A stretch of 64,000 bases of DNA from Syntrophus aciditrophicus SB. Lineage in GTDB: Bacteria > Desulfobacterota > Syntrophia > Syntrophales > Syntrophaceae. The stretch is taken from positions 1,117,001-1,181,000 of the forward strand of contig NC_007759.1 in NCBI RefSeq assembly GCF_000013405.1, in the 5' to 3' direction. Both the position numbers and the translations under genes were made by a program. Shown here piece after piece: positions 1 to 64,000 of the stretch. Each line of letters begins with the position of its first letter. Position 1 is the first letter of the stretch. The notes under the pieces were generated by a model. That model worked only from the letters and a program-made list of their open reading frames with translations. It was not told the DNA's origin and ran no database searches.

Positions 1-920
1 CTTTTAAAATCATCATGCAGTGCAAGGAGGGGGAAAATATCCTGGAAGGCGTCGTTCATAAAATGAATGTTGTCGCCGACAAACTGAATGGGGGTATTGA
101 TCTCGTGGGCGATTCCCGCCGCCAGCAGACCCACCGATTCCAGCTTCTGGGATTGAAAATCATGCATCTCCCTCTGTCGCTTTTCCGTGATATCCATGGA
201 ATTTCCCAGGATTGCCGGCTTTCCTTCATATGTGATAGAGGTGACGGTTTCCATAATCCACCGTATCTCACCATCCTTGGTCACGATCCTGAACTCGTAA
301 GGGGTCGTTCTCTTGCCTTTCAGCATGTCCCCGGCATTTTTATTTTCCTCTTCCTTGTCCCGGGGATGAACCAGTATGTCCGTGCTCCGGCCCAGCAGCT
401 CTGTCCGGGTGTAGCCCCCATAGGATGCGGCGTTGCTGTTGATGAAACGAAATCTGCCGTCCTGAACCACATAAACCCCGGCGTAGGAATGTTCGGCAAG
501 GATACGATAGATCGATTCCCGTTCCCTGACCATCTCTTCCGCTCTTTTCCTCTCGGTGATATCCATCATAACGTGGACCATTCCCTGGGGGAGCAAGCCT
601 CCGCCGATGGGATTGCTGGTGATGAGAAAATCTCCAGAAATTCCAGGGATGTGGACTTCACGGACACCTTCGGCAAAAGGATCGACTTCAGGGAGTTCGC
701 TGCCGAAGAAAAGGACATTAATGGGTTGCCCGATAATCTTCCGATAGGACATGCCCAGCCGGACGATGACGGCACGGTTGCAGCGAACCACTCTTTTTCC
801 GGCATCCGTGACTAAAGTCAGCTCCGAGAGGGTGTCAAATATCGTTTCCCATCCCCTGGAATTCTGCATGAAGAGTTCCGCTTCCAGTTCAAAGGAAGGC
901 TTGTTCGGAATATCAGACAT
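1..920 (-). CDS. PAS-domain sensor histidine kinase, C-terminus outside the window
   Basis: Membrane-independent sensor kinase reading leftwards off the window edge; 306 residues are visible. Two PAS/PAC modules can be seen, about residues 20-135 (ending MDITERKRAEE) and 145-260 (ending MDITEKRQRE). They are followed by a histidine phosphoacceptor box, LAAGIAHEINTPIQFV, with the predicted phospho-His at residue 272. The ATP-binding domain lies beyond base 1. The ATG directly abuts the TAA stop of the upstream response-regulator gene, so the two are co-transcribed and probably form a two-component pair. No transmembrane segment is visible, so a cytoplasmic signal is likely. The ligand cannot be told from sequence. 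Confidence 0.88.
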   Translation of the reverse strand, partial: MSDIPNKPSFELEAELFMQNSRGWETIFDTLSELTLVTDAGKRVVRCNRAVIVRLGMSYRKIIGQPINVLFFGSELPEVDPFAEGVREVHIPGISGDFLITSNPIGGGLLPQGMVHVMMDITERKRAEEMVRERESIYRILAEHSYAGVYVVQDGRFRFINSNAASYGGYTRTELLGRSTDILVHPRDKEEENKNAGDMLKGKRTTPYEFRIVTKDGEIRWIMETVTSITYEGKPAILGNSMDITEKRQREMHDFQSQKLESVGLLAAGIAHEINTPIQFVGDNIHFMNDAFQDIFPLLALHDDFK

Positions 921-2078
921 TTATTGACTCTCTTCTTCTGCGTAAACGGGCATCAGGACACGGACGGTTTCCGCTCCCGTCTGGCGGATAAGAAAATTCT
1001 TGAGACGCTGGCATGTAGATTCGTTGACTTCATATCCTTTAGGGACAACCAATATCCCATGTGTATTCCGAATGTCCGCATCGATGATCATGCCCTCGCG
1101 GAGGTCATCGATCCGGATGTTGCGGACTCCCTGATCTCTCCGGGGTAAATCCAGAATGGCAAGCATATTCAGCAGGGTGCGATCATAAAGGCCGATCCGT
1201 TCTGACATGATCCTGATGGCTTCTTCCGGCTCATAATTTCGGATCAGGAGGATGTCAAAGTCCGTAAGCACCTTGAGAAGATTTGCCCCGATGCGAACAG
1301 CTTCGTGGAAATCGCCGTTTTTGAAAGCCGTGGGCTCGGAACAGGGGGTGTTCTGCCGGTTGATCATCAATGCGACCGCAGACAGGCGGGGGATGTTGGC
1401 CAGCAGCATTCCCGCCGTTTCAGGTACGGCGTCGATCATTTCCTGTTCACGACCCGTCAGCTTCTCCCCGATAAGATGTTTCGTGATTGTTTCGGGCGGG
1501 ATATTGACAAATCCGATGGAAGACAGCAACGCGGCGATTTCGTACTGCCACGAGTCGGGAAACTCCAGCCTGGCGACGATCTGGGCTGCGTATTTCCTCA
1601 GGCGCGTGGCTTGGCTGAAAGCGGCGGGGGCGGACAGGGACAGAATGTCTACAAGGACCTTGATGCTGCCTTTGAGTGTTTTTTCAAGCAGTTCCTTTTC
1701 TGCCGTAATCAGACGATACTGATCCAGTGCCGCGTCGAGAGCAACCGTTAAATTTTCCAGGGAGCAGGGTTTAGTGAGGAAGCGGAAAATTGCCCCCTCG
1801 TTGATGGCATTGATGGCGGTCTTCTGGTCCGCGTACCCGGTAAGCATGATGCGGATGCTATCCGGAGCGACACGGCGGACCTGGGTCAGAAATTCAATTC
1901 CATTCATTTCCGGCATGCGCATGTCTGATACAACCACAGCAAAGGGACCGTCCGACTGAATCAGCTGCAGACCCTTTTCCCCACCGTCCGCCGTGTGGAT
2001 AGCATACTTCCTGCGAAGCTGGCGCTTCAATCCATCCAGTACAAATTGTTCATCATCCACCAACAGAATTTTTTCCAT
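921..2078 (-). CDS. Response regulator with a degenerate HD-GYP/HDOD-like output domain
   Basis: 385 residues. The N-terminal receiver domain (1-120) has the acidic pair D8-D9, phosphoacceptor Asp52 (VVVSDMRMPEMNG) and the conserved Lys in FLTKPCS. Residues about 145-290 resemble the helical HD-GYP fold (LRKYAAQIVARLEF, IGFVNIPPETI), but the metal-binding HD pair is replaced by serines (ALLSSIGF) and no GYP motif is seen. It is therefore probably not an active cyclic-di-GMP phosphodiesterase. A C-terminal module of about 60 residues (DLREGMIIDADIRNT) resembles the tail often found after such domains. The gene is first in an operon with the PAS kinase, whose ATG abuts this stop codon. Confidence 0.85.
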   Translation of the reverse strand: MEKILLVDDEQFVLDGLKRQLRRKYAIHTADGGEKGLQLIQSDGPFAVVVSDMRMPEMNGIEFLTQVRRVAPDSIRIMLTGYADQKTAINAINEGAIFRFLTKPCSLENLTVALDAALDQYRLITAEKELLEKTLKGSIKVLVDILSLSAPAAFSQATRLRKYAAQIVARLEFPDSWQYEIAALLSSIGFVNIPPETITKHLIGEKLTGREQEMIDAVPETAGMLLANIPRLSAVALMINRQNTPCSEPTAFKNGDFHEAVRIGANLLKVLTDFDILLIRNYEPEEAIRIMSERIGLYDRTLLNMLAILDLPRRDQGVRNIRIDDLREGMIIDADIRNTHGILVVPKGYEVNESTCQRLKNFLIRQTGAETVRVLMPVYAEEESQ

Positions 2079-2378
2079 AATCCTCGCCCTTCCTCATTCC
2101 ATTATCCTGGGATGTCTGATGTGTTCAAGCAATAGAGGTGCCATGGGATATCGCGCAGCACAGCCTGGTTAAAGGGATAGGGGTGAACGGTCGTCCCAAC
2201 ACGAGGATATAAGGCAGACTGGAACGGCTGCCTTCTGAACAAGCTCGATAAATTTGCTTTATCGCAAATCGTACCAAAAAGGCCTTGGTCGCTGAATGAG
2301 GAGAACGTCTTGAAGGTTTATGTTGACGTGATTTGGGGGATGTTTATGGAAAGGGATTTCGATCAGCAAGTCGCCGTG
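2079..2378. other. Intergenic region, 300 bp
   Basis: Separates hydF (ending at 2379) from the regulator gene starting at 2078; both are on the minus strand. It should carry the regulator promoter. The only structure seen is a palindrome at 2246-2264 (CGATAAA, 5-nt spacer, TTTATCG), which could be an operator or a weak hairpin. No gene is supported here. Confidence 0.5.
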
Positions 2379-3641
2379 TTACTGCAACTGATGCTCTTTC
2401 ATCTTCCGGTCGAAGGCGAGAAGAGCGGAAGGAAAGGGGGAGAGGGTCCGGCGAACAATGCCTTGGGTGAAGGAAATCGCCAGACCATAGTTGGTGATCG
2501 GGACACCGGCTTCCCGGGCCTGCTGCATCCGGCTGAGCATTTCCCGCCGAGTCAGCATGCAGGCGCCGCAGTGGATGATCAGTTTGTAATCCTGGAGGTT
2601 ATCCGGATAATTCCTTCCTGCGGAAACGTCCGTTTGAATGTCTCCTCCCACATACTGCTTCAGCCAGCGGGGGATCTTTACCCGACCGATGTCATCCTGC
2701 AGAGGGTGATGGGAACAGGCCTCGGCAATGAGCACCCGATCCCCGGATTGCAGGGCTTCAATGTGCGCAGCCCCCTCGGCTGCCGTGACGAGATCCCCTT
2801 TCTGGCGTGCGAAAAGGATGGAAAAGGTGGTCAGGGGGATTTCCGGGGACACATCGGCGGAAACCTTGAGAACAGCCTGAGAATCGCAGACAACGACATC
2901 CGGCGTCCGTTTCAGCAGGGACAGGGTGGCCGGCAGTTCTCTATCCTTGACGATAACGACGGCTGCGTCGTTGTCCAGCGCATCGCGGATCGTCTGAACC
3001 TGGGGAAGGATCAGACGGCCTTTCGGTGCCTGCAAATCAATGGGAACAACCAGAACGGCAAGCCCTCCGGGAGGCATAAGATCTCCCACCAGGGGCGGAG
3101 GCTGCACGAAATCGTTGGGGACGATTTCCAGAAGCTGCCGCTTCAGGATGTCCAGAAAGGAATCGCGCTTTTGGGCATCGATAGTGGATACGGGTATGAT
3201 GTGAAGCGTTTTTGCCTGCACGTCGCGAAGGAATTGTCCTGATGGACGATGGAGATCGATTTTGTTGATAGCCACGATGACGGGGGTCTTCCGTCTGTTC
3301 ATTTCAGCCAGGACTTCTTCTTCATAAGTTCCCCAGAAGTCTGGCTCCGTGACCAGAATGGCGACATCCGCACGGTCAAAAATCTTCTCCGTTTTTTTCA
3401 GTCGCAGTGAGGAAAGTTTCGAGACGTCATCCAGTCCCGCCGTATCGAGAAAGAGAACGGGTCCCAGGGGCAGAAGTTCCATGGCCTTTTCCACGACATC
3501 CGTCGTGGTTCCCGCCACAGGAGAAGTAATGGCGATATCCTGACCGGTAATCATGTTCAAGATGCTGGATTTACCGACGTTGGTGCGCCCCAGGAGGGCT
3601 ATGTGCAGGCGGTTTCCCTTAGGTGTGGCATCCATATTCAT
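2379..3641 (-). CDS. hydF: [FeFe] hydrogenase H-cluster maturation GTPase HydF
   Basis: HydF is the scaffold on which the 2Fe subcluster of the H-cluster is assembled with HydE and HydG and then passed to apo-hydrogenase. The protein has 420 residues. The N-terminal Era-like GTPase domain (about 10-175) has a P-loop GRTNVGKSS, a DTAG switch and an NKID base-recognition motif. The C-terminal cluster-binding domain carries the family signature ACSHHPL and, about 50 residues later, HCGACM (the CxH...HCxxC iron-sulfur site). It lies on the same strand just downstream of the hydrogenase structural genes, which supports the role. HydE and HydG are not in the window. The start is either the ATG at 3641 or the ATG two codons later, which has better spacing from AAGGA. 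Confidence 0.95.
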   Translation of the reverse strand: MNMDATPKGNRLHIALLGRTNVGKSSILNMITGQDIAITSPVAGTTTDVVEKAMELLPLGPVLFLDTAGLDDVSKLSSLRLKKTEKIFDRADVAILVTEPDFWGTYEEEVLAEMNRRKTPVIVAINKIDLHRPSGQFLRDVQAKTLHIIPVSTIDAQKRDSFLDILKRQLLEIVPNDFVQPPPLVGDLMPPGGLAVLVVPIDLQAPKGRLILPQVQTIRDALDNDAAVVIVKDRELPATLSLLKRTPDVVVCDSQAVLKVSADVSPEIPLTTFSILFARQKGDLVTAAEGAAHIEALQSGDRVLIAEACSHHPLQDDIGRVKIPRWLKQYVGGDIQTDVSAGRNYPDNLQDYKLIIHCGACMLTRREMLSRMQQAREAGVPITNYGLAISFTQGIVRRTLSPFPSALLAFDRKMKEHQLQ

Positions 3642-4001
3642 TGATCCTTGATACCAAGATTGCCTGCATCCAAGATCACAGGGAAGCAGGAAGAAGGCGA
3701 TGCAGCCGTACCGATAATCCGTCGAGGTGTCGACGACGAAGCCGGCACAGTCAGCAGAATGAAGACGACTTGGTATAAAATAACCTGACCTGTATCAAAA
3801 GAAAGGGGATACAGCAATGGCGGAAAAAGAGAAAAGCATTTCTTCACCATAAAAATCGTATTGCTGCTGCATCCAAAAGCAGGGGGCAGGCCGATAAGGT
3901 CTGCCCCCTATGTTATTGGTTAAATGACTGTTTCAGTAACGAGGGATAGGATCAAAGCGCCTCGCGGACTGCTCTCCCGGCATGAAAATCATAGCCGGTT
4001 C
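3642..4001. other. Intergenic region between hydA and hydF
   Basis: About 360 bp without a convincing gene. It contains the hairpin at 3881-3909 after hydA and should contain the hydF promoter. A 70-codon open frame at 3638-3850 on the minus strand has no recognisable domain and no convincing ribosome binding site. Confidence 0.5.
3881..3909 (-). terminator. Hairpin terminator downstream of hydA
   Basis: Stem AGGGGGCAG / CTGCCCCCT, nine perfect G/C-rich pairs around an 11-base loop, about 95 bp past the hydA stop. On the minus strand it is followed by GCTTTTGG, so the U-run is short. It probably separates hydA from hydF, at least partly. Confidence 0.55.
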
Positions 4002-5807
4002 TCAGTCCTTTTCACACATCGCCTCAACGGTTTCCTTTTCACCGGCCGGCGATGCGTCCAGATGCGGCAACGACTGACCCCGCTGGACATAATGGGTGTG
4101 CAGGAGCTCATGGGATTTGTGTCCCAGCGGTTCCTTGAGGAATTTCTCGTAAACCGCCTTGACGGGAGGGCTCTGATGGGACTGACGGTATTGCTGCACT
4201 TCACCGTCATCCCGATAGAGGGCTCCCGCCCGCAACATGCGGATTTCATCCGTCGTCGGGATGGGCTCACCGCCGCCGGCAACGCAGCCGCCAGGACAGC
4301 ACATGACTTCGATGAAGGCATATTCCGACTTGCCGGCCCTTATTTCATCGAGGAGCTTGCGGGCATTTCCCAGTCCGTGAGCGACGGCGACCTTGACGTC
4401 ACCCAGGGCGCCGACGGGAACGGCTGCCGCCTTGACTCCTTCAAGACCGCGGACAGGCATAATATTCAGATCGCTGAGCTCTTCTCCGGTAACGACGGCG
4501 TAAACGGTGCGCAGTGCGGCTTCCATCACGCCGCCTGTCGCGCCGAATATCGTGGCCGCGCCGGTGTATTCGCCCATGGGATCGTCATATTTTTCATCGG
4601 GCAGATTGACGAAATCGATGCCGGCCTCCTTGATCATCCGGGCCAGCTCGCGAGTCGTCAGCACGACGTCCACATCCTGATATCCGCTGCTCTTCATCTC
4701 CGGCCTCTGTGCCTCGTATTTCTTGGCCGTGCAGGGCATGATGGACACGGAGAAAATGTTTGCGGGATCGATTCCGGAAACCTGGGCATAATAGGTTTTT
4801 GCCAGGGCGCCGAACATCTGCTGGGGTGATTTGCAGGTGGACAGATGTCCCAGAAGATCCGGATAGAAGTGTTCGCAGAACTTGATCCAGCCGGGGCTGC
4901 AGGAAGTGATCATGGGAAGGGTGCCTCCTTCCTTGACCCGCTTCAGGAGCTCGTTCCCCTCCTCGATGATGGTGAGGTCGGCGGTAAAGTTAGTATCAAA
5001 AACCTTGTCGAATCCCAGGCGACGGAGTGCGGCGATCATTTTCCCGGTGACCAGGGAGCCGGGAGGCATTCCAAATTCCTCACCCAGGGCGGCGCGGATG
5101 GCCGGCGCTTCCTGGACGACGACATGCCTGGTCGGATCCTGAAGGGCTTTCCATACTTCGTCCACCTGATCCTTCTCATAAAGCGCGCCCACCGGGCAGG
5201 CCATGACACACTGACCGCAATTGACGCAGTTGGTTTCGTTCAGAGGCAGATTGAAAGCAGGAGAAACCGTGGATTCATAACCACGGTTCATGGGGCTCAG
5301 AGCGGCCACGGTCTGAATGGATTCGCAGACGGTGACGCACCGGCGGCAGTTGATGCATTTGCTGCTGTCGCGCACGATCGCCGGGCTGGAAGTGTCCAGT
5401 TCGCGGTCTCTGTCGAATTCTTCCGAATCGTAACGGATATTCTTGACGCCGACCATTTCAGCGACTTTCTGCAGCTCACAGTTTCCGTTACGGACACAGA
5501 AATTGCACTCCTGAGGATGGCTGGCCAGGATCAGTTCGACAATCATTTTTCGTGCCTGTCGAACTTTGTCCGAATTGGTAAAAACCTTCATGCCGTTCTG
5601 CGCGGGATAGGCACAGGACGCGGCCAGGCTCGGCATGCCTTCCACTTCGACCACGCAGACCCTGCAGGCTCCCGGGGTGTGATCCTTGTCGAACCAGGCG
5701 CAAAGCGTGGGAATGTTGACGCCTGCCTTCTGTGCCGCCTGATACAGGGTGGCGCCGGCTTCTACTTCTACATCGATATTGTTTACCGTCAGGTTTATTG
5801 AAGACAT
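4002..5807 (-). CDS. hydA: [FeFe] hydrogenase catalytic subunit (HndD/Hyd1A type)
   Basis: Reversibly reduces protons to H2. The protein has about 601 residues. Domains in order: a 2Fe-2S ferredoxin (Cys in GACRVC); a His-ligated 4Fe-4S site (HPQECNFC, NGNCEL); two 4Fe-4S clusters (CINCRRCVTVC, CVNCGQCVMACP); the H-cluster domain with L1 TSCSPGW, L2 MPCTAKK and L3 EVMCCPGGCVAGGG; and a C-terminal small-subunit-like segment. L1 has Ser where many group A enzymes have a second Cys, as is common in HndD-type proteins. An upstream in-frame ATG at 5819 exists, but GGAGG lies within its first codons, so the ATG at 5807 is preferred. The gene follows the NuoE-NuoF fusion and forms the NADH-linked enzyme with it. 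Confidence 0.95.
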   Translation of the reverse strand: MSSINLTVNNIDVEVEAGATLYQAAQKAGVNIPTLCAWFDKDHTPGACRVCVVEVEGMPSLAASCAYPAQNGMKVFTNSDKVRQARKMIVELILASHPQECNFCVRNGNCELQKVAEMVGVKNIRYDSEEFDRDRELDTSSPAIVRDSSKCINCRRCVTVCESIQTVAALSPMNRGYESTVSPAFNLPLNETNCVNCGQCVMACPVGALYEKDQVDEVWKALQDPTRHVVVQEAPAIRAALGEEFGMPPGSLVTGKMIAALRRLGFDKVFDTNFTADLTIIEEGNELLKRVKEGGTLPMITSCSPGWIKFCEHFYPDLLGHLSTCKSPQQMFGALAKTYYAQVSGIDPANIFSVSIMPCTAKKYEAQRPEMKSSGYQDVDVVLTTRELARMIKEAGIDFVNLPDEKYDDPMGEYTGAATIFGATGGVMEAALRTVYAVVTGEELSDLNIMPVRGLEGVKAAAVPVGALGDVKVAVAHGLGNARKLLDEIRAGKSEYAFIEVMCCPGGCVAGGGEPIPTTDEIRMLRAGALYRDDGEVQQYRQSHQSPPVKAVYEKFLKEPLGHKSHELLHTHYVQRGQSLPHLDASPAGEKETVEAMCEKD

Positions 5808-5914
5808 ATGTTCCTCCATTGGTTATTTCTGTTTCAACGAAACGAGCACAGCTCGGAAAATTATTGTTCAGTTGATATCCAGTTTGGCCTTCTGCTTTCG
5901 GATGCCGTTATTTT

Positions 5915-7738
5915 TTATAAATAATAGGCTTGCAGAGACGCATCGCACTGGGGACATTCGTAATCAGGATCACAGTGTTTGACGAATTCTTCCCGGAAAT
6001 TACGGATCATCGTTTCAATAGGCAGAATCGGAGACTGACCGAGGGCGCACAATGAAGCCAGTTTCATCATCTTTGCGGTGTCGATCATCAATTGGATGTC
6101 TTTTTCTTCGGCCTCTCTCATAGCGAATTTCTGGGCCACATAGTGGAGCTGGGAAGTGCCCAGTTTGCAGGGAATGCACTGGCCGCAGGATTCATGTTCA
6201 AAGAAGTTCAGTACATTGAGCAGGAAGTCGACGGCGCAGGTTTCCTGATCACAGACCAGAACGACGCCGGAGCCGAGGGTGACCCCTGCCTTGATGGTGG
6301 AATCGATATCCAGAGGGAGATCCATCAGATCCGCACCCAGGATGCCGCCGGCTGCCCCGCCAACCTGGGCGAATTTGAAGGACGAACCACTCTTCATGCC
6401 GCCGCCGAAGGTATCGATCATCTGCCGCAGAGTCGCGCCCATGGGGAGTTCCACAAGGCCCGTCTGGTTGACCTTGCCGGAGAGGCAATACAATTTTGTT
6501 CCGGCACAGGTTGCCGTCCCTACAGATTTAAACCAGTCGGCGCCTCTGGCGACGATCATTGGAATGGAGGAGAGGGTTTCGACGTTGTTCACGTTGGAGG
6601 GCATTCCCATGAATCCGGCGGCCGCTGGGAATGGGGGACGCACGCGCGGATAGCCCCTTTTCCCTTCCATGGAGTTGATCAGGGAGGTTTCCTCGCCGCA
6701 CACATAAGCTCCGCCGCCTTCCTTGACAAAGATGTCGAAATCGAAGTTCGAACCGAAGATCTTTTTCCCGAGGAACCCTTTTGCCCGGGCCTGGTCGATG
6801 GCTGACTGCAGACGTTCGATGGAGCGCCGGTATTCACCTCTTACGTAAATGTAGCCCAGCGTCGCGCCGATGGCATACCCGCACAGAAGCATGCCCTCGA
6901 TTAACTGCTGGGGATTTTCTTCCATCAGAACGCGGTCCTTGAATGTTCCCGGTTCGCCTTCGTCGGCGTTGCAGATCACGTATTTCTGCATCTCTCCTTT
7001 CGGGACAAAGGACCATTTCACTCCTACGGGGAACCCGGCGCCGCCGCGGCCTCTGAGGCCGGAATCCTTGACGATGCCGATGACCTGCTCGGGTGAGTAT
7101 TCGGCAAAAGCCTTGCGGGCCGCTTCGTAACCGCCGTTCTGGAGATAGCTTTCGATGCTGGCGGGATCCACCTTGCCGACGTTTTCCAGAAGGCGTCTGG
7201 TCTGCTGGCTGTTGTTGATGATAACCGCCCGACCTTCAATCCCGGGGCCGTATTCCGCCTTAAAGGCGGGTTCCCTGGCCGAGTAACTGTCCAGGATTTC
7301 CTTGATATTGCTTTCCGACAGGTTTCCATGCATATCATAATTGACCATCATGGCCGGAGCTGCAGAACAGAGCCCGAGACATTCACACTCTTCAAGATGG
7401 AAAAGGCCGTCCGCGGTGGTTTCTCCCGCCCTGATGCCCAGATGATTTTCAATGACATCAAAGATTGTACGGGCTCCCATGACATGACAGGGTCCCGATT
7501 TGCAGACCCGGATAATAAATTTGGCGCGGGGTTCAGTGCTGAACATCGTGTAGAAACTGGTGAATCCCGAAATGGCGCTTTGCGGCAGATCCATCTTCAT
7601 GGCCAGTGTGTTCAGAACGGAAACATCCAGCACATTCCGGCCGGAAAGGTTTTCCAGATCTCGGAGTATTGCCATGAGATGCTCGCGGGCATTGCCTCTT
7701 GCCGCAATTACATTTTCGATATCCTGTACTGTAATCAT
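5915..7738 (-). CDS. hydB: NADH-binding hydrogenase subunit, NuoE-NuoF fusion
   Basis: Diaphorase subunit moving electrons between NADH and the hydrogenase. The protein has 607 residues. Residues 1-155 are a NuoE-like thioredoxin-fold domain with 2Fe-2S ligands in CKSGPCH and ECECLGLC. The rest is NuoF-like, with the FMN/NADH glycine-rich segment GLRGRGGAGFP, the acidic GEEGTF-like region ADEGEPGTF and the N3 cluster motif SCGQCIPCK plus a later Cys. There is no C-terminal two-cluster ferredoxin domain such as that of Thermotoga HydB. AAAGGAG precedes the ATG by about 10 bases. It is first in an operon with hydA, 107 bp upstream. The fused NuoE domain would replace a separate gamma subunit. 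Confidence 0.93.
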   Translation of the reverse strand: MITVQDIENVIAARGNAREHLMAILRDLENLSGRNVLDVSVLNTLAMKMDLPQSAISGFTSFYTMFSTEPRAKFIIRVCKSGPCHVMGARTIFDVIENHLGIRAGETTADGLFHLEECECLGLCSAAPAMMVNYDMHGNLSESNIKEILDSYSAREPAFKAEYGPGIEGRAVIINNSQQTRRLLENVGKVDPASIESYLQNGGYEAARKAFAEYSPEQVIGIVKDSGLRGRGGAGFPVGVKWSFVPKGEMQKYVICNADEGEPGTFKDRVLMEENPQQLIEGMLLCGYAIGATLGYIYVRGEYRRSIERLQSAIDQARAKGFLGKKIFGSNFDFDIFVKEGGGAYVCGEETSLINSMEGKRGYPRVRPPFPAAAGFMGMPSNVNNVETLSSIPMIVARGADWFKSVGTATCAGTKLYCLSGKVNQTGLVELPMGATLRQMIDTFGGGMKSGSSFKFAQVGGAAGGILGADLMDLPLDIDSTIKAGVTLGSGVVLVCDQETCAVDFLLNVLNFFEHESCGQCIPCKLGTSQLHYVAQKFAMREAEEKDIQLMIDTAKMMKLASLCALGQSPILPIETMIRNFREEFVKHCDPDYECPQCDASLQAYYL

Positions 7739-8125
7739 CTTCCACTGTCTCCTTTACGTTATGTAACTTCCAAAATCAAAACATCAGACAACTCGTGCTG
7801 ATGAAACAACCTGATTTAAAAAGCATAGCAGACGATATGCTTCAATTGTGCGAGGGTAAACAGGAAATCATTGCCGCAAAAAGAAGAAATTATTATTTTG
7901 TTTTGATAAGGATTAACGGGATAAAACATAAACATTTCACTGCGACGGGGTATGAGGCATCAATTGATTTTTAAATGTGTGCCTTTTTTCATAAGTTCTT
8001 AAAAAAGTCAATAAAATATAACATATAGATACATTGTAACTGTATATTGATTACATGCAGATTAAAGATTGGCGTATTGATTGAGCCAGGTTCTGATGAT
8101 TTTGAAAGAAAATGGAGGGGGTATT
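7739..8125. other. Intergenic region upstream of the hydrogenase operon
   Basis: About 390 AT-rich bases between two minus-strand genes, expected to hold the hydB promoter. No strong sigma70 match was found. A 57-codon plus-strand frame is listed separately with low confidence. Confidence 0.45.
7801..7974 (+). CDS. Possible small protein, 57 residues, unrecognised
   Basis: An open frame from ATG at 7801 to TAA at 7974 in an otherwise empty region. The second half (RRNYYFVLIRINGIKHKHF) alternates hydrophobic and basic residues like a beta hairpin. No Shine-Dalgarno sequence is apparent and codon use is AT-rich compared with neighbours. It may be non-coding; it is listed only because it fills a gene-free gap. 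Confidence 0.22.
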   Translation: MKQPDLKSIADDMLQLCEGKQEIIAAKRRNYYFVLIRINGIKHKHFTATGYEASIDF

Positions 8126-8806
8126 CTAAGAGATAAAAAAGTACGCCCACAAAACGGCGTAGAACAGGGCGGGAATAAAGTTGCCGATGCGGATTCTGGT
8201 CATCTCCAGGATGTTGGTACCGATGGCCATGATGATCACCCCCCCGGTGGCTGTAATGGCAGTCAGAATTGCGGGTTTCTGCAGAAAGAGAAGCGATGAG
8301 GCGAGCAGGGTTATGCTTCCCTGGAAAACGAAGACGGAAAGAGCGGAAAAGAGGACTCCGATACCCAGGGTGGCTGAGAAGGCGATGGCGGAAATGCCAT
8401 CGAGAAGGGATTTGAAGTACAGCGTTCTCGCATCTCCGATCGTACCATCCTGTATAGAGCCGACAATAGCCATGGCGCCGGTTACATAGAGAAGGGAAGC
8501 GGATACAAAGCCCTGAACAAAAGTTGAGGATGTGGAACGGAAACGGGTTTTCAGCCATTCCCCCAGAGCTTCGACCCTCTGCTCGATCTTGAGAAGTTCT
8601 CCCGTGATCCCTCCTGCAAGCAGGCAGGCGGTGACAATCAGAACATCCTTTGCCGTGAAGGCCATTTGCAGGCCGAGGAGAATCACGGCGAGGCCGATCG
8701 CCTGCATGACGATCGTCTTGAATCGTTCGTGAAGCCGTTTACCGAGAACTAACCCCACCAGACTACCGGCAATTATGGCCCCCGTGTTTGCAAAGGTTCC
8801 TGTCAC
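8126..8806 (-). CDS. DUF554 family integral membrane protein
   Basis: 226 residues with about six or seven hydrophobic segments spread over the whole length. The N-terminus MTGTFANTGAIIAGSLVGL followed by LGKRLHERF, and the central LLAGGITGELLKIEQRVE, are typical of the DUF554 (YqgA/YdfK) family of inner-membrane proteins, whose substrate is unknown. A monocistronic unit is likely: the next gene upstream is divergent and the hydrogenase operon downstream starts about 390 bp away. Family assignment is firm, function is not. Confidence 0.85.
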   Translation of the reverse strand: MTGTFANTGAIIAGSLVGLVLGKRLHERFKTIVMQAIGLAVILLGLQMAFTAKDVLIVTACLLAGGITGELLKIEQRVEALGEWLKTRFRSTSSTFVQGFVSASLLYVTGAMAIVGSIQDGTIGDARTLYFKSLLDGISAIAFSATLGIGVLFSALSVFVFQGSITLLASSLLFLQKPAILTAITATGGVIIMAIGTNILEMTRIRIGNFIPALFYAVLWAYFFIS

Positions 8807-9052
8807 GTTCAGTTCCTCCGATCTTATAACTGTTCCAAGCTTTCCGGGGCTATCTGTAACGAAAGATTTCCATCCGTGTCAAGATGAATCTCCTGAAGCG
8901 AACATCATAGGAAGCGCAATCGCCGGCCGGAGGAGTGGATTTCTGAAAATTCATCTTTTTCGGAAGAGTCCTTTATGCTAATGAAGAACGCCTTCTTGAG
9001 ATAAACGATTGAACAGAAAGAAAAAACAGACGGAAGGAACATCCTGGATTTC

Positions 9053-9853
9053 ATGAAAGCGGTATTTATCGCCGATGCGCATCTGAAGAACAGCTGTGAT
9101 CTGAATTATCGGAAAATGCTGAATTTTCTTTCGCTGCTCATTCATCCTTCCGATGTCAATTCGCCCTTGAAGAGGGAATCTGCGGCTCGCCGGCGGATTC
9201 CCGTGGATGATCTTTATATCGGGGGAGATTTTTTCGATTTCTGGTTTTGCCGGGGCGAAATGGTTTATCCGGAATTTCTGCCGGTTATCCTGGCATTGAT
9301 CGCTGTCAGGGATAGGGGGGTCCGCGTTCATTTTGCGGAAGGCAATCATGATTTCTTCCTTTCCGATTACTTCACCCGGATACTGGGGATGGAGGTTTTT
9401 ACCGACTGGACGACGCTCATGCTGGATGACTGTAAAGTCCTTTTTTCCCACGGCGATACGGTGGACAGGAGTAATGTTCAATATCTGAGGCTTCGAAAAC
9501 TTTTGAGGAGCCGCTTGATCTATCAGCTCCAGCGCCGCCTTCCTCTTTCCTGGTTGTGGAAGATTGCCGCTGCCTGTTCAGCCACGAGCAAGGGCCAATC
9601 CCGGCCTTCCGAAGAAAAACTTTCCGGAATACTGCATGCTTTTTCTGCAGCGAAGATACAGGGAGAGATTGACGCTGTGATCCTGGGGCATTGCCACCAA
9701 CCGATTCTGAAAGAATTTCAAATCAGGGGGCGGAGAAAATATACCATCACTCTGGGGGACTGGATCCGGCATTTTTCCTATCTCTATTATGAAGATGGAA
9801 TTTTCAGGTTTCATTGTTTCAAAGGTGAAAAAAGCGCGCGTTGCGGAACCTAA
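9053..9853 (+). CDS. Calcineurin-like metallophosphoesterase, LpxH-like
   Basis: 266 residues with all five metal-site motifs of the family in order: DAHLKN, GGDFFDFW, GNHD, FSHGD and GHCHQP. The order, length and FFDFW pattern match UDP-2,3-diacylglucosamine pyrophosphohydrolase (LpxH), which makes lipid X in lipid A synthesis on the cytoplasmic face of the inner membrane. The short stretch RRLPLSWLWKIAA could be the membrane-facing element. No other lpx gene is adjacent, so the substrate is inferred from the fold. The start ATG has a GGAAGG stretch unusually far upstream (about 15 bases). Confidence 0.8.
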   Translation: MKAVFIADAHLKNSCDLNYRKMLNFLSLLIHPSDVNSPLKRESAARRRIPVDDLYIGGDFFDFWFCRGEMVYPEFLPVILALIAVRDRGVRVHFAEGNHDFFLSDYFTRILGMEVFTDWTTLMLDDCKVLFSHGDTVDRSNVQYLRLRKLLRSRLIYQLQRRLPLSWLWKIAAACSATSKGQSRPSEEKLSGILHAFSAAKIQGEIDAVILGHCHQPILKEFQIRGRRKYTITLGDWIRHFSYLYYEDGIFRFHCFKGEKSARCGT

Positions 9854-10004
9854 CTTTTCTTTTTTCGTAATGAATTTTCTTGTCACCTGAAGTGAACATA
9901 ATGCTGGACTTATCTTGATTGATGTGTTAGCACGCCCACAAATTTGATCGGGAGGTTTGTGCCCGGGATCAAAAGAACATCGATATATTAAGGAGCGAAA
10001 GCAG

Positions 10005-10553
10005 TTGAACAGCCTTGTCCCGAAAAAAATATTTTTTACCAAAGGTGTGGGGACCCACAAGGAAGAACTGCACTCATTTGAACTGGCTCTTCGGGATGCC
10101 GGAATTGAAAAGTGCAATCTGGTTCAGGTGTCCAGCATATTGCCGCCCGGCTGTAAGGTCATTTCCCAGGGGATGGGGCTGAAGGAACTGAAGGCCGGGT
10201 CCATTACCTATTGCGTCTTGAGTCGATGCAGCAGCAATGAGCCGAGGCGTTTGCTGGCGGCTTCCATTGGCTGTGCAATTCCGACCGACAGGAATGCCTA
10301 TGGATATATCAGTGAATATCACGCTTTCGGTCAAACGGAACGCCAGGCAGGCGATCATGCGGAGGACCTTGCCGCGGCCATGCTGGCTTCCACCCTCGGG
10401 ATTGATTTCAATATTGACGAAAGCTGGGATGAAAAAAAGGAGATTTTCAAAATCAGCGGAAAGATCGTCAGTACGAGAAACATTACCCAGTCCAGTATTG
10501 TAAAGAATGGAGGACACACGACCGTCATCGCCGTAGCCGTCTTTCTGTTTTAA
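10005..10553 (+). CDS. pdaD: Pyruvoyl-dependent arginine decarboxylase
   Basis: Converts arginine to agmatine and CO2 using a pyruvoyl group made by self-cleavage at a Ser-Ser bond. The protein has 182 residues. The cleavage region is visible as [11 protein letters not shown], where the second Ser would become pyruvoyl; other family marks are [13 protein letters not shown] and the C-terminal block [14 protein letters not shown]. Start choice: TTG at 10005, preceded by AGGAG at a 9-base spacing; the N-terminus then aligns with the usual [10 protein letters not shown]. An upstream in-frame TTG at 9957 is too close to its own GGAGG. The enzyme type is common in archaea and occurs in some deltaproteobacteria. 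No other polyamine gene is adjacent. Confidence 0.92.
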
Positions 10554-10798
10554 TTTTACCCCACCGGGGAATAATACAGGAACGGATGGCTTGTATCCTG
10601 CAAAGCTTGTTCTGCGTCATCAAAATCAAAGAGAAAAAAATCAGGATTCAAATTTAAAAATAAATTTTCCAGATCTTATTAGGCTGCATATTCCGATTCC
10701 AGATCTGAGAGAAACTCAAGGCGGCAAAATTAAGGCCGGCGCGGCCCACGAGTCGGCCTTTGTCGAGGAACTGACGTCAAGCCGACACCGGGAGTGCT

Positions 10799-13057
10799 GT
10801 GATATGGAGTTGGACTTACCCTGTTCCCGCTGGAGTTGCGCACTTGAATACCTTGTTGATTTCTTACGGCGCGATTGTGCCGCCGGTCCTCGGTTTTTTC
10901 GTCTTAACGTTTATTTTCCTGATTGCCGTTCTCAGAGCTGAGAAAAATCAGACGAATATCCTCTTCGCAGGAATCTGCTTTCTGGGAGCCATCATGAATG
11001 CCGATGTGGCCCTTGTGAATCTCATTTCCGACAAAATCCTTGCTCTGCAGATCGACCGCTGGACCTACCACCTTTTTGTTTTCAGCCTTCCTCTCTATAT
11101 CCGGTTTGTTCATTCCTTCCTCGGAATCGGGCATCGCAAATGGATCGAAGGAATCGCTTACCTGTTCAGCCTTTCGCTGCTTTTCTTCATTTCTTCGGAT
11201 CTGTTCATCGCAGGCTTTCACCATTACTCTTTTGGCACAATCGCCAAGGCCGGTCCTGTTTTTCACGTCTTTTCGGCGGGAGTGGGATTCACGGTTTTTT
11301 ACTGTCTGGTGGTCCTGTTGAAGGGGCTGAAGTCTGCCGACGACAACCATCAGAAAAACAGAATCAAATACCTGATCGGTGGGATGGGCATAACGGCGCT
11401 GGTTCTTGCCCTGAATATTCTGCCTGTCAGCGGGATCGACATGTACCCAATGGGAAATTTCAGTTTTCTGCCTGCCATATTTCTGGCTTTCGGAGTCCTG
11501 AAATACGATCTTTTTGACATGGGAGCCATGATTCGTCAGGGAACCAGCTATTTCATCCTGACCGGCGTTCTGACGCTTGTTTACATTTTTTTTATTTATC
11601 TCTTCAATGCCCTTTTCCTGGCCTCAGGAGGAGGGCATTCCCTTCTGCCGCCCTTCCTCATGGCCCTGCTGATCGTCCTTTTTTTCAATCCTCTCCGCGA
11701 CCGGGTACAGAAGACCATCGATAATCTTTTCTATCGGGGTAAATACGATTACCAGAAACTCCTGGAGGAGATCAGCAGGGACATGGCTTCATTGCTTAAA
11801 TTTGATCAGATTCGCGATCTGCTCCTGGAAAGAACTTCTTCCGTCCTGCAGTTATCCCGCGTCGATCTCCTCATGCTGAATGCGGCGGGTAATGGTTATT
11901 TTTATCAACATGCAGGCAATCTATGTGAAGAAATTTCGGAGGATGGGTTTGACAGAAATCACCCCATCGTCCATTTTCTCGAAATATGTCGGGAGCCCCT
12001 GGATAAAGCCGTAGTCCATCGGCAACTGCATTCCCTGCCTGAGCGCCAGACCGAGGTCATCACGCTGTTCGATCGTCTTCATGCCGTTCTGATAATTCCT
12101 CTTCTGTCCCGTAATCGGTTGTTGGGGGTTATGGCGCTTGGTCAGAGAAAATCGGGGGAGCTTTTTGTTGAGGAGGACCGGCAGCTTTTAATGACCATTG
12201 CCAATCAGAGTGTTACGGCCATGGAACATGCCTGGGCTTATGAAAAAATATCCATGATGAATCTCGAGCTGGAAAGAAAGGTTGAAGAAAGAACCGCTGA
12301 TTTGAGGCGCGTCCTGGAAGAGAAAGAGAGGACACAGGTGCAACTCATCCGGTCGGAAAGTCTGGCAGCCATCGGGCAACTCGTTGCCGGGGCGGCCCAT
12401 GAACTGAACAACCCGTTGAGCAGCGCCTACAGTTTGACGCAGACGACAGTGGAAACAATCGGATCGTGGGAGAACGTGAAGATCGAATTGCGCAATGAGG
12501 TGCTGGATGATCTTGATTTTTCACTCCGGGAGATGCGTCGTGCGCGCGACATCGTGCGGAGTCTTCTTGATTTGTCACGCCAGACCCAGAACTATATGGA
12601 ATCAGTCAATCTTTCCGCTGTTATCGATAACGCCTTACGGGTCCTCCATAATCAATACAAAAAAGATCCGATTGTCATCGAAAGAAATTATGAAGAGGAT
12701 CTGCCGAACGTGCAGGGAAATTTTGCCAACCTGGGGCAGGTTTTCATCAACATGATCAAGAATGCCATCGAGGCGCTTCCGGACCGGCGCGGAACCATTT
12801 CTCTGACCACCCGATATGACCGACTGGCGGACAAGGTCATTGTTCAGTGTCGCGACACGGGAGCGGGCATTTCTTCGGATCAGTTAAAGGAAATTTTCAA
12901 CCCCTTTTTTACTACGAAACCCGTAGGAAAAGGGACCGGCTTGGGATTGTATATTTCTCATGAAATCATCAAAAAACACGAGGGCTCCATTCGGGTCGAG
13001 AGCGAGAAAGGGAAGGGGACCATATTTAATATCGAAATACCGCGAAACAGGGAGTGA
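10799..13057 (+). CDS. Membrane sensor histidine kinase: multi-TM, GAF, HisKA, HATPase
   Basis: 752 residues. About eight hydrophobic segments in residues 15-300 form a 7TM-type sensor region. It is followed by a GAF domain (about 325-470), a coiled coil with MNLELERKVEERTADLRR, a HisKA box with phospho-His534 (QLVAGAAHELNNPLSS) and a HATPase domain with N box FINMIKNAIEAL, DTGAGIS and GTGLGL. The start is GTG at 10799 with GGAG four bases upstream. The stop overlaps the Shine-Dalgarno region of the next gene, a REC-cyclase, so these two form a cognate pair. The signal is probably a membrane or periplasmic one. Confidence 0.9.
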   Translation: MIWSWTYPVPAGVAHLNTLLISYGAIVPPVLGFFVLTFIFLIAVLRAEKNQTNILFAGICFLGAIMNADVALVNLISDKILALQIDRWTYHLFVFSLPLYIRFVHSFLGIGHRKWIEGIAYLFSLSLLFFISSDLFIAGFHHYSFGTIAKAGPVFHVFSAGVGFTVFYCLVVLLKGLKSADDNHQKNRIKYLIGGMGITALVLALNILPVSGIDMYPMGNFSFLPAIFLAFGVLKYDLFDMGAMIRQGTSYFILTGVLTLVYIFFIYLFNALFLASGGGHSLLPPFLMALLIVLFFNPLRDRVQKTIDNLFYRGKYDYQKLLEEISRDMASLLKFDQIRDLLLERTSSVLQLSRVDLLMLNAAGNGYFYQHAGNLCEEISEDGFDRNHPIVHFLEICREPLDKAVVHRQLHSLPERQTEVITLFDRLHAVLIIPLLSRNRLLGVMALGQRKSGELFVEEDRQLLMTIANQSVTAMEHAWAYEKISMMNLELERKVEERTADLRRVLEEKERTQVQLIRSESLAAIGQLVAGAAHELNNPLSSAYSLTQTTVETIGSWENVKIELRNEVLDDLDFSLREMRRARDIVRSLLDLSRQTQNYMESVNLSAVIDNALRVLHNQYKKDPIVIERNYEEDLPNVQGNFANLGQVFINMIKNAIEALPDRRGTISLTTRYDRLADKVIVQCRDTGAGISSDQLKEIFNPFFTTKPVGKGTGLGLYISHEIIKKHEGSIRVESEKGKGTIFNIEIPRNRE

Positions 13058-13059
13058 AA

Positions 13060-14058
13060 ATGAACTATCTGATGGTTGTGGATGATGAGGAGGGTGTCAG
13101 GCGATCTCTGCGCAAGGTGCTTGCAAAGGATGGTTATGAGGTGATCACGGCAGAAACCGGAGAAGAGGCCCTGAAAATCGTGGCAGACAGGAAGCATGAT
13201 CTTGAAACGGTCATTTCTGATTTCAAGATGCCGGGCATGGACGGATTGCAGACCCTTGTCGAAATCGGCAGGATGAATTCGGAAATTACCCGGATTATGC
13301 TGACCGGTTACGCGACCATGGAAAGTGCCATTGCTGCCGTCAATGCAGGGATCGACGGTTTTTTGACAAAGCCTTTTGAGAATATTGAAATCCGGGCCAA
13401 GGTTCGTGAATACAACATAAAGAAACGGTTGAAATCCTTTGTTTCTGTGCAGATATTGAATGAACTTCAGAAGGGAAATCGTACGATCGCGCCACGAAGA
13501 CAGAAGGTCAGCGTCCTCTTCAGTGATATTCGAGGGTTTTCTGAAATTGCGGAGAAAATGTCAGCGCAGGAACTTGCAGACATGATGAACGACAATTATT
13601 TCGAACCCTTGGACAACATCGTTTATGAATGCGACGGGACTCTGGATAAGCATATCGGCGACAGCATCATGGGGGTTTTTGGATCGCCGCTTTCCCATGA
13701 TGATGATTCGTACCGTGCGGTGTCATGCGCTATCCGCATGAAAGAGACCATGAAAGCCGTGAATGAAAATCTGCCTGGAAATCGATATTTCAACATCGGC
13801 ATCGGGATCAGCACCGGCGAGGCCATGGCGGGCATCTTCGGTTCTTCTCACAAAAAGGAATACACGGTTTTCGGTCCGACTGTCAACCTGGCTTCAAGGT
13901 TGGAGAAATTGGCTCAAGAGAATCAGATTTTGATCTGTGAAGAAACCTATCAGCAGGTGCGAGATCTCGTTTCTGCTGAACCTGTTTATTCATCAACTGA
14001 AATCAAAGGGATAGAACGAAAAATAAATATATACAGTGTCATTGATCATATAAAATAG
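13060..14058 (+). CDS. Response regulator with class III nucleotide cyclase output domain
   Basis: 332 residues. Receiver domain with phospho-acceptor Asp54 (VISDFKMPGMDG), Thr in IMLTGYA and Lys in FLTKPF. After a linker, a class III adenylate/guanylate cyclase domain (about 145-325) carries metal-binding Asp residues in FSDIRGF and HIGDSIMG, a substrate-selecting Lys in TLDKHIGD and the Asn/Arg transition-state pair in TVNLASRL. All catalytic residues appear present, so cAMP (or less likely cGMP) synthesis controlled by phosphorylation is expected. ATG at 13060 is preferred over GTG at 13054, which overlaps the GGAG site. Translationally coupled to the membrane kinase. Confidence 0.9.
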   Translation: MNYLMVVDDEEGVRRSLRKVLAKDGYEVITAETGEEALKIVADRKHDLETVISDFKMPGMDGLQTLVEIGRMNSEITRIMLTGYATMESAIAAVNAGIDGFLTKPFENIEIRAKVREYNIKKRLKSFVSVQILNELQKGNRTIAPRRQKVSVLFSDIRGFSEIAEKMSAQELADMMNDNYFEPLDNIVYECDGTLDKHIGDSIMGVFGSPLSHDDDSYRAVSCAIRMKETMKAVNENLPGNRYFNIGIGISTGEAMAGIFGSSHKKEYTVFGPTVNLASRLEKLAQENQILICEETYQQVRDLVSAEPVYSSTEIKGIERKINIYSVIDHIK

Positions 14059-14067
14059 AAATTTGTC

Positions 14068-14097
14068 TTGACAGCCGACAGGTTTCTGAGCTAAGTA
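14068..14097 (+). promoter_or_regulatory. Promoter of the initiator tRNA gene
   Basis: Perfect -35 TTGACA at 14068-14073 and -10-like TAAGTA at 14092-14097 with 18-base spacing, ending 26 bp before the tRNA 5' end. Confidence 0.6.
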
Positions 14098-14123
14098 GAC
14101 CCTTCAATTTCATTTAATGCTGA

Positions 14124-14200
<77 letters not shown>

Positions 14201-14210
14201 AGAAAATCAA

Positions 14211-14242
14211 GGGGTTAACGAAAAGTCGTTAACCCTTTTTTT
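14211..14242 (+). terminator. Intrinsic terminator of tRNA-fMet
   Basis: Stem GGGTTAACG / CGTTAACCC with loop AAAAGT followed by a run of seven T, starting 11 bp after the tRNA CCA. Confidence 0.9.
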
Positions 14243-14401
14243 AAAGCTGAGCTTCTGTCGCAACCCCTTTTAAAAAAGCATCTCCCGCATCCGGAAAGGC
14301 CGATTTAACCCCTCCATAAAAGCAAAATTTTTAAATGTTTCTTGCCTGCGAAAATCAGGAATACCTGCTGTTTTATTCCCGAAGGAAATCAGGAAAACAA
14401 A

Positions 14402-14426
14402 AAGGCCTGTCCGAATGACAGGCCTT
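14402..14426 (-). terminator. Intrinsic terminator of the acidic repeat-protein gene
   Basis: Stem AAGGCCTGT / ACAGGCCTT with a 7-base loop. On the minus strand it continues into TTTTTGTTTTC, a good U-tract, 100 bp beyond the stop at 14526. Confidence 0.8.
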
Positions 14427-14525
14427 CTGTAACAGTGTGTTTAAATAAATGTGCTCTTTATCGCCGGGGAATGCGCTGGCTCGGCTCTATCGCTGCGAAT
14501 GTGGAGAAGCCGTTTTCGCCTTGAA

Positions 14526-15362
14526 CTAATCCCAAGTATTTGCCCAGATGATATGATCCTTGTTGACGATGGTCACCTGTTTGGATTTGTCCCCCGCTTC
14601 TTCGGAGAAAACCGTTATGAATTTATCCGTTCCTTGTTTCAGATATTCAGTCAACCTGCCGAAGGCATCGATGTTTGTTTTTCCCGTGATGACTGAACCG
14701 TCTGAAGTTTTAACGATGATGTTTTTGTAATTTACGACATAATTTCCGACCTGAGGCATAATCACTCCTTCTTTTAATGTATTTTTAAATTGGTCGTCGA
14801 GCTCAACCTTTCCCAAGGGCTCCTTCTTTAGCTCTTCCGGGGGTTCGTCCTGTCGTATTTCGGATTCTGTGTCTGAGATATCCGGGGGTGCTGTTTGAAG
14901 TCCTTCCTGATCGCTTTCTTCAGTTGGCAGGGACATATTCCGGGTTGCCTCTTCCCGGCTTTCCTGATTTATTTCTTCCGTGGGGGCGCTTTGCTGGATT
15001 TCGGAACTGCTTATGGAAATATCCTGAACTTCTTCTCCCCGGTTTTCCTGCTTGATTTCTCCGGATGGTGAGGACGGTTCCGGAGTCGTTTCTTCCCGGC
15101 TTTCCTGATTTATTTCTTCCGTGGGGGTGCTTTGCTGGATTTCGGGATCACCTGTTGAAATACCCTGAACTTCTTCTTCCCGGCTTTCCTGATTTAACTT
15201 CTCAGGGGAAGATAGGATATCGTGAAGGGCCTCTTCCAGGGACGCCTGATTTGTCTGATTTTTCTCTTCCGGAGGAATGCTTTGACGTTTGTCGCTCTCA
15301 GCCAGAAGAAGCTTCAATCTTTGAAGAAGATCCGAATTTTCTTTGCTGTTATCCTTTGCCAT
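14526..15362 (-). CDS. Acidic repeat protein with conserved-looking C-terminal domain
   Basis: 278 residues, function unknown. The N-terminal 190 residues are highly charged, Glu/Gln/Ser-rich and built on the motif EEINQESREE, which recurs at intervals of about 30-47 residues. The DNA repeat is also clear: blocks at about 14951, 15092 and 15177 are nearly identical. This part is probably disordered. The last 80 residues are different, hydrophobic and well ordered (VGNYVVNYKNIIVKTSDG, then KDHIIWANTWD at the end), resembling a small beta-rich domain. No signal peptide. Monocistronic with its own terminator. Repeats may expand or contract between strains. Confidence 0.75.
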   Translation of the reverse strand: MAKDNSKENSDLLQRLKLLLAESDKRQSIPPEEKNQTNQASLEEALHDILSSPEKLNQESREEEVQGISTGDPEIQQSTPTEEINQESREETTPEPSSPSGEIKQENRGEEVQDISISSSEIQQSAPTEEINQESREEATRNMSLPTEESDQEGLQTAPPDISDTESEIRQDEPPEELKKEPLGKVELDDQFKNTLKEGVIMPQVGNYVVNYKNIIVKTSDGSVITGKTNIDAFGRLTEYLKQGTDKFITVFSEEAGDKSKQVTIVNKDHIIWANTWD

Positions 15363-15488
15363 GTCAGGTTTCTATCACAGGATTGACATATAAATCAATT
15401 TATAAAATTTCCCCTTCTCCGGCGGTTCGATATCGGCGCTCGGAAACCGGGTCCTCATTATGAATCGTTGTGACTCAGGGCATGCCCG

Positions 15489-15662
15489 TTACTTTTTTAA
15501 TTGGTTTAAATCATCAATCTGTTTGTCTGTTAAAATATCTTCCCAGAAAATTTCTCTTTTACAGCCATCGCAAAACGGCATGAATATTTCTTCAAAATTG
15601 TCCACGTTAACCTGTCCGCAAAAGAGGCAGGTCCATGAAACGTCGAATCTGCTGTCTGACAT
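15489..15662 (-). CDS. Small zinc-ribbon protein, 57 residues
   Basis: ATG at 15662, with AAGGA about nine bases upstream, to TAA at 15489. The protein has two CxxC knuckles, CLFCG near residue 12 and CDGCK near residue 31, spaced as in a rubredoxin-like or zinc-ribbon fold, and an acidic C-terminus (DKQIDDLNQLKK). It lies upstream of the acidic repeat protein on the same strand, about 125 bp away, and may be co-transcribed with it. The role is unknown; similar mini-ribbons accompany RNA- or DNA-binding proteins. Confidence 0.7.
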   Translation of the reverse strand: MSDSRFDVSWTCLFCGQVNVDNFEEIFMPFCDGCKREIFWEDILTDKQIDDLNQLKK

Positions 15663-15953
15663 GTTGGTTATTCCTTTTCTAACTGTAAATTTTCGGATTC
15701 CATCACATATTTTTACGATCGATATCTGATCATGTTATCTTTTTGCTTTATAGAGGATACTTTACCTTTGCTCAAGAACTTTCTTCCGGTTATCTTAAAA
15801 TTGATCAGTCATTCTGACGAATTGCTGGAAGTATGAGTCCGGTTGAGGTATAAATGCCGGTATATCAGGGTGCCAGGAAGTAAGATGTTGTCGGTTTAGT
15901 GAAAAGCGTCCCGTGCGGACTGCAGAGTGCAGGATTACATCAGGGGTTATGAA

Positions 15954-16313
15954 ATGATTATCCAACAGAGCGGCCTTGAGGATCACAGGCCCTGGGGCTT
16001 TTTTGAAATTCTTTCCAATGCTCCAGACCATAAAGTCAAGCGGATCACCGTCTATCCCGGCCAGCGATTGAGTTATCAGCGCCATTTCAAGCGTTGCGAA
16101 CACTGGTACATGATCAGCGGCCAGGCGGTTGTGACTCTGAACGACCAGGACATGGCGTTGACCTCGGGCCAGGCGGTCGATCTGCCGGTTCAGGCATGGC
16201 ACCGCATCTGGAATCCTGGTTTGGAAAACACCGTATTTATTGAAGTTCAGACTGGCGAGTACTTTGGCGAGGATGATATCGAAAGGTTGGAAGACGACTA
16301 CGGCCGGGTCTGA
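15954..16313 (+). CDS. Cupin, type II phosphomannose isomerase-like
   Basis: 119 residues forming one cupin barrel. DHRPWGFFEIL, followed by YPGQRLSYQRHFKRCEHWY and later DLPVQAWHRIWNPG, matches the C-terminal isomerase domain of the bifunctional mannose-6-phosphate isomerase/GDP-mannose pyrophosphorylase (AlgA/ManC type). It would interconvert fructose-6-P and mannose-6-P. Metal ligands would be the His and Glu residues in these motifs. The start ATG at 15954 is chosen because homologs begin near this point; an in-frame GTG 27 bases upstream has no better signal. A stand-alone pyrophosphorylase domain is encoded at 32904-33977. Confidence 0.8.
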   Translation: MIIQQSGLEDHRPWGFFEILSNAPDHKVKRITVYPGQRLSYQRHFKRCEHWYMISGQAVVTLNDQDMALTSGQAVDLPVQAWHRIWNPGLENTVFIEVQTGEYFGEDDIERLEDDYGRV

Positions 16314-16435
16314 AACGCCTTCGTCATAACTTCATTTGACATGGGGTCCGGCCGCTTCATCCGGGAGTCGGCGGTCCTGGCCGGGACAATGTGTGTCGGG
16401 TCGCCTTTGAAAAAACCGATTATATCAAAGGGGGG

Positions 16436-17581
16436 TCAGGATTCCGGACGAACTCCATTGGCGCTGATGCCGTGAATGAAATAATCGGGGTCATTGAGGA
16501 AGTTCAGAAAGATGATTACAAAGGAGATGGCCACCTGAATCATAAACGCCTTGTCCCTGTATAAGGCCACGAGCTGCTTCTTGCGGGCTTCGCGCTTCGG
16601 TTGATCGAATACGGTCATGAGCAGTCCATTCAGACGGGACGCTTCATTGGGAAGCGTTACCGTATCAAATCCCCCCGATTGAGAATAAACCATCGTTTCC
16701 ATGAGAAGTTTCCGGAACTTTGCAACATCCGGTTCATGGTATCCAAAGACATGCAGGGCAATTCTCTGCGCTTCCTTCATGCTGGCCTTTGCGAGGGCTT
16801 CAAAGAGCTCCTGCGTCACGGGATCTCCGGCTCCCGCTTTTTTCTGCCGGATGAGTGACATCAACACGATATTTTTAAAGAGCTGGTAGAGGCGATCCGC
16901 GCCGTTCATGATCACCGTGGGCTGATGAGGCCTGTCCGGTCGATACCCCCTGCAAGTGTTGGTGAAAGCCATCTGAAAGATGATTTCGAAAAAGTCCACG
17001 CCCAGCAGAGGATCCTGCAACTCAATGCGCATGTCGAACGTGTTGTCCAGGCGGTCGGCAAGCTTGACCCTTACCACCTCAGACGTCTCTCCGGCTTGAT
17101 CAAGCAAACGACCGATATAGTGATAGTAGGTTTCCGAAGGCTCTTTGGTCAACCATTGCAGCTGTTGTTTCAGACGCTTCTGGTGGTCTTCAGGCAATTC
17201 CGACAAAAAAGCCTGAAATGTATTGTCCAGTTTGATCCAGTCCGAATCCTTGAACTGGGAGGGTTTAAAATCCTCAAAAGTATCGTGAAGGAGGCAGGTG
17301 ATCACATCCAGCAAGGCGACTTCTTTCGATGCATGGCTCAGCAGCGCAGTGGCCCTGAGAGGGTGCAGAACGGACAAAGGCCCCAGAGCCCTTTTCATTT
17401 TCCCATAGACTTTGCTCAGATAGTCGAACACATTAAGCAATATCTCCTGGTCGTGATCAGCGATCTGTTTTCCCTCCAGGACAACCGTCATAATACTGCC
17501 CCAGTTCAACTGTTTGGCGCTCAACTGGTAGTTCAGCAGTGCGGAGGTTGTGAGAAAGTCCGTTAAATCATAGGATCGCAT
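16436..17581 (-). CDS. SpoT-like HD-domain protein with C-terminal membrane segment
   Basis: 381 residues. The N-terminal 200 residues carry the RelA/SpoT-type HD signature: HPLRATALL, LLHDTFEDF and later VRVKLADRLDNTFDMR, which match the His, HD, ED and final Asp of (p)ppGpp hydrolases. There is no synthetase, TGS or ACT domain. The middle is helical and unrecognised. Near the C-terminus is one hydrophobic span (MIQVAISFVIIFLNFL) followed by a short tail, so the enzyme may be tail-anchored at the inner membrane. A role as alarmone or nucleotide hydrolase is inferred from the motifs only. Monocistronic, convergent with the cupin gene. Confidence 0.75.
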   Translation of the reverse strand: MRSYDLTDFLTTSALLNYQLSAKQLNWGSIMTVVLEGKQIADHDQEILLNVFDYLSKVYGKMKRALGPLSVLHPLRATALLSHASKEVALLDVITCLLHDTFEDFKPSQFKDSDWIKLDNTFQAFLSELPEDHQKRLKQQLQWLTKEPSETYYHYIGRLLDQAGETSEVVRVKLADRLDNTFDMRIELQDPLLGVDFFEIIFQMAFTNTCRGYRPDRPHQPTVIMNGADRLYQLFKNIVLMSLIRQKKAGAGDPVTQELFEALAKASMKEAQRIALHVFGYHEPDVAKFRKLLMETMVYSQSGGFDTVTLPNEASRLNGLLMTVFDQPKREARKKQLVALYRDKAFMIQVAISFVIIFLNFLNDPDYFIHGISANGVRPES

Positions 17582-17983
17582 GGCAGCCCCCTTCCTTTTC
17601 CAGTCAAAACGGATCTTGATCTTTCAACCGATCCCGTTTGGCGGTCCCGCACGAATTTTTTCCGAAAAAACCCATGTTTCACGCTGCGGAGTTTACATTT
17701 TTAAATAATTATACAAGACCCTGCATATCTGGGGCAAACGGTTTTATGCGCCGCGCTATCTCGATTCCGGGGGGCATGATTGATCGCCGTCCCTGAGAGC
17801 ATAAAAAATTTTTCCTTGACAACGAAAGCGATATTTTCCCTAATGCGTGAAATCTGGCATGGCGCAAATAAAGATGTTGCGTTAAAACGACCGAGCCAAT
17901 GCCGTCAGAGAGTTCAAACCGGGTCGCACTTAACCAGGATAAACAGGTGGCCTGGTATCAACCCCAATACGAAGGAGACTCAA
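17582..17983. other. Divergent intergenic region, 400 bp
   Basis: Separates the HD-protein gene (minus) from the secreted-protein gene (plus). It contains one good plus-strand promoter, listed separately, giving a 5' leader of roughly 130 nt. No gene is supported in it, although an open frame continues upstream of the chosen start at 17984. Confidence 0.45.
17816..17844 (+). promoter_or_regulatory. Likely promoter of the secreted Gly/His-rich protein
   Basis: TTGACA at 17816-17821 and CCTAAT at 17839-17844 with 17-base spacing, about 140 bp upstream of the start codon at 17984. Confidence 0.5.
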
Positions 17984-18439
17984 ATGAAGCATTTTCTTTC
18001 CATCCTGTTTGCCGCGATCACCCTGCTGGTCGCGGCCTCAGCGCACGCCAATGATGTTGGCGTCGGCCTGTCGGTCAGTGTCGGTCAGCCCGGTTTTTAC
18101 GGCCATATCGACATCGGAAATTTTCCCCAGCCGGAGATCATCTATCCCCAACCCGTTGTGATCCAGCCTCCCGCCGGCATTGTCGCGCAGCCTGTCTACA
18201 TGCACGTTCCTCCCGGCCAAGTGAAAAAGTGGCACAAGTACTGCGGCAGATACAACGCCTGCGGCAGGCCGGTCTATTTCGTACGCGACAGCTGGTACAA
18301 CGATGTTTATGTGCCTCAGTACCGTAAGCATCAAAGGCATCAGGAAGGGATCAAAGGCGGAAAGCACGGCGGGAAAGGGCACGGCAGGGGCCATGAAGGC
18401 CATGGCAGGAGCCACGATAGAGGACACGACAGAGGCTGA
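17984..18439 (+). CDS. Secreted protein with Gly/His/Lys/Arg-rich tail
   Basis: 151 residues, function unknown. The start ATG at 17984 is set by AAGGAG 6 bases upstream. A signal peptide of about 22 residues ends at ASAHA, giving a periplasmic or exported protein. The mature part has a Pro-rich section (PQPVVIQPPAGIVAQPV) and a Cys-pair segment (YCGRYNACGRPVYFV), which could form one disulfide. The last 45 residues are basic and metal-binding in character, with repeats such as HGGKGHGRGHEGHG and SHDRGHDRG. Similar short exported proteins with HG-rich tails occur in proteobacteria without assigned function. A metal or polyanion binding role is only a guess. Confidence 0.75.
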   Translation: MKHFLSILFAAITLLVAASAHANDVGVGLSVSVGQPGFYGHIDIGNFPQPEIIYPQPVVIQPPAGIVAQPVYMHVPPGQVKKWHKYCGRYNACGRPVYFVRDSWYNDVYVPQYRKHQRHQEGIKGGKHGGKGHGRGHEGHGRSHDRGHDRG

Positions 18440-18459
18440 ACCTTTTTCCTCTTTTCCCT

Positions 18460-19767
18460 CTATACCTTCAGATGCAGAAGGGGAAGATTGATGTGTCTGC
18501 GTCCGGTTTCTCCCAGGAAACGCGTCCTTTCCCTGGCAGTGGGTTCGCCCCGCTTTCCTCTTCCCAGCAGCTCGATGAAATGAGACGCCCCCAGGTGAAG
18601 GCTGTGCTTGCCGTATTTTGCACCGACTTCATCCGTGACCCTGTAGATATCGCGCACCCTATCCGCTCTTACGACATCGTCAAAAAGGGTGTATTGGGTG
18701 CCTGAATCTCCTGAAAGTTCCAGGAGAACGATTCCCGTGGACCTATAGAGTGTGCCCGGGCGGTACACATCGATAAAGAGGTTCCGCAGGGCGATCGACA
18801 GTTCCAGAGGATAAACGGAAGGGCGATTCAGACGGATCTCCCGACCTGCATAGCTGAAATCGTTTCTTTTCAGGAAGGCCGCAATCCGGCTTGCCGCCAG
18901 ATGATACCTCCGGGCCTTGATGCAGGCGGACTCAAGATTCCGCATCAGATGGGCGAACAGGTAGTCCGCATCGCCGCTTGCCGGGGAAAAGGTTTTTGTT
19001 TTGCTGATGGAAGCGTAGAGACTCTTTTCTTCCGCGCATACCGGATAAACGGAGTCGCCCCGAAGCTCCCGCCAGATTTCAACGCCGGGTTTTGTAAAGC
19101 GCTTTTTGACGAGAACTTCCGGCAGCCGGGCAAATTCCAGGGCGGTTCGGACCCCCATTTTATGGAGATAACTGGCGGTGGCATGGCCGATCCCCCATAT
19201 CTTTTCCACGGGGAGGTGTTCAAGGTATATCGCAATGCTTTTGCCGGGAATGCATGTAAATCCGTTGGGTTTCCTGTGTTTCGAGGCCACCTTGGCCAGC
19301 ACCTTGGTGATGCTCAGGCCAACGGAGACGGTGATGCCCAGCTCTCTCGCAATCTCGTTTTTGATGTTGACTGCGATCGTTTCATAGGAAGCCCGCAAGG
19401 GTCGACGCATCCCGGTGATATCGGCAAAGGCTTCGTCAATGGAGTACTCTTCCACCTGCGGAGTAAAGCGCCGCATCACGTTGAACATCCGTCGGGAGAA
19501 CAGGCTGTACGTTTCATAGTCCGAGGGAAGAATCACCAGTCCGGGGCACATCTTCCGGGCCTGATGGAGGGGGACGCCACGCATGACGCCTTGTTTTTTC
19601 GCGGCATAACTGGCACAGGCGACAATTCCGCGCTCTCCGCCGGCGATAATCGGCTTCCCCCGAAGTTCGGGGTGAATGGCCTCTTCGCAGGATGTAAAGA
19701 AGGCATCGCCGTCGATGTGAAGAATCGCCTGCGGCCATGAATGCAGACTGAACAGGAAGTCGCTCAC
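18460..19767 (-). CDS. dinB: Y-family translesion DNA polymerase (DinB/Pol IV-like)
   Basis: 435 residues. Catalytic motifs are complete: HIDGDAFFTSCEEA, YSIDEAFADITG and the SVGLSITKVLAKVASKHRKP palm segment. A helix-hairpin-helix region follows (KIWGIGHATASYLHKMG), then the little-finger domain. The length fits a Pol IV/UmuC-type enzyme with an extended C-terminus (to RRHINLPLLHLKV). The start is GTG at 19767 with GAGGA upstream. A LexA-type operator sits in its promoter at 19895-19910, so expression is expected in the SOS response. The gene may be first or second in a short operon; no umuD partner is visible. Extends lesion bypass synthesis at the cost of fidelity. Confidence 0.92.
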   Translation of the reverse strand: MSDFLFSLHSWPQAILHIDGDAFFTSCEEAIHPELRGKPIIAGGERGIVACASYAAKKQGVMRGVPLHQARKMCPGLVILPSDYETYSLFSRRMFNVMRRFTPQVEEYSIDEAFADITGMRRPLRASYETIAVNIKNEIARELGITVSVGLSITKVLAKVASKHRKPNGFTCIPGKSIAIYLEHLPVEKIWGIGHATASYLHKMGVRTALEFARLPEVLVKKRFTKPGVEIWRELRGDSVYPVCAEEKSLYASISKTKTFSPASGDADYLFAHLMRNLESACIKARRYHLAASRIAAFLKRNDFSYAGREIRLNRPSVYPLELSIALRNLFIDVYRPGTLYRSTGIVLLELSGDSGTQYTLFDDVVRADRVRDIYRVTDEVGAKYGKHSLHLGASHFIELLGRGKRGEPTARERTRFLGETGRRHINLPLLHLKV

Positions 19768-19887
19768 GGTAAGTCCTCATGACTCGAAAACGCCATAATT
19801 TCTGAAGAGATCGGCTCCCAGGCCGCGGAAGAAAATGGCAGGGACTTTGCCGACTCTGGCAAGAGTGCAGTTTTCGTTTATGGAAGG

Positions 19888-19917
19888 ATTTTAATAGAAC
19901 GTATGTTCTATTGTCAA
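19888..19917 (-). promoter_or_regulatory. SOS-regulated promoter with LexA operator
   Basis: On the minus strand a perfect TTGACA (19917-19912) and TAAAAT (19893-19888) are separated by 18 bases, and the spacer is filled by the palindrome TAGAACGTATGTTCTA (19895-19910). Its core GAAC-N4-GTTC is the Gram-positive/deltaproteobacterial type of LexA box. Binding there would block RNA polymerase. It drives the Y-family polymerase gene about 120 bp downstream. Confidence 0.85.
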
Positions 19918-19994
19918 GACGCAAAATGAAGACGTCGCGGAGCGATAACGAAGCCGGGGAAAATGAGTTCTGCTCTGGAATCCGGACTACCTTT

Positions 19995-20450
19995 TCAGTC
20001 CGGAATCACGTCATCAAGCTTTATGCGCAGATTGATGAATGCAGAGCGGCCGAATCCCGCGGCTATGAAAAAAGACAGCATATCCACCGCATCCCATTTG
20101 ACTGCGGTGTGAATATCCTTCACGCCCTTTTCTCTGAAGTATTGAAAGATGCTTTCCACAAGGGCTCTGCCTACGCCGCTCCCCATGAATTGGGGATGAG
20201 CCTCGACAACAGTGACCCACCCACTCTTTTCCAATCCGAAGCTCGGCCCCTGGATCTGGCCAATGATAATTCCTGCCACCTTGCCGTCCTTCAGTGCCAC
20301 ATAGCCGCCAACATCCTTTTCCCGGAGATGGCGTTTAATACTCTTCATCCAGGACGGGGAGACCTTGCCCTTCATGATCGCCCGATGAATCTCCACAATT
20401 TCAGGATAATATTCGAGGGAAAGTTCTTTGATCTCGATTTCATCTGCCAT
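19995..20450 (-). CDS. GNAT-family N-acetyltransferase
   Basis: 151 residues with the acetyl-CoA binding motif A, VEAHPQFMGSGVGRALVESI (pattern Q/RxxGxG/A), after the beta strands GYVALKDGKVAGIIIGQI, and a C-terminal AAGFGRSAF that fits motif B. This resembles RimI-like acetyltransferases; the substrate is unknown. The gene lies eight bases after a small gene for a DUF2080 protein on the same strand, so the two are translated together. That arrangement resembles a toxin-antitoxin or modifier pair, but nothing proves it. The next gene downstream is the polymerase with its own promoter. Confidence 0.85.
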   Translation of the reverse strand: MADEIEIKELSLEYYPEIVEIHRAIMKGKVSPSWMKSIKRHLREKDVGGYVALKDGKVAGIIIGQIQGPSFGLEKSGWVTVVEAHPQFMGSGVGRALVESIFQYFREKGVKDIHTAVKWDAVDMLSFFIAAGFGRSAFINLRIKLDDVIPD

Positions 20451-20458
20451 GATGTCAC

Positions 20459-20764
20459 TCAGTCGATCCGTATAATTTTTAAATTTTTCCCGATCCAGTC
20501 CGGAGGCAAGTAAACCCGGCCGCTGTTACCGCTCTGTTTTACCTCCTTGGAAATCATTTCTTCTCCGTAGACTTCGAATTTAACTTTGCTGAAGAGCTCT
20601 CTTTCCGAAGGATAGCCGACATCGCGATCTGCAGACCGCTCTCTTTTGCGAGCCGACAGTGATTCGGAAAATTGTTCAGTTGACTTGTCAGATGCATTTT
20701 TCGACGATAAAGGTTCCGCTTTATAATTCTTTCTTTCTGGTTCCTGTGTTCCCATAATCTCCAA
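20459..20764 (-). CDS. DUF2080 family (AbrB-like) small protein
   Basis: 101 residues. The first 60 are charged and probably disordered. The last 40 (FEVYGEEMISKEVKQSGNSG then RVYLPPDWIGKNLKII) match the DUF2080 'transposon-encoded protein' family, whose KxSGNSGRxYLPxxWIGK pattern resembles the SpoVT/AbrB swapped-hairpin DNA-binding fold. Such proteins are often antitoxin-like or autoregulators. It is first in a two-gene operon with the GNAT gene. The N-terminal extension is longer than I expect for the family. No transposase gene adjoins it. Confidence 0.7.
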   Translation of the reverse strand: MEIMGTQEPERKNYKAEPLSSKNASDKSTEQFSESLSARKRERSADRDVGYPSERELFSKVKFEVYGEEMISKEVKQSGNSGRVYLPPDWIGKNLKIIRID

Positions 20765-20928
20765 TCCTGATGTTCAAGCTATCCCCCAGGCAGCTGTCAC
20801 ATTTTGCCGCTATAATGTAAAAATTTATTTGTCAAGAAATATTTTCCCGCAACCGGGTTCGTCCATCTATTTCAGCCTGCGCCCGGGACACGTCCCCTTA
20901 TACCGTGTCTGTTGCGGTTATTATTTGA

Positions 20929-20957
20929 TTGACACATCATAATGCTTTCCTTATATC
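20929..20957 (+). promoter_or_regulatory. Promoter of the threonine-degradation operon
   Basis: TTGACA at 20929-20934 and TATATC at 20952-20957 with the ideal 17-base spacing, about 75 bp upstream of the ATG at 21035. Confidence 0.7.
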
Positions 20958-21034
20958 TTTCCGGTGTATAAAAGTTGATGAAGACCTTGTCTCCGGATTA
21001 TCAAAATCGGAAAACGCGGTCAGCGTGGTGTTGC

Positions 21035-22018
21035 ATGATAAAAAGAATACTGGTTACCGGCGCCACGGGTCAGATCGGGTCTGAATTGGCCCTCGCTCTG
21101 AGACAGGCCTACGGTGAAGCCAAAGTCGTCGCTGCAGGACACAGGCGCCGGCCTGATGCGGAGCTCCTGGAAAGCGGTCCTTACTGCAGTTTCGATGTCC
21201 GGGACGGTGAAACACTGCAGCGTATTGTGCAGGAGTACCGGATCGACACGATTTTTCATCTGGCATCGCTCCTGTCAGCTGCTGCGGAGAAGAACCCGCA
21301 ATCTGCCTGGGAGATCAACATGAAGGGGCTGACCAATGTTCTGGAGACGGCCCGCATTTCCGGCTGCGCCGTTTTCTTCCCCAGCTCCATCGGCGCCTTC
21401 GGTCCCGGCACTCCACTGGAAAACACACCCCAGCTGACCATTCAACGTCCTGCTACGCTCTACGGTATTACCAAACTGGCCGGCGAGCTGCTGTGCGACT
21501 ATTATTTCCACCACTTCGGCGTCGACGCCCGCGGTCTGCGCTTTCCGGGCCTTATTTCCTACAAGACGCCGCCCGGCGGCGGCACCACCGACTATGCCGT
21601 GGAGATCTTCACCGCAGCCCTGACGGAAGGCCGCTACACCTGTTTTCTCAGGCCCGATACCCGGCTTGACATGATGTACATGCCGGACGCCATCGGCGCG
21701 GCGATGATCCTGATGGAGGCGGACGGTCAAAGGCTCATTCACCGAAATGCCTATAACGTGACGGCCATGAACTTCACGCCGGAGGAACTGGCGGTTCAGA
21801 TTCTCCGGTTTGTGCCCGGTTTCGATATCCGCTATGATGTGGACCCGATCCGCCAGGCCATTGCCGATTCCTGGCCCCGGCACATGGATGACAGCGCGGC
21901 GCGTACGGAATGGGGCTGGCAGCCCCGTTACGACCTTGCCGCCACGACATCGGAAATGATTGAACATCTTGCATTCAAACTGGGAAAAGCGGGGGAGGAT
22001 CGACATGGCGCAGGATAA
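21035..22018 (+). CDS. tdh: L-threonine 3-dehydrogenase, extended-SDR (epimerase-like) type
   Basis: Oxidises L-threonine to 2-amino-3-oxobutyrate with NAD+. 327 residues from ATG 21035; the Rossmann motif GATGQIGSE starts seven residues in, which is why this start is preferred to an in-frame ATG 60 bases upstream. Catalytic features: active-site Ser in FPSSIGAFGP and YGITKLAGE (YxxxK). The segment PGGGTTDYAVEIFTAALTEG is typical of the SDR-type threonine dehydrogenase family rather than of UDP-sugar epimerases. The end overlaps by 14 bases the start of the glycine C-acetyltransferase gene, so the two steps of threonine cleavage to glycine and acetyl-CoA are encoded together. Confidence 0.88.
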   Translation: MIKRILVTGATGQIGSELALALRQAYGEAKVVAAGHRRRPDAELLESGPYCSFDVRDGETLQRIVQEYRIDTIFHLASLLSAAAEKNPQSAWEINMKGLTNVLETARISGCAVFFPSSIGAFGPGTPLENTPQLTIQRPATLYGITKLAGELLCDYYFHHFGVDARGLRFPGLISYKTPPGGGTTDYAVEIFTAALTEGRYTCFLRPDTRLDMMYMPDAIGAAMILMEADGQRLIHRNAYNVTAMNFTPEELAVQILRFVPGFDIRYDVDPIRQAIADSWPRHMDDSAARTEWGWQPRYDLAATTSEMIEHLAFKLGKAGEDRHGAG

Positions 22019-23213
22019 ACTGAAACGCCTGCTGGTGGAGAAGCTGGATGCGATGGAACGAAACGGCGTCCGCAAGGGGAAAGAAAGAATCATCACCGGC
22101 CGCCGGCCGCCCCGCGACGGCTTCGGTCCGAGATATTTTCTCAAGAGCTGTGGGGGGCGGGCTTTTCTACGTATGAATGCCAATGCCTACCTCGGCCTCA
22201 ACACCCACCCTCGCGTGGTGGAAGCGGAAGAAACTGCCGTCCGGCGCTACGGCGCGGGACCCGGTGCGGTACGCTTCATCAGCGGCACCTTCGAACCCCA
22301 CATCAAGCTGGAAGAGCGCCTGGCCTCTTTCCACGGGCGGGAAGCGGGAATGCTGTTCAGTGCCGCCTACGCAGCAGTCATGGGCGTGCTGCCGCAGCTT
22401 GTCACCGGGGAGACCCTGGTGGTGAGCGACGCCCTCAACCATAACTGCATCATCAACGCCGTCCGTCTGGCCCAGCCCGCCGCCAGAGCGGTTTATGAAC
22501 ACCTGGACACCGCCCGGCTGGAAGGCCTCCTGGAGCAGTATCTGGGAAAGGCCAAGAGGGTCGTTGTCGTCACCGACGGTGTCTTCAGCATGCGCGGCGA
22601 CTACGCCCCCCTGGACGTAATCTGTGCGATCTGCAGGCGTTATTCCGAGCTTTTTGAGGAAGGGGTGATTTCCGTTGTTGATGACTCTCACGGCGTCGGC
22701 GCCTTCGGAGAGACCGGCAGGGGAAGCGAGGAAAAAACGGCGGCGCGGGCCGACATCCTCATTGCCACGCTGGGCAAGGCGCTCGGCGTCAACGGTGGCT
22801 ATGTGGTGTCTGACAGGACGGTCATCGACTACCTGCGGGAAACCGCTCCCTTCTACATTTACTCCAATCCGATTACTCCTTCGGAAGCGGCCGCCGCCCT
22901 TGCGGCGCTGGAAATACTCGACAGCGGCGAGGGAATCGGTCTGCTGAAAAAAATCCGGGACCTTGCCGCCTCCCTGCGCCGGGGTTTTCGGGATTGCGGC
23001 CGCGAAACCCTGGACGGCGAACACCCCATCGTTCCCCTCCTGATTCGGGATACCGCAAAAACCAGGGAACTGGTTCAGCGGCTTTATGATCGCGACGTTC
23101 TGGCGACAGGTCTCGGTTATCCCGTCGTGCCCAGAGGGGATGAGGAACTCCGGTTCCAGATCTCCGCGGAGCATACCGAAAGAGACATCGGTTATCTGCT
23201 GGATGTTTTGTGA
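22005..23213 (+). CDS. kbl: Glycine C-acetyltransferase (2-amino-3-ketobutyrate CoA ligase)
   Basis: PLP enzyme of the alpha-oxoamine synthase family, splitting 2-amino-3-oxobutyrate with CoA into glycine and acetyl-CoA. 402 residues. PLP-binding features: DDSHGVGAFGETGRG and the Schiff-base Lys in IATLGKALGVNGGY. The N-terminus KGKERIITGRRPPRDG differs slightly from E. coli Kbl, and AONS-type biosynthetic activity is the alternative. The preceding threonine dehydrogenase gene, which overlaps this start, makes Kbl the best call. GGGGGAGG lies seven bases before ATG 22005. A sensor kinase gene begins 13 bp after the stop. Confidence 0.88.
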   Translation: MAQDKLKRLLVEKLDAMERNGVRKGKERIITGRRPPRDGFGPRYFLKSCGGRAFLRMNANAYLGLNTHPRVVEAEETAVRRYGAGPGAVRFISGTFEPHIKLEERLASFHGREAGMLFSAAYAAVMGVLPQLVTGETLVVSDALNHNCIINAVRLAQPAARAVYEHLDTARLEGLLEQYLGKAKRVVVVTDGVFSMRGDYAPLDVICAICRRYSELFEEGVISVVDDSHGVGAFGETGRGSEEKTAARADILIATLGKALGVNGGYVVSDRTVIDYLRETAPFYIYSNPITPSEAAAALAALEILDSGEGIGLLKKIRDLAASLRRGFRDCGRETLDGEHPIVPLLIRDTAKTRELVQRLYDRDVLATGLGYPVVPRGDEELRFQISAEHTERDIGYLLDVL

Positions 23214-23226
23214 AAGAGAAAACTCG

Positions 23227-24666
23227 ATGAGCGAGGAGTTCGAAAACCGGGAACAATTGCTGGACGAGATTTCATCGCTGCGTCAGCGCGTTAAGGAACT
23301 TGAAGTATCCGTTGCATCGCATAAACAGAGCGAGGAACGCTATCGTCGGCTTTATGATCGCATGCTTCATGATGAGGGCATGGATGGATATGCCGCGATC
23401 AATATGGATGGTTATTTCCGAGTGTCCAATGCGGCCTTCATGAAGATGGTCGGATATACGGCTGAGGAACTGCGGGGAATGATCTACCTGGATCTGACAC
23501 CTGAGAAGTGGCGCGAGACGGAAAGAGTCATCATTCAGGAACAGGTCCTTTCCGAAAATTTTTCCCAGGTTTATGAAAAGGAGTTACGACGGAAGGATGG
23601 GTCCGTCTTCCCTGTCGAACTCCGCACTTATCTGATCAGAAGCCGGAACGGCCAGCCATCCGGAATGTGGGCATTCGTTCGGGACATTACAGTGCGCAAG
23701 CAATCGGAAAATATTCTGGTCGCTCAACGGGATTTGTCCCTCGCACTGGCCGGTACAAAGTCGCTCCAGGATACCCTTCAGCTCTGTCTCGATACCGCCA
23801 TTCAAGCGTCGGGTTTTGATTCCGGCGGGATCTATATTTTGGATTCCAGGAAGAAGAGTCTTGATCTTGCCTGTGTCCGGAATCTTTCGGATGAGTTTGT
23901 CGACTCCATCAACCATGTTCCCGCCGATTCAGAGAGGGCTCGGGTTGTGATGGCGGGCAGCCCCTGCTATCTTGAAGGAGCGGATTGCGACGGGGTCCTG
24001 AAGCAGGAGCACTTCGTCAGAGAAGGAATAAAATCGTGTTCCATCATCCCGATCAGCAGTCAGGAACGGATTATCGCCTGCCTGAATGTTGCGTCTCATG
24101 TGCTCGAAAAAATTCCACCTTACGCGCGCAACGCGCTGGAATCGATAGCGGGTCAGATTGGTCTTTGCATTCAGAAGGCTCAGGCCGAAGAAGAGTTGAG
24201 GGACAGCGAAAAAAAGTACAGACAACTGGTTGATTTTCTTCCAATAATTGTCTTCGAGTGTGATAAGCGGGGAAATATTACCTCCACAAATCGAGCTGCA
24301 TTTAAAGCCTTTGGGTATACTCAGGAGGATCTTGGCCCAGGGTTTAATGCCCTGCAGGTCATTGTCCCCGAGGAGAAGGAACGAGCACTGCACAATATTC
24401 AGAGGCGCATTAATGACGAAGATGTCGACACAATTGAATACACAGCCGTGAGGAAGGACGGTACCACCTTCCCAGTCCGGATTTTATCGGCGCCGATTAT
24501 CAGGAATAACAAGGCAGTTGGTTTGAGAGGGGCCATCATCGATATGACCGAAATCAAACTGGCCCGGAAGGCACTGCAGGAAAGCGAAGAACGCTGGCAG
24601 TTTGCCTTGGAAGGATCAGGTGACGGTGTCTGGGACTGGAACAAACAAACCGGAGAGGTTTTTTAT
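23227..24666 (+). pseudogene. Hybrid sensor kinase, 5' part, interrupted by an ISL3 element
   Basis: Residues 1-480 of a protein that continues at 25988-27850. Domains: a coiled coil (about 7-40), PAS1 (45-160, ending FVRDITVRKQSE), a GAF domain (175-325) and PAS2 (335-455, ending GAIIDMTEIKLARK), then the first part of PAS3 (RWQFALEGSGDGVWDWN). The reading frame runs into the insertion sequence at 24667 and stops after four IS-encoded codons. Removing the IS and one copy of the 8-bp duplication gives an exact in-frame join (VFY-SLRWKRML) and an 1100-residue protein. The start ATG 23227 is 13 bp after kbl, so it was probably the third gene of that operon. Confidence 0.85.
24659..24666. repeat. 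8-bp target-site duplication, left copy
   Basis: TTTTTTAT, identical to 25980-25987, directly flanking the left inverted repeat. Confidence 0.9.
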
Positions 24667-25979
24667 GGTTCATCCGACTAAAGCGTACTTGGCTTCATGA
24701 ATGGCCATGATTTTAAGTTTGAAGAATTCGATATCCCGGAACCCATAAGCCATCCGTTTCATGGTTTTGATTTTGTTGTTTGTGCCTTCTAAGGGAGCCG
24801 ACGAGATGCGGTAATCATAATAAGAGAGGATACCGGATTGAAATGCAGCAAGTGACTTCGCAAACTTTTTCAACATTTTTATCCCGGAAGTTTCCGCCCT
24901 CTTGATCCAATCAACCAATACCAGGCGTGCTTTTTCCTTTGTTGGCTGAAACCAGACCTGTCGGAGATCTTCTTTCAGGTAATAGGCGCATGCAAGTGGC
25001 TGATTTAGCTGGAGGGCATCGTTCAAGCGGGCCTTTTCACCTTTGGATGAGTCAAGATTTTCCGGATTTTTCAGGAGAAGCCAGCGGGTGCCCTTCAGGA
25101 CTTTCTTCTGAAGGAGATCTTTTGCCTCTCGATAAAGGTCTCTTCTTAGCCCGGACAATTTGTCGTTGAAGAGCTTGATGACATGAAAATGGTCAAAAAC
25201 AATCGTCGCTTTCGGAAGATGAGTCGATACAGCGCTGATGTAAGCGGGAGACATATCCATGGCAACGGCTTCAATCTTGGCTTCGGCACGTTTGACCTTT
25301 TTCCAGAAAGAGTCAAGCGCATCGGCTCCCTTGCCATCACCGACATAGACGATCGTCCCTTTGGTCATATCCAAAACAACAGTCAGATACCGATGCCCCT
25401 TGCGAATCGAGATCTCATCGATGGCAATTCTCCGAAGATCCTTCAGAAAAGGTCTGGAAAACCTCTTCGTCAAATCCCGTTTCTGAATTTCCTTGATCAC
25501 GTCCCAGGATACCGACAGATGTGCAGCTACATCCTGGATTGTCATGTGTTTCGACAATTCCAAGGCATATCGCTCAAAAGCACGGGTGTAAGAAAACCGG
25601 GGATCAGCAAATCCCAGCGACACTTGACGAATACTGCCGCAACGAAGGCAGCCCACCCGCTGAACGCTGAGATCGAAGAACACATTCTTGAAACCGATGG
25701 GAATGCTTCGAAACCGTCTCCGGGTCGTTCCTCGCATGATGATCTCCCGGCTTCTACAGACTGGACAGCAAAGCTTGCTCCTTTTGTGGCGTATGGTGAA
25801 CGTGATACTTCTTCCTTCGTATCGCGTCCTAACATAATCGTAGCCGACGAGGCTGAATCCGTGGTAAAGAAAACTCGTGGACATGCTTCCCCTCCGTTAA
25901 TTGGAAATCTTCGAACAATTTCCTCTTGGGGTGTATGTCCATTTTTTTCAACATAAAGTACGCATAAACCGGATGAACC
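24667..25979. mobile_element. ISL3-family insertion sequence, 1313 bp, complete
   Basis: Bounded by terminal inverted repeats that both begin GGTTCATCCG and continue with a few mismatches to GCGTACTT (about 24 bp), and by 8-bp direct repeats TTTTTTAT. It encodes one minus-strand transposase that fills almost the whole element; the transposase stop codon lies inside the left inverted repeat. Ends, duplication length and transposase type all agree with ISL3. The exact target duplication and intact transposase suggest a recent insertion. An ATG in the right inverted repeat (25973) is in frame with the downstream kinase half. Confidence 0.93.
24670..25884 (-). CDS. ISL3-family transposase
   Basis: 404 residues. 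N-terminal zinc-finger-like pairs CPVCRS and CLRCGS (about residues 40-85), then a helix-turn-helix (MTIQDVAAHLSVSWDVIKEI). The DDE catalytic domain has Asp in RRIAIDEISIRKGHRY, Asp in AVAMDMSPAY and Glu in SSAPLEGTNNKIKTMKRMAYG. Full length and uninterrupted. GGAGGGG lies five bases before the ATG. It recognises the element's terminal repeats and catalyses cut-and-paste transposition. Confidence 0.95.
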   Translation of the reverse strand: MSTSFLYHGFSLVGYDYVRTRYEGRSITFTIRHKRSKLCCPVCRSREIIMRGTTRRRFRSIPIGFKNVFFDLSVQRVGCLRCGSIRQVSLGFADPRFSYTRAFERYALELSKHMTIQDVAAHLSVSWDVIKEIQKRDLTKRFSRPFLKDLRRIAIDEISIRKGHRYLTVVLDMTKGTIVYVGDGKGADALDSFWKKVKRAEAKIEAVAMDMSPAYISAVSTHLPKATIVFDHFHVIKLFNDKLSGLRRDLYREAKDLLQKKVLKGTRWLLLKNPENLDSSKGEKARLNDALQLNQPLACAYYLKEDLRQVWFQPTKEKARLVLVDWIKRAETSGIKMLKKFAKSLAAFQSGILSYYDYRISSAPLEGTNNKIKTMKRMAYGFRDIEFFKLKIMAIHEAKYALVG

Positions 25980-25987
25980 TTTTTTAT
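25980..25987. repeat. 8-bp target-site duplication, right copy
   Basis: TTTTTTAT immediately after the right inverted repeat, identical to 24659-24666. Confidence 0.9.
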
Positions 25988-27850
25988 TCTCTCCGCTGGA
26001 AGAGAATGCTCGGTTATACAGAAAGTGAAGTTGGAAACACCCCTGACGAGTGGGACAAACGTGTCCATCCCGAGGACAGGAAACGTTGCCAGGAAGTGCT
26101 GGAAGCGCATTTAAGCGGAAAAACGCCGGTTTATGAAAGTGAATATCGCCTTCTATGCAAGAACGGCACTTATAAATGGATTATGGATCGCGGGACAGTC
26201 ATTAATCGGACGGCAGACGGGAAACCGCTACGCGTTATTGGAACGCATGCAGACATCACCAGGCGCAGACTGATGGAGGATGAATTGCGGGAATCGAGGC
26301 AGAGGCTTGCCGACATCATCAACTTTCTTCCCGACGCAACCCTGGTCATCGACAGGGAAAGCCGGGTCATTTCCTGGAATCAGGCGATAGAAAAAATGAC
26401 GGGGATCAGCGCGGAAGAAATGCTCGGCAAGGGCAACTACGAGTATGCCCTTCCTTTTTACGGGGAAAGAAGGCCGATTCTCATCGATCACGCTCTTCGT
26501 CCGGATATGCAGGCGAAAAAACAATACACGGCCTTTTACAGAGCGGGAGAGATTCTTTTCGGGCAATCCTGTGTGTCCGCACTTCCTTCCGGCGAACTCC
26601 ATCTCTCCGCATCGGCATCTGTTCTGCGGGATTCCCGGGGAGAGATCATTGCCGCCATTGAATGCATCCGGGATAATACCGAACTGAAAAAACTGCAGGA
26701 CCGTCTGAACCGCGCCGAAAAGATGGAAGGGCTGGGAAGGCTGGCCGGAGGCGTAGCGCATGATCTCAATAATGTCCTGGGGGTCCTGGTGGGATATTCG
26801 GAACTGCTTGCGGAAACCGTTCCCGGTGACAGCCCCTTGAAAAGGTATGCGAAAAACATCCTGCAATCCGGGATGAGGGGGGCGGCGATCGTTCAGGATC
26901 TTTTGACGCTGGCCAGGAGAGGGGTGGTCGTATCAGAAGTGATCAATCTGAACCAGGTGATTGCCGATTCCATCAAAACGCCGGAATATGAAATGCTGAA
27001 ATTCGATCATCCGGATGTGCGGATTCGCACCCATCTGGCGGAGGGACTCCTGAATATCAAGGGTTCCCCCATCCATTTAAGCAAAACGGTGATGAATCTG
27101 ATTGTCAACGCCGCGGAGGCTGTCTCCGGTTGCGGCGACGTGACAATACGGACGGAGAATCGTTACCTGGACATGCCTGTCCGGGGGTACGGCTCGATCC
27201 AGGAGGGGGATTACGCCGTCCTGTCCATATCGGACACGGGCAGCGGCATTTCTGCGGACGATCTGGACAAGATATTTGAACCCTTCTACACCAAAAAAGT
27301 CATGGGGAAAAGCGGGACGGGGCTGGGGCTGGCCGTTGTCTGGGGGACCGTTAAGGATCATAACGGCTACATCGACGTACATAGTGAAGAGGGAAAAGGG
27401 ACGACCTTCGCAATTTATTTTCCCGTGACCAGCGAGGGAAGAACGGAAGCGGGCAAGGTGATACCCCCTGAATCCTATGCCGGCGGGGGTGAGTCGATTC
27501 TGGTGGTGGATGATATTCCCGAACAGAGGGAAATGGCGCTCAGCATGCTCAAAAGGCTCGGGTATCGGGTTGATGCGGTTCCCGGCGGTGAAGCGGCGGT
27601 TGATTATCTCCGCTCCCAGGCGATGGATCTTGTGGTGCTGGACATGATCATGCCCCCAGGTATGGATGGTCTGGAAACTTATGAGCGGATTCTGGAAATC
27701 AACCCGGCGCAGAAGGCGATCATCGTCAGCGGGTTTTCCCGGACGGAACGGGTGGAAAAAGCGCAGAAACTCGGGGCCGGAGCTTACGTCCGGAAACCCT
27801 ATATCCTGGAAAACCTCGGGCTGGCGGTTCGGAAGGAACTCGACCGGTGA
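25988..27850 (+). pseudogene. Hybrid sensor kinase, 3' part, after the ISL3 element
   Basis: Residues 481-1100 of the interrupted kinase. It holds the end of PAS3 (WKRMLGYTESEVG to IGTHADITRRRL), PAS4 (FLPDATLVIDRESRVISWN), a HisKA box with His738 (RLAGGVAHDLNNVLGVLVGY), a HATPase with MNLIVNAAEAV, DTGSGIS and GTGLGLAVVWG, and a C-terminal receiver domain (ILVVDDIPEQRE, VVLDMIMPPGMDG, YVRKPY). All catalytic motifs are intact. Translation could restart at ATG 25973 inside the IS or at TTG 25901, giving a shorter kinase without the first two sensor modules, so partial function is possible. Confidence 0.85.
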
Positions 27851-28151
27851 AGATCAAATCAAAAGGAAAGTCATTAAGGTCATCTCTCAAAACTATGCCG
27901 GAAGTCATTTATCATGTATAATGACGCGGTCAATGTATCCTGCTCATTGATTATTACGGATCGAGGAAATTACTCCGTCCGGATGGTTTAACCGGTTAGG
28001 AACTGGTAAAAATTGCACTCCCAGGGGCATGACATCATGGTCAGACCGCGGATTATAAACAGGATCAGGGAATTCGACACTTTTCTCATCTGCAGGCACA
28101 TGAATCGTCAAATCTTTGCGACGTGAAAAAAAGAAAGGATCAGATGATCAG
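27851..28151. other. Intergenic region, about 300 bp
   Basis: Between the kinase remnant and the AAA ATPase. A TATAAT hexamer occurs at about 27915, but its upstream -35 is poor. No gene is supported. Confidence 0.4.
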
Positions 28152-29600
28152 ATGGCTGACGAAAACGAAGAATACCTCATGGAAACGAGATTTTCCGCGG
28201 AACATATCGGTTTGAAGCTTCTGGAGAAAAAAATCATTACGGAACAGCAGTTCGAAGATGCTCTGCGGAGACAGAAAAGCAGGGGGGGCGGCCTAGGCGA
28301 TGTCCTCATCGAGTTGGGATATCTGACGGAAGAACGTCTGAACCAGCTTTTAAATGCCTTCCCTTCTGTGCCGAAGACTATTGAGGATACCGGTCTTGAT
28401 GCCTCTTTCCTGGCCGACCTGGTTCTGAAGCACAGTTTATCTCTGAGGGAATTCAGGCTGGCCGATATGGTGAGAAGAGTAAAACTCCCCCTGTCGATCG
28501 TGGATTCTATAGTGGAAACCCTGCAGAGGGAAAAAATGCTTGAAGTAAAAGGTGGAGACGGGCTGGCCCGGGCGACTTATCGTTTCTCCATTACGGGGAT
28601 CGGTGAAAACCGGGCCGCGGGGCTTCTGGAAATCTGCCGCTATGTCGGACCCGCTCCGGTTTCCCTGAGTGATTACCGGGAAAAAGTCCTGACTCAGTCG
28701 ATCCAGAGGGTTGTTGTGAATCCCCTTACCCTCAAAAACGCCTTATCCCATCTGGTCATCAACCCGGATCTCCTGAAAGCCCTGGGGCCGGCCTTGACTT
28801 CAGGGCAGACGATCTTCCTTTACGGTCCCACGGGAAACGGCAAAAGCTCCATCGCCGAGGCCATAGGCAATGTCCTTCCCGGAACCATCTTTGTTCCCTA
28901 TGCAGTCTATGTTGAAGGGGAATTGATTACGGTTTTCGACCCAGTCAACCATGTCCCCGCACCATCTGAAACAGAAGACGGCAAGATGGACCACCGGTGG
29001 CTGCAGATCAGACGGCCGGTGATCATGACAGGCGGCGAACTGACTCTGAGAACCCTGGATCTGGAGTTCAACCCCATTTCGAAATTCTACATCGCCCCTC
29101 TCCAGATGAAGGCCAACAATGGTCTCTTTATCATCGACGATTTCGGGAGGCAACAGATCGAGCCTAAAATGCTGCTGAACCGATGGATCGTTCCCTTGGA
29201 GAAGAGAGTCGATTTCCTTACCCTCCATACCGGGATGAAGTTCTCGATTCCCTTTGATCAACTGGTCATCTTCGCGACCAATCTCAAACCCATGGAGCTT
29301 GCGGACGAGGCTTTTCTGAGAAGAATCCGGTACAAGATCTTTATCGACTATCCCTCAAAGGAGGATTTCGAAGTCATTTTCAGGAAAGCATGTGAGATGA
29401 AAAACGTGGCATTCGATCCCAAGGCTTTTCAATTTCTTCAGGACATTTACGAGAAACTCGGCATTCAGAGGAGCGCAAACCACCCGCGGGATCTCCTTGA
29501 ACACATCATCGATCAGTCCCGCTATTACGGGCAGGAACCGGAATTGACCGTAGAAGGGGTCAGCGCGGCGTGGGAGCAGAATTTCATTAAAAATTTCTGA
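28152..29600 (+). CDS. AAA-family ATPase with N-terminal MshEN-like domain
   Basis: 482 residues. Residues about 20-70 (GLKLLEKKIITEQQFEDALR, then GDVLIELGYLTEERLNQLL) resemble the N-terminal domain of type II/IV secretion ATPases, which can bind cyclic-di-GMP. After a helical region, the AAA core has Walker A YGPTGNGKSS, Walker B LFIIDDFGR and arginine-rich sensor FLRRIRYKIF. An insertion after the first Walker motif (VYVEGELITVFDPVNHVP) is characteristic of a MoxR-like, otherwise unnamed ATPase group seen near pilus genes. ATG 28152 is chosen because the upstream residues are basic and unlike a domain. Monocistronic; the function is unknown. Confidence 0.8.
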   Translation: MADENEEYLMETRFSAEHIGLKLLEKKIITEQQFEDALRRQKSRGGGLGDVLIELGYLTEERLNQLLNAFPSVPKTIEDTGLDASFLADLVLKHSLSLREFRLADMVRRVKLPLSIVDSIVETLQREKMLEVKGGDGLARATYRFSITGIGENRAAGLLEICRYVGPAPVSLSDYREKVLTQSIQRVVVNPLTLKNALSHLVINPDLLKALGPALTSGQTIFLYGPTGNGKSSIAEAIGNVLPGTIFVPYAVYVEGELITVFDPVNHVPAPSETEDGKMDHRWLQIRRPVIMTGGELTLRTLDLEFNPISKFYIAPLQMKANNGLFIIDDFGRQQIEPKMLLNRWIVPLEKRVDFLTLHTGMKFSIPFDQLVIFATNLKPMELADEAFLRRIRYKIFIDYPSKEDFEVIFRKACEMKNVAFDPKAFQFLQDIYEKLGIQRSANHPRDLLEHIIDQSRYYGQEPELTVEGVSAAWEQNFIKNF

Positions 29601-29730
29601 TAATTGACCGAGGTGACCTTCGACACCATTCGCCGCGAGTTCATCGACTGGCACGTCCTCACCTGCGTGGGCATCTACCGGGAAGACGCAAACGGCCGTT
29701 TTCGAGACCTGGAACGGCGCCCTGGGCTGA

Positions 29731-30936
29731 TCAGCTTGCCGTTACGGCGTTTCCTATTGCTTTTTCCAGGATAGCGAGTCCTCCTTCCATTTCTTCCCGC
29801 CGAATGTTCAGGGCCGGGAAAATCCTGATGATACTACCCAGGGTCTGCCGGATCAGAAGACCACGGCTGAAACAGTCCCCGTTGATACGAGAGGCTATAC
29901 CCTCATCGCGGAACTCCACAGCCAGCAACAGACCACGGCCACGGACATCCACGACGGCATCAGGCCAGGTTTGTCTCCATTTCTCCATCTGCTTCAGGGC
30001 CAGGACGCCCATCTCCTTGACGTTGGCGGAGATGTTGGAGCCGATCAGACAGGCAATGACGGCGTGTGCGACTGCGCAGCCGACGGGATTGCCGCAGTAG
30101 GTGCCGCCGTGATCCCCGTGTTCGAGCCTGGCGGCCACCTCTTCCGACAGGGCGAAGGCGCCGAAGGGAAATCCTCCGGCAATGCCCTTGGCCATCGTCA
30201 GAAAATCGACGTCGATCTTCAGCGGGTCAATGGCAAACATCGGGCCGGTGCGGCAGAATCCTGTCGTGACTTCATCGATGATGAGGAGGCTGCCATTGGC
30301 CCGGCACAGCCTGCTCACTTCTCCCAGATAGGAATCTGGAGGAATCCGGACCCCGCCTTCACTTTGAATAGGCTCCAGAAGGACAGCCGCCACCTGATCG
30401 TCGAGGGCCGCATCAAGAGCGGCGATATCGCCATAGGGGACGAACCGGTTGCCCGGGGTGAGTGCCGTCGGTTGTTCAGGTCGGGTGGCTCGAACCAGAG
30501 TCGCGGCCGTGCTGGTCATCCGTCCGTGGAAACCTTGAAGGGCGGAGGCGATGTCAGGCCTGCCCGTAACCTTGCGCGCCAGTTTGATGGCCGCATCGTT
30601 GGATTCCGCGCCGCTGTTGGAAAAGAAGATCCGCGTCAGATTCGGAGGCAGGATTGAAACCAGGAGAGACAACAGACGGGCCCGCTCCGGGGAGTAGGTG
30701 GCCCCTGCCATGGGACCCTGCAGAATTTTCCCGCTCTGTTCCAGGAGGGCCCGGGTGATGACCGGATGGGCGTGACCCAGGCAGGTGACCCCCCATCCCG
30801 CCGTGAAATCGAGAAAGCGGTTGCCTTCTTCATCCCATACGGTGACTCCTTCCCCCCGCTCGATGGATACGGGTATCTTTTTGAAGAAGGCCGGCATGTG
30901 ACGATCTTCCATCTCGATGGTTCTTTTCGTTGTCAT
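29731..30936 (-). CDS. Class III PLP aminotransferase (acetylornithine aminotransferase-like)
   Basis: 401 residues. PLP-binding signature LLIIDEVTTGFCRTG and the Schiff-base lysine in FLTMAKGIAGGFPFGAF identify class III; FSNSGAESNDAAIKLARKVT and FHGRMTSTAATL resemble ArgD/acetylornithine and 4-aminobutyrate aminotransferases. ArgD is the nearest guess, but the precise amino donor cannot be fixed. GGGAG precedes ATG 30936 by seven bases. It follows yggS by 12 bp and is third in the maf-yggS-aminotransferase operon, where the PLP-homeostasis protein YggS is next to a PLP enzyme. Confidence 0.87.
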   Translation of the reverse strand: MTTKRTIEMEDRHMPAFFKKIPVSIERGEGVTVWDEEGNRFLDFTAGWGVTCLGHAHPVITRALLEQSGKILQGPMAGATYSPERARLLSLLVSILPPNLTRIFFSNSGAESNDAAIKLARKVTGRPDIASALQGFHGRMTSTAATLVRATRPEQPTALTPGNRFVPYGDIAALDAALDDQVAAVLLEPIQSEGGVRIPPDSYLGEVSRLCRANGSLLIIDEVTTGFCRTGPMFAIDPLKIDVDFLTMAKGIAGGFPFGAFALSEEVAARLEHGDHGGTYCGNPVGCAVAHAVIACLIGSNISANVKEMGVLALKQMEKWRQTWPDAVVDVRGRGLLLAVEFRDEGIASRINGDCFSRGLLIRQTLGSIIRIFPALNIRREEMEGGLAILEKAIGNAVTAS

Positions 30937-30948
30937 GAATAGCTCCCT

Positions 30949-31647
30949 TTATGGTTTTCTTTCCCCGAAGATTCCCCGCCCGATGCGCACGATCGTGGCC
31001 CCCTCCTCGATGGCGACTTCGTAATCATCCGTCATGCCCATGGAGAGTTCCCGGAGGGAAACCCGGTCGATCCGTTCCGCCGCAATCCGATCCCGCAGCG
31101 TCCGCAGAGCGGCGAAGTAAGGGCGGGCTGTTTCCGGATTTTCAAACCAGGGCGGCATGGTCATCAATCCCTCAATGGCGATGTTCTCCAGAAGGGCGAT
31201 GCTGCGGATCAGCGATTCGGCTTCCTCCGGGGCGACGCCGCTCTTTGTCAGTTCTCCTCCGCTGTTCACCTCGATCAGGACAGGAAGAACCCGGCCTGCC
31301 GCCCTGGCGCGGCGCTCCAGCTCAATGGCCAGTTCGAGACGGTCCACGGACTGGACCATATCGAAGAGCCGGACGGCGTACTTGGCCTTGTTGGTCTGAA
31401 GATGGCCGATCATGTGCCACTGCGGAGGATGGCCGATCGCTTCGATCTTTGTTTTGCCTTCCTGGATGTAATTTTCTCCGCAGAGATCGATGCCGGCCTC
31501 CAGGGCCTGACCGATCCGACTTTCCTGCACTTTTTTTGTGACAGCCATCAGCCGGATCTCCGAGACCTGTCGCCCTGCTCGGGTTGCGGCTCCGGCGATG
31601 CGTTCGCGGATTTCCGCGATATTATTCCTGATTGCTTCCTCGATCAT
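30949..31647 (-). CDS. yggS: YggS/PLPBP family PLP-homeostasis protein
   Basis: 232 residues forming the alanine-racemase-like TIM barrel alone. The PLP lysine is in RLMAVTKKVQ, followed by GENYIQEG and WHMIGHLQTNKAKY, and the C-terminal LSMGMTDDYEVAIEEGATIVRIG binds the PLP phosphate. Members keep free PLP balanced and have no known enzyme activity. ATG 31647 is set by AGGAG six bases upstream; an ATG 57 bases further upstream is inside maf without a site. The start overlaps maf by 26 bases, implying coupled translation. Confidence 0.93.
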   Translation of the reverse strand: MIEEAIRNNIAEIRERIAGAATRAGRQVSEIRLMAVTKKVQESRIGQALEAGIDLCGENYIQEGKTKIEAIGHPPQWHMIGHLQTNKAKYAVRLFDMVQSVDRLELAIELERRARAAGRVLPVLIEVNSGGELTKSGVAPEEAESLIRSIALLENIAIEGLMTMPPWFENPETARPYFAALRTLRDRIAAERIDRVSLRELSMGMTDDYEVAIEEGATIVRIGRGIFGERKP

Positions 31648-32248
31648 GTTGATCTCCTGAAAAGGTGAGGCTTCCCATGTCTTTGAGGGTTTCAACGACT
31701 TCACTGAGGGGAAGGCCCATCACGTTGGTATAGGATCCTCGGATTTCCCGGATGAAGAACGCCCCCATGCCCTGGACGGCATACCCCCCGGCCTTGTCAT
31801 AGGGCTCTTCGGAGCTGACATACCATGAGATTTCATCCTCGGGGATTTCTTTAAAGAGCACCGCGGACCGCACAACCTGGGTTCTCCGGCGTCCCTTCTT
31901 CTTCTGAATCAGCGAGAAGCCTGTATAAACGATGTGTTCCCGGCCGCTGAGCCTTTTGAGCATGTCCCGCGCCTCTCCGGGGTTACCGGGCTTGCCCAGC
32001 ATCCGGCCGGCAATCACCACGACGGTATCGGCGCCGAGAACCAGAGCATCGGGGAAGAGGGCGGCGATCATCTCCGCCTTTTCGCTGGAAAGGCGCTGGA
32101 CGTGTTCCGGCGGGGTTTCATCGTTTCTGGAGGTTTCATCCATGTGGCTGGGGATGACTTCAAAGTCGACGCCCAGAAGCTGGAGAAGCTCGGCCCGCCG
32201 CGGCGAAGCGGAGGCCAGAATCAGTTTTTCCGTCAGCATGATGCCCAT
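31622..32248 (-). CDS. maf: Maf-family nucleotide pyrophosphatase
   Basis: 208 residues. The family signature is clear: LILASASPRRAELL at the N-terminus, the catalytic Asp in VLGADTVVVI, and YDKAGGYAVQG with a final YTNVMGLPLSEV. Such enzymes hydrolyse dTTP, UTP and modified nucleotides and limit misincorporation. ATG 32248 is selected because AAGGA lies ten bases upstream; an in-frame ATG 33 bases upstream adds only charged residues. First gene of an operon with yggS and the aminotransferase. Confidence 0.92.
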   Translation of the reverse strand: MGIMLTEKLILASASPRRAELLQLLGVDFEVIPSHMDETSRNDETPPEHVQRLSSEKAEMIAALFPDALVLGADTVVVIAGRMLGKPGNPGEARDMLKRLSGREHIVYTGFSLIQKKKGRRRTQVVRSAVLFKEIPEDEISWYVSSEEPYDKAGGYAVQGMGAFFIREIRGSYTNVMGLPLSEVVETLKDMGSLTFSGDQHDRGSNQE

Positions 32249-32555
32249 AAAGGTGCATTCCTTTTTTTCCGATGTTGGCATGTCCGAAGGACCTGTGCTT
32301 GACCTGAAAGCTTATAGAGAATTGGCTGAAGGATGTCAAGGCGGCCATAAGATTTCAAGCCTCTTCTTTCGTCAATGGTTCCGTTGTGCTCTTAATTTTT
32401 TCCGACCTTGACAGGGAACGTGTATTCTCTGATTGCACCGTTGATGGATTGTGGTAAACTTCCGCTTTCCGGATAAACTTTTTCTTTCAAGGAGACAAGG
32501 CTCACGCACAAAACGGGGCGAAACAGATAATCAGATTCTGGGAGGTCAGAGAAAA
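32249..32555. other. Divergent intergenic region upstream of maf and the selenoprotein gene
   Basis: About 300 bp expected to hold promoters for maf (minus) and the selenoprotein (plus). TTGACA occurs at about 32408 on the plus strand with a poor -10. No gene is supported. Confidence 0.4.
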
Positions 32556-32882
32556 GTGAAAGGATGGTTGACAGGGCGACGGCTCTTAAAGGGAAGCATC
32601 GGTTTGATGATGATCGGGTTGGTTCTCCTTGCTCCATTGGCTCCTGCGGATGCCGCGCAATGCCTGGTCCGTTTTAATATCCCTGCCTGCATGTCCTGAG
32701 GCGGTTTCGAGAGGGTAAGTTCTATCCTCAAAAACATCAACGGCGTCATTCTCGTCGAGCGTTACGGAGATCAGGGGGTTACTGTGACCTATGACGACGA
32801 CCGGACAAGCGTAAAAAAGATGATGGAACTGCTGAAACGCAGGGGGTATCCCGTTAAAGGCATGCCGGTTTTCGTTCAGTAG
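32556..32882 (+). CDS. MerP/HMA-like periplasmic selenoprotein (CxxU), UGA decoded as Sec
   Basis: 108 codons from GTG 32556 (GGAGG ten bases upstream) to TAG 32882, with an in-frame TGA at 32697-32699 as codon 48. A signal peptide or membrane anchor covers residues about 10-34 (LMMIGLVLLAPLAPADAA). Then comes a single heavy-metal-associated (HMA) domain: strand QCLVRFNIPAC, the metal loop CMSU in the position of the usual CxxC, helix FERVSSILKNINGV, strand VTVTYDDDRTS, and KRRGYPV at the end. Reading through TGA yields a full HMA fold; stopping there leaves half a domain. A SECIS-like hairpin follows at 32711-32729. Likely a metal- or mercury-binding or redox protein. Sec is inferred, not proven. 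Confidence 0.82.
32711..32729 (+). promoter_or_regulatory. Bacterial SECIS-like hairpin for the UGA at 32697
   Basis: A 7-bp stem GAGGGTA / TATCCTC (one G-U pair) with loop AGTTC, which has a G in the first two loop bases. The loop begins 18 bases after the UGA, within the 16-37 base range known for bacterial SECIS elements, which SelB binds to insert Sec. It lies within the coding sequence as expected for bacteria. Confidence 0.65.
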
Positions 32883-32903
32883 CTTGGCGTCGCTGTGGGG
32901 CGC

Positions 32904-33977
32904 CTATTCCAGATAATTCTTGAGATTTTTTTCCTCCAGGATGTCCACGATCGATTTGACCTTCTGGGAGTCGCCCCTGCGACAGATCAGCAGGGCGTCA
33001 TCCGTTTCCACGACGATCAGATCTCTGACCCCCACGAGGGCGACCAGCTTTTTGGGGCTGTAGACCAGGGAATCGGCCGATTCCACAGCGATCACCTCGC
33101 CGCGGCAGGCATTGCCCGCGAAATCTTTTTCCAGGAACTCCCAGAGGGCGTCCCAGCTTCCGACATCCGACCAGGCGAAGTTTCCGGGGATGACCAGGAC
33201 CTTGTCCGCTTTTTCCATCACGCCGTAGTCGATAGATATGGAACGGGTTTCCTCATAGGTGTCTCTCAGAACGACTTCATACTGTTCTGTGCCCAGTGCA
33301 GCTTCGAGCCTGAGCAGACCCGCGTGCAGATCGGGAAGGTGCGTTTCGATGGCCTGGAGAATGGTGGAGGTCTTCCAGATGAACATGCCGCTGTTCCAGT
33401 AAAAGGTTCCCGCTTCCACAAACGACATGGCCTGCTCCAGCGGCGGCTTTTCACGGATCGACCATACGCCGTATATGAGTTTCCCTCCGATCTGACCGAC
33501 GGGGTTTCCTCTTTCGATATAACCGTAACCGGTTTCCGGGCCGGTTGGCTTGATGCCGATGGTCACCAGAGCGTCCTCACGCTCGGCTGCTTCGGCTGCG
33601 GCTGCCAGCGTGTCCAGGAATACCCGGTCATCGGCAATCACATGGTCAGAAGGCAGCACCGCCATGACGGCGTCGCCCGCGCGACGGCGGATATGGATTG
33701 CGGCGAGGCCGATGCAGGGGGCGGTATTGCGGCCAACGGGTTCCACCAGGATATTTTCCGCGGGAATTTCCGGGAGCTGCCGTCTCAGTTCATCGGCATG
33801 AGCGGCGCCCGTGATGATCAGGGTTCGATCCGGAGGGATCAGGGAGGAGATCCGGCTCACCGTTTCCTGAATGATGGTCCGGGTTCCCGTAATGTCCAGA
33901 AGGTGCTTCGGCTTGTGCTCGCGGCTCCGAGGCCAGAATCTGGCCCCCTTGCCGCCGGCCATGATCACGGCATACAT
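32904..33977 (-). CDS. manC: Mannose-1-phosphate guanylyltransferase
   Basis: Makes GDP-mannose from mannose-1-phosphate and GTP for polysaccharide or glycan synthesis. 357 residues with only the nucleotidyltransferase domain: MAGGKGARFWPRSREHKPKH is the pyrophosphorylase signature, with further motifs NTAPCIGLAA, AVLPSDHVI, EKPPLEQA, NSGMFIWK and VIPGNFAWSDVGSW. The C-terminal isomerase domain of AlgA-type enzymes is missing; a lone domain of that type is encoded at 15954-16313. AGGAG lies 11 bases before the ATG. Convergent with the selenoprotein gene, 21 bp apart. Confidence 0.92.
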   Translation of the reverse strand: MYAVIMAGGKGARFWPRSREHKPKHLLDITGTRTIIQETVSRISSLIPPDRTLIITGAAHADELRRQLPEIPAENILVEPVGRNTAPCIGLAAIHIRRRAGDAVMAVLPSDHVIADDRVFLDTLAAAAEAAEREDALVTIGIKPTGPETGYGYIERGNPVGQIGGKLIYGVWSIREKPPLEQAMSFVEAGTFYWNSGMFIWKTSTILQAIETHLPDLHAGLLRLEAALGTEQYEVVLRDTYEETRSISIDYGVMEKADKVLVIPGNFAWSDVGSWDALWEFLEKDFAGNACRGEVIAVESADSLVYSPKKLVALVGVRDLIVVETDDALLICRRGDSQKVKSIVDILEEKNLKNYLE

Positions 33978-34314
33978 GAAGGGTTTGCTCCTTGAGAAAT
34001 AAGAAATTTATATTTCAGATAGAGTAAAGTATCGGAAAACGTCCCTGCGTGTCAATGGATAATGATTCCAACACAGTGATAACGTTGAAAGGTGAAATAG
34101 CGGCGTTGCCTCCCGACAGATGGAAATGATGTGGATAAACCCTTCGCTTCTTCTTGTTTCTGCCCTTGTTTGTGCCGTCGATTTGCGTTTCTGCAGCAAC
34201 CCTGCGGACGGTTGTTGCGCCGGGAATAATCCGGCTTGTCTTTTTCCCGGCAAGTCGATATGTTCCGTCGAATTCTGAATGATAATCTGAATGATATAAA
34301 AAGATAAGGATTCT
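33978..34314. other. Divergent intergenic region, 337 bp
   Basis: Between manC (minus) and the RlmI-like gene (plus). A promoter is expected on each strand, but no strong hexamers were picked out. Open frames here have no domain or ribosome binding site. Confidence 0.4.
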
Positions 34315-35520
34315 GTGCTTTTCATGAAAATGAACTATCCCCGTCTGTATCTCAAGCCCGGCCGGGAAAAGGCTCTGTTGCATGGTCATCCCTGGCTCTT
34401 TTCCGGGGCTGTGGCATCTGTTGAAGGAAAACGGGCTCCGGGAGATATCGTTGCCGTGACGGATGCCGGAGGCCGGTCCCTGGGGTTGGGTTTCTTCAAT
34501 TCCCGTTCGGATATCATCTTCCGATTTCTCACCGCCGATGTTGACACACGATGCGACGCGCATTTCTGGCGGGAGCGGGTCCGGTTCGCCGAAGCATTAC
34601 GACGGCGGATCCTTCCGCCGGATACGACGGCCTGCCGGCTGATCAATGCCGAAGGTGATGGCCTGCCCGGCTTGATTGTGGACCGCTATGACGATGTCCT
34701 CGTCTGTTCCATCGCTACGGCGGGCATGGAGAAAAACCGAACGGCTGTTCTGGATGCACTGACGGGTGTCTGTTCCCCCCGGGGAATCTATGAGCGCAGT
34801 GAAGGACGGGCCAGGCGGCTTGAGGGGCTGGAAGAACGCAGCGGCTGGATTTACGGGAGTTGCGAGGAAGGGAAGCGGATTCCCGTTCGGGAAAATGGTC
34901 TTTACTTCGAAGTCGATATTGTCGGGGGGCAGAAGACTGGGTTTTTTCTCGACCAGCGCTCTAACCGGAAAGGGGTGGCCGGACTCAGCCGGGGGATGAC
35001 CCTGCTGAACTGTTTCTCCTATAGCGGGGCTTTTTCGGTTTACGCCGCCCGGGGCGGTGCTGAACGGGTCGTTTCCGTGGACGTGTCGGAAGGGGCGAAC
35101 GACATGGCGCGGTTCCATCTGAAAAAGAACGGATTTTCCACTGAACGGCACCCGGTGATCCGCGCCGACGTCTTTTCCTGGCTGCGGGAAACGGAGGAGG
35201 TCTTTGACGGAATTATCCTCGATCCGCCGGCATTTGCCAAATCCCGCAAGGATATCGCCCGTTCCGCCAGAGGATACAAGGACATCAATCTCCAGGCTAT
35301 GAAACATCTTCAAAACGGCGGGCTGCTGTGGACGTTTTCCTGCTCCAGCTTTATGGACGAGGCGCTTTTTCAGAAGGTGGTGCTGGGTGCTGCCTGCGAC
35401 ACGGGGAAAAGCGTCCAGCTGCTGAAGATCCTGGGTCCGGGACCGGACCATCCCACCAGCCTGGCCCACATGGAAGGCCGGTATCTCAAGGGGCTGCTGC
35501 TGAGGGTTTCCGATCGTTGA
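34315..35520 (+). CDS. rlmI: RlmI-like 23S rRNA (cytosine-5-)methyltransferase
   Basis: About 400 residues. An N-terminal PUA domain (YLKPGREKALLHGHPWLFSG) is followed by the small EEHEE-like region and a Rossmann methyltransferase with LLNCFSYSGAFSVYAARGG, SVDVSEGA and the motif IV segment ILDPPAFAKSR, typical of RlmI/RlmK proteins that make m5C1962 in 23S rRNA. The catalytic Cys is likely in TFSCSSFM. GTG 34315 has AAGGA five bases upstream; ATG 34324 is a reasonable alternative with a longer spacing. The gene is single and convergent with the PAS-LuxR regulator gene. Confidence 0.88.
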   Translation: MLFMKMNYPRLYLKPGREKALLHGHPWLFSGAVASVEGKRAPGDIVAVTDAGGRSLGLGFFNSRSDIIFRFLTADVDTRCDAHFWRERVRFAEALRRRILPPDTTACRLINAEGDGLPGLIVDRYDDVLVCSIATAGMEKNRTAVLDALTGVCSPRGIYERSEGRARRLEGLEERSGWIYGSCEEGKRIPVRENGLYFEVDIVGGQKTGFFLDQRSNRKGVAGLSRGMTLLNCFSYSGAFSVYAARGGAERVVSVDVSEGANDMARFHLKKNGFSTERHPVIRADVFSWLRETEEVFDGIILDPPAFAKSRKDIARSARGYKDINLQAMKHLQNGGLLWTFSCSSFMDEALFQKVVLGAACDTGKSVQLLKILGPGPDHPTSLAHMEGRYLKGLLLRVSDR

Positions 35521-35753
35521 GGCGGAAGGCAGCCGAATTTCAATGATCGGAATCAAAAAAGAACATAAGAGACTAAAAAAACGATCCGGCAAGCAGTAAA
35601 TTAAGCTCCAGGCTTTGCAGGGAAAGGCGGGCGGATATTCAACCCGAACAGTAAAATGGACTCAGACTGTATGATCACGATGGTGCAGGGCCGGACCTGG
35701 CGGCGGTGTTCCGCAGAGAGCGTCTTGCCGCCGCCAACCCGGGAAGAAAAAAA

Positions 35754-36677
35754 TCAGGAAAGAGACATCAGATAAGAGCGGAGATTTGTTTTTTTGTTGA
35801 TCAGTCCCAGCTTGTTGCGGATGCTGTTCCGGTGAAGATCGATGGCGCTTTTTGAAATGCCCAGGATCTGAGCGATTTCCTTGGTACGTTTGCCTTCCTT
35901 GATCAGGCTGGCGACCTGAATTTCTTTCGGAGTGAAGTTGCGGTAGCGGGAAGTGATTTTCTGAAGGAAGGGAGACATGATATCGTTCAGGTTGGATTCC
36001 GCGATTTCCACAAAGGTTTCCTGCAGTCCGGCGAGTTCCGTTTCCTTCAATTTCTGGATGTAGGGAAGCACGAGTTCCTTGACGTTGGAGAGAAACCGTT
36101 CTTCCATTTCCCGCTTGTCCTGATCCCGGTGCTTCAGCAGGGATTTCAGTGCAGCGTTCATTTCTTCCAGGCGCCGGATGCTGGTTTCCAGTTCAGTCTC
36201 CCGATTCTTGAGCGCGGTTGCGGTTCGGTTGCGTTCCGTCATGTCATGGAAAAGAAGAAGGGCAAAGCTGTCATCCTGGGCTCGAACCGTCTCCGTGGAT
36301 ACGAGGGTTTCCAGGACCTCGCCGGAGCGGGTCTGGATCAGGATCGGATATTCCCGAAAGGAACCTTCCCGGGATATCTTTTCATCAAAGGATGCCCGTT
36401 CGGAATCACTGGGATAGATTCTGGAGAGAACGGACTGGACATCGGCAACATCCGTCCGCTGATAGCCAATCATCCTTAAAAAGCTTTCATTGACCTGCAT
36501 ATCAGACGGTACGGATAAACTTTTCAGCATCATCGGGACAGGGTTCAATTCAAATGTCATGAAAAAACGTTCGTCGGATAACCTGGTTGCCCCTCCAATA
36601 GTCCCGTCCAGATCAAATTGATCTTTTACGGCCTGATCTTCTATTTGCGTTACAACTCCCTGACTATCTTTTGACAT
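35754..36677 (-). CDS. PAS-LuxR transcriptional regulator
   Basis: 307 residues. N-terminal PAS domain (about 35-150: MTFELNPVPMMLKSL-type region to LLLFHDMTERNRTA), a coiled coil (155-215), and a C-terminal LuxR/FixJ HTH (NFTPKEIQVASLIKEGKRTK, EIAQILGISKSAIDLHRNSI). No receiver domain or kinase module, so it should sense a ligand or redox state directly through PAS. ATG 36677 is preferred because GAGGG sits nine bases upstream; the ATG at 36686 is too close to it. Similar PAS-HTH proteins are abundant in syntrophic and metal-reducing deltaproteobacteria. Target genes unknown. Confidence 0.82.
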   Translation of the reverse strand: MSKDSQGVVTQIEDQAVKDQFDLDGTIGGATRLSDERFFMTFELNPVPMMLKSLSVPSDMQVNESFLRMIGYQRTDVADVQSVLSRIYPSDSERASFDEKISREGSFREYPILIQTRSGEVLETLVSTETVRAQDDSFALLLFHDMTERNRTATALKNRETELETSIRRLEEMNAALKSLLKHRDQDKREMEERFLSNVKELVLPYIQKLKETELAGLQETFVEIAESNLNDIMSPFLQKITSRYRNFTPKEIQVASLIKEGKRTKEIAQILGISKSAIDLHRNSIRNKLGLINKKTNLRSYLMSLS

Positions 36678-36710
36678 GTTCTGCATTCCCTCTTTATTTA
36701 AATTATTGGC

Positions 36711-37310
36711 TTAAATTGGCTGTTCCTTCAACGGGTTCAAATCCCGCTCTTCATTTTTATCGATGATCGGCGGATCGTCCAAAGGAACCACTTCCTTCTC
36801 TTCATTCCTGTCCACAACAGGTTTGGTTTCGGATGAAATCAGATCCTCCTGTTTAGATTCGCCAGCTATTGAAGGCACGGAAAGTTGCGCGGCGTTTGCA
36901 GCCCCTGACGATGACAGGGCCTGCCCGATCTTCTCATGGATGAGCCGCGCCGCAAGTTGATTGCCGCCTATGCCTGCCAGTACGGATACGGCTGTCCTGT
37001 TATTATCCACATATTCCACTTTTAAGATGATCTTGTCTTCGTAAATATTGGCCGTCAGTTTGCCGGAGGCGATTTTGCGGTCTCTCACAATGGTTGTAGC
37101 ATGGAGTTCCTGAAGGGTCTGTTCACAGGCCTGCCAGACTTTATCGATGGGATGGGGATAAACGGCCTGCAGGTAACCGCTTTCGTAAAGAAACTGACCG
37201 GACTGAATGCCCAGGATGTTGCCGTTTGTAATAACGGCGGTATCACAGCCGGAAACGAAAAACACACCAAGCAGCAGAGCTGCGGAACACAAGCTGCTGA
37301 TACGTTGCAT
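36711..37310 (-). CDS. DUF3568-type lipoprotein
   Basis: 199 residues. A lipoprotein signal peptide with lipobox VSGC (Cys 22) indicates membrane attachment. The central region (SGYLQAVYPHPIDKVWQACEQ, then EYVDNNRTAVSVLAGIGGNQ) fits the DUF3568 lipoprotein family. The C-terminal 60 residues are acidic, with two related segments (VDRNEEKEVVPLDDPP and IDKNEERDLNPLKEQP), probably disordered. It lies on the same strand upstream of the PAS-LuxR gene, 33 bp from its start, so they could share a transcript. Function unknown. Confidence 0.8.
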   Translation of the reverse strand: MQRISSLCSAALLLGVFFVSGCDTAVITNGNILGIQSGQFLYESGYLQAVYPHPIDKVWQACEQTLQELHATTIVRDRKIASGKLTANIYEDKIILKVEYVDNNRTAVSVLAGIGGNQLAARLIHEKIGQALSSSGAANAAQLSVPSIAGESKQEDLISSETKPVVDRNEEKEVVPLDDPPIIDKNEERDLNPLKEQPI

Positions 37311-37402
37311 GAGGCGCCTTCTCCTTTAAATATTATTCTTAATATATTCGATGGTTACTTACCCTTAACAGGGTTTTTTCATATAGACAACCTGCAATTA
37401 TG

Positions 37403-38272
37403 TCAATAAGAATTAATAATTCCTGATATTATAAAAAAGGTGTAGAGGGTCTGCATGACCGCCCAGAGCAGTACCGAGACCGTCACAAGAACACAGGCCA
37501 TCCCGAGAATTCGATGAAGAGAGTTTTCCGCGGATTTATCCTCATACCCAAGAAGAAATCCCGTCAGAATGCCGGCGGCGAGTCCTCCGCCGTGCGCCCA
37601 GTTGTTAATGCCCGGCACCAGAAGACCGAAAAGCACAAGACCGACAACCCAGCCGGTGGCCTGGCGGTAGATGGTCTCGCCGTAAAAACCCCCCCGGCTC
37701 TTGCCATAGAACAGAATGGCGCCGATCAGGCCGCAGAGGCTGGCGGAAGCACCGATGGTAAAGGGAATGCCCACTGCGTAGGAAAGAAGGAAACCGGCAA
37801 TGCCCGTAATGGTATAAATAATCAGAAAACGGAAAAAACCGTATTCATGGAAGACAAACGTACCAAGCTGGGAAAGGGCGGCCATGTTGAAGAAAATGTG
37901 GAGAATTCCCCCATGCAGAAACGAAGCGGAAATAAGGGTCCACCAGCGTCCGTACTGGTCGATGGGAATGGTTCCTGTCGCACCCAGAAAAAAAAGACTG
38001 TGATTGGAAGGGGAAAGAAGTGTCAGGGGATTGAAAGACGTTCTTATAGCCGATGGGTCAAAGAGGATTGACAGGATGTAGAAGGCCACGTTGATATAAA
38101 TAAGAAGGCGGACCGGCTGCAGGTTTCCACTTTGCAGGCGCCCGAAAAAACCGGCAACCCATCGCGATCCCGGATTTTTCAGGCCGCAATGGGGGCATAC
38201 GGGTTCATCCGCGCTGACGAGTCTGCGGCATCGGGGGCAAAGGAGAGAATTTTTTCCATGGGAAGTCATCAT
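37403..38272 (-). CDS. Rhomboid-family intramembrane serine protease with zinc ribbon
   Basis: 289 residues. N-terminal zinc ribbon CPRCRRL...CPHCGLKN (about 12-33), then about six transmembrane segments. The catalytic Ser is in TIGASASLCGLIGA (GxSx) and the His in NNWAHGGGLAAGIL; FLHGGILHIFFNM with the adjacent Asn/His is the rhomboid loop region. A ribbon plus rhomboid core is a known bacterial arrangement. Cleaves single-pass membrane proteins; the substrate is unknown. The TraB-like gene ends 19 bp upstream, so the two probably form an operon. Confidence 0.9.
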   Translation of the reverse strand: MMTSHGKNSLLCPRCRRLVSADEPVCPHCGLKNPGSRWVAGFFGRLQSGNLQPVRLLIYINVAFYILSILFDPSAIRTSFNPLTLLSPSNHSLFFLGATGTIPIDQYGRWWTLISASFLHGGILHIFFNMAALSQLGTFVFHEYGFFRFLIIYTITGIAGFLLSYAVGIPFTIGASASLCGLIGAILFYGKSRGGFYGETIYRQATGWVVGLVLFGLLVPGINNWAHGGGLAAGILTGFLLGYEDKSAENSLHRILGMACVLVTVSVLLWAVMQTLYTFFIISGIINSY

Positions 38273-38291
38273 CGCTCAAGTCAAACATCGG

Positions 38292-39482
38292 CTAAAAATA
38301 TTTCATCATGACCGGAATCGCGGCGAAGGTCCCGATGGAGGTCGTCAGGTTCACGATGGCGATCAAAAGAAGAATGCGCGTGATCTTGTTGCGGACGAAG
38401 CCTCTGATGGACATGACATCCTCTTTCAGGCTCAGAAAATCCTTGACCCTGGGCTTGCGCAGCGTTGCTTCTGCAAGACCGGCAACCCAGCCTGTGGCGA
38501 TCAGGGGATGAAGCGTGGCGACAGGCGCGCTGCAGGCGGCTGCGGCAATCGTCAGGGGGTGTGCCAAAAGAAGAAGCGCCCCGGCCGCGGCACAGACCGC
38601 CGTGATGGATGACCAGGAAAGGATCATGTTGAGGCTTGCCTGAAAGCCGGAGTTGAAAAATCCGCCAAGAAAGAGTCCGACAATACCCAGGGAAAATCCC
38701 CAGCCGAACACGCGGCCCCACAGACCAGGTGGCGGAATGATCGAGATCTCCTCGATGTTCACGTTTTTCTTCTGTTCAATTGCATTCACAATGCCCGGGA
38801 TATGGCCGGCGCCGACCACGGCAACGACTTTGTCTCCGTCGGCATGGCGAATGGAATGGGCCAGGTATTGATCCCGTTCATCGATCAGGGTGCTTTTCAA
38901 ATCGGGCATCTTTGTTCCCAACTGGCGCAGGGTCATGTCCAGGACGTCATGTTCCTTGAGCTTTTCAATGTCCTCTTCCGTGATTTCTTCCGTCATGAAA
39001 AGGGACAGAATCATTTCCGTCATCAGCTTTGCCTTGTTGAAAAAGCGCATTTTCCGCCAGGTTCGCAACAGGGTCGTCCGAATTTCTCTGTCTGCCAGAA
39101 CGATGCGTTTGCCCTTTTTTTCCGCCAGGGCAATGGCTCGAAGCATTTCTTCTCCCGGGTTGATATGGAACTTTTCCGCGATTTTTTTCTGAAAGGACAA
39201 CATCAGAAGCTGGGAGAGCAAAAGGGAGGTCCGCTTATCCCGGATGACCTTCATGATATCCATCTCCTGCCACTGGTCCTTCTTTTCCAAGGCGTCAAAG
39301 CGGGCCTGACAGAGTTCGACGCATACCGTGTCCGGATTTTCCTCTTCAATTACACGTTCCACCAGATCAGCGCTTTCACGGGACACGTGGGCCGTACCCA
39401 CCAGGATGATTTCCTTCCCTCCTGACAACAAATGATGTACATTCCGGTTTTGCGTAGTATTTAGAATGTTTTCTTCAATCAT
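38292..39482 (-). CDS. TraB/PrgY-family membrane protein
   Basis: 396 residues. The soluble N-terminal part (about 1-235) has the TraB superfamily motifs: GTAHVSRES with the conserved His, VCVELCQARFDAL with Glu, LADREIRTTL and VVGAGHIPGI. The C-terminal half has four or more hydrophobic segments. The fold resembles Tiki/GumN/EreA metallo-hydrolases; archaeal and eukaryotic members are also known. The activity is not established. ATG 39482, with AGGAA nine bases upstream, is preferred to TTG 39488. First gene of a two-gene unit with the rhomboid protease. Confidence 0.88.
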   Translation of the reverse strand: MIEENILNTTQNRNVHHLLSGGKEIILVGTAHVSRESADLVERVIEEENPDTVCVELCQARFDALEKKDQWQEMDIMKVIRDKRTSLLLSQLLMLSFQKKIAEKFHINPGEEMLRAIALAEKKGKRIVLADREIRTTLLRTWRKMRFFNKAKLMTEMILSLFMTEEITEEDIEKLKEHDVLDMTLRQLGTKMPDLKSTLIDERDQYLAHSIRHADGDKVVAVVGAGHIPGIVNAIEQKKNVNIEEISIIPPPGLWGRVFGWGFSLGIVGLFLGGFFNSGFQASLNMILSWSSITAVCAAAGALLLLAHPLTIAAAACSAPVATLHPLIATGWVAGLAEATLRKPRVKDFLSLKEDVMSIRGFVRNKITRILLLIAIVNLTTSIGTFAAIPVMMKYF

Positions 39483-39715
39483 GGACAAATTCCTATCAGT
39501 ATTTTATTGGCTTGTAAAGGGAAATACTATACCAAAAAATTCTGAAAAGTCCGTCCCAGCCTTAACTGCATTGAAAAAAGGGGAAAATATGGGAGGGCTT
39601 TCAAATTACCGGCGGATCTGCCTCCTCAACTATTTTGAGGTAATCATATTTGTTCGCTGTGAGGATTTCGGGTTGATTGCCATCCCGGATGACTGTCGAT
39701 AGTAACGGAGAAAAG

Positions 39716-40966
39716 ATGAACAAAAAGAATGCATGGAAGTTGCCGCGAATTGGTCAAAAAGTTGAAATAACAATAGAAAGTGTGGCATTCGGCGGTTCAG
39801 GGATCGGCCGTTTTGCCGGATTGGTGATCTTCGTTCCTTTCACGGTTGATGGGGATAGAGTTGAGATTGAAATTACCGAGGTGCGACAGTCCTATGCCAA
39901 GGGACGGATGTGCCGGATATTAAAGCCTTCGCCGTTCCGGACCGTGCCGGAATGTTCCCTGTACGAACGCTGCGGCGGGTGCCAGTATCAGCATATCGCG
40001 TACACCCACCAGCTGGAGATCAAAAAAAATCAGGTTATTGATGCCTTTGAACGGATCGGAAAGCATCCTGCACCTCCTGTCAGGGATGTCATCGCCTCCC
40101 CGATGCCTTATGCCTATCGGGGGAAAGCGGAATTCCACATCAGTTTTAAATCGGGGCGGCTCCCTGTAATCGGTTACAAGGAGGCTGCCGACAGCCGGAT
40201 CGTTCCGGTGTCGCGATGTGCAATAGTGGACGAGTCCGTCAACCGGTCCCTGACGGCTCTCCGGGGGAAGCTGAACGCCATTTCTGCCGCGGGTCGAAGA
40301 GGCGGAAAAAAGGAGGAACGGGTTATCCTCTGGTCCGATACCGGGAAAGCCGCTGTTGACCCCGGCGTTTCCGGGGGCCGGGGCGGGCTTGTGATGCGTC
40401 CGGTAAAGGAAAAAATGCTGCGCGCTCCTTTTCAGGGGTTTTTCCAGGCCAACAGTGCTCTCGTCGGTTCCATGGTCGATTCGGTGATCCGGGCCTGCGC
40501 GCTTACCGGGAAAGAAACCGTTCTGGATGCATACTGCGGTTCCGGTCTTTTTTCCCTCTTTCTGGCTTCTTCTGCACGGCAGCTGTTTGGGGTGGATGCG
40601 GACGGGGAGGCTGTCCACTGTGCTGCTGAGAATCTTTCGAAGGAGGGGATATCGAACGCGGAATTTTTTGCCGGTGATGTAGGTGAAATTTTACGGCACA
40701 CTTTTCTGAAAACGCAGCAGTCCGTGGATATCGTGGTTCTGGATCCCCCGAGGATCGGTTGCAGTTCCGACGTACTGGAGGCTCTCAAGAGCCTTGGCCC
40801 TGCCCGGATCATTTATATTTCCTGCAATCCGGCCACCCAGGCCCGGGATGTCCGCCGTTTGCGGGATAGCGGATATATTTTGAGAGATCTGCAGCCCATC
40901 GATATGTTTCCCCAGACGAAGCACATCGAAATCGTCGGTCTGCTGGAAAGGGAAAACAGGATATAA
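39716..40966 (+). CDS. TRAM-domain 23S rRNA (uracil-5-)methyltransferase, RlmD/RlmC-like
   Basis: 416 residues. A TRAM RNA-binding domain (about 10-68), then a 4Fe-4S site with CSLYERCGGCQYQ and one earlier Cys, a central region, and a Rossmann domain (VLDAYCGSGLFSLFLA, VVLDPPRIGC, nucleophile Cys in IYISCNPATQA). This is the COG2265 (TrmA/RlmC/RlmD) family, which makes m5U in 23S rRNA with SAM. The start ATG 39716 follows ACGGAG by five bases; earlier in-frame starts are poor. Monocistronic; convergent with the MBL gene, with a hairpin between. Confidence 0.9.
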   Translation: MNKKNAWKLPRIGQKVEITIESVAFGGSGIGRFAGLVIFVPFTVDGDRVEIEITEVRQSYAKGRMCRILKPSPFRTVPECSLYERCGGCQYQHIAYTHQLEIKKNQVIDAFERIGKHPAPPVRDVIASPMPYAYRGKAEFHISFKSGRLPVIGYKEAADSRIVPVSRCAIVDESVNRSLTALRGKLNAISAAGRRGGKKEERVILWSDTGKAAVDPGVSGGRGGLVMRPVKEKMLRAPFQGFFQANSALVGSMVDSVIRACALTGKETVLDAYCGSGLFSLFLASSARQLFGVDADGEAVHCAAENLSKEGISNAEFFAGDVGEILRHTFLKTQQSVDIVVLDPPRIGCSSDVLEALKSLGPARIIYISCNPATQARDVRRLRDSGYILRDLQPIDMFPQTKHIEIVGLLERENRI

Positions 40967-41039
40967 GACCAGTCTCATATCAAAGCGCGCCATGCGTCGG
41001 TTTCGTTATCGGCTTCCCGACGGCGCCGGTCTGCGCCTG

Positions 41040-41085
41040 GATGACAGCAGTACCGCCGCAGGCCCGCCGCCCTGCTGTCATCTTT
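41040..41085. terminator. Hairpin between convergent genes
   Basis: Stem GATGACAGCAG / CTGCTGTCATC (11 perfect pairs, 41040-41050 and 41072-41082), followed by TTTG on the plus strand, 75 bp past the methyltransferase stop and 30 bp from the MBL stop. Probably ends the plus-strand transcript. Confidence 0.6.
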
Positions 41086-41112
41086 GATCCACAATTGGAG
41101 TGATATTGGAAA

Positions 41113-41862
41113 TTACAGGTCGATTTCCAGATCGTCTCTGGCGGCTGAGGTTTGGGGAAAGATTTTCCGGGCGACAGCTTCGGACTCATCCCTGAATGCG
41201 GAAACCGTATAGAGGCGGGCATCGAAGTGCGTCAGGACCAGCCGTTTCACTCCGGCTTCCGCGGCGATCCGGGCGGCCCCTTCCGGATTGAGGTGAGGCC
41301 AGGCGTCACTGGATTGACCTGCTCGATAAGCGCATTCGGAAATGAGAAGATCGGCCGATCGGGAAAGAATCACGGCATTCTCGCAATAGCCTGTGTCCGA
41401 GCAGTAACTGATGACCCGGCCATCGAGGGATATCCGATAGCCCAGAGTGGGAACGGGATGATTCAAGGTCAGGGCCTCTACGGGGAAGGGGAGTTTTGAG
41501 AGACAATCCGGAAGCTCCAGAATCTCCACAGGGTAGGGCAGGGCGGAAATTGCAGCAGTGAAGGGACGGTTGACAAATTGGGCTAAAAGTTCTTTACTTC
41601 CTTCCGGTCCACAGATGACAAGCCCCTGCGGGAAAGAAAATTTATTGAGGGTATGCAGACCGATGATGTGATCCAGATGAAAATGGGTCAGGAACAGGTA
41701 AAGGGGCCTGGTGTTGGTATCGTTGATGAAACGGTCCAGTTTGTAAAAGCCGTTGCCGGCGTCGAGAACAAGGTCAAAGGCTTCAGACCGGACGAGGGTG
41801 CAGATGGTGTTTCCCATGCCCGTGTCATACCAGCCGTTGGTGCCCAGAAAAATGATTTTCAT
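41113..41862 (-). CDS. MBL-fold metal-dependent hydrolase
   Basis: 249 residues beginning MKIIFLGTNGWYDTG, as in RNase Z-like and other stand-alone metallo-beta-lactamase folds. The HxHxDH motif is THFHLDHIIG; further metal ligands are likely in ALTLNHPVP, YCSDTGYCE and VLTHFDAR. The RNase Z exosite arm is absent, so tRNA 3' processing is unlikely. An in-frame ATG 210 bases upstream exists, but GGAGAGGGGG eight bases before 41862 and the normal N-terminus decide this start. Substrate unknown. Confidence 0.85.
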   Translation of the reverse strand: MKIIFLGTNGWYDTGMGNTICTLVRSEAFDLVLDAGNGFYKLDRFINDTNTRPLYLFLTHFHLDHIIGLHTLNKFSFPQGLVICGPEGSKELLAQFVNRPFTAAISALPYPVEILELPDCLSKLPFPVEALTLNHPVPTLGYRISLDGRVISYCSDTGYCENAVILSRSADLLISECAYRAGQSSDAWPHLNPEGAARIAAEAGVKRLVLTHFDARLYTVSAFRDESEAVARKIFPQTSAARDDLEIDL

Positions 41863-42025
41863 ATTTTTCCCCCTCTCCTGGAATGCCGATCCCGGCCATG
41901 CATGCAGAAAGGCGGAATGATCATTCTGTCCCACCACGAAAAGGTCAACGCCTGTCGCTGCTGTTTGCCTGTTTAAAACAGGGGTCTGATTTATACAGGC
42001 AAATGGCTGTAATGACAAGGTCGAA

Positions 42026-42682
42026 ATGAAGGGAAATGAAAAGGATGAGATGAAAAGGGAAGATCCTGGCAAACAGCGTGCGAAACGACCAGCCGGTCTG
42101 TCCGGTCCCAGCCGACGGTTTTTTCTCTCCGGATTGCTGATTGTTTTACTGACCCTGTGCGCGACAGTGGATGCAGGCAGGCGATCCCATGCGGGAATGC
42201 TTCAGGGGCAGCGCACCGTGGGAATTGACAGACGCCACGCAATTGAAATCAGCGTCAGCCGGAAAGTTTTGATTCTTTATGAAAAGACTGCGGGTAATAA
42301 ACTGCTTCCCCGACGGGAATACAAGGTTGGGACCGCTGTTCTGGGGCTCGATGTCTATCCCCTCGGCAAAGGTCAGGTGACGGCCATTGACTTTTATCCC
42401 TCGTGGTATCCAACGCCGTACTCCCGGGAGGTTTTTCGAAAGAGGGGAATTGAGCTCCCGCCAGCGGTGCCTCCCGGCCACCCTCTGAACTACATGGGCG
42501 CCGCAAAGATTTCTCTTTCCCACAGGACCAGGAAAGGGGCCATCTACCGAATTCACGGCAACAACAATCCCGGACGCGTGGGCCGGCGGGTAACGGGTGG
42601 GTGCTTCGTCATGTATAACGATGATGTGCTTGAACTGGCCAGGACCATTTCCGTGGGAACGGAGGTGAATATTCTTCCATGA
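42026..42682 (+). CDS. L,D-transpeptidase (YkuD domain)
   Basis: 218 residues. A hydrophobic segment (FFLSGLLIVLLTLCATVDA) around residues 32-50 is a signal-anchor. The YkuD domain has KVLILYEKT and the catalytic motif IHGNNNPGRVGRRVTGGCFV: the His, then TGGC with the nucleophilic Cys. Such enzymes form 3-3 peptidoglycan crosslinks or attach lipoprotein. The central segment AIDFYPSWYPTPYS, PPGHPLNYMG is typical of proteobacterial members. Single gene, transcribed away from the MBL gene. Confidence 0.88.
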   Translation: MKGNEKDEMKREDPGKQRAKRPAGLSGPSRRFFLSGLLIVLLTLCATVDAGRRSHAGMLQGQRTVGIDRRHAIEISVSRKVLILYEKTAGNKLLPRREYKVGTAVLGLDVYPLGKGQVTAIDFYPSWYPTPYSREVFRKRGIELPPAVPPGHPLNYMGAAKISLSHRTRKGAIYRIHGNNNPGRVGRRVTGGCFVMYNDDVLELARTISVGTEVNILP

Positions 42683-42822
42683 TGGCTCTTCAGATACTCA
42701 GATAATTTGTTTTAATTTTGCCTGACTGTGTTATGTATTCCGGGATACGCGGCTGGAGAACCTATTGAAAATCTGCAAAATGAGGACTTTTTTGTAATTA
42801 CATAATAATGAGAGATTTCAGC

Positions 42823-43623
42823 ATGAGTGACAGGGAATTTATGGAGAAAATCGACGCCGTTGCAGACATGATCTGGATGGCCGGCCGCGTTGTGGTTTTT
42901 ACCGGGGCGGGGGTTAGTACGGAATCGGGAATTCCTGACTTTCGCAGTCCGGGGGGATTATGGGATCGTTTTGATCCTGACGATTTTACAATTGGGAAAT
43001 TTCTGCGCAGTGCTCAGACGAGGAGGAAACAGTGGCGTATCCTGATCGCTGGAGGCGCGCTGGCTGAAGCACAGCCTAACCGGGCACATCTGGCTGTGGC
43101 CGAACTGGAAAAAATCGGGAAGCTCAATTGCGTAATCACTCAGAACATTGACAATCTGCACCAGAAGGCAGGAAACGCGCCGGAAAAGGTATATGAGCTC
43201 CATGGCAATATGCGGTGGCTTAAATGCCTGAGCTGTGGCGACCGGGTCTCCGTTCCTGAAATGTTCCGGGAGACCGCGTTGCAGGAAATGGATGGTTTTC
43301 CCTTTTGTGCGAAATGTCAGGGCCTGATGAAACCGGATGTGATCTTCTTCGGAGAGGCTCTTCCGGAAAAGACGTTGCGGGATGCGACCTGGCAGGCTCG
43401 CAACTGTGATCTGCTGCTGGTCATCGGATCTTCCCTCGTGGTTTATCCGGCAGCTTATATGCCCATGTACGCGAAAGATGCCGGCGCGCGGCTGGTGATC
43501 ATCAACAGGGATGAAACACCCTATGACTCAGAGGCCGATGTCCTTCTGCAGGGATCAGCGGGAGAGATCATGAGCCGTATTCTTGACGCAGTAAAGCATC
43601 GAACCGGCTTCAAACCCGGGTAG
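42823..43623 (+). CDS. Sir2-family NAD-dependent protein deacylase
   Basis: 266 residues. Sirtuin motifs are complete: FTGAGVSTESGIPDFRSPGG (NAD), TQNIDNLHQKAG, catalytic His in YELHGN, and Zn-binding CLSCG with CAKCQG. The GSSLVVYPAA segment completes the NAD site. It removes acyl groups from lysines, consuming NAD+. The start is either ATG 42823 or the ATG at 42808 five codons earlier; the first has AGAG upstream. A histone-deacetylase-like gene lies 2 kb downstream. Confidence 0.93.
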   Translation: MSDREFMEKIDAVADMIWMAGRVVVFTGAGVSTESGIPDFRSPGGLWDRFDPDDFTIGKFLRSAQTRRKQWRILIAGGALAEAQPNRAHLAVAELEKIGKLNCVITQNIDNLHQKAGNAPEKVYELHGNMRWLKCLSCGDRVSVPEMFRETALQEMDGFPFCAKCQGLMKPDVIFFGEALPEKTLRDATWQARNCDLLLVIGSSLVVYPAAYMPMYAKDAGARLVIINRDETPYDSEADVLLQGSAGEIMSRILDAVKHRTGFKPG

Positions 43624-43724
43624 AAGCCGACAAAGCGCTGAGTGGATCGAATGTATTCTTGAAGCGCTCTTTCTGAGATAATTGTTGCCGATGTTTTCAG
43701 ATATTCCCGCCGTCGATTCCATTT

Positions 43725-44378
43725 TCAAGTGCCGACGGTTGTCAACCCCTCACGGATTGCATATTTGATCAATTCAGCCACACTGCCCACTCCCAGTTTC
43801 TGGGTGATATTCCGCCGGTGAGTCTCCACGGTTTTAACACTCACGTGCAGATTCGCGGCAATCTGTTTCGCCGACAGTCCTTCAGCGAGAAGCTGCAGCA
43901 ATTCTCTTTCCCGCGGTGTCAGTTCTGAAGATACGACAACGGAAGTTCCCGCTGCCTTGTGGACGTAATTTTTGACCACGATGTCGGCAATTGTGGGACT
44001 CAGGTAGGTGTGATTGGACAGGACGGTCTGAATGGCATTGACGAGTTCTTCAAAAGCGCAGTCTTTTAAAAGATAACCCGACGCCCCCGCTTCCAGCATG
44101 CCGATTACGAAATGACGATCGGCATGCATGGAAAGGGCGATGACTTTAATTCCAGGGAGATCTGAAGTAATTTTTCGTGTGGCATCGATGCCGTTCATAT
44201 CCGGCATGGAGATGTCCATGATGATGATTTCAGGATGCAGTTCTCTGGCAAGAGTAATGGTCTTTTGTCCGTTCTCTGCTTCCGCGACTACATTCATGCT
44301 GCCATGGGTTTCAAGAAGTGTACGCAACCCGTCACGTACTATTTTGTGATCGTCGGCAAGAAGAACATTGACACACAT
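43725..44378 (-). CDS. NarL/LuxR-type response regulator
   Basis: 217 residues. Receiver domain with D9-D10, phospho-acceptor Asp in EIIIMDISMPDMNGID, and K in YLLKDCAF. C-terminal LuxR HTH (LTPRERELLQLLAEGLSAKQ, IAANLHVSVKTVETHRRNI). Full length. No histidine kinase is nearby, so the partner must be elsewhere. GGAGAAGAGGAG before the ATG is a strong ribosome site. Regulon unknown. Confidence 0.92.
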   Translation of the reverse strand: MCVNVLLADDHKIVRDGLRTLLETHGSMNVVAEAENGQKTITLARELHPEIIIMDISMPDMNGIDATRKITSDLPGIKVIALSMHADRHFVIGMLEAGASGYLLKDCAFEELVNAIQTVLSNHTYLSPTIADIVVKNYVHKAAGTSVVVSSELTPRERELLQLLAEGLSAKQIAANLHVSVKTVETHRRNITQKLGVGSVAELIKYAIREGLTTVGT

Positions 44379-44926
44379 CTCCTCTTCTCCTTTTATTAGA
44401 GGTTACATGTTTTCATTCCTTTATCGCGGTTTCCGTTATGGACTTGGGTTTCTCGTGGCCCCTGAATACTTTATTTTATAAGATTAACCCCGCTGATTGA
44501 AAATCATAGACCTCGTTTTCGAGAATCGGAGCCAACTGTCAAGGAAAAAAATACGTTTTCGATATCAGCAATCAGCCTTGGTTATTCAAGGTAATTTTTG
44601 AAGGTGAACTATGTCACATTTCATGAATTCATTCATATTACACCCAAAACGGGATGCCAATAGGGGAAACCCTTATTTAGACGGGGTTATTGGCTGAAAA
44701 GTGATTCAGGATAAGGATGAAATGGCGCTCTTTCCTCACGCTTCTGGCGTAAACAAAGAACTCATTGAAACGATTGAGGAAATATGATATTTTTTCCCTC
44801 AAACAACAGCATGTCTTTGTTGTGTTCCTTGAAAATACAACTGCTATTTCAAGGAATTGCGTGATAACGTTAAGATTGTGTCGGAATAACGTAAATTTAA
44901 AGCCGAAGAAATTCGCTGAAAAGGTG
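44379..44926. other. Intergenic region, about 550 bp
   Basis: Lies between divergent genes for the response regulator (minus) and the Nudix hydrolase (plus). Lower in GC than the neighbours. Open frames on both strands reach into it, but lack start signals and recognisable motifs. Promoters for both genes are expected here. Confidence 0.4.
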
Positions 44927-45364
44927 ATGGGAGTCATGTCTAAACGTGAGTATCCGGATTGTCCCCGCGTGGGTGTGGGAGCCATTGTTGTCAAGGATGG
45001 CCATGTGCTCCTGGTGAAACGCGCCGCAGCGCCTAATAAAGGACTGTGGGCCATACCGGGAGGTTCTCTGAAGCTGGGTGAAACCTTGAAGGACGGAGCA
45101 GAACGGGAAATCCTTGAAGAAACTGGGATTGTGGTTGATGCCGGACGCCCTGTCTACGCTTTCGACTACTTCGAGAGAGATCCGGAAGGAAAAATCCGTT
45201 TTCATTTCGTTATTGTGGATATGCTGGCCGATTACATTCGAGGCGAGGTGAAAGCTGCCGATGATGCCTTGGATGCTCGCTGGCTGTCACCGGAAGATTT
45301 GAAAGATTTCGAATTATCCGTCAGCACCATGAAGATTCTCAAATATCTAAAATTCATCGGTTAA
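44927..45364 (+). CDS. Nudix hydrolase (ADP-ribose/NTP pyrophosphatase type)
   Basis: 145 residues. The Nudix box GGSLKLGETLKDGAEREI then LEETGI matches GX5EX7REUXEEXGU with all metal ligands. VGVGAIVVKDGHVLLVKR at the N-terminus and the C-terminal ARWLSPEDLKDFEL fit small bacterial members. The substrate cannot be told, and ADP-ribose is one possibility. Start uncertain: ATG 44927 or ATG 44936, neither with ideal spacing; the frame remains open upstream to 44765 but with non-homologous residues. Downstream is the HDAC-like gene, 135 bp away on the same strand. Confidence 0.85.
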   Translation: MGVMSKREYPDCPRVGVGAIVVKDGHVLLVKRAAAPNKGLWAIPGGSLKLGETLKDGAEREILEETGIVVDAGRPVYAFDYFERDPEGKIRFHFVIVDMLADYIRGEVKAADDALDARWLSPEDLKDFELSVSTMKILKYLKFIG

Positions 45365-45499
45365 TTTTTAATCGTTCGGTTTAAGAGGGATAATCCGGGA
45401 AGTCAGATTGGGCATCTCTTCGATGTCCGAGGTTTTATAAATTGATGCCATTGTCAGCCAGCCGTAACAGAAGGATCTTTTACGGGAGGTGTCGAAATC

Positions 45500-46246
45500 A
45501 TGAAAGTCATTTATCATGACGACTTCTGTCAATCGTACACCAGTGATCCGGCCGCCGCTCATGGCCGGATGGAAGCCATTGTAAATGCGATTCAGGATCG
45601 GGTCGAGTTTGTCAAAGCCAGACCCGCCGAGGAATCGGATATTTCCGCGGTACACACGCCTTCGCACATCGCTCTGGTTGAAAGGGAAGGCCTTTATGAA
45701 ATTGCCTCGCTTGCCGCGGGAGGGGCAATTCAGGCCGCTCAGATCGGGATGAACGAGCCCGCCTTCGCATTGATCCGACCTCCGGGCCATCATGCATCCG
45801 CAGGCAGCGCCTGGGGATTCTGCTATTTCAACAATATGGCCATCGCTCTGGAAAAATTGAAAAGGGAAGGGTGGATTGTCAAGGCATTTATCCTGGATTT
45901 TGATCTCCATTTCGGTGATGGCACGGTAAATATTCTGGAACGGAAAGGGTATGTGACGATTTATAATCCATCGGCGCACGATCGAAATGAATATCTTCGA
46001 AATATCGAAAAACACCTGTCTTCGGAGTCATTTGATATTCTTGGTGTTTCCGCTGGGTTCGATAATCATGAAGAGGACTGGGGCGGACTGTTGACGACGG
46101 AGGATTACAGAGTCATTGGGAAAATGGTCTGTGAGGCCTGCCAGAAATATCGATGCGGAACTTTCGCCGTTCTTGAAGGAGGGTATAATCATCGGGTGCT
46201 GGGCCGGAACGTACTGGCTTTTCTGGAGGGACTCGAGGGACGGTAA
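45500..46246 (+). CDS. Histone deacetylase superfamily amidohydrolase
   Basis: 248 residues. Zinc hydrolase motifs: ALIRPPGHHASAGSAWGFCY (active-site His pair), FNNMAIALEKL, ILDFDLHFGDGT with metal Asp and His, and FAVLEGGYNHRVLG near the end. The family includes acetylpolyamine amidohydrolases and acetoin-utilisation AcuC. At 248 residues it is shorter than typical (over 300), mainly in the middle, yet retains the catalytic set. GGGAGG precedes the ATG. Might remove acetyl groups from polyamines, lysines or small amides; which one is not known. Confidence 0.87.
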   Translation: MKVIYHDDFCQSYTSDPAAAHGRMEAIVNAIQDRVEFVKARPAEESDISAVHTPSHIALVEREGLYEIASLAAGGAIQAAQIGMNEPAFALIRPPGHHASAGSAWGFCYFNNMAIALEKLKREGWIVKAFILDFDLHFGDGTVNILERKGYVTIYNPSAHDRNEYLRNIEKHLSSESFDILGVSAGFDNHEEDWGGLLTTEDYRVIGKMVCEACQKYRCGTFAVLEGGYNHRVLGRNVLAFLEGLEGR

Positions 46247-46268
46247 GAAAAACGTTTCAGTGAAACGT
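46246..46268 (-). terminator. Terminator of the rpmH-mnmE operon
   Basis: Stem ACGTTTCA / TGAAACGT around a single central base (so the working stem is about five pairs), followed on the minus strand by TTTTTC, 11 bp after the mnmE stop at 46279. It sits between the convergent HDAC and mnmE genes. Confidence 0.6.
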
Positions 46269-46278
46269 GTCCGGATTT

Positions 46279-47652
46279 TCACTTTCCAATGCAGAATGAC
46301 GAAAAGATGCGATCCAGGATATCTTCCGTCACGGTTTCTCCCGCAATTTCACCCAGAGCCTCCAGGGCTTCCCGGATGTCGAGCGCGGCAAACTCCTGAG
46401 ACAAGCCTTCCTGCAGACTGGCCAGGGCCTGGGAAACCTGTTGCCGGGTTTTTTCCAGCGCCATTTTATGACGCAGGCTGTTGATCAATACGTCCCCGTC
46501 CTGCTCCCCGGCTTTTTCAAGAACCAGATCGTATATTTTTTCTTTCAGGACTGCAATGCCTTCGCCGAACTTTGCGGATACCCATAAAGGATCTGTTCCG
46601 GGAAAGCAGGCGATAATGTCTTCCTCTTTCAGAGAATGGTCCAGATCTGCTTTATTGATGACCGGCAACAGGTTGTATCCCTGAAGCCGCTTCAGGATTT
46701 TTCTGTCTTCATCCGTCAGATCTTTGCTGCCGTCGAGAAGAAGAATCACACCGTCGGCAGTGGCCAGCTTTTCCCAGACCATCCGGATGCCTTCGCATTC
46801 GATGAGATCATCCGTCGGATGGATGCCTGCGGTGTCAATCATTCTTACTGAAACGCCCTGGATGCTGATAGCTTCTTCAATGAAATCACGGGTTGTTCCC
46901 GGCACCGGGGTAACAATGGCTCTCTTTTCCTGTAGAAGGCAGTTCAGAAGACTGGATTTTCCCGTGTTTGGTTTTCCGGCAATAACAACTGTCGCGCCGT
47001 GACGGTAAACTTTACCTTGGTCATAAGTCGAAAGCAGGGCTTCGAGATCACTGGAAAGGCGTTCAAGTTTGCTCAGGACTTCGGAAGGAGAGGGGAATTC
47101 CACATCCTCGGTGAAATCGATAGCGGATTCCAGCAGGACCTGCACATCGATCAGCTCATCCCGCAATGAGTCGATTTTCTGTTTCAACTGTCCTTTCAGG
47201 TGGGATACGGCGGCTTCAAGCCCCTTTGAGGTTCGGGCCATGATGACGTCACCGACGGCCTCAGCCTGTGTCAGATCGATCCGGTCGTTGAGAAAAGCCC
47301 GCCGTGTGAATTCTCCCGGGTCGGCAAGACGGGCACCGCTCCTGAGGACCGCCAGAAGAACGGATTCCAGGACGAGGATTCCTCCGTGACAGTAAATCTC
47401 CAGGGTATCTTCACCTGTGTAGGAACGGGGGGCTTTCATCAGACTGACGAGGACTTCATCGATCACCTGACCCGTTTGAGGGTCTGAAAGGTCCCCATGA
47501 TAGAGATAGCGGGGTTTAAAAAGGGTAACGGAATGTGAAGATTTGAAAAGAAGGTTCAGAATACTCGCCGCTTCGGACCCGCTGATCCGGACGATTCCTA
47601 TGCCGCCGGTGCCGGCGGGTGTGGCAATAGCGGCTATTGTGTCTTTCAGCAT
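46279..47652 (-). CDS. mnmE: tRNA modification GTPase MnmE
   Basis: 457 residues. With MnmG it places the cmnm5 group on U34 of certain tRNAs. N-terminal TrmE domain (DTIAAIATPAGTGGIGIVRI), helical domain, G domain (about 215-380) with P-loop GKPNTGKSSLLN, switch DTAGIHPT and NKADL, and a C-terminal CIGK, whose Cys is required for catalysis. Last gene of the conserved rpmH-rnpA-yidD-yidC-jag-mnmE order. 35 bp after jag. Confidence 0.96.
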   Translation of the reverse strand: MLKDTIAAIATPAGTGGIGIVRISGSEAASILNLLFKSSHSVTLFKPRYLYHGDLSDPQTGQVIDEVLVSLMKAPRSYTGEDTLEIYCHGGILVLESVLLAVLRSGARLADPGEFTRRAFLNDRIDLTQAEAVGDVIMARTSKGLEAAVSHLKGQLKQKIDSLRDELIDVQVLLESAIDFTEDVEFPSPSEVLSKLERLSSDLEALLSTYDQGKVYRHGATVVIAGKPNTGKSSLLNCLLQEKRAIVTPVPGTTRDFIEEAISIQGVSVRMIDTAGIHPTDDLIECEGIRMVWEKLATADGVILLLDGSKDLTDEDRKILKRLQGYNLLPVINKADLDHSLKEEDIIACFPGTDPLWVSAKFGEGIAVLKEKIYDLVLEKAGEQDGDVLINSLRHKMALEKTRQQVSQALASLQEGLSQEFAALDIREALEALGEIAGETVTEDILDRIFSSFCIGK

Positions 47653-47687
47653 TACATTATTGGAGGCTTAAAAAAGCCGGCTCCTTT

Positions 47688-48488
47688 TTACGACCGGGAT
47701 TCTCTGGTCGCGATTCGTGCCGGTAGAATGACAATCTTGCGGTATTCACCCTCACCCCGGCTTCTGGTGACAATTGCGTCATCATTCTGGAGCGCAAGAT
47801 GGATAATCCGGCGGTCGTGAGCGTTCATGTGACCAACCGTGACCGGTTTCCTTGTTTTCTTGACCTTTTCGGCAAGCTCCCTGGCCAGAGCGTTCAAGGA
47901 CTCCGCCCGTCGCTTTCGATAGGATTCCGTGTCAATGATAATTACTTTCCGTTCATCGGGTGTCTTCATGGCGGCCTTGTTTACGATATACTGGATTGCG
48001 TCCAGGTTCTGGCCCCGTTTGCCGATGAGCAGGCCTCCGCCATCGCCGTTTATTGTAAGAAGAATTGTATCGGAGGTTTCTTCTATGCTGATAGGGAAAT
48101 CAAGATGCATGCGAGTCAGAATGCCCTCGAGAATGGTTTTCGCCCGCTGGGCGAGAGGTACAGCCGAAGGTTCTTCCAGTTTATCGGAGATTGCCGGACG
48201 TGTCGGGGACGGTTCGGCGACCGGGATTTCTTTTTTGATTGTCAGTGGCTGGGATAGTTCGACCTCTTTTTTCTCTTCTTTGGGAAGGTCAAAGGCACTC
48301 TCCAGGTCAATGCCCAGAGATAAAATACTGGCTTTGATCTTTGCTTTTTTTGATCCCAGGCCCAGAAAACCTGTTGAACCTTCCGATATGATTTCGATAT
48401 TCAGTTTTTCTCTGGGTACGTTGAATTCCTGACAGGCCTTTCCTATCGCTTCATCTATGTTTTTGGCTTCAATTTCTATGGCATCCAT
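47688..48488 (-). CDS. jag: Jag/SpoIIIJ-associated RNA-binding protein (KH, R3H)
   Basis: 266 residues. Jag-N domain (about 1-52: EIEAKNIDEAIGKACQEF, GFLGLGSKKAKI), a charged linker, a KH domain with GLLIGKRGQNLDAIQYIVN and a C-terminal R3H domain (MNAHDRRIIHLALQND, TRSRGEGEYRKIVI). Binds RNA and is linked to cell division and envelope control. An open frame upstream of 48488 overlaps the yidC end; the ATG at 48488 with the standard N-terminus is chosen. 19 bp after yidC. Confidence 0.94.
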   Translation of the reverse strand: MDAIEIEAKNIDEAIGKACQEFNVPREKLNIEIISEGSTGFLGLGSKKAKIKASILSLGIDLESAFDLPKEEKKEVELSQPLTIKKEIPVAEPSPTRPAISDKLEEPSAVPLAQRAKTILEGILTRMHLDFPISIEETSDTILLTINGDGGGLLIGKRGQNLDAIQYIVNKAAMKTPDERKVIIIDTESYRKRRAESLNALARELAEKVKKTRKPVTVGHMNAHDRRIIHLALQNDDAIVTRSRGEGEYRKIVILPARIATRESRS

Positions 48489-48507
48489 TTCCGCACCTAA
48501 AATCCTG

Positions 48508-50142
48508 TTATGCTTGTTTGTTGATATAGTACTGTTGTCCAATGCTGAGAATGTTGTTAAATAACCAGTAGATGACAAGCCCGGATGGGAAATTCAGAAA
48601 CATGAATGTGAAGATGACCGGCATCCAGAGCATGATTTTGGCCTGGGTGGGGTCGCCTGAGACAGGTGTCATCTTCTGCTGAAGAAACATCGTCGCTCCC
48701 ATGATGATAGGCGTAATATAATACGGATCTTTCGCGGAAAGATCCTGGATCCATAAGAAAAAGGGTGAGTGGCGCAGTTCGATGGCATAGAGGAGCGCTT
48801 TGTAGAGGCCGAAAAATACGGGAATCTGAATAATCATCGGCAGGCACCCGCCCATGGGATTGACTTTATAGGCCTTGTAAAGCGCCATGGTTTCCTGGCT
48901 GAGCCTTGCTTTATCGTTTTTGTATTTCTCCCGAAGTTCAAGCATCTTCGGCTGAAGTTTCTGCATTTCCTTCATGGACTTGTAACTCTTGTTGCCCAGA
49001 GGCCAGAAAAGAATCTTGATCAGAATCGTCAGGATGATTATGGCGATTCCGTAATTATGGACATAATTATAGAGAAATTTCAGACTCAGCAGGAGCGGCA
49101 TGGCCAGCCATTTCAGCCATGAGCCGAAATCGATGGCATTCTCAAGACCGACGCCCTGGGCTTTGAGAATATTGTAATCCTTGGGGCCCAGAAAGAGCTT
49201 ATAAGTGAAAAATCCGGCCTGTCCGGGGGGAATGATGTTCTTGGGTCCTTTCAGACTGGTGGACACCATGTTGCTGCTGTCCTTGGAAAGGGACAGGCTG
49301 GTCAGTGAGGGATTTTGAGGAATCATCGCGGCAATGAAATATTTGCTTTCAAACCCTCCCCAGGATACATCGGGTCCCAGGGATTTAGGCGTCTCCATTT
49401 TCGTGACTTTTTCCCGTTCAACATCTTTAGCCACATAAGATACCGGGCCGGTATGGCCGTAGCTGTCTTCCTTGGCTGACGGATCCACATACTGGTTCCA
49501 GAAGAGCGCGATCTCCTGACTCAGGGGAACTTCAGAGAGGTTATAGGTCCTGATTTCCAGGTCAATGGCATATTTCCCCGGATTAAAGGTGTAAATCTTT
49601 TCAATTTTAATTTTGCCGGGCCAGGTCTGAACAAAAGTCAGCCGGCGGGATTCGGAGGTCGACTTCAGATCGATGGCTGGAACATCGGCTTTGAAAAAAG
49701 ACGCGGGGGAAACGTCGACACTGGAAGCCGGGAAAGAAATGCCTAAAGGATAGGGCATGGCCTCTTTGACATCGACCAGTTCGATCGGTTTGGAATTGAC
49801 GGCCAGTGTTTCACGATAATTCTTTAAGGCAAACGATTTCAGCGCTCCTCCCTTTGTGGTGAATACAGCTTGATACAGGGGAGTGTCGACGGTGATTTCC
49901 TGTTCCTTCTCAGTACCGTCCACCGGCAGGGCAGCTGCTGTCTCCGGATTTGCCGCAGAGCCGGAAGACGGCTCGTCAGCTGGTGTCTGCGGGGAAACGG
50001 GTGCAGCAGGATTCACAACGACCGTATTGCTCTTATTTTCATTTACCGGTTTTGGGGGCGGGGTGGTTTTATAGATGAATATCTGGTAGATTAAAAGTAC
50101 TGCCGCCGAAAGGACGAGGGCCAGTAGCGCCTTTTTGTCCAT
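48508..50142 (-). CDS. yidC: Membrane protein insertase YidC
   Basis: 544 residues. N-terminal anchor (ALLALVLSAAVLLIYQIFIY), a Ser/Pro/Thr-rich linker, a large periplasmic beta-sandwich domain (about 75-330), and the conserved C-terminal five-helix insertase (GIAIIILTILIKILFWPLG, QKLQPKMLELREKYKND, MGGCLPMIIQIPVFFGLYK). Inserts proteins into the inner membrane with and without Sec. The Gram-negative long form, as expected for this lineage. Operon with jag and mnmE downstream, yidD and rnpA upstream. Confidence 0.97.
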   Translation of the reverse strand: MDKKALLALVLSAAVLLIYQIFIYKTTPPPKPVNENKSNTVVVNPAAPVSPQTPADEPSSGSAANPETAAALPVDGTEKEQEITVDTPLYQAVFTTKGGALKSFALKNYRETLAVNSKPIELVDVKEAMPYPLGISFPASSVDVSPASFFKADVPAIDLKSTSESRRLTFVQTWPGKIKIEKIYTFNPGKYAIDLEIRTYNLSEVPLSQEIALFWNQYVDPSAKEDSYGHTGPVSYVAKDVEREKVTKMETPKSLGPDVSWGGFESKYFIAAMIPQNPSLTSLSLSKDSSNMVSTSLKGPKNIIPPGQAGFFTYKLFLGPKDYNILKAQGVGLENAIDFGSWLKWLAMPLLLSLKFLYNYVHNYGIAIIILTILIKILFWPLGNKSYKSMKEMQKLQPKMLELREKYKNDKARLSQETMALYKAYKVNPMGGCLPMIIQIPVFFGLYKALLYAIELRHSPFFLWIQDLSAKDPYYITPIIMGATMFLQQKMTPVSGDPTQAKIMLWMPVIFTFMFLNFPSGLVIYWLFNNILSIGQQYYINKQA

Positions 50143-50216
50143 TAATTACCTCCGTTGAATTCGTAATTGCACTTTGCGGTCATAAGCCCGTCAGCCTGTC
50201 GCGTCTTCGCAGATCT

Positions 50217-50441
50217 CTACCGAACCGGATCATAGCCGCCGGGGTGGAAAGGATGGCATTTGAACAGGCGGATCAGTGCGAGCCGGGAACCTTTCGAAAG
50301 GCCGTGTTTCCTGACTGCAATTATTGCGTACTCGGAACAGGAAGGATAAAAACGGCAACAGGGGGCAAAAAGGGGGGATATCAATATCTGGTAAAGACGG
50401 ATAAGGATGATAAGGATCTTCGCAAAAAATTCACTGGTCAT
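50217..50441 (-). CDS. yidD: YidD membrane protein insertion efficiency factor
   Basis: 74 residues, the usual length. [20 protein letters not shown] then [15 protein letters not shown] matches the family core, with three conserved Cys, and the ending [12 protein letters not shown] is diagnostic. The N-terminus is amphipathic. Its ATG overlaps the rnpA stop region by four bases, and yidC follows 74 bp later. Helps YidC-dependent insertion. Confidence 0.95.
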
Positions 50442-50797
50442 TCTTGAGTGATATTCTGTGGTTCTTTTGTAAGCAATACACCCAGCTCTCTGCAGACGTC
50501 AGCATATTTCATCGATGATGTATTACCCTTAGCAATGATAACGATATCCTGGGATGCTTTAAACCTGTCTTTGTTCAGTCTGAAGAATTCTCGAATCAGA
50601 CGTTTGATCCTGTTCCTCTTTACGGCATTGCCGATCTTTTTTGTAACGGTCATTCCGAGTCTTGGAAAATCCAGATCATTTTCGGAAACGACGATTGTGA
50701 AGTGTTTTGTAAAACTTCGTTTCCCATGCTGATAGATCTGCAGATAGCTTCTTCTCTTCCTGATCCGTTCACTCTTTTTGAGGGTCAGTTTTTTCAT
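50438..50797 (-). CDS. rnpA: Ribonuclease P protein component
   Basis: 119 residues. Protein subunit of RNase P, which matures tRNA 5' ends. The family motif is [20 protein letters not shown], with the basic helix carrying RNR. The N-terminus ([20 protein letters not shown]) is typical. 56 bp after rpmH and overlapping yidD. Confidence 0.96.
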
Positions 50798-50853
50798 CTG
50801 CCGCAGAACGGGCCATGCTCAGGACGCCCGCAGGCTTTTTTATCCTGCAAGGA

Positions 50854-50991
50854 TCAAACCGTGAGACATTTCCTGCCCTTGGCTCTTCTCCGACTCAGGA
50901 CCAGTCTCCCACCTCTGGTGGACATCCGGGTACGGAACCCATGCGTCCTTTTTCTTTTCAGATTGCTCGTATTTCTTAAAATCTTTTTCAT
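50854..50991 (-). CDS. rpmH: 50S ribosomal protein L34
   Basis: 45 residues, ATG 50991 to TGA 50854. [20 protein letters not shown] then [16 protein letters not shown] is the L34 signature. The first nine residues (MKKILRNTS) differ from the usual MKRTFQPS. A GGGG motif lies about eight bases upstream. First gene of the rpmH-mnmE operon. Confidence 0.95.
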
Positions 50992-51025
50992 AATTCAGCC
51001 CCGTTATTAAATATGTAAGCATTGC

Positions 51026-51054
51026 CATTAATCATAGTGCCGGAATATTGTCAA
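51026..51054 (-). promoter_or_regulatory. Promoter of the rpmH operon
   Basis: On the minus strand TTGACA (51054-51049) is followed after 16-17 bases by ATTAAT/TTAATG (51032-51026), about 35 bp before the rpmH ATG. Confidence 0.45.
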
Positions 51055-51090
51055 GATTAAAATCCCTGAGGGGGGCATGCTGATTTTCTG

Positions 51091-51119
51091 TTGACAAGCT
51101 CAAGCATTGCATTCATTTA
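51091..51119 (+). promoter_or_regulatory. Possible promoter of the tolC-like/ATPase operon
   Basis: TTGACA (51091-51096) and CATTTA (51114-51119) with 17-base spacing, about 50 bp before the ATG at 51170. The -10 is a moderate match. Confidence 0.4.
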
Positions 51120-51169
51120 TGAACCATCGTTCATCATCATTATCAGATCCCCTATCGGGAGGGCAGGCT

Positions 51170-52537
51170 ATGAAAAGGAGGAGACCGCTAAAAAAGATTC
51201 TGGGGAGCCTGTTTCTCGGACTGTTGCTGGCCTGGGCGGCATGCCCCACCATGGTTTCCGGAGAAAATCCGTCGACCATCACTTTGAAGGAAAGCATCGA
51301 AGAGGCCTTGAAGAAAAGTGCAACCCTACATTCCACAAAAGAAGGAGTTCTGATCGCAGAAGCGCAGCGCAGAGAGGCTTTTTCCGCTTTTCTTCCTTCA
51401 TTCAGCACATCTTACAGCTACAAACACTTGAATGAAGCCCCGGAATTTACTTTGCCGATTGTTGTTGAACTGGGTCTGACGCCCTTGGCGACACAAGCGG
51501 GTACAAAGGACAACTATAACTGGACTGTTGAAGTCCGGCAGCCTCTCTTTGCCGGAGGGGGCATCCTGTCTAATTATCAGGCCAATAGAATCGGTCTGGA
51601 TGCGGCACGCCAGGAAGAGCAGACCGTCGTTCAGGAACTGGTCCTGGAAGTTCAGACGGCATATCTGAATATCATCAAGGCGGAAAAACTTCGAGAAGTG
51701 GCCCTGCAGTCATTGGAGCGCCTGACCGCCCATCGGGACATGACCCGTCACTTTTACGAAGTGGGAATGGTTCCACGGAACGACCTCCTTTTTGCTGAGG
51801 TTGAGCTGGCTAATGGCCGGCAGGAACTGCTCCGGGCGGAAAACGGGATTGCCATGGCGAAAGCGAAGTTCAACACGCTTCTCAGAAGATCGATGGATAA
51901 ACCAGTGGTCGTGGAGGATATCCTGGCCTACAAGCCCTACGATAAGGACTTTAATGACTGTCTGAAAACGGCGCTGGAGAGGAGAACGGAGATCAAGACA
52001 TATTCTCTGAAGTTGGAACAGGCCGGCAAGGCTGTTCAGGTGGCCCGAAGCGAGTATTATCCTTCCGTCAATTTCGTGGGCAATTATTCCCGATATGGCG
52101 ACAAACCCCGGTTGGGTGGTACTTCTTATCAGGACTCGGAAAGCTGGTATGTGATGACTGTGGCAACCTGGAATTTCTGGGAATGGGGAAGGACGAAAAA
52201 CAGAGTGGAAGCCAGTCTCAGCAGGGAACGCCAGGTGAATGACGCTCTGGAGAATATTCGGGATCAGATCGCCCTGGAATTGAAAAATGCCTGGTTGCTT
52301 CTGAAGGAAGCGGAGGAACAGATTTCGGTTACCCGGCAGGCTGTGGTTCAGGCTGAAGAAAATTATCGGATCAGTTCGGAGAGATACCGGGAACAGGTTG
52401 CCACCGCCACGGATGTGATTGATGCCCAGACGCTGCTCACAAGAGCCAACTCTGATGCTACCCTGGCCTTGAGCAATTATCAGACTCAACTGGCCCGTTT
52501 GAAACGGGCCATGGGGTTGAACTACGATGAGGAGTAA
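51170..52537 (+). CDS. TolC-family outer-membrane efflux protein
   Basis: 455 residues. ATG 51170 is chosen because GGGAGGG lies six bases upstream and gives a signal peptide (LGSLFLGLLLAWAACPTMVSG). The mature protein has two repeats of the outer-membrane efflux domain, with long helices (LEVQTAYLNIIKAEKLREVA; ALENIRDQIALELKNAWLLL) and ends RLKRAMGLNYDEE, a usual TolC-like C-terminus. Trimers form a channel through the outer membrane for a pump partner. The next gene, nine bases downstream, is a P-type ATPase rather than an adaptor or RND pump, which is unusual. Confidence 0.88.
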   Translation: MKRRRPLKKILGSLFLGLLLAWAACPTMVSGENPSTITLKESIEEALKKSATLHSTKEGVLIAEAQRREAFSAFLPSFSTSYSYKHLNEAPEFTLPIVVELGLTPLATQAGTKDNYNWTVEVRQPLFAGGGILSNYQANRIGLDAARQEEQTVVQELVLEVQTAYLNIIKAEKLREVALQSLERLTAHRDMTRHFYEVGMVPRNDLLFAEVELANGRQELLRAENGIAMAKAKFNTLLRRSMDKPVVVEDILAYKPYDKDFNDCLKTALERRTEIKTYSLKLEQAGKAVQVARSEYYPSVNFVGNYSRYGDKPRLGGTSYQDSESWYVMTVATWNFWEWGRTKNRVEASLSRERQVNDALENIRDQIALELKNAWLLLKEAEEQISVTRQAVVQAEENYRISSERYREQVATATDVIDAQTLLTRANSDATLALSNYQTQLARLKRAMGLNYDEE

Positions 52538-52546
52538 GGAAAAATA

Positions 52547-55180
52547 ATGCAATGGCATCATAAGGATGTAGACCGTATCTTTTCGGAGCTAAAGACTTCA
52601 CCCCGAGGGCTCTCTTCTGATGAAGCCGCTGCACGTTTGAAACAGTTCGGTCCGAACATATTAATCGAGAAGAAAAAGAAATCCCCATTCATCATGTTTC
52701 TATATCAGTTCAGGGACTTCATGATCCTGGTCCTTATCGTCGCAGCCGTAATTTCCGGATTCATAGGGGAACTTTCCGATACCATCGCCATCGTGGTCAT
52801 TGTTGTGATCAATGCCGTGATCGGCTTCGTTCAGGAATATCGGGCGGAAAAGGCCATGGAGGCTCTGAAGAAAATGGCTGCGCCCACTGCCACCGTTCTC
52901 CGGGACGGACAGCCGGGTACGGCGCCCGCGTCGGAACTGGTTCCCGGCGATCTGGTCGTTCTGGAGGCAGGGAGAATCGTGCCGGCTGACATGAGGCTCG
53001 TTGAAACGGCTCATATGAAAGTTGAAGAAGCCGCTCTTACCGGGGAATCGGTTCCCGTAGAAAAGCATACAGAAGTCCTGCCCGATGAAGACGTTCCCTT
53101 GGGAGACAGGGGAAATATGGCCTATAAGGGAACCTTTGTAACAAGTGGCCGCGGTATGGGGGTCGTCGCGGAAACGGCGATGAAAACGGAGTTCGGCAAG
53201 ATCGCCGCCATGTTGCAGGAGGAGGAAGAGGTTAAAACCCCCCTTCAGAAAAGAATGACGATCTTCGGCCGGAAGCTCGCCCTGGCTGTACTCGTCATCT
53301 GCGCTGTTGTTCTGGGGATCGGCCTCCTCCGAGGCGAGCCTCCCATGCTGATGCTGCTGACAGCCATTTCTCTGGCTGTTGCCGCCATTCCCGAAGCGCT
53401 GCCCGCCGTCATCACGATATCCCTGGCCATCGGGGCGAAGAAACTTATTAGACAGAACGCCCTTATCAGAAAGCTTCCTGCCGTGGAAACCCTCGGTTCG
53501 GTGACCTATATCTGTTCCGACAAGACGGGCACCCTGACTTTGAACCGGATGACTGTGGAGGAATTGTATATCAACGGCAGGATAGTTCATGCGGGAGACT
53601 TCGCTCCCGGTGAAGGGGAGGAAAACGCGGGCCGTTTGCTTATGATGGCCCTGGCCTTGAGCAACGATGCTCAGGCGGGAAACGGCGGCGAAATTCTGGG
53701 CGATCCGACGGAAACGGCCTTGTTCGACATTGCCGGGCGATATGGGTTTAATAAAGCGGAACTGGAGAAAAGGCACAGGCGGGTGGCGGAAATTCCCTTC
53801 GACTCCGACAGAAAATGTATGACGACCTTTCATGAGTGGAATTCCGGTTTTGTTTCATTCACTAAAGGAGCAATGGATATTCTGCTGGAAAAATCGGCGG
53901 ACATGATGCTTCCTGAAGGACGAAGCGCCGTGGATTGTTGCGAAATTCAGCGCGTCAATGAGACGATGGCAGTCGACGGGCTGAGGGTCCTCTATATTGC
54001 CATGAGAAGATGGGACCATCTTCCCGAAGACATGTCGCACGGTAATATCGAGAAGGAACTAACCCTGATCGGTCTGGTCGGCATGATCGATCCTCCCCGG
54101 AAGGAAGCCGGAGAGGCAGTGGCGATGTGCCGGACCGCCGGTATCAGGACGGTAATGATCACCGGTGATCATCCTGTTACGGCCCGGGCAATTGCCGAAA
54201 AGCTTGGAATTCTTGATGGAGATGGGATGGCCGTCGTTACGGGCCGGGAACTGGATCAACTCTCCATTGAGGAATTCGAGGAGAGGGTCGAGGATATCCG
54301 GGTCTATGCCCGGGTGGCCCCGGAACAGAAACTGAAGATTGTCAAGGCGCTGCAGGAGAAGGGACAGTACATCGCCGTGACGGGTGATGGGGTTAACGAT
54401 GCCCCGGCGCTGAAACGGGCGGACATCGGCATTGCCATGGGAATTACTGGAACGGATGTTTCGAAGGAAGCAGCACACATGATCCTCCTGGATGACAATT
54501 TCGCTTCCATCGTCAAAGCTGTGAAAGAAGGCCGAATGATTTACGACAACATCCGGAAATTCATCAGATATCTCCTGACGACCAACTCCGGCGAGATCTT
54601 GACCCTGTTTCTTGCACCCGTTCTGGGTCTGCCAATCCCGCTCTTGCCCATTCAGATCCTCTGGATCAATCTTATAACCGACGGCCTTCCCGCTCTGGCC
54701 CTTTCTGCAGAACCGGCAGAGGGAGACATCATGACGAGGCCACCCCGGCATCCTCAGGAGAGCATCTTTTCCGGCGGGATCGGTGCACACGCCATCTGGG
54801 TCGGCCTCCTGATGGCCGGCATCGTCATTTTCGTTCAGTTCTGGTCGATCCGGTCCGAAATCTCAAACTGGCAGACCATTGTGTTCACAATACTCTGCCT
54901 GACCCAACTGGGTCATGTTCTCGCCATTCGATCGGAAAGACAGTCTCTGTTTAGAATCGGTTTATTCTCCAATCGATACCTGCTCGGCGCCGTGCTTTTT
55001 ACCTTTCTCTTTCAGATGGCAACAGTTTATGTTCCCATTCTGAACCCGATCTTCAAGACGGAGCCCTTGACCCTTGTGGAATTGCTTTTTACTCTTGCAT
55101 TGTCGTCCATCGTCTTCTTTGCCGTAGAGCTGGAAAAATTTTTCAAACGGCGAAAGACGGCAGTTTCGCAGGCATATTGA
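52547..55180 (+). CDS. P2A-type Ca2+-transporting P-type ATPase
   Basis: 877 residues. N-terminal cation-ATPase domain (DVDRIFSELKTSPRGLSSDE), actuator motif LTGESVPVEK, M4 motif AIPEALPAVITISLA, phosphorylation site CSDKTGTLTLNRM, nucleotide domain with KGAMDILLE, hinge TGDGVNDAPALKRADIGIA and ten transmembrane segments. PEALP in M4 and the M5-M6 residues (NSGEILTLFLAPVL, NLITDGLPALALS) match SERCA/PMR1-like calcium pumps; Mn2+ or another divalent ion is possible. Overlaps the convergent amidohydrolase gene by 38 bp. Confidence 0.92.
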   Translation: MQWHHKDVDRIFSELKTSPRGLSSDEAAARLKQFGPNILIEKKKKSPFIMFLYQFRDFMILVLIVAAVISGFIGELSDTIAIVVIVVINAVIGFVQEYRAEKAMEALKKMAAPTATVLRDGQPGTAPASELVPGDLVVLEAGRIVPADMRLVETAHMKVEEAALTGESVPVEKHTEVLPDEDVPLGDRGNMAYKGTFVTSGRGMGVVAETAMKTEFGKIAAMLQEEEEVKTPLQKRMTIFGRKLALAVLVICAVVLGIGLLRGEPPMLMLLTAISLAVAAIPEALPAVITISLAIGAKKLIRQNALIRKLPAVETLGSVTYICSDKTGTLTLNRMTVEELYINGRIVHAGDFAPGEGEENAGRLLMMALALSNDAQAGNGGEILGDPTETALFDIAGRYGFNKAELEKRHRRVAEIPFDSDRKCMTTFHEWNSGFVSFTKGAMDILLEKSADMMLPEGRSAVDCCEIQRVNETMAVDGLRVLYIAMRRWDHLPEDMSHGNIEKELTLIGLVGMIDPPRKEAGEAVAMCRTAGIRTVMITGDHPVTARAIAEKLGILDGDGMAVVTGRELDQLSIEEFEERVEDIRVYARVAPEQKLKIVKALQEKGQYIAVTGDGVNDAPALKRADIGIAMGITGTDVSKEAAHMILLDDNFASIVKAVKEGRMIYDNIRKFIRYLLTTNSGEILTLFLAPVLGLPIPLLPIQILWINLITDGLPALALSAEPAEGDIMTRPPRHPQESIFSGGIGAHAIWVGLLMAGIVIFVQFWSIRSEISNWQTIVFTILCLTQLGHVLAIRSERQSLFRIGLFSNRYLLGAVLFTFLFQMATVYVPILNPIFKTEPLTLVELLFTLALSSIVFFAVELEKFFKRRKTAVSQAY

Positions 55181-56009
55181 GGAGACGAAGAGCGTTTCCG
55201 CCCAGGATCAGATTTTTCTGATCCGGTTTCAGGGGGAGGCTGCGAATGGCCTTCAGGTTTTCCGCCAGATCGGCCACGCCCGGCCAGTCCGATCCATAAA
55301 TGACCTTATGGGCGATTCGTTCCAGCTCCGGAAAGTATTTCAAGAGATTGTGTGGCGGAAGACCGGCGATTTCCATGTACACGTTCTCATGCATTTTTGC
55401 GAGAAAATACGCCCGGTCGTACCAGAATCCCCGTCCGCTATGGACCAGCAGCAGTTTCAGACGGGGGAAATCCACGGCGACGTCGTCGAGGTAGAGGGGG
55501 TCGCCGTATTTGAGCCGGGCTCCTTGAAAAACGGAACTTCCTGTATGGAGCATGACGGGAATGTCCCTGGCCTGAGCAACGGAATACAGGGGATAAAGCT
55601 TCCGGTCGTTGGGGTAGAAATGCTGATAGGTGGGATAGAGCTTCAGTCCCCGGAAGCCGAAGCGGATGATAAGGTCTTCCAGCCTTTCCGCCGGGGCGAA
55701 CTCCATTGCCGGATTGACGCTGGCAAAGGGGATCAGTTCCGGCCTTCCCTGACAGAATTCCGCAACGTATTCATTGGGACAGATTCCTGTGGTGATGGGG
55801 CAAAGTTCCGCCATGACCACGGCATAGTCAATGCCGCACTCTTTGAGCAGTTGGACAAAGGCGTCAGGATCACTGTATTTCCTGCTGAACTGTTCATAAT
55901 CACATTTTTGACTGACAATCTTCTGGATCCAGCCCAGGGCCGAGGGCTGGAAGGTTTCATAGTTGATGAGATGCATGTGAAAATCGACTACGATCGATTC
56001 TTCCGGCAT
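55143..56009 (-). CDS. Amidohydrolase_2 family metal-dependent hydrolase
   Basis: 288 residues forming a TIM barrel. Metal-site motifs: VDFHMHL at the N-terminus, LKLYPTYQHFYP, VMLHTGSSVF, LLLVHSGRGFWYD and VIYGSDWPGV. These fit the amidohydrolase-related (ACMSD-like/uronate) group, which includes decarboxylases and lactonases; the substrate is unknown. The C-terminal 13 codons overlap the ATPase gene on the other strand. GGAGG lies a few bases before the ATG. Confidence 0.85.
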   Translation of the reverse strand: MPEESIVVDFHMHLINYETFQPSALGWIQKIVSQKCDYEQFSRKYSDPDAFVQLLKECGIDYAVVMAELCPITTGICPNEYVAEFCQGRPELIPFASVNPAMEFAPAERLEDLIIRFGFRGLKLYPTYQHFYPNDRKLYPLYSVAQARDIPVMLHTGSSVFQGARLKYGDPLYLDDVAVDFPRLKLLLVHSGRGFWYDRAYFLAKMHENVYMEIAGLPPHNLLKYFPELERIAHKVIYGSDWPGVADLAENLKAIRSLPLKPDQKNLILGGNALRLLNMPAKLPSFAV

Positions 56010-56033
56010 GTTGCGGTCCTCCTTTCTGGATTA

Positions 56034-56900
56034 TCACCCGGCTTGCAGCTTTTTGACGATATATCCCCTTTTTTTCAGGGCTTGGATTATACCGTCTGGC
56101 CCCACCAGATGGCCTGCGCCGACAAGGATGAATTCGACTCGGGGAGTCTTCGAATAGGCATCGATTATGGGCAGCCAGTTTCTGTTGCGGTCCGTCACCA
56201 GTTTTTTATAGAGCCCCGGTGTTTTTTTGAGGTCGGCAATCATCAGGTCATTCATCTTGCTGGTATCGCCTCTTTTCCATGCATCGACCAGGCTTGTATA
56301 CATCGGCTTGATGGACTTCAATTCTTTCAATGTATGCGCAACAAACACATCTTCATATCCTTCCGACATTCCTGCAATGAAGTCGATCTGCTCCTCCACC
56401 GTTTCAAATCCTTCGATGCTTTTTCCGTCCCGTTTTGCCGATGAATAAAAGAACAGATCAACACCATCCTGAGTTGCATCGAGCTTCGTCAGTTCAATAA
56501 CCTCCAGCATGACGGCGATAATCGACGGTTTGAAACTTTTGAGAAGTTCCAGGGGGATGCCGTTGGCGGCACAGTATTCAGTCAGCAACTGATAGGTTTG
56601 GGGGGAAAGGTGCTGATCAATTGTGGAGCCATCTGCATACATCGCCTTGGACATCAACTTCTGTTGCGTCGACACGTCATTGAACTCGCCGGGGTCCACT
56701 TCAAAAACAAGGAGTTCGGATGCTTTGTAAGCCTTGTCAAATTCCGGCGGCAGGGGAAAATCAGACTGACGCAACAGGTGACAGGTTCCGCCCAAGTAAA
56801 ACAGGGAATTACTCTTTTCGACCTTCCATACGGACGATTCGGCCAACGCCTGCGTACAAAACAGCAGAATCAGAGTGATGTTCAACAAGATTTTCTTCAT
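56034..56900 (-). CDS. TraB/GumN-family secreted protein
   Basis: 288 residues. A signal peptide (ILLNITLILLFCTQALA) is followed by the GumN fold: FYLGGTCHLLRQSDFPLP with the conserved His, LVFEVDPG with Glu, GFETVEEQIDFIAGM and FILVGAGHLVGPDGI. This periplasmic relative of the Tiki proteases is distinct from the membrane TraB at 38292-39482. Function unknown. ATG 56900 is set by GGGAG seven bases upstream; an ATG 87 bases further up lacks a site. The amidohydrolase gene begins 24 bp downstream. Confidence 0.87.
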   Translation of the reverse strand: MKKILLNITLILLFCTQALAESSVWKVEKSNSLFYLGGTCHLLRQSDFPLPPEFDKAYKASELLVFEVDPGEFNDVSTQQKLMSKAMYADGSTIDQHLSPQTYQLLTEYCAANGIPLELLKSFKPSIIAVMLEVIELTKLDATQDGVDLFFYSSAKRDGKSIEGFETVEEQIDFIAGMSEGYEDVFVAHTLKELKSIKPMYTSLVDAWKRGDTSKMNDLMIADLKKTPGLYKKLVTDRNRNWLPIIDAYSKTPRVEFILVGAGHLVGPDGIIQALKKRGYIVKKLQAG

Positions 56901-57553
56901 ATCCTGTCTCCCTTCGAAACAAATCAGCCGCCTCGCTTTTTTTAAATGTTGCTGCAACCCGGGAAACAATATCCTGAAAAGAATCAAGATGCAATACCGG
57001 ATACTGTTACCTTCCGAATCACTTTTTTTCGATACTCGCCGACCGGAAAGAGTACAGAAAAAAGTTATATCCGGAAAGAAAACGAAAAAGTGAGGTACTT
57101 TCTGTTCTTTCGATCCTGGCTCTTCTTCCAGAATCAGAATTGCCTGTCCAACCTATACCGACCGTCTCTGCACATGCCGCTACGCCTTAGGCCTGCGCAG
57201 TTAGCAACGTGGCAGGTGAAATGATTTAAATGATTTATAGGGAAGACATCAGGAGAATCCGGGTTTAAAAATAAGAAAGGGAAATTTCAGATTTAACTGC
57301 GCTCCTTTTATACAATGAGCGCTTCGATGAAGAAAGCGGCAAGCGGATTGCTTTTTACAGGTTGGCGGAAAACCAAGGGTCTGCGGGAGGGGGGTGACTT
57401 CATCGCAACCGATCCTCAGACCGCTTCTGCCATCATCATCCCAGGCAGGAAAATTCCCTTATTCGGCAGCCGGGGATAATATCAGATAAGGACACCAGAC
57501 CTGTTGAGGAGTCCTGTGCAGATAGGTGTAAAAAAGTCTTTTAACGGAAAATT
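56901..57553. other. Gene-poor region, 650 bp
   Basis: No supported gene. Short open frames between 57290 and 57480 (55-60 codons on the plus strand, in two frames) look coding-like in places but have no ribosome site or recognised domain. A repeated CRISPR-like or tRNA structure was not found. Confidence 0.4.
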
Positions 57554-57931
57554 TTAGCCTTCCCTTTTAAAACGTCTTCTTTCTATAAACAAACGTTTCT
57601 GAGGGGTTTCCTGTGCATTGACCGGTATCGGATTATCCGTTGGTTCAATGTATGCACCGATGACTTTTTCTCCCAGAACACAGCCGGAGTCGCCGCCGCT
57701 GGTCCTGATTTTTAACGTGCCGACATCGGTCTGAATACGATCCGTCATTTCATGAATTTTTTCGTTGCCGAAGTTTAATAAAGCCAAGAGAGCATCCTTG
57801 CGGGGATCATCACTCAACATTTCCTTGATGGCCTTTTCAAGAGGATTCATAGCAAATTTAATGTATGACTCTGTATCCCAGGTCCAATCCTGAACTTCAT
57901 CGAGGTGCTTTGCCAACTCTGCAAGTTTCAC
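57554..57931 (-). CDS. Hypothetical protein, 125 residues
   Basis: Unrecognised. It is mostly helical and acidic in the first 80 residues (LAKHLDEVQDWTWDTESYIK, KEMLSDDPRKDALLALLNFG), then has a strand-rich GDSGCVLGEKVIGAYIEPTD and a basic C-terminus (KRLFIERRRFKREG). No signal peptide or membrane segment. The ATG has an AAGG-like ribosome site (AGGAAAGGG) upstream. Monocistronic. Confidence 0.65.
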   Translation of the reverse strand: MKLAELAKHLDEVQDWTWDTESYIKFAMNPLEKAIKEMLSDDPRKDALLALLNFGNEKIHEMTDRIQTDVGTLKIRTSGGDSGCVLGEKVIGAYIEPTDNPIPVNAQETPQKRLFIERRRFKREG

Positions 57932-58303
57932 AATACTTTACTCCCTTTCCTGTTTTATTTTCAGTGAGTAAAAAATCATCAAGTCACATGCAAGCAAAAA
58001 AAGAGCCACTGTAAATGCGCCGCCCTGGAAGGCGCGTTCCTCGCTTTGAGCTGAAGGCTTTGGAATCTCTGATTATTTGCCTGCTCTAATCTCAAGTGTT
58101 CTATATCATTGACATATTTCAGTAAAGCAGTGTAGTGGGGAATGGAAAAAGTTGAAAGACAGGCCGTTTTCCTGGAAGCTTGCGCTTAATCAATTGCAGT
58201 ATTGAACCATCACTCGAGGAAACCGCTGTGGCATTTTTCCCACACATGGATCCACAGAGTTTCACCGAATATTGGTTGAACGTAATGTCGATAAAAAACA
58301 TGT
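57932..58303. other. Intergenic region, 370 bp
   Basis: Between two minus-strand genes. A 60-codon minus frame at 58119-58301 has no start signal of note and low-complexity content. Nothing else is supported. Confidence 0.4.
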
Positions 58304-58837
58304 TTAAATTTTCAAAAGGATCTGTAATTTTGCAAGCAACGATCTAAAGAAATCCATGGCTGTTGGATCCGACAATTCCTGACTCCACACATGTCTGCCA
58401 AATCCCATCTGGGCCAGGACATAGTTTCCGATGGCAAACTGGCCAATGCTGACATATCCGGTTGTAATCTGCCCCAGACCAAAAAGTACGCCAAGGGCTA
58501 TCTGTCCCAGAGACAGAACGCCGCAGGCTGCCTGTCCCAGACCGAACAGCAGGCCAACGGCCAGTTGTCCGACGGCGATAACACCGAAAGAGGCATGTCC
58601 TACTGCCAGAACGCCTGCAGCCAGGCGGCCGATGGCGATTACGCCACAGGCAAAGACGCGCTTACCCGTTTCAGGGCAGATGCCTCTTGTGTAGTGGATC
58701 AGGGGCAGACCGAACCAGATCCTGTCAGACTTATATTCCTCGAAGCAGCCTCCGTTGGGATACATGAATCGACGCCAGGTTCCCTTGCCGGTTTTCTCAA
58801 TCCGATATTCTACGTTCTGCATCAATAAATTTTTCAT
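58304..58837 (-). CDS. Pentapeptide-like repeat protein (A-V-G-Q-L type)
   Basis: 177 residues. After a start near residue 1 (MKNLLMQNVEYRIEKTG), the region from about residue 60 to 150 is made of about 16 five-residue repeats with Gly in the same place, such as AIGRL, AAGVL, AVGHA, AVGQL, SLGQI, SIGQF. This hydrophobic periodic pattern suggests a right-handed beta-helix like pentapeptide proteins, or a membrane-embedded Gly-rich bundle. No signal peptide. The start ATG 58837 has GGA seven bases upstream; TTG 58873 is a longer alternative. Function unknown. Confidence 0.7.
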   Translation of the reverse strand: MKNLLMQNVEYRIEKTGKGTWRRFMYPNGGCFEEYKSDRIWFGLPLIHYTRGICPETGKRVFACGVIAIGRLAAGVLAVGHASFGVIAVGQLAVGLLFGLGQAACGVLSLGQIALGVLFGLGQITTGYVSIGQFAIGNYVLAQMGFGRHVWSQELSDPTAMDFFRSLLAKLQILLKI

Positions 58838-59008
58838 CAAAAGGTCCATTCCGCTGTTGTCCAGCTCGATCAATATTGATATCTTACACTAACGACGAAG
58901 AAACACTATTTCGAATTTTGTGATGACGGCTATGACAGTGAAGATCATACCAGAGTGATGCGCTTGTAAGAAGAGTAAAATCTCGTATAGAAAACTCACA
59001 TAAACGAC

Positions 59009-59725
59009 ATGAAAAACAAAAATACCCGACCAGCGCGGACTGGAAAAGCAGTTTTGCTGTATGAAGGAAAAACAAAAAATGTCTATATTCTTGAAAACGG
59101 CAATTATTTGCTGAAGTTCAAGGATGACGTTACAGGGCAAAACGGAGTTTTCGATCCGGGCGCGAATGTTGTAGGGCTGAGCATCGAGGGGATCGGTAAT
59201 CTGAATCTCAGGATGTCGATTTTTTTCTTTGAAAAGCTGAGGGTAGCAGGTATTCAAACTCATTTTGTGAGTGCAAATCTTGAAAATTCAACAATGGAAG
59301 TGCTTCCCGCAAAGGTTTTCGGGAAAGGTATCGAAGTCATCTGCCGCCGAAGGGCCGTTGGCAGTTTCTTACGCCGTTACGGGGACTTCATCGAAGAGGG
59401 AGCTCCCCTTCCTTCTTACGTCGAGATGACCTTAAAGGACGACGATAGAAGCGATCCGCTTGTTACTAGGGATGGACTTATAGATCTTGGTATTATGAGC
59501 GGTAAGCAGTATGATGATATCAAGAAAAAGACACAGGAAATTGCAAAAATTGTTGCCGACTGCCTTCTTGAAAAGGGCATGGAGCTTTACGATATAAAAT
59601 TGGAATTCGGTTGCAACGGGGATGAGATTATTCTCATTGATGAAATTTCTTCAGGAAATATGCGAGTTTACAGGGATGGAAAATACATAGAGCCTATATC
59701 ACTATCGGAACTGTTTCTTAAATAA
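59009..59725 (+). CDS. purC: Phosphoribosylaminoimidazole-succinocarboxamide synthase
   Basis: SAICAR synthetase, step 8 of purine synthesis: joins CAIR and aspartate with ATP. 238 residues, the short bacterial type. Motifs: [50 protein letters not shown] and [13 protein letters not shown]. Upstream of the ATG no clear Shine-Dalgarno sequence is seen. Alone, not in a pur cluster. Confidence 0.95.
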
Positions 59726-59923
59726 AATCGTTGCCGTGCTTTTCAGCGAACCGTTGCCGTTTTTCCCCTCCGTGTTAAAAAAGCTGCCGTTTTTTCACCT
59801 ATATATCCGCAGGGAAGATATAGCAGTCATAAACATCTGCACATCGGCTGTCCCTGAAATCTTCAGGAAAGGCTATCAATTCTATCTGGTTGCTTTCCGG
59901 ATCAAAGTTTCTCAGTTGTGGAC

Positions 59924-59948
59924 GGTTATGTTATGAAACATAACCTTT
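59924..59948 (+). terminator. Possible terminator after purC
   Basis: Stem GGTTATGTT / AACATAACC with loop ATGA followed by TTTCC, 200 bp beyond the purC stop. The U-tract is short. Confidence 0.4.
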
Positions 59949-60016
59949 CCATTTAATTCTTATCATAAACTTCCCCTTTGTCGCCGTTAGAAGTCGGCAG
60001 ATGCGGTTCGTGATTT

Positions 60017-60613
60017 TCAGGGCTTTGGGTCGATGCTTACTGAATGCCGGCCGGGAAGAGACTCGGGGATGTGGTAGATGTAAATCGGATCATTGTGAAG
60101 TTTCGATTCAACGCGGAGGACAGACTGTGGTTTCCAGCCCGGGATAGGAAAGTTGAAGGAAATCACTCTTGCGCCCGGGACCAGTTCCCAAGCCAGTTTC
60201 ATCCCGAGGCGCCACATGACATCTGGAAAAAGGTAGCAGGCAACAACATCGGCCCTTCTGAGATCGACTCGCCAGAAATTTCGATAAAAAACTTTAATGT
60301 TTTTGTCCCCGATTGTAAAGATTAATGCCTTGAGAAAGGCTATCGGGTTGACCTCGAACCCATGGCAGATCACACCGTAATGTTTCCTGGCCTCACGCAG
60401 AACCCTCCCGTCTCCGCAACCAATGTCGACAAAAAGTTTACCAGGCTTCATGACCACGGCATCGAGTGCCTTGTGGATTTTTACCCTGGCCGTGGATGTA
60501 TACATGGCCCCCTGTGTGACCGGATAGGCCACGATGATGGCAAATGCGTGCAGAAGCTTCAGAACGGCTGCTGTGCCGACAATCGTAAAGATGATGATCA
60601 GCCACGTTTGCAT
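60017..60613 (-). CDS. Membrane-anchored methyltransferase, FAM173/ATPSCKMT-like
   Basis: 198 residues. An N-terminal hydrophobic anchor (LIIIFTIVGTAAVLKLL, AFAIIVAYPV) precedes a Rossmann methyltransferase with motif I FVDIGCGDGRVLREA, post-I FEVNPIAF and YRNFWRVDLRRADVVACYLFP. The N-terminal anchor plus this GCGDGR pattern is like the FAM173 family, whose eukaryotic members methylate the ATP-synthase c-subunit lysine. The target here is unknown. ATG 60613 follows GGAG by seven bases; an ATG 30 bases upstream is less likely. Confidence 0.75.
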   Translation of the reverse strand: MQTWLIIIFTIVGTAAVLKLLHAFAIIVAYPVTQGAMYTSTARVKIHKALDAVVMKPGKLFVDIGCGDGRVLREARKHYGVICHGFEVNPIAFLKALIFTIGDKNIKVFYRNFWRVDLRRADVVACYLFPDVMWRLGMKLAWELVPGARVISFNFPIPGWKPQSVLRVESKLHNDPIYIYHIPESLPGRHSVSIDPKP

Positions 60614-60907
60614 CCCATCTCTCCAGAGTTTTTCCTGCCGCATGAGGGGAAGCTGTCAGAAGCAGGCCTCCCTCGGAAAACTCATCACCCTTTGTCAACC
60701 CAGTGTGTCTGATAAGTTGATTCCGATCGGCTGTTTCTTCTTGATGATTGAAAATATAAAGACAGTGGTATTTCCGGTCAATTGACAATCTGTCACAGAA
60801 AATTAAATGCCGCATTGAAAGAGAGTGCTTATAATTTACAGCCTCTGTTTATCCTTCGCTGTTTGTCCCTGTATGATGCAGGTCTTCTTACTCACCGGGA
60901 AAGCTCC

Positions 60908-61720
60908 TTATCCTGGCCTCAAGAAAGACCTGATCCTGACGATGAGATCTTTTGCTTTCTGTATCAGGATGCTCCTTATAAAGACCGTCACATAGAGGTC
61001 TCCTGCATCTCCTCCGGCGCGGCCGTGTTCTCCCATCCCCTTAAGACGAAGTTTCTGTCCTGATCTCATGTTCGGAGGAATAGATACGAACAGCTCTTTG
61101 CCTGTCTTGCTGCACGAATATTGTATTTTTCCGCCAAACCTGGCCAGATCGGGAGAAAGCACGATGGAATCATGTAAATCCCTGCCCTTTTCAGGCAGTT
61201 CTATACCCCATTTCTTTTTCAGGCCGTATCGAATCAGCCTTTCCAGATACCCGCCAGAAATTCCCCCTCTTCCAGCAACTTGTCCATTTCCAATGCCACC
61301 CACAAAAATCCGGCCGCATATTCCCGGCCTCCTGAATTCAAAAGTCCGATATCCTTCGCCGTATGATTCCCGAAAAACATCGTCAAAGCCCCGAAATCCA
61401 AATGCACGACTCAACTCCTCAAAGATCTGCTGGATGTCCGATCCCTTGAAGATGTCCTGATCGGAGTGTGTCTGCCTGAACCGGCCGTAAGCTGATGATC
61501 CATAGGTCTGCCGCAATGCATCATATTCACTTCTTTTCTGAGGATCTGACAGTACGGCGTAGGCTTCGTTTATCTCTTTCATCCGGTCCGCCGCCTCCGG
61601 ATTGTCTTTGTTTCTGTCGGGGTGGTGCAAAAGGGCCAGCCGACGGTATGCGTCCCGGACCTGCTTCTGGCTGGTATTCTTTTCTAAGCCCAAGATGTCG
61701 TAATAATCTTTTGGTCCCAT
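60908..61720 (-). CDS. J-domain co-chaperone (DnaJ-like, no zinc finger)
   Basis: 270 residues. J-domain (about 4-68) with HPD in LALLHHPDRNKDNPEAADRM. The middle is Gly/Phe-rich and short, without the four CxxCxGxG zinc repeats of type I DnaJ. The C-terminal part has only one beta-sandwich-like substrate domain (GQKLRLKGMGEHGRAGGDAG, DLYVTVFIRS). A type II/CbpA-like co-chaperone for DnaK is the best call. No ribosome site is obvious before the ATG. Confidence 0.85.
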   Translation of the reverse strand: MGPKDYYDILGLEKNTSQKQVRDAYRRLALLHHPDRNKDNPEAADRMKEINEAYAVLSDPQKRSEYDALRQTYGSSAYGRFRQTHSDQDIFKGSDIQQIFEELSRAFGFRGFDDVFRESYGEGYRTFEFRRPGICGRIFVGGIGNGQVAGRGGISGGYLERLIRYGLKKKWGIELPEKGRDLHDSIVLSPDLARFGGKIQYSCSKTGKELFVSIPPNMRSGQKLRLKGMGEHGRAGGDAGDLYVTVFIRSILIQKAKDLIVRIRSFLRPG

Positions 61721-62049
61721 AGTATTCTGTTTCTTGGAGGATTTTTGTTTACATTCCTTATTCTAATCAGACATCCCTCGAAATTTCTCAGCCTTTGGAA
61801 GTCGAGGTCGGCTGCGATACTGATCTGTGAGAGTATCAGGCACCGCACCTTAACTTTTATTGAAAGTCCTGCATATCCGCCTGACTCCACAATATCAGTA
61901 AGAAGCTGATAATAATATTTTAGCTATTTTTGTGCCGTTTCACTGATACACACTAATAATCGGAATTCTGAAAATACGATTCCTTATCCCCAAACGGCAG
62001 GTCAACAGGGCCTGAGCTTTTATTGCCTAAGCCCTTGTTTATGCTGACA

Positions 62050-62090
62050 GGCCGCATGAGGGACTTGAACCCACGGCCAACGGCTTAAAA
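62050..62090 (-). pseudogene. tRNA 3'-end-like fragment, possible attachment-site remnant
   Basis: On the minus strand it reads as a T-arm with GTGGGTTCAAGTCCC followed by a short acceptor-like end (TCATGCGGC). No 5' half, D-arm or anticodon stem is present and no CCA. A related, more decayed copy lies at 63290-63330. Could be a remnant of integration at a tRNA gene. Confidence 0.45.
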
Positions 62091-62420
62091 TTCATTTGGC
62101 GTACTCAATAATATTAAATATTTACAAAACAATTGGTGCATAGTGAGTGCATTTTACTTATCAAACAGCTTCCTCGCTTCCGCAAAGTCAGAAGTCCGCC
62201 AGCAGGCCCTTCGGATCAACATTAAATATTTAAACCAAAAAATCAATTATCTTTGAATGATCATAACCCCCCCTGTCGATCAAAAAAAAATTTGTAGCGG
62301 TAAGAGCAGATTTTTTCTGTTTAATATCAGTTATTGGTTGGTATAATTTCCGTAGTAAATCCGTGTTGCAATAATTATTGATTATGTAATTTTGTAAGAA
62401 CTCAGGCGAGGAAAATATCT

Positions 62421-62560
62421 ATTACCTTGCTGTGACCGCTTTCCTGGAATTGCCGAATTCTGATTATCTTTTCTGTAGTGACTATCTGCTGACAGCCCTG
62501 CTGTGATAACATTCCTGTAATTACTTTTTCCTGATTACCTTGTTGTGACTGCCTTCTTGC
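62421..62560. repeat. Imperfect direct repeats, period about 36-42 bp
   Basis: The unit ATTACCTTGCTGTGACCGCT recurs as ATTACCTTGTTGTGACTGCC at 62535, with more divergent copies at about 62463 and 62498. The array ends 26 bp before a small gene at 62587. Confidence 0.5.
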
Positions 62561-62586
62561 TGAGAATATCAAAAAAGGAGGAGAAC

Positions 62587-62790
62587 ATGGCTGATCGGTC
62601 AAAATTGATCGTAAACGGAATGAAAAAAGCGAAAGGAAGATATGGGAGAGTTAAATTTGAACAAATCAACTCTAACCAATACGATGGCTTATTTGAATGC
62701 TTGTGCAGAAGGTATGCAAAAGGAAAGAATCTTTTCACAGAAGCAGAGACTTCTATATATGCCGAGATAACCAGGGAATTCAACGAGTGA
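62587..62790 (+). CDS. Small hypothetical protein, 67 residues
   Basis: ATG 62587 is preceded by a strong AGGAGGAG. The protein is basic (MKKAKGRYGRVKFEQINSNQ) with one Cys pair CLCRRYAKGK and a helical end ETSIYAEITREFNE. No known domain recognised. It lies between two tRNA-like fragments and downstream of direct repeats, in AT-rich DNA, so it may belong to a decayed mobile element. Confidence 0.6.
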   Translation: MADRSKLIVNGMKKAKGRYGRVKFEQINSNQYDGLFECLCRRYAKGKNLFTEAETSIYAEITREFNE

Positions 62791-63248
62791 TTTACATTGT
62801 GATGCAGTTTCCAGAAAGTTAAGCGATCTGCTTGTGATCAGGCTTTGCCTTTTTATATCTTCAATCGAAATCCGTATGAGCCATTTATTCAAATTTCCAG
62901 AAGATTGACTTTGGGGGGGAGCCTATTTGCAGGACGCATTTCTTCCTCCCTCTGGTTTCGATGTAAAATGAACAGCCTCTTTTGAACACTCTCATGTGTT
63001 TGTTCATAAACGAAATCTGCCCATAATTGCGATAGACTTCCTGCGGTGATTAAACTGAATGGCTTGACTTGCTCTGAATGAATCGATCAGCGGGTGATCG
63101 AGAATTCATTTATGTCGACCATCTCTTATTTTCCCTGAATGAGGTGTGAGAGAAGGAGGAATATTGTCTGTAAAACTGTTCCGAAAAGTTATGTAAAAGT
63201 TATGCTGCATTTCTCGTCTTGGAAGAGAATTGAAAAGGTTCACAAAAT

Positions 63249-63280
63249 AAGGGGCTCCACTTGACTTAGCGGAGCCCCTT
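63249..63280. terminator. Bidirectional terminator-like hairpin
   Basis: Stem AAGGGGCTCC / GGAGCCCCTT with a 12-base loop; A-rich before and T-rich after, so it could act in both directions. No gene ends close to it on the plus strand; the cupin gene ends about 205 bp away on the minus strand. Confidence 0.65.
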
Positions 63281-63289
63281 ATTTATCGG

Positions 63290-63330
63290 GTGGGCCGTAT
63301 GGGACTTGACTCCACGGCTATAGGGTTCAG
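63290..63330 (-). pseudogene. Second tRNA 3'-end-like fragment
   Basis: On the minus strand: GCCGTGGAGTCAAGTCCC then ATACGGCCC, related to the fragment at 62050-62090 (most bases of about 30 match). More degenerate T-loop (AGTCAAG). Confidence 0.4.
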
Positions 63331-63485
63331 AAATGTTAAGCTCTATAAATAACAGCAGCTACTTACAAAGCCATGTCTTGGTGGCGTAAGTTATTTAATT
63401 ATTTTTTATTACATCGCATCCATGATTCACTTGTCCACGTTTTTCAATCAAAAAGATGCTGAAAATTACTTATGACAATAGAAAG

Positions 63486-63980
63486 TTAATGAGCATGGGC
63501 GGCTTCGGCATCCTCGAACGTTTTGTGTAATGTTCCGGCAGGATGTTCTGGTGGTGCGTAAATCACGTAAACCTTCAGAGGTTTGTTCCCTTCATTGATG
63601 ATGTTATGCCAAAAACCGGACGGGATGAAAATTGCCCAATCGTCTGAGACTTTCTTGTTAAAAGTCATCAATTCCTTTGATTGTCCCATCACTATACGGG
63701 CCTCACCCTGTTCCACACGGATAAACTGATCGCCTTCATCGTGCTTTTCAAGACCTATCTCTCCCCCCGGTTTAATTGTCATAACGGTCATCTGAAGATG
63801 ATTCCCTGTCCAGTGCGTTGCCCGGAAATTATCATTTTTTGTTGTCAGATCCTCAATGTCAACTACCCAGGGCTGTCTGCCATAATCCTTGATTTTTTTT
63901 GTCCCGTCGTTTTCTCCCGCTGCTAAAACGCCCACGGAAAACATCATGCACATAAAAACTAAAACGGCTTTTATCAACAT
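63486..63980 (-). CDS. Exported single-domain cupin protein
   Basis: 164 residues. ATG 63980 is set by GAGGAGG; an in-frame ATG five codons earlier has no site. Signal peptide LIKAVLVFMCMMFSVGVLAA. The cupin barrel is complete: MTIKPGGEIGLEKHDEGDQF (His and Glu metal ligands), RVEQGEARIVMGQS and AIFIPSGFWHNIINEGNKPL. This pattern fits small mannose-6-phosphate-isomerase-like cupins in exported form. The C-terminus is His/Ala-rich (EDAEAAHAH). Function unknown. Its upstream neighbour is outside the window. Confidence 0.82.
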   Translation of the reverse strand: MLIKAVLVFMCMMFSVGVLAAGENDGTKKIKDYGRQPWVVDIEDLTTKNDNFRATHWTGNHLQMTVMTIKPGGEIGLEKHDEGDQFIRVEQGEARIVMGQSKELMTFNKKVSDDWAIFIPSGFWHNIINEGNKPLKVYVIYAPPEHPAGTLHKTFEDAEAAHAH

Positions 63981-64000
63981 AATCTGCCTCCTCAAATGAA

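Follow-up and report, generated by a model that had tools for sequence, protein, structure and literature searches.

The window, a 64 000-nucleotide stretch of the genome of Syntrophus aciditrophicus SB (order Syntrophales; positions 1,117,001 to 1,181,000 of a single contig of 3,179,300 bases), contains a small forward-strand gene, referred to below as the Sec-HMA gene, with genes for a Maf family protein and a ManC-like protein on either side (Table 1). Its frame, 32556–32882, is interrupted by a single TGA (32697–32699) and, translated with TGA as U, reads from GTG to TAG, as the original prediction had it. The translation comprises a hydrophobic leader, called as a signal peptide by inspection, and about 75 further residues bearing the motif ACMSUGG. 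The SECIS-like hairpin was likewise correctly placed, the first base of its stem being the 12th after the UGA.

Table 1. Features of the Sec-HMA locus (window coordinates).
Feature	Position	Strand	Remarks
Maf family nucleotide pyrophosphatase, upstream, divergent	31622..32281	-	TIGR00172, 202.5 bits (cut-off 117.15)
GGGAGG, Shine-Dalgarno-like	32540..32545	+	10 nt before GTG; read from sequence
Sec-HMA gene	32556..32882	+	GTG start, TAG stop, 108 codons; UGA read as Sec
Apparent signal peptide, residues 1–33	32556..32654	+	A-D-A end, signal peptidase I-like; translation inspected
Predicted mature HMA-fold domain, residues 33–108	32652..32879	+	AlphaFold2 model, Foldseek, VIA
Cys45, first residue of CxxU	32688..32690	+	Cys here in 92 CxxU sequences
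UGA codon, predicted selenocysteine 48	32697..32699	+	Aligned TGA in 115/115 Sec-type sequences
SECIS-like hairpin, 7-bp stem	32711–32717 / 32723–32729	+	Loop 32718–32722; family-invariant G at 32719
ManC-like mannose-1-phosphate guanylyltransferase, downstream, convergent	32904..33977	-	TIGR01479, 340.3 bits (below cut-off, 372.95)

Conservation of the TGA codon and the hairpin

When 395 genomes of the phylum were queried with the single protein, 22 of them yielded matches, in 23 rows. Exactly one TGA is present in 15 rows and none in eight; by eye, the latter are six HMA domains, a frameshifted piece of the family (G279) and an unrelated frame (G100). A family profile was built from 13 of the 15 one-TGA sequences and was matched by the window protein with an E value of 6.3e-33 in the search of the order genomes. 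At E ≤ 1e-3 the profile matches 111 of the 155 genomes of the order, the weakest matches including ordinary HMA domains in long frames, and at E ≤ 1e-5 it matches 103 of the 395 genomes of the phylum. Most of the weaker phylum rows fall within frames as long as those usual for P-type ATPases and thus reflect kinship to HMA domains rather than additional Sec proteins. Profile searches detected relatives of the Sec-HMA gene across the order and a sparse scatter of them in the phylum. Named genomes, when scanned, yielded 37 loci, mostly in Smithella, Syntrophaceae and unclassified Deltaproteobacteria assemblies. One family member (L206) lies on a 5.3-kb contig that is labelled Patescibacteria and is possibly misbinned.

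Rows from the order were analysed down to an E value of about 2e-10, except G423 and G506, each with one TGA. The 137 distinct matched sequences consist of 115 with one U, five Sec-free members, 15 canonical HMA domains and two fragments of members. All 115 Sec-type sequences, a set that includes a frameshifted gene (L031), a truncated gene (L173) and one gene split over two contigs (L029 and L040), contain exactly one in-frame TGA, always at the aligned motif, which is CxxU in 92 sequences, CxU in 17, GVVU in three, PSGGU and GYDSU in one each and cut short in one. The Sec-type relatives that were aligned share 25–41% identity with the window protein. Homologs with Cys in place of U, whose presence was to be checked in following up the prediction, exist in L071 and L072 (GCADC) and, in the CxU register, in L073 (ECAC) and L074 (ACDC). 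Another Sec-free member (L075, G524:C26) has the motif AIVSL, with neither Sec nor Cys, and lies ∼1.9 kb from the selB gene of the same genome.

The spacing between the UGA and the hairpin stem is constant across the CxxU members. Of 90 unique CxxU sequences, 87 form all six core pairs of the stem, 99.4% of cells being paired, and core pairing is 26–53% when the partner strand is slid by 1–3 bases; since the sequences share history, neither these counts nor those of changed pairs given below represent independent events. Synonymous recoding left all six pairs formed in a mean of 8.4 and a maximum of 17 of the 90 sequences with family codon usage (200 rounds), and in a mean of 5.2 and a maximum of 11 with uniform codon usage. 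The observed pairing far exceeds that of the recoded sequences and is thus conserved beyond the constraint imposed by the protein. Changes on both sides occur at seven of eight stem pairs, most often at 14/32 (26) and 20/26 (10), and the apical loop G is present in 90/90 CxxU sequences. In the CxxC paralogs L071 and L072, which are found in genomes that also carry a Sec copy (G438 and G418), the protein is kept and two core pairs of the hairpin are broken in each. In the window gene itself, the minimum free energy of the hairpin is equalled by 0.2% of 1000 synonymous recodings and a 7-bp stem arises in 460 of 20000 (2.3%). Taken alone, the window hairpin is a suggestive signal of moderate strength; it is the family alignment that proves the pairing to exceed chance.

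The source genome encodes the machinery for Sec insertion: selA (615 bits), selB (374 bits), selD (380 bits) and selC (tRNA-Sec; 77 bits, with a UCA anticodon identified by ARAGORN), four genes whose presence had been proposed as a check, all score over their cut-offs. The selD gene itself contains one in-frame TGA. Within the order, selB was found in 141 of 155 genomes and in 91 of the 92 good ones, so that its co-occurrence with the Sec-HMA gene is uninformative. The only genome of the order that is at least 90% complete and at most 5% contaminated and in which selB was not found (G206) also lacks a Sec-HMA gene. Ten genomes have a Sec gene and no detected selB (G412, G423, G444, G445, G450, G490, G505, G519, G520 and G532); they are incomplete (67–92% complete) or mildly contaminated, and we infer that selB is missing from the assembled sequence.

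Two explanations would dispense with Sec altogether. The gene could be a metal-binding gene broken by a stop codon through sequencing error, a pseudogene or a case of plain readthrough, a suggestion to which its small size, its occurrence as a single gene and its weak similarity to characterized families lend some colour. However, the same TGA recurs in all Sec-type sequences from many assemblies, the frame and the protein are kept on both sides of it and the hairpin is conserved beyond the protein constraint, so that such a reading is refuted to the extent that sequence allows and we regard a broken gene as highly improbable. That TGA has been reassigned throughout the genome, to Trp or Gly for example, is more improbable still; nothing was found in favour of this idea and it was rejected: 39 of the 115 Sec-type genes terminate at TGA, which must thus still serve as a stop in a code that is unchanged as a whole, the other genes of the window read normally with table 11 and the genome carries tRNA-Sec and selB. 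The conserved TGA, the family-wide hairpin, the Cys homologs and the complete set of sel genes instead argue for a selenoprotein gene, in agreement with the original prediction.

Fold and metal-site motif of the predicted protein

An AlphaFold2 model, computed from the window protein and 30 relatives taken from the 37 named-genome loci, with Cys substituted for Sec in the input, has a pLDDT of 92.6 and a pTM of 0.81. The modelled domain is predicted to adopt the β-α-β-β-α-β HMA fold. The top match in Foldseek is MerP (PDB entry 1osd; E = 7.6e-5, TM score 0.78), VIA ranks 3dxs (Z = 11.6) about equal to 1osd (Z = 11.5, 71 residues, 2.0 Å) and HMA domains dominate among the matches listed by both programs. 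The MerP-like, or HMA-like, character originally ascribed to the domain is therefore supported by the model, MerP being its nearest match. Sequence profiles detect the relationship weakly. The window protein is unmatched by Pfam PF00403, to which seven of 31 proteins (the window protein and 30 relatives) match at E ≤ 0.01 (best 3.4e-7), and no NCBIfam model reaches its cut-off for the window protein. The other 30 proteins give weak NCBIfam E values only (best 2e-9) and probably also fall below the cut-offs.

The position of Sec within the fold was assessed from its spacing in the sequence to the GV turn. In canonical HMA domains the first Cys lies 16 residues before the G of this turn in 13 of 15 sequences, which places the second Cys 13 residues before it. 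In the CxxU members U lies 15 residues before this G in 81 of 91 sequences by pattern, those exceptions that were inspected being pattern artefacts or sequences without GV, and in the CxU and GVVU members with a GV turn it lies 16 residues before (by eye for GVVU). On this register Sec stands at the position of the first HMA Cys or one residue later, and not, as was originally proposed, at that of the second. Forcing CxxU onto CxxC requires paired gaps: with U read as C, the HMMER alignment has to insert two residues on one side and delete two on the other, and the gap-free register to the GV turn is preferred.

None of 113 members has a Cys at the second-Cys position of the HMA domain, and in only one of the 113 does any Cys follow U in the matched stretch. 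Five members lack a Cys before U: the GVVU proteins L039, L098 and L099, together with L027 and L163. The GMxCxxC metal site is not present in Sec-HMA members, its motif having been replaced. Because the register of Sec is shifted, the second Cys is absent and five members have no upstream Cys, the motif reads as a site rebuilt in the same loop rather than as CxxC with one sulfur exchanged for selenium.

Relation to known families

MerP (TIGR02052), which shares with the window protein a stand-alone HMA domain and, by inspection, a signal peptide, is its best NCBIfam match (30.2 bits, E = 4.7e-7) and is matched at E ≤ 0.01 by 30 of the 31 proteins. The score of the window protein is, however, far below the cut-off of 92.55 bits. 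In contrast to MerP, Sec-HMA proteins lack GMTCxxC, carry Sec at the first-Cys position or at +1 and have no second Cys, and the window gene is not part of a mer operon. Membership in the MerP family was rejected on these grounds of score, motif and the lack of a mer operon in the window. CopZ/Atx1-type copper chaperones have the same fold (Z of about 10–11) and sequence similarity to the Sec-HMA proteins, but the window protein (25.3 bits) is far below the CopZ cut-off and differs from these chaperones in lacking the canonical CxxC and, by inspection of its leader, in being exported rather than cytoplasmic.

Several selenoprotein families offer partial likenesses. The UxxU metal-binding (seleno)protein NF041115 is likewise a small selenoprotein with a metal-binding fold and is weakly matched by 17 of the 31 proteins; the window protein, however, has one Sec rather than two and scores 16.7–17.8 bits against a cut-off of 95, and membership was rejected. 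The MerT/CopZ fusion-like selenoprotein NF045683, matched by one of the 31 proteins (E = 0.0025), also combines Sec with soft-metal transport but is by name a membrane transporter or fusion. The C/SxxU putative mercuric transport selenoprotein of PF02411, again a case of Sec in soft-metal transport, is likewise set apart by name as a membrane transporter or fusion (PMC13188914). For SelW-like and other CxxU selenoproteins of the thioredoxin fold, the comparison covered the structural matches listed, most of which are HMA domains. Table 1 of PMC13188914 (2026) lists 119 prokaryotic selenoprotein families, including the PF02411 and NF041115 families, and among these 119 there is no entry that fits Sec-HMA. 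Table 3 of PMC1794560 gives 19 selenoproteins for S. aciditrophicus, with no HMA protein among them. Table 2 of PMC2398784 contains a selenoprotein named 'Mercuric transport protein MerP' (two sequences from one sample, zero Cys homologs), whose name suggests an HMA protein with Sec and which may represent a Sec-HMA relative recorded earlier. In the part of the literature covered by text searches, no description of the family was found. Sec-HMA most likely represents a new family of selenoproteins built on a known fold.

Genomic neighbourhood and possible function

The genes neighbouring the Sec-HMA gene in the window are maf, yggS, the manC-like gene and an rlmI-like gene. Among 120 loci, for which the counts are lower bounds since the flank length varies by locus, a Maf homolog lies upstream in 64 (divergent in 63), a ManC-like gene lies convergently downstream in 61 and a YggS homolog lies upstream in 53. 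The maf/manC-like synteny in about half of the loci points to an old, stand-alone locus. Operon context is mostly uninformative about function, the window gene standing alone between the divergent maf and the convergent manC-like gene. No metal transporter or mer gene was recognized among the recurrent neighbours, few of which were checked against family models. At L174–L186 the inverted repeat GCAAATtnnATTTGC lies ∼60–70 nt before the start codon and overlaps a promoter-like stretch; it is conserved in several Smithella-type relatives and was not seen in the window.

A few loci have exceptional neighbours, which hint at redox or folding. At L082, L145 and L146 a CxU-type gene and a gene for a secreted TxxU peroxiredoxin lie side by side, sharing a strand but with no fixed order; the peroxiredoxins carry a signal peptide, and those of L145 and L082 match the AhpC/TSA Pfam family over its cut-off. 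As a single genus accounts for both L082 and L146, the adjacency amounts to two independent cases. Of 17 CxU sequences, three have this neighbour, and a scan of CxxU loci with the same pattern revealed no further case. Upstream of the Sec-HMA gene, L082 (at 67 nt) and L146 (in two frames, the nearer at 54 nt) encode a dihydrolipoyl dehydrogenase/MerA-like enzyme. A gene for a PpiD/SurA-like peptidylprolyl isomerase lies upstream on the same strand at six loci (L154, L162, L165, L167, L168 and L171), 16–22 nt from the Sec-HMA gene in five of the six.

The best explanation overall, to which we give a probability of about 0.85, is that the Sec-HMA gene encodes a small, probably exported selenoprotein with the HMA fold. 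SelB bound to the hairpin would deliver Sec-tRNA at codon 48 and the product would be exported to the periplasm, with its selenolate placed in the β1–α1 loop, where HMA proteins hold their metal; most members would present a new Cys three residues before Sec, the canonical second Cys having been lost. As to what such a protein does, our tentative preference, with somewhat less than an even chance of being right, is a periplasmic ligand for soft metals (Hg, Cu or similar) that resembles MerP or CopZ and has a relocated Cys-Sec site. Selenolates bind soft metals tightly, and this role is favoured because, in addition, the fold and the nearest relatives are those of metal carriers. The complete absence of the second HMA Cys and the five members without an upstream Cys speak against it, as does the finding that the recurrent neighbours included no recognized metal transporter or mer gene.

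A redox role is made nearly as likely by the loss of the second Cys, by the members in which Sec stands alone and by the neighbouring Sec-peroxiredoxins: the protein would be a true selenoprotein whose HMA fold has been turned to selenol redox chemistry, its Sec (together with Cys in members that have one) reducing extracytoplasmic partners such as the secreted Sec-peroxiredoxin or forming mixed selenosulfides with them. The CxxU and CxU motifs, the GVVU members in which Sec stands alone, the dehydrogenase/MerA-like gene at two of the peroxiredoxin loci and the PpiD-like folding factor at six others would all fit such a role. However, the modelled domain is HMA rather than thioredoxin-like among the matches listed, an internal Cys-Sec bond is impossible in the Sec-only members, the peroxiredoxin accompanies just a few CxU genes and the window gene stands alone. 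A bolder form of the idea, in which an HMA carrier has become a non-thioredoxin-like selenol redox carrier that is conserved across this order of syntrophic anaerobes and works outside the cytoplasm, with its metal motif dismantled and Sec at the helix N-terminus in the same loop, whether or not a new Cys accompanies it, is doubtful. We consider it improbable that the protein handles selenium itself, as an extracytoplasmic binder of selenide, selenite or methylselenol that hands its cargo on; the near-universal use of Sec in the order, as judged from selB, and the core, stand-alone character of the gene are compatible with this, but no selenium-transport neighbour was seen and we know of no precedent in the HMA fold.

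If translated as read, the Sec-HMA genes would constitute a widespread family of Sec proteins that is dropped by standard annotation, in bacteria that are central to methane-producing consortia. Sec would then occupy a position of the metal-chaperone fold that is normally without Cys. CxxU, CxU, Sec-only and CxxC forms all occur naturally in the family, and the presence of Sec and Cys copies within some genomes would allow a direct test of what selenium contributes to a soft-metal or redox site.
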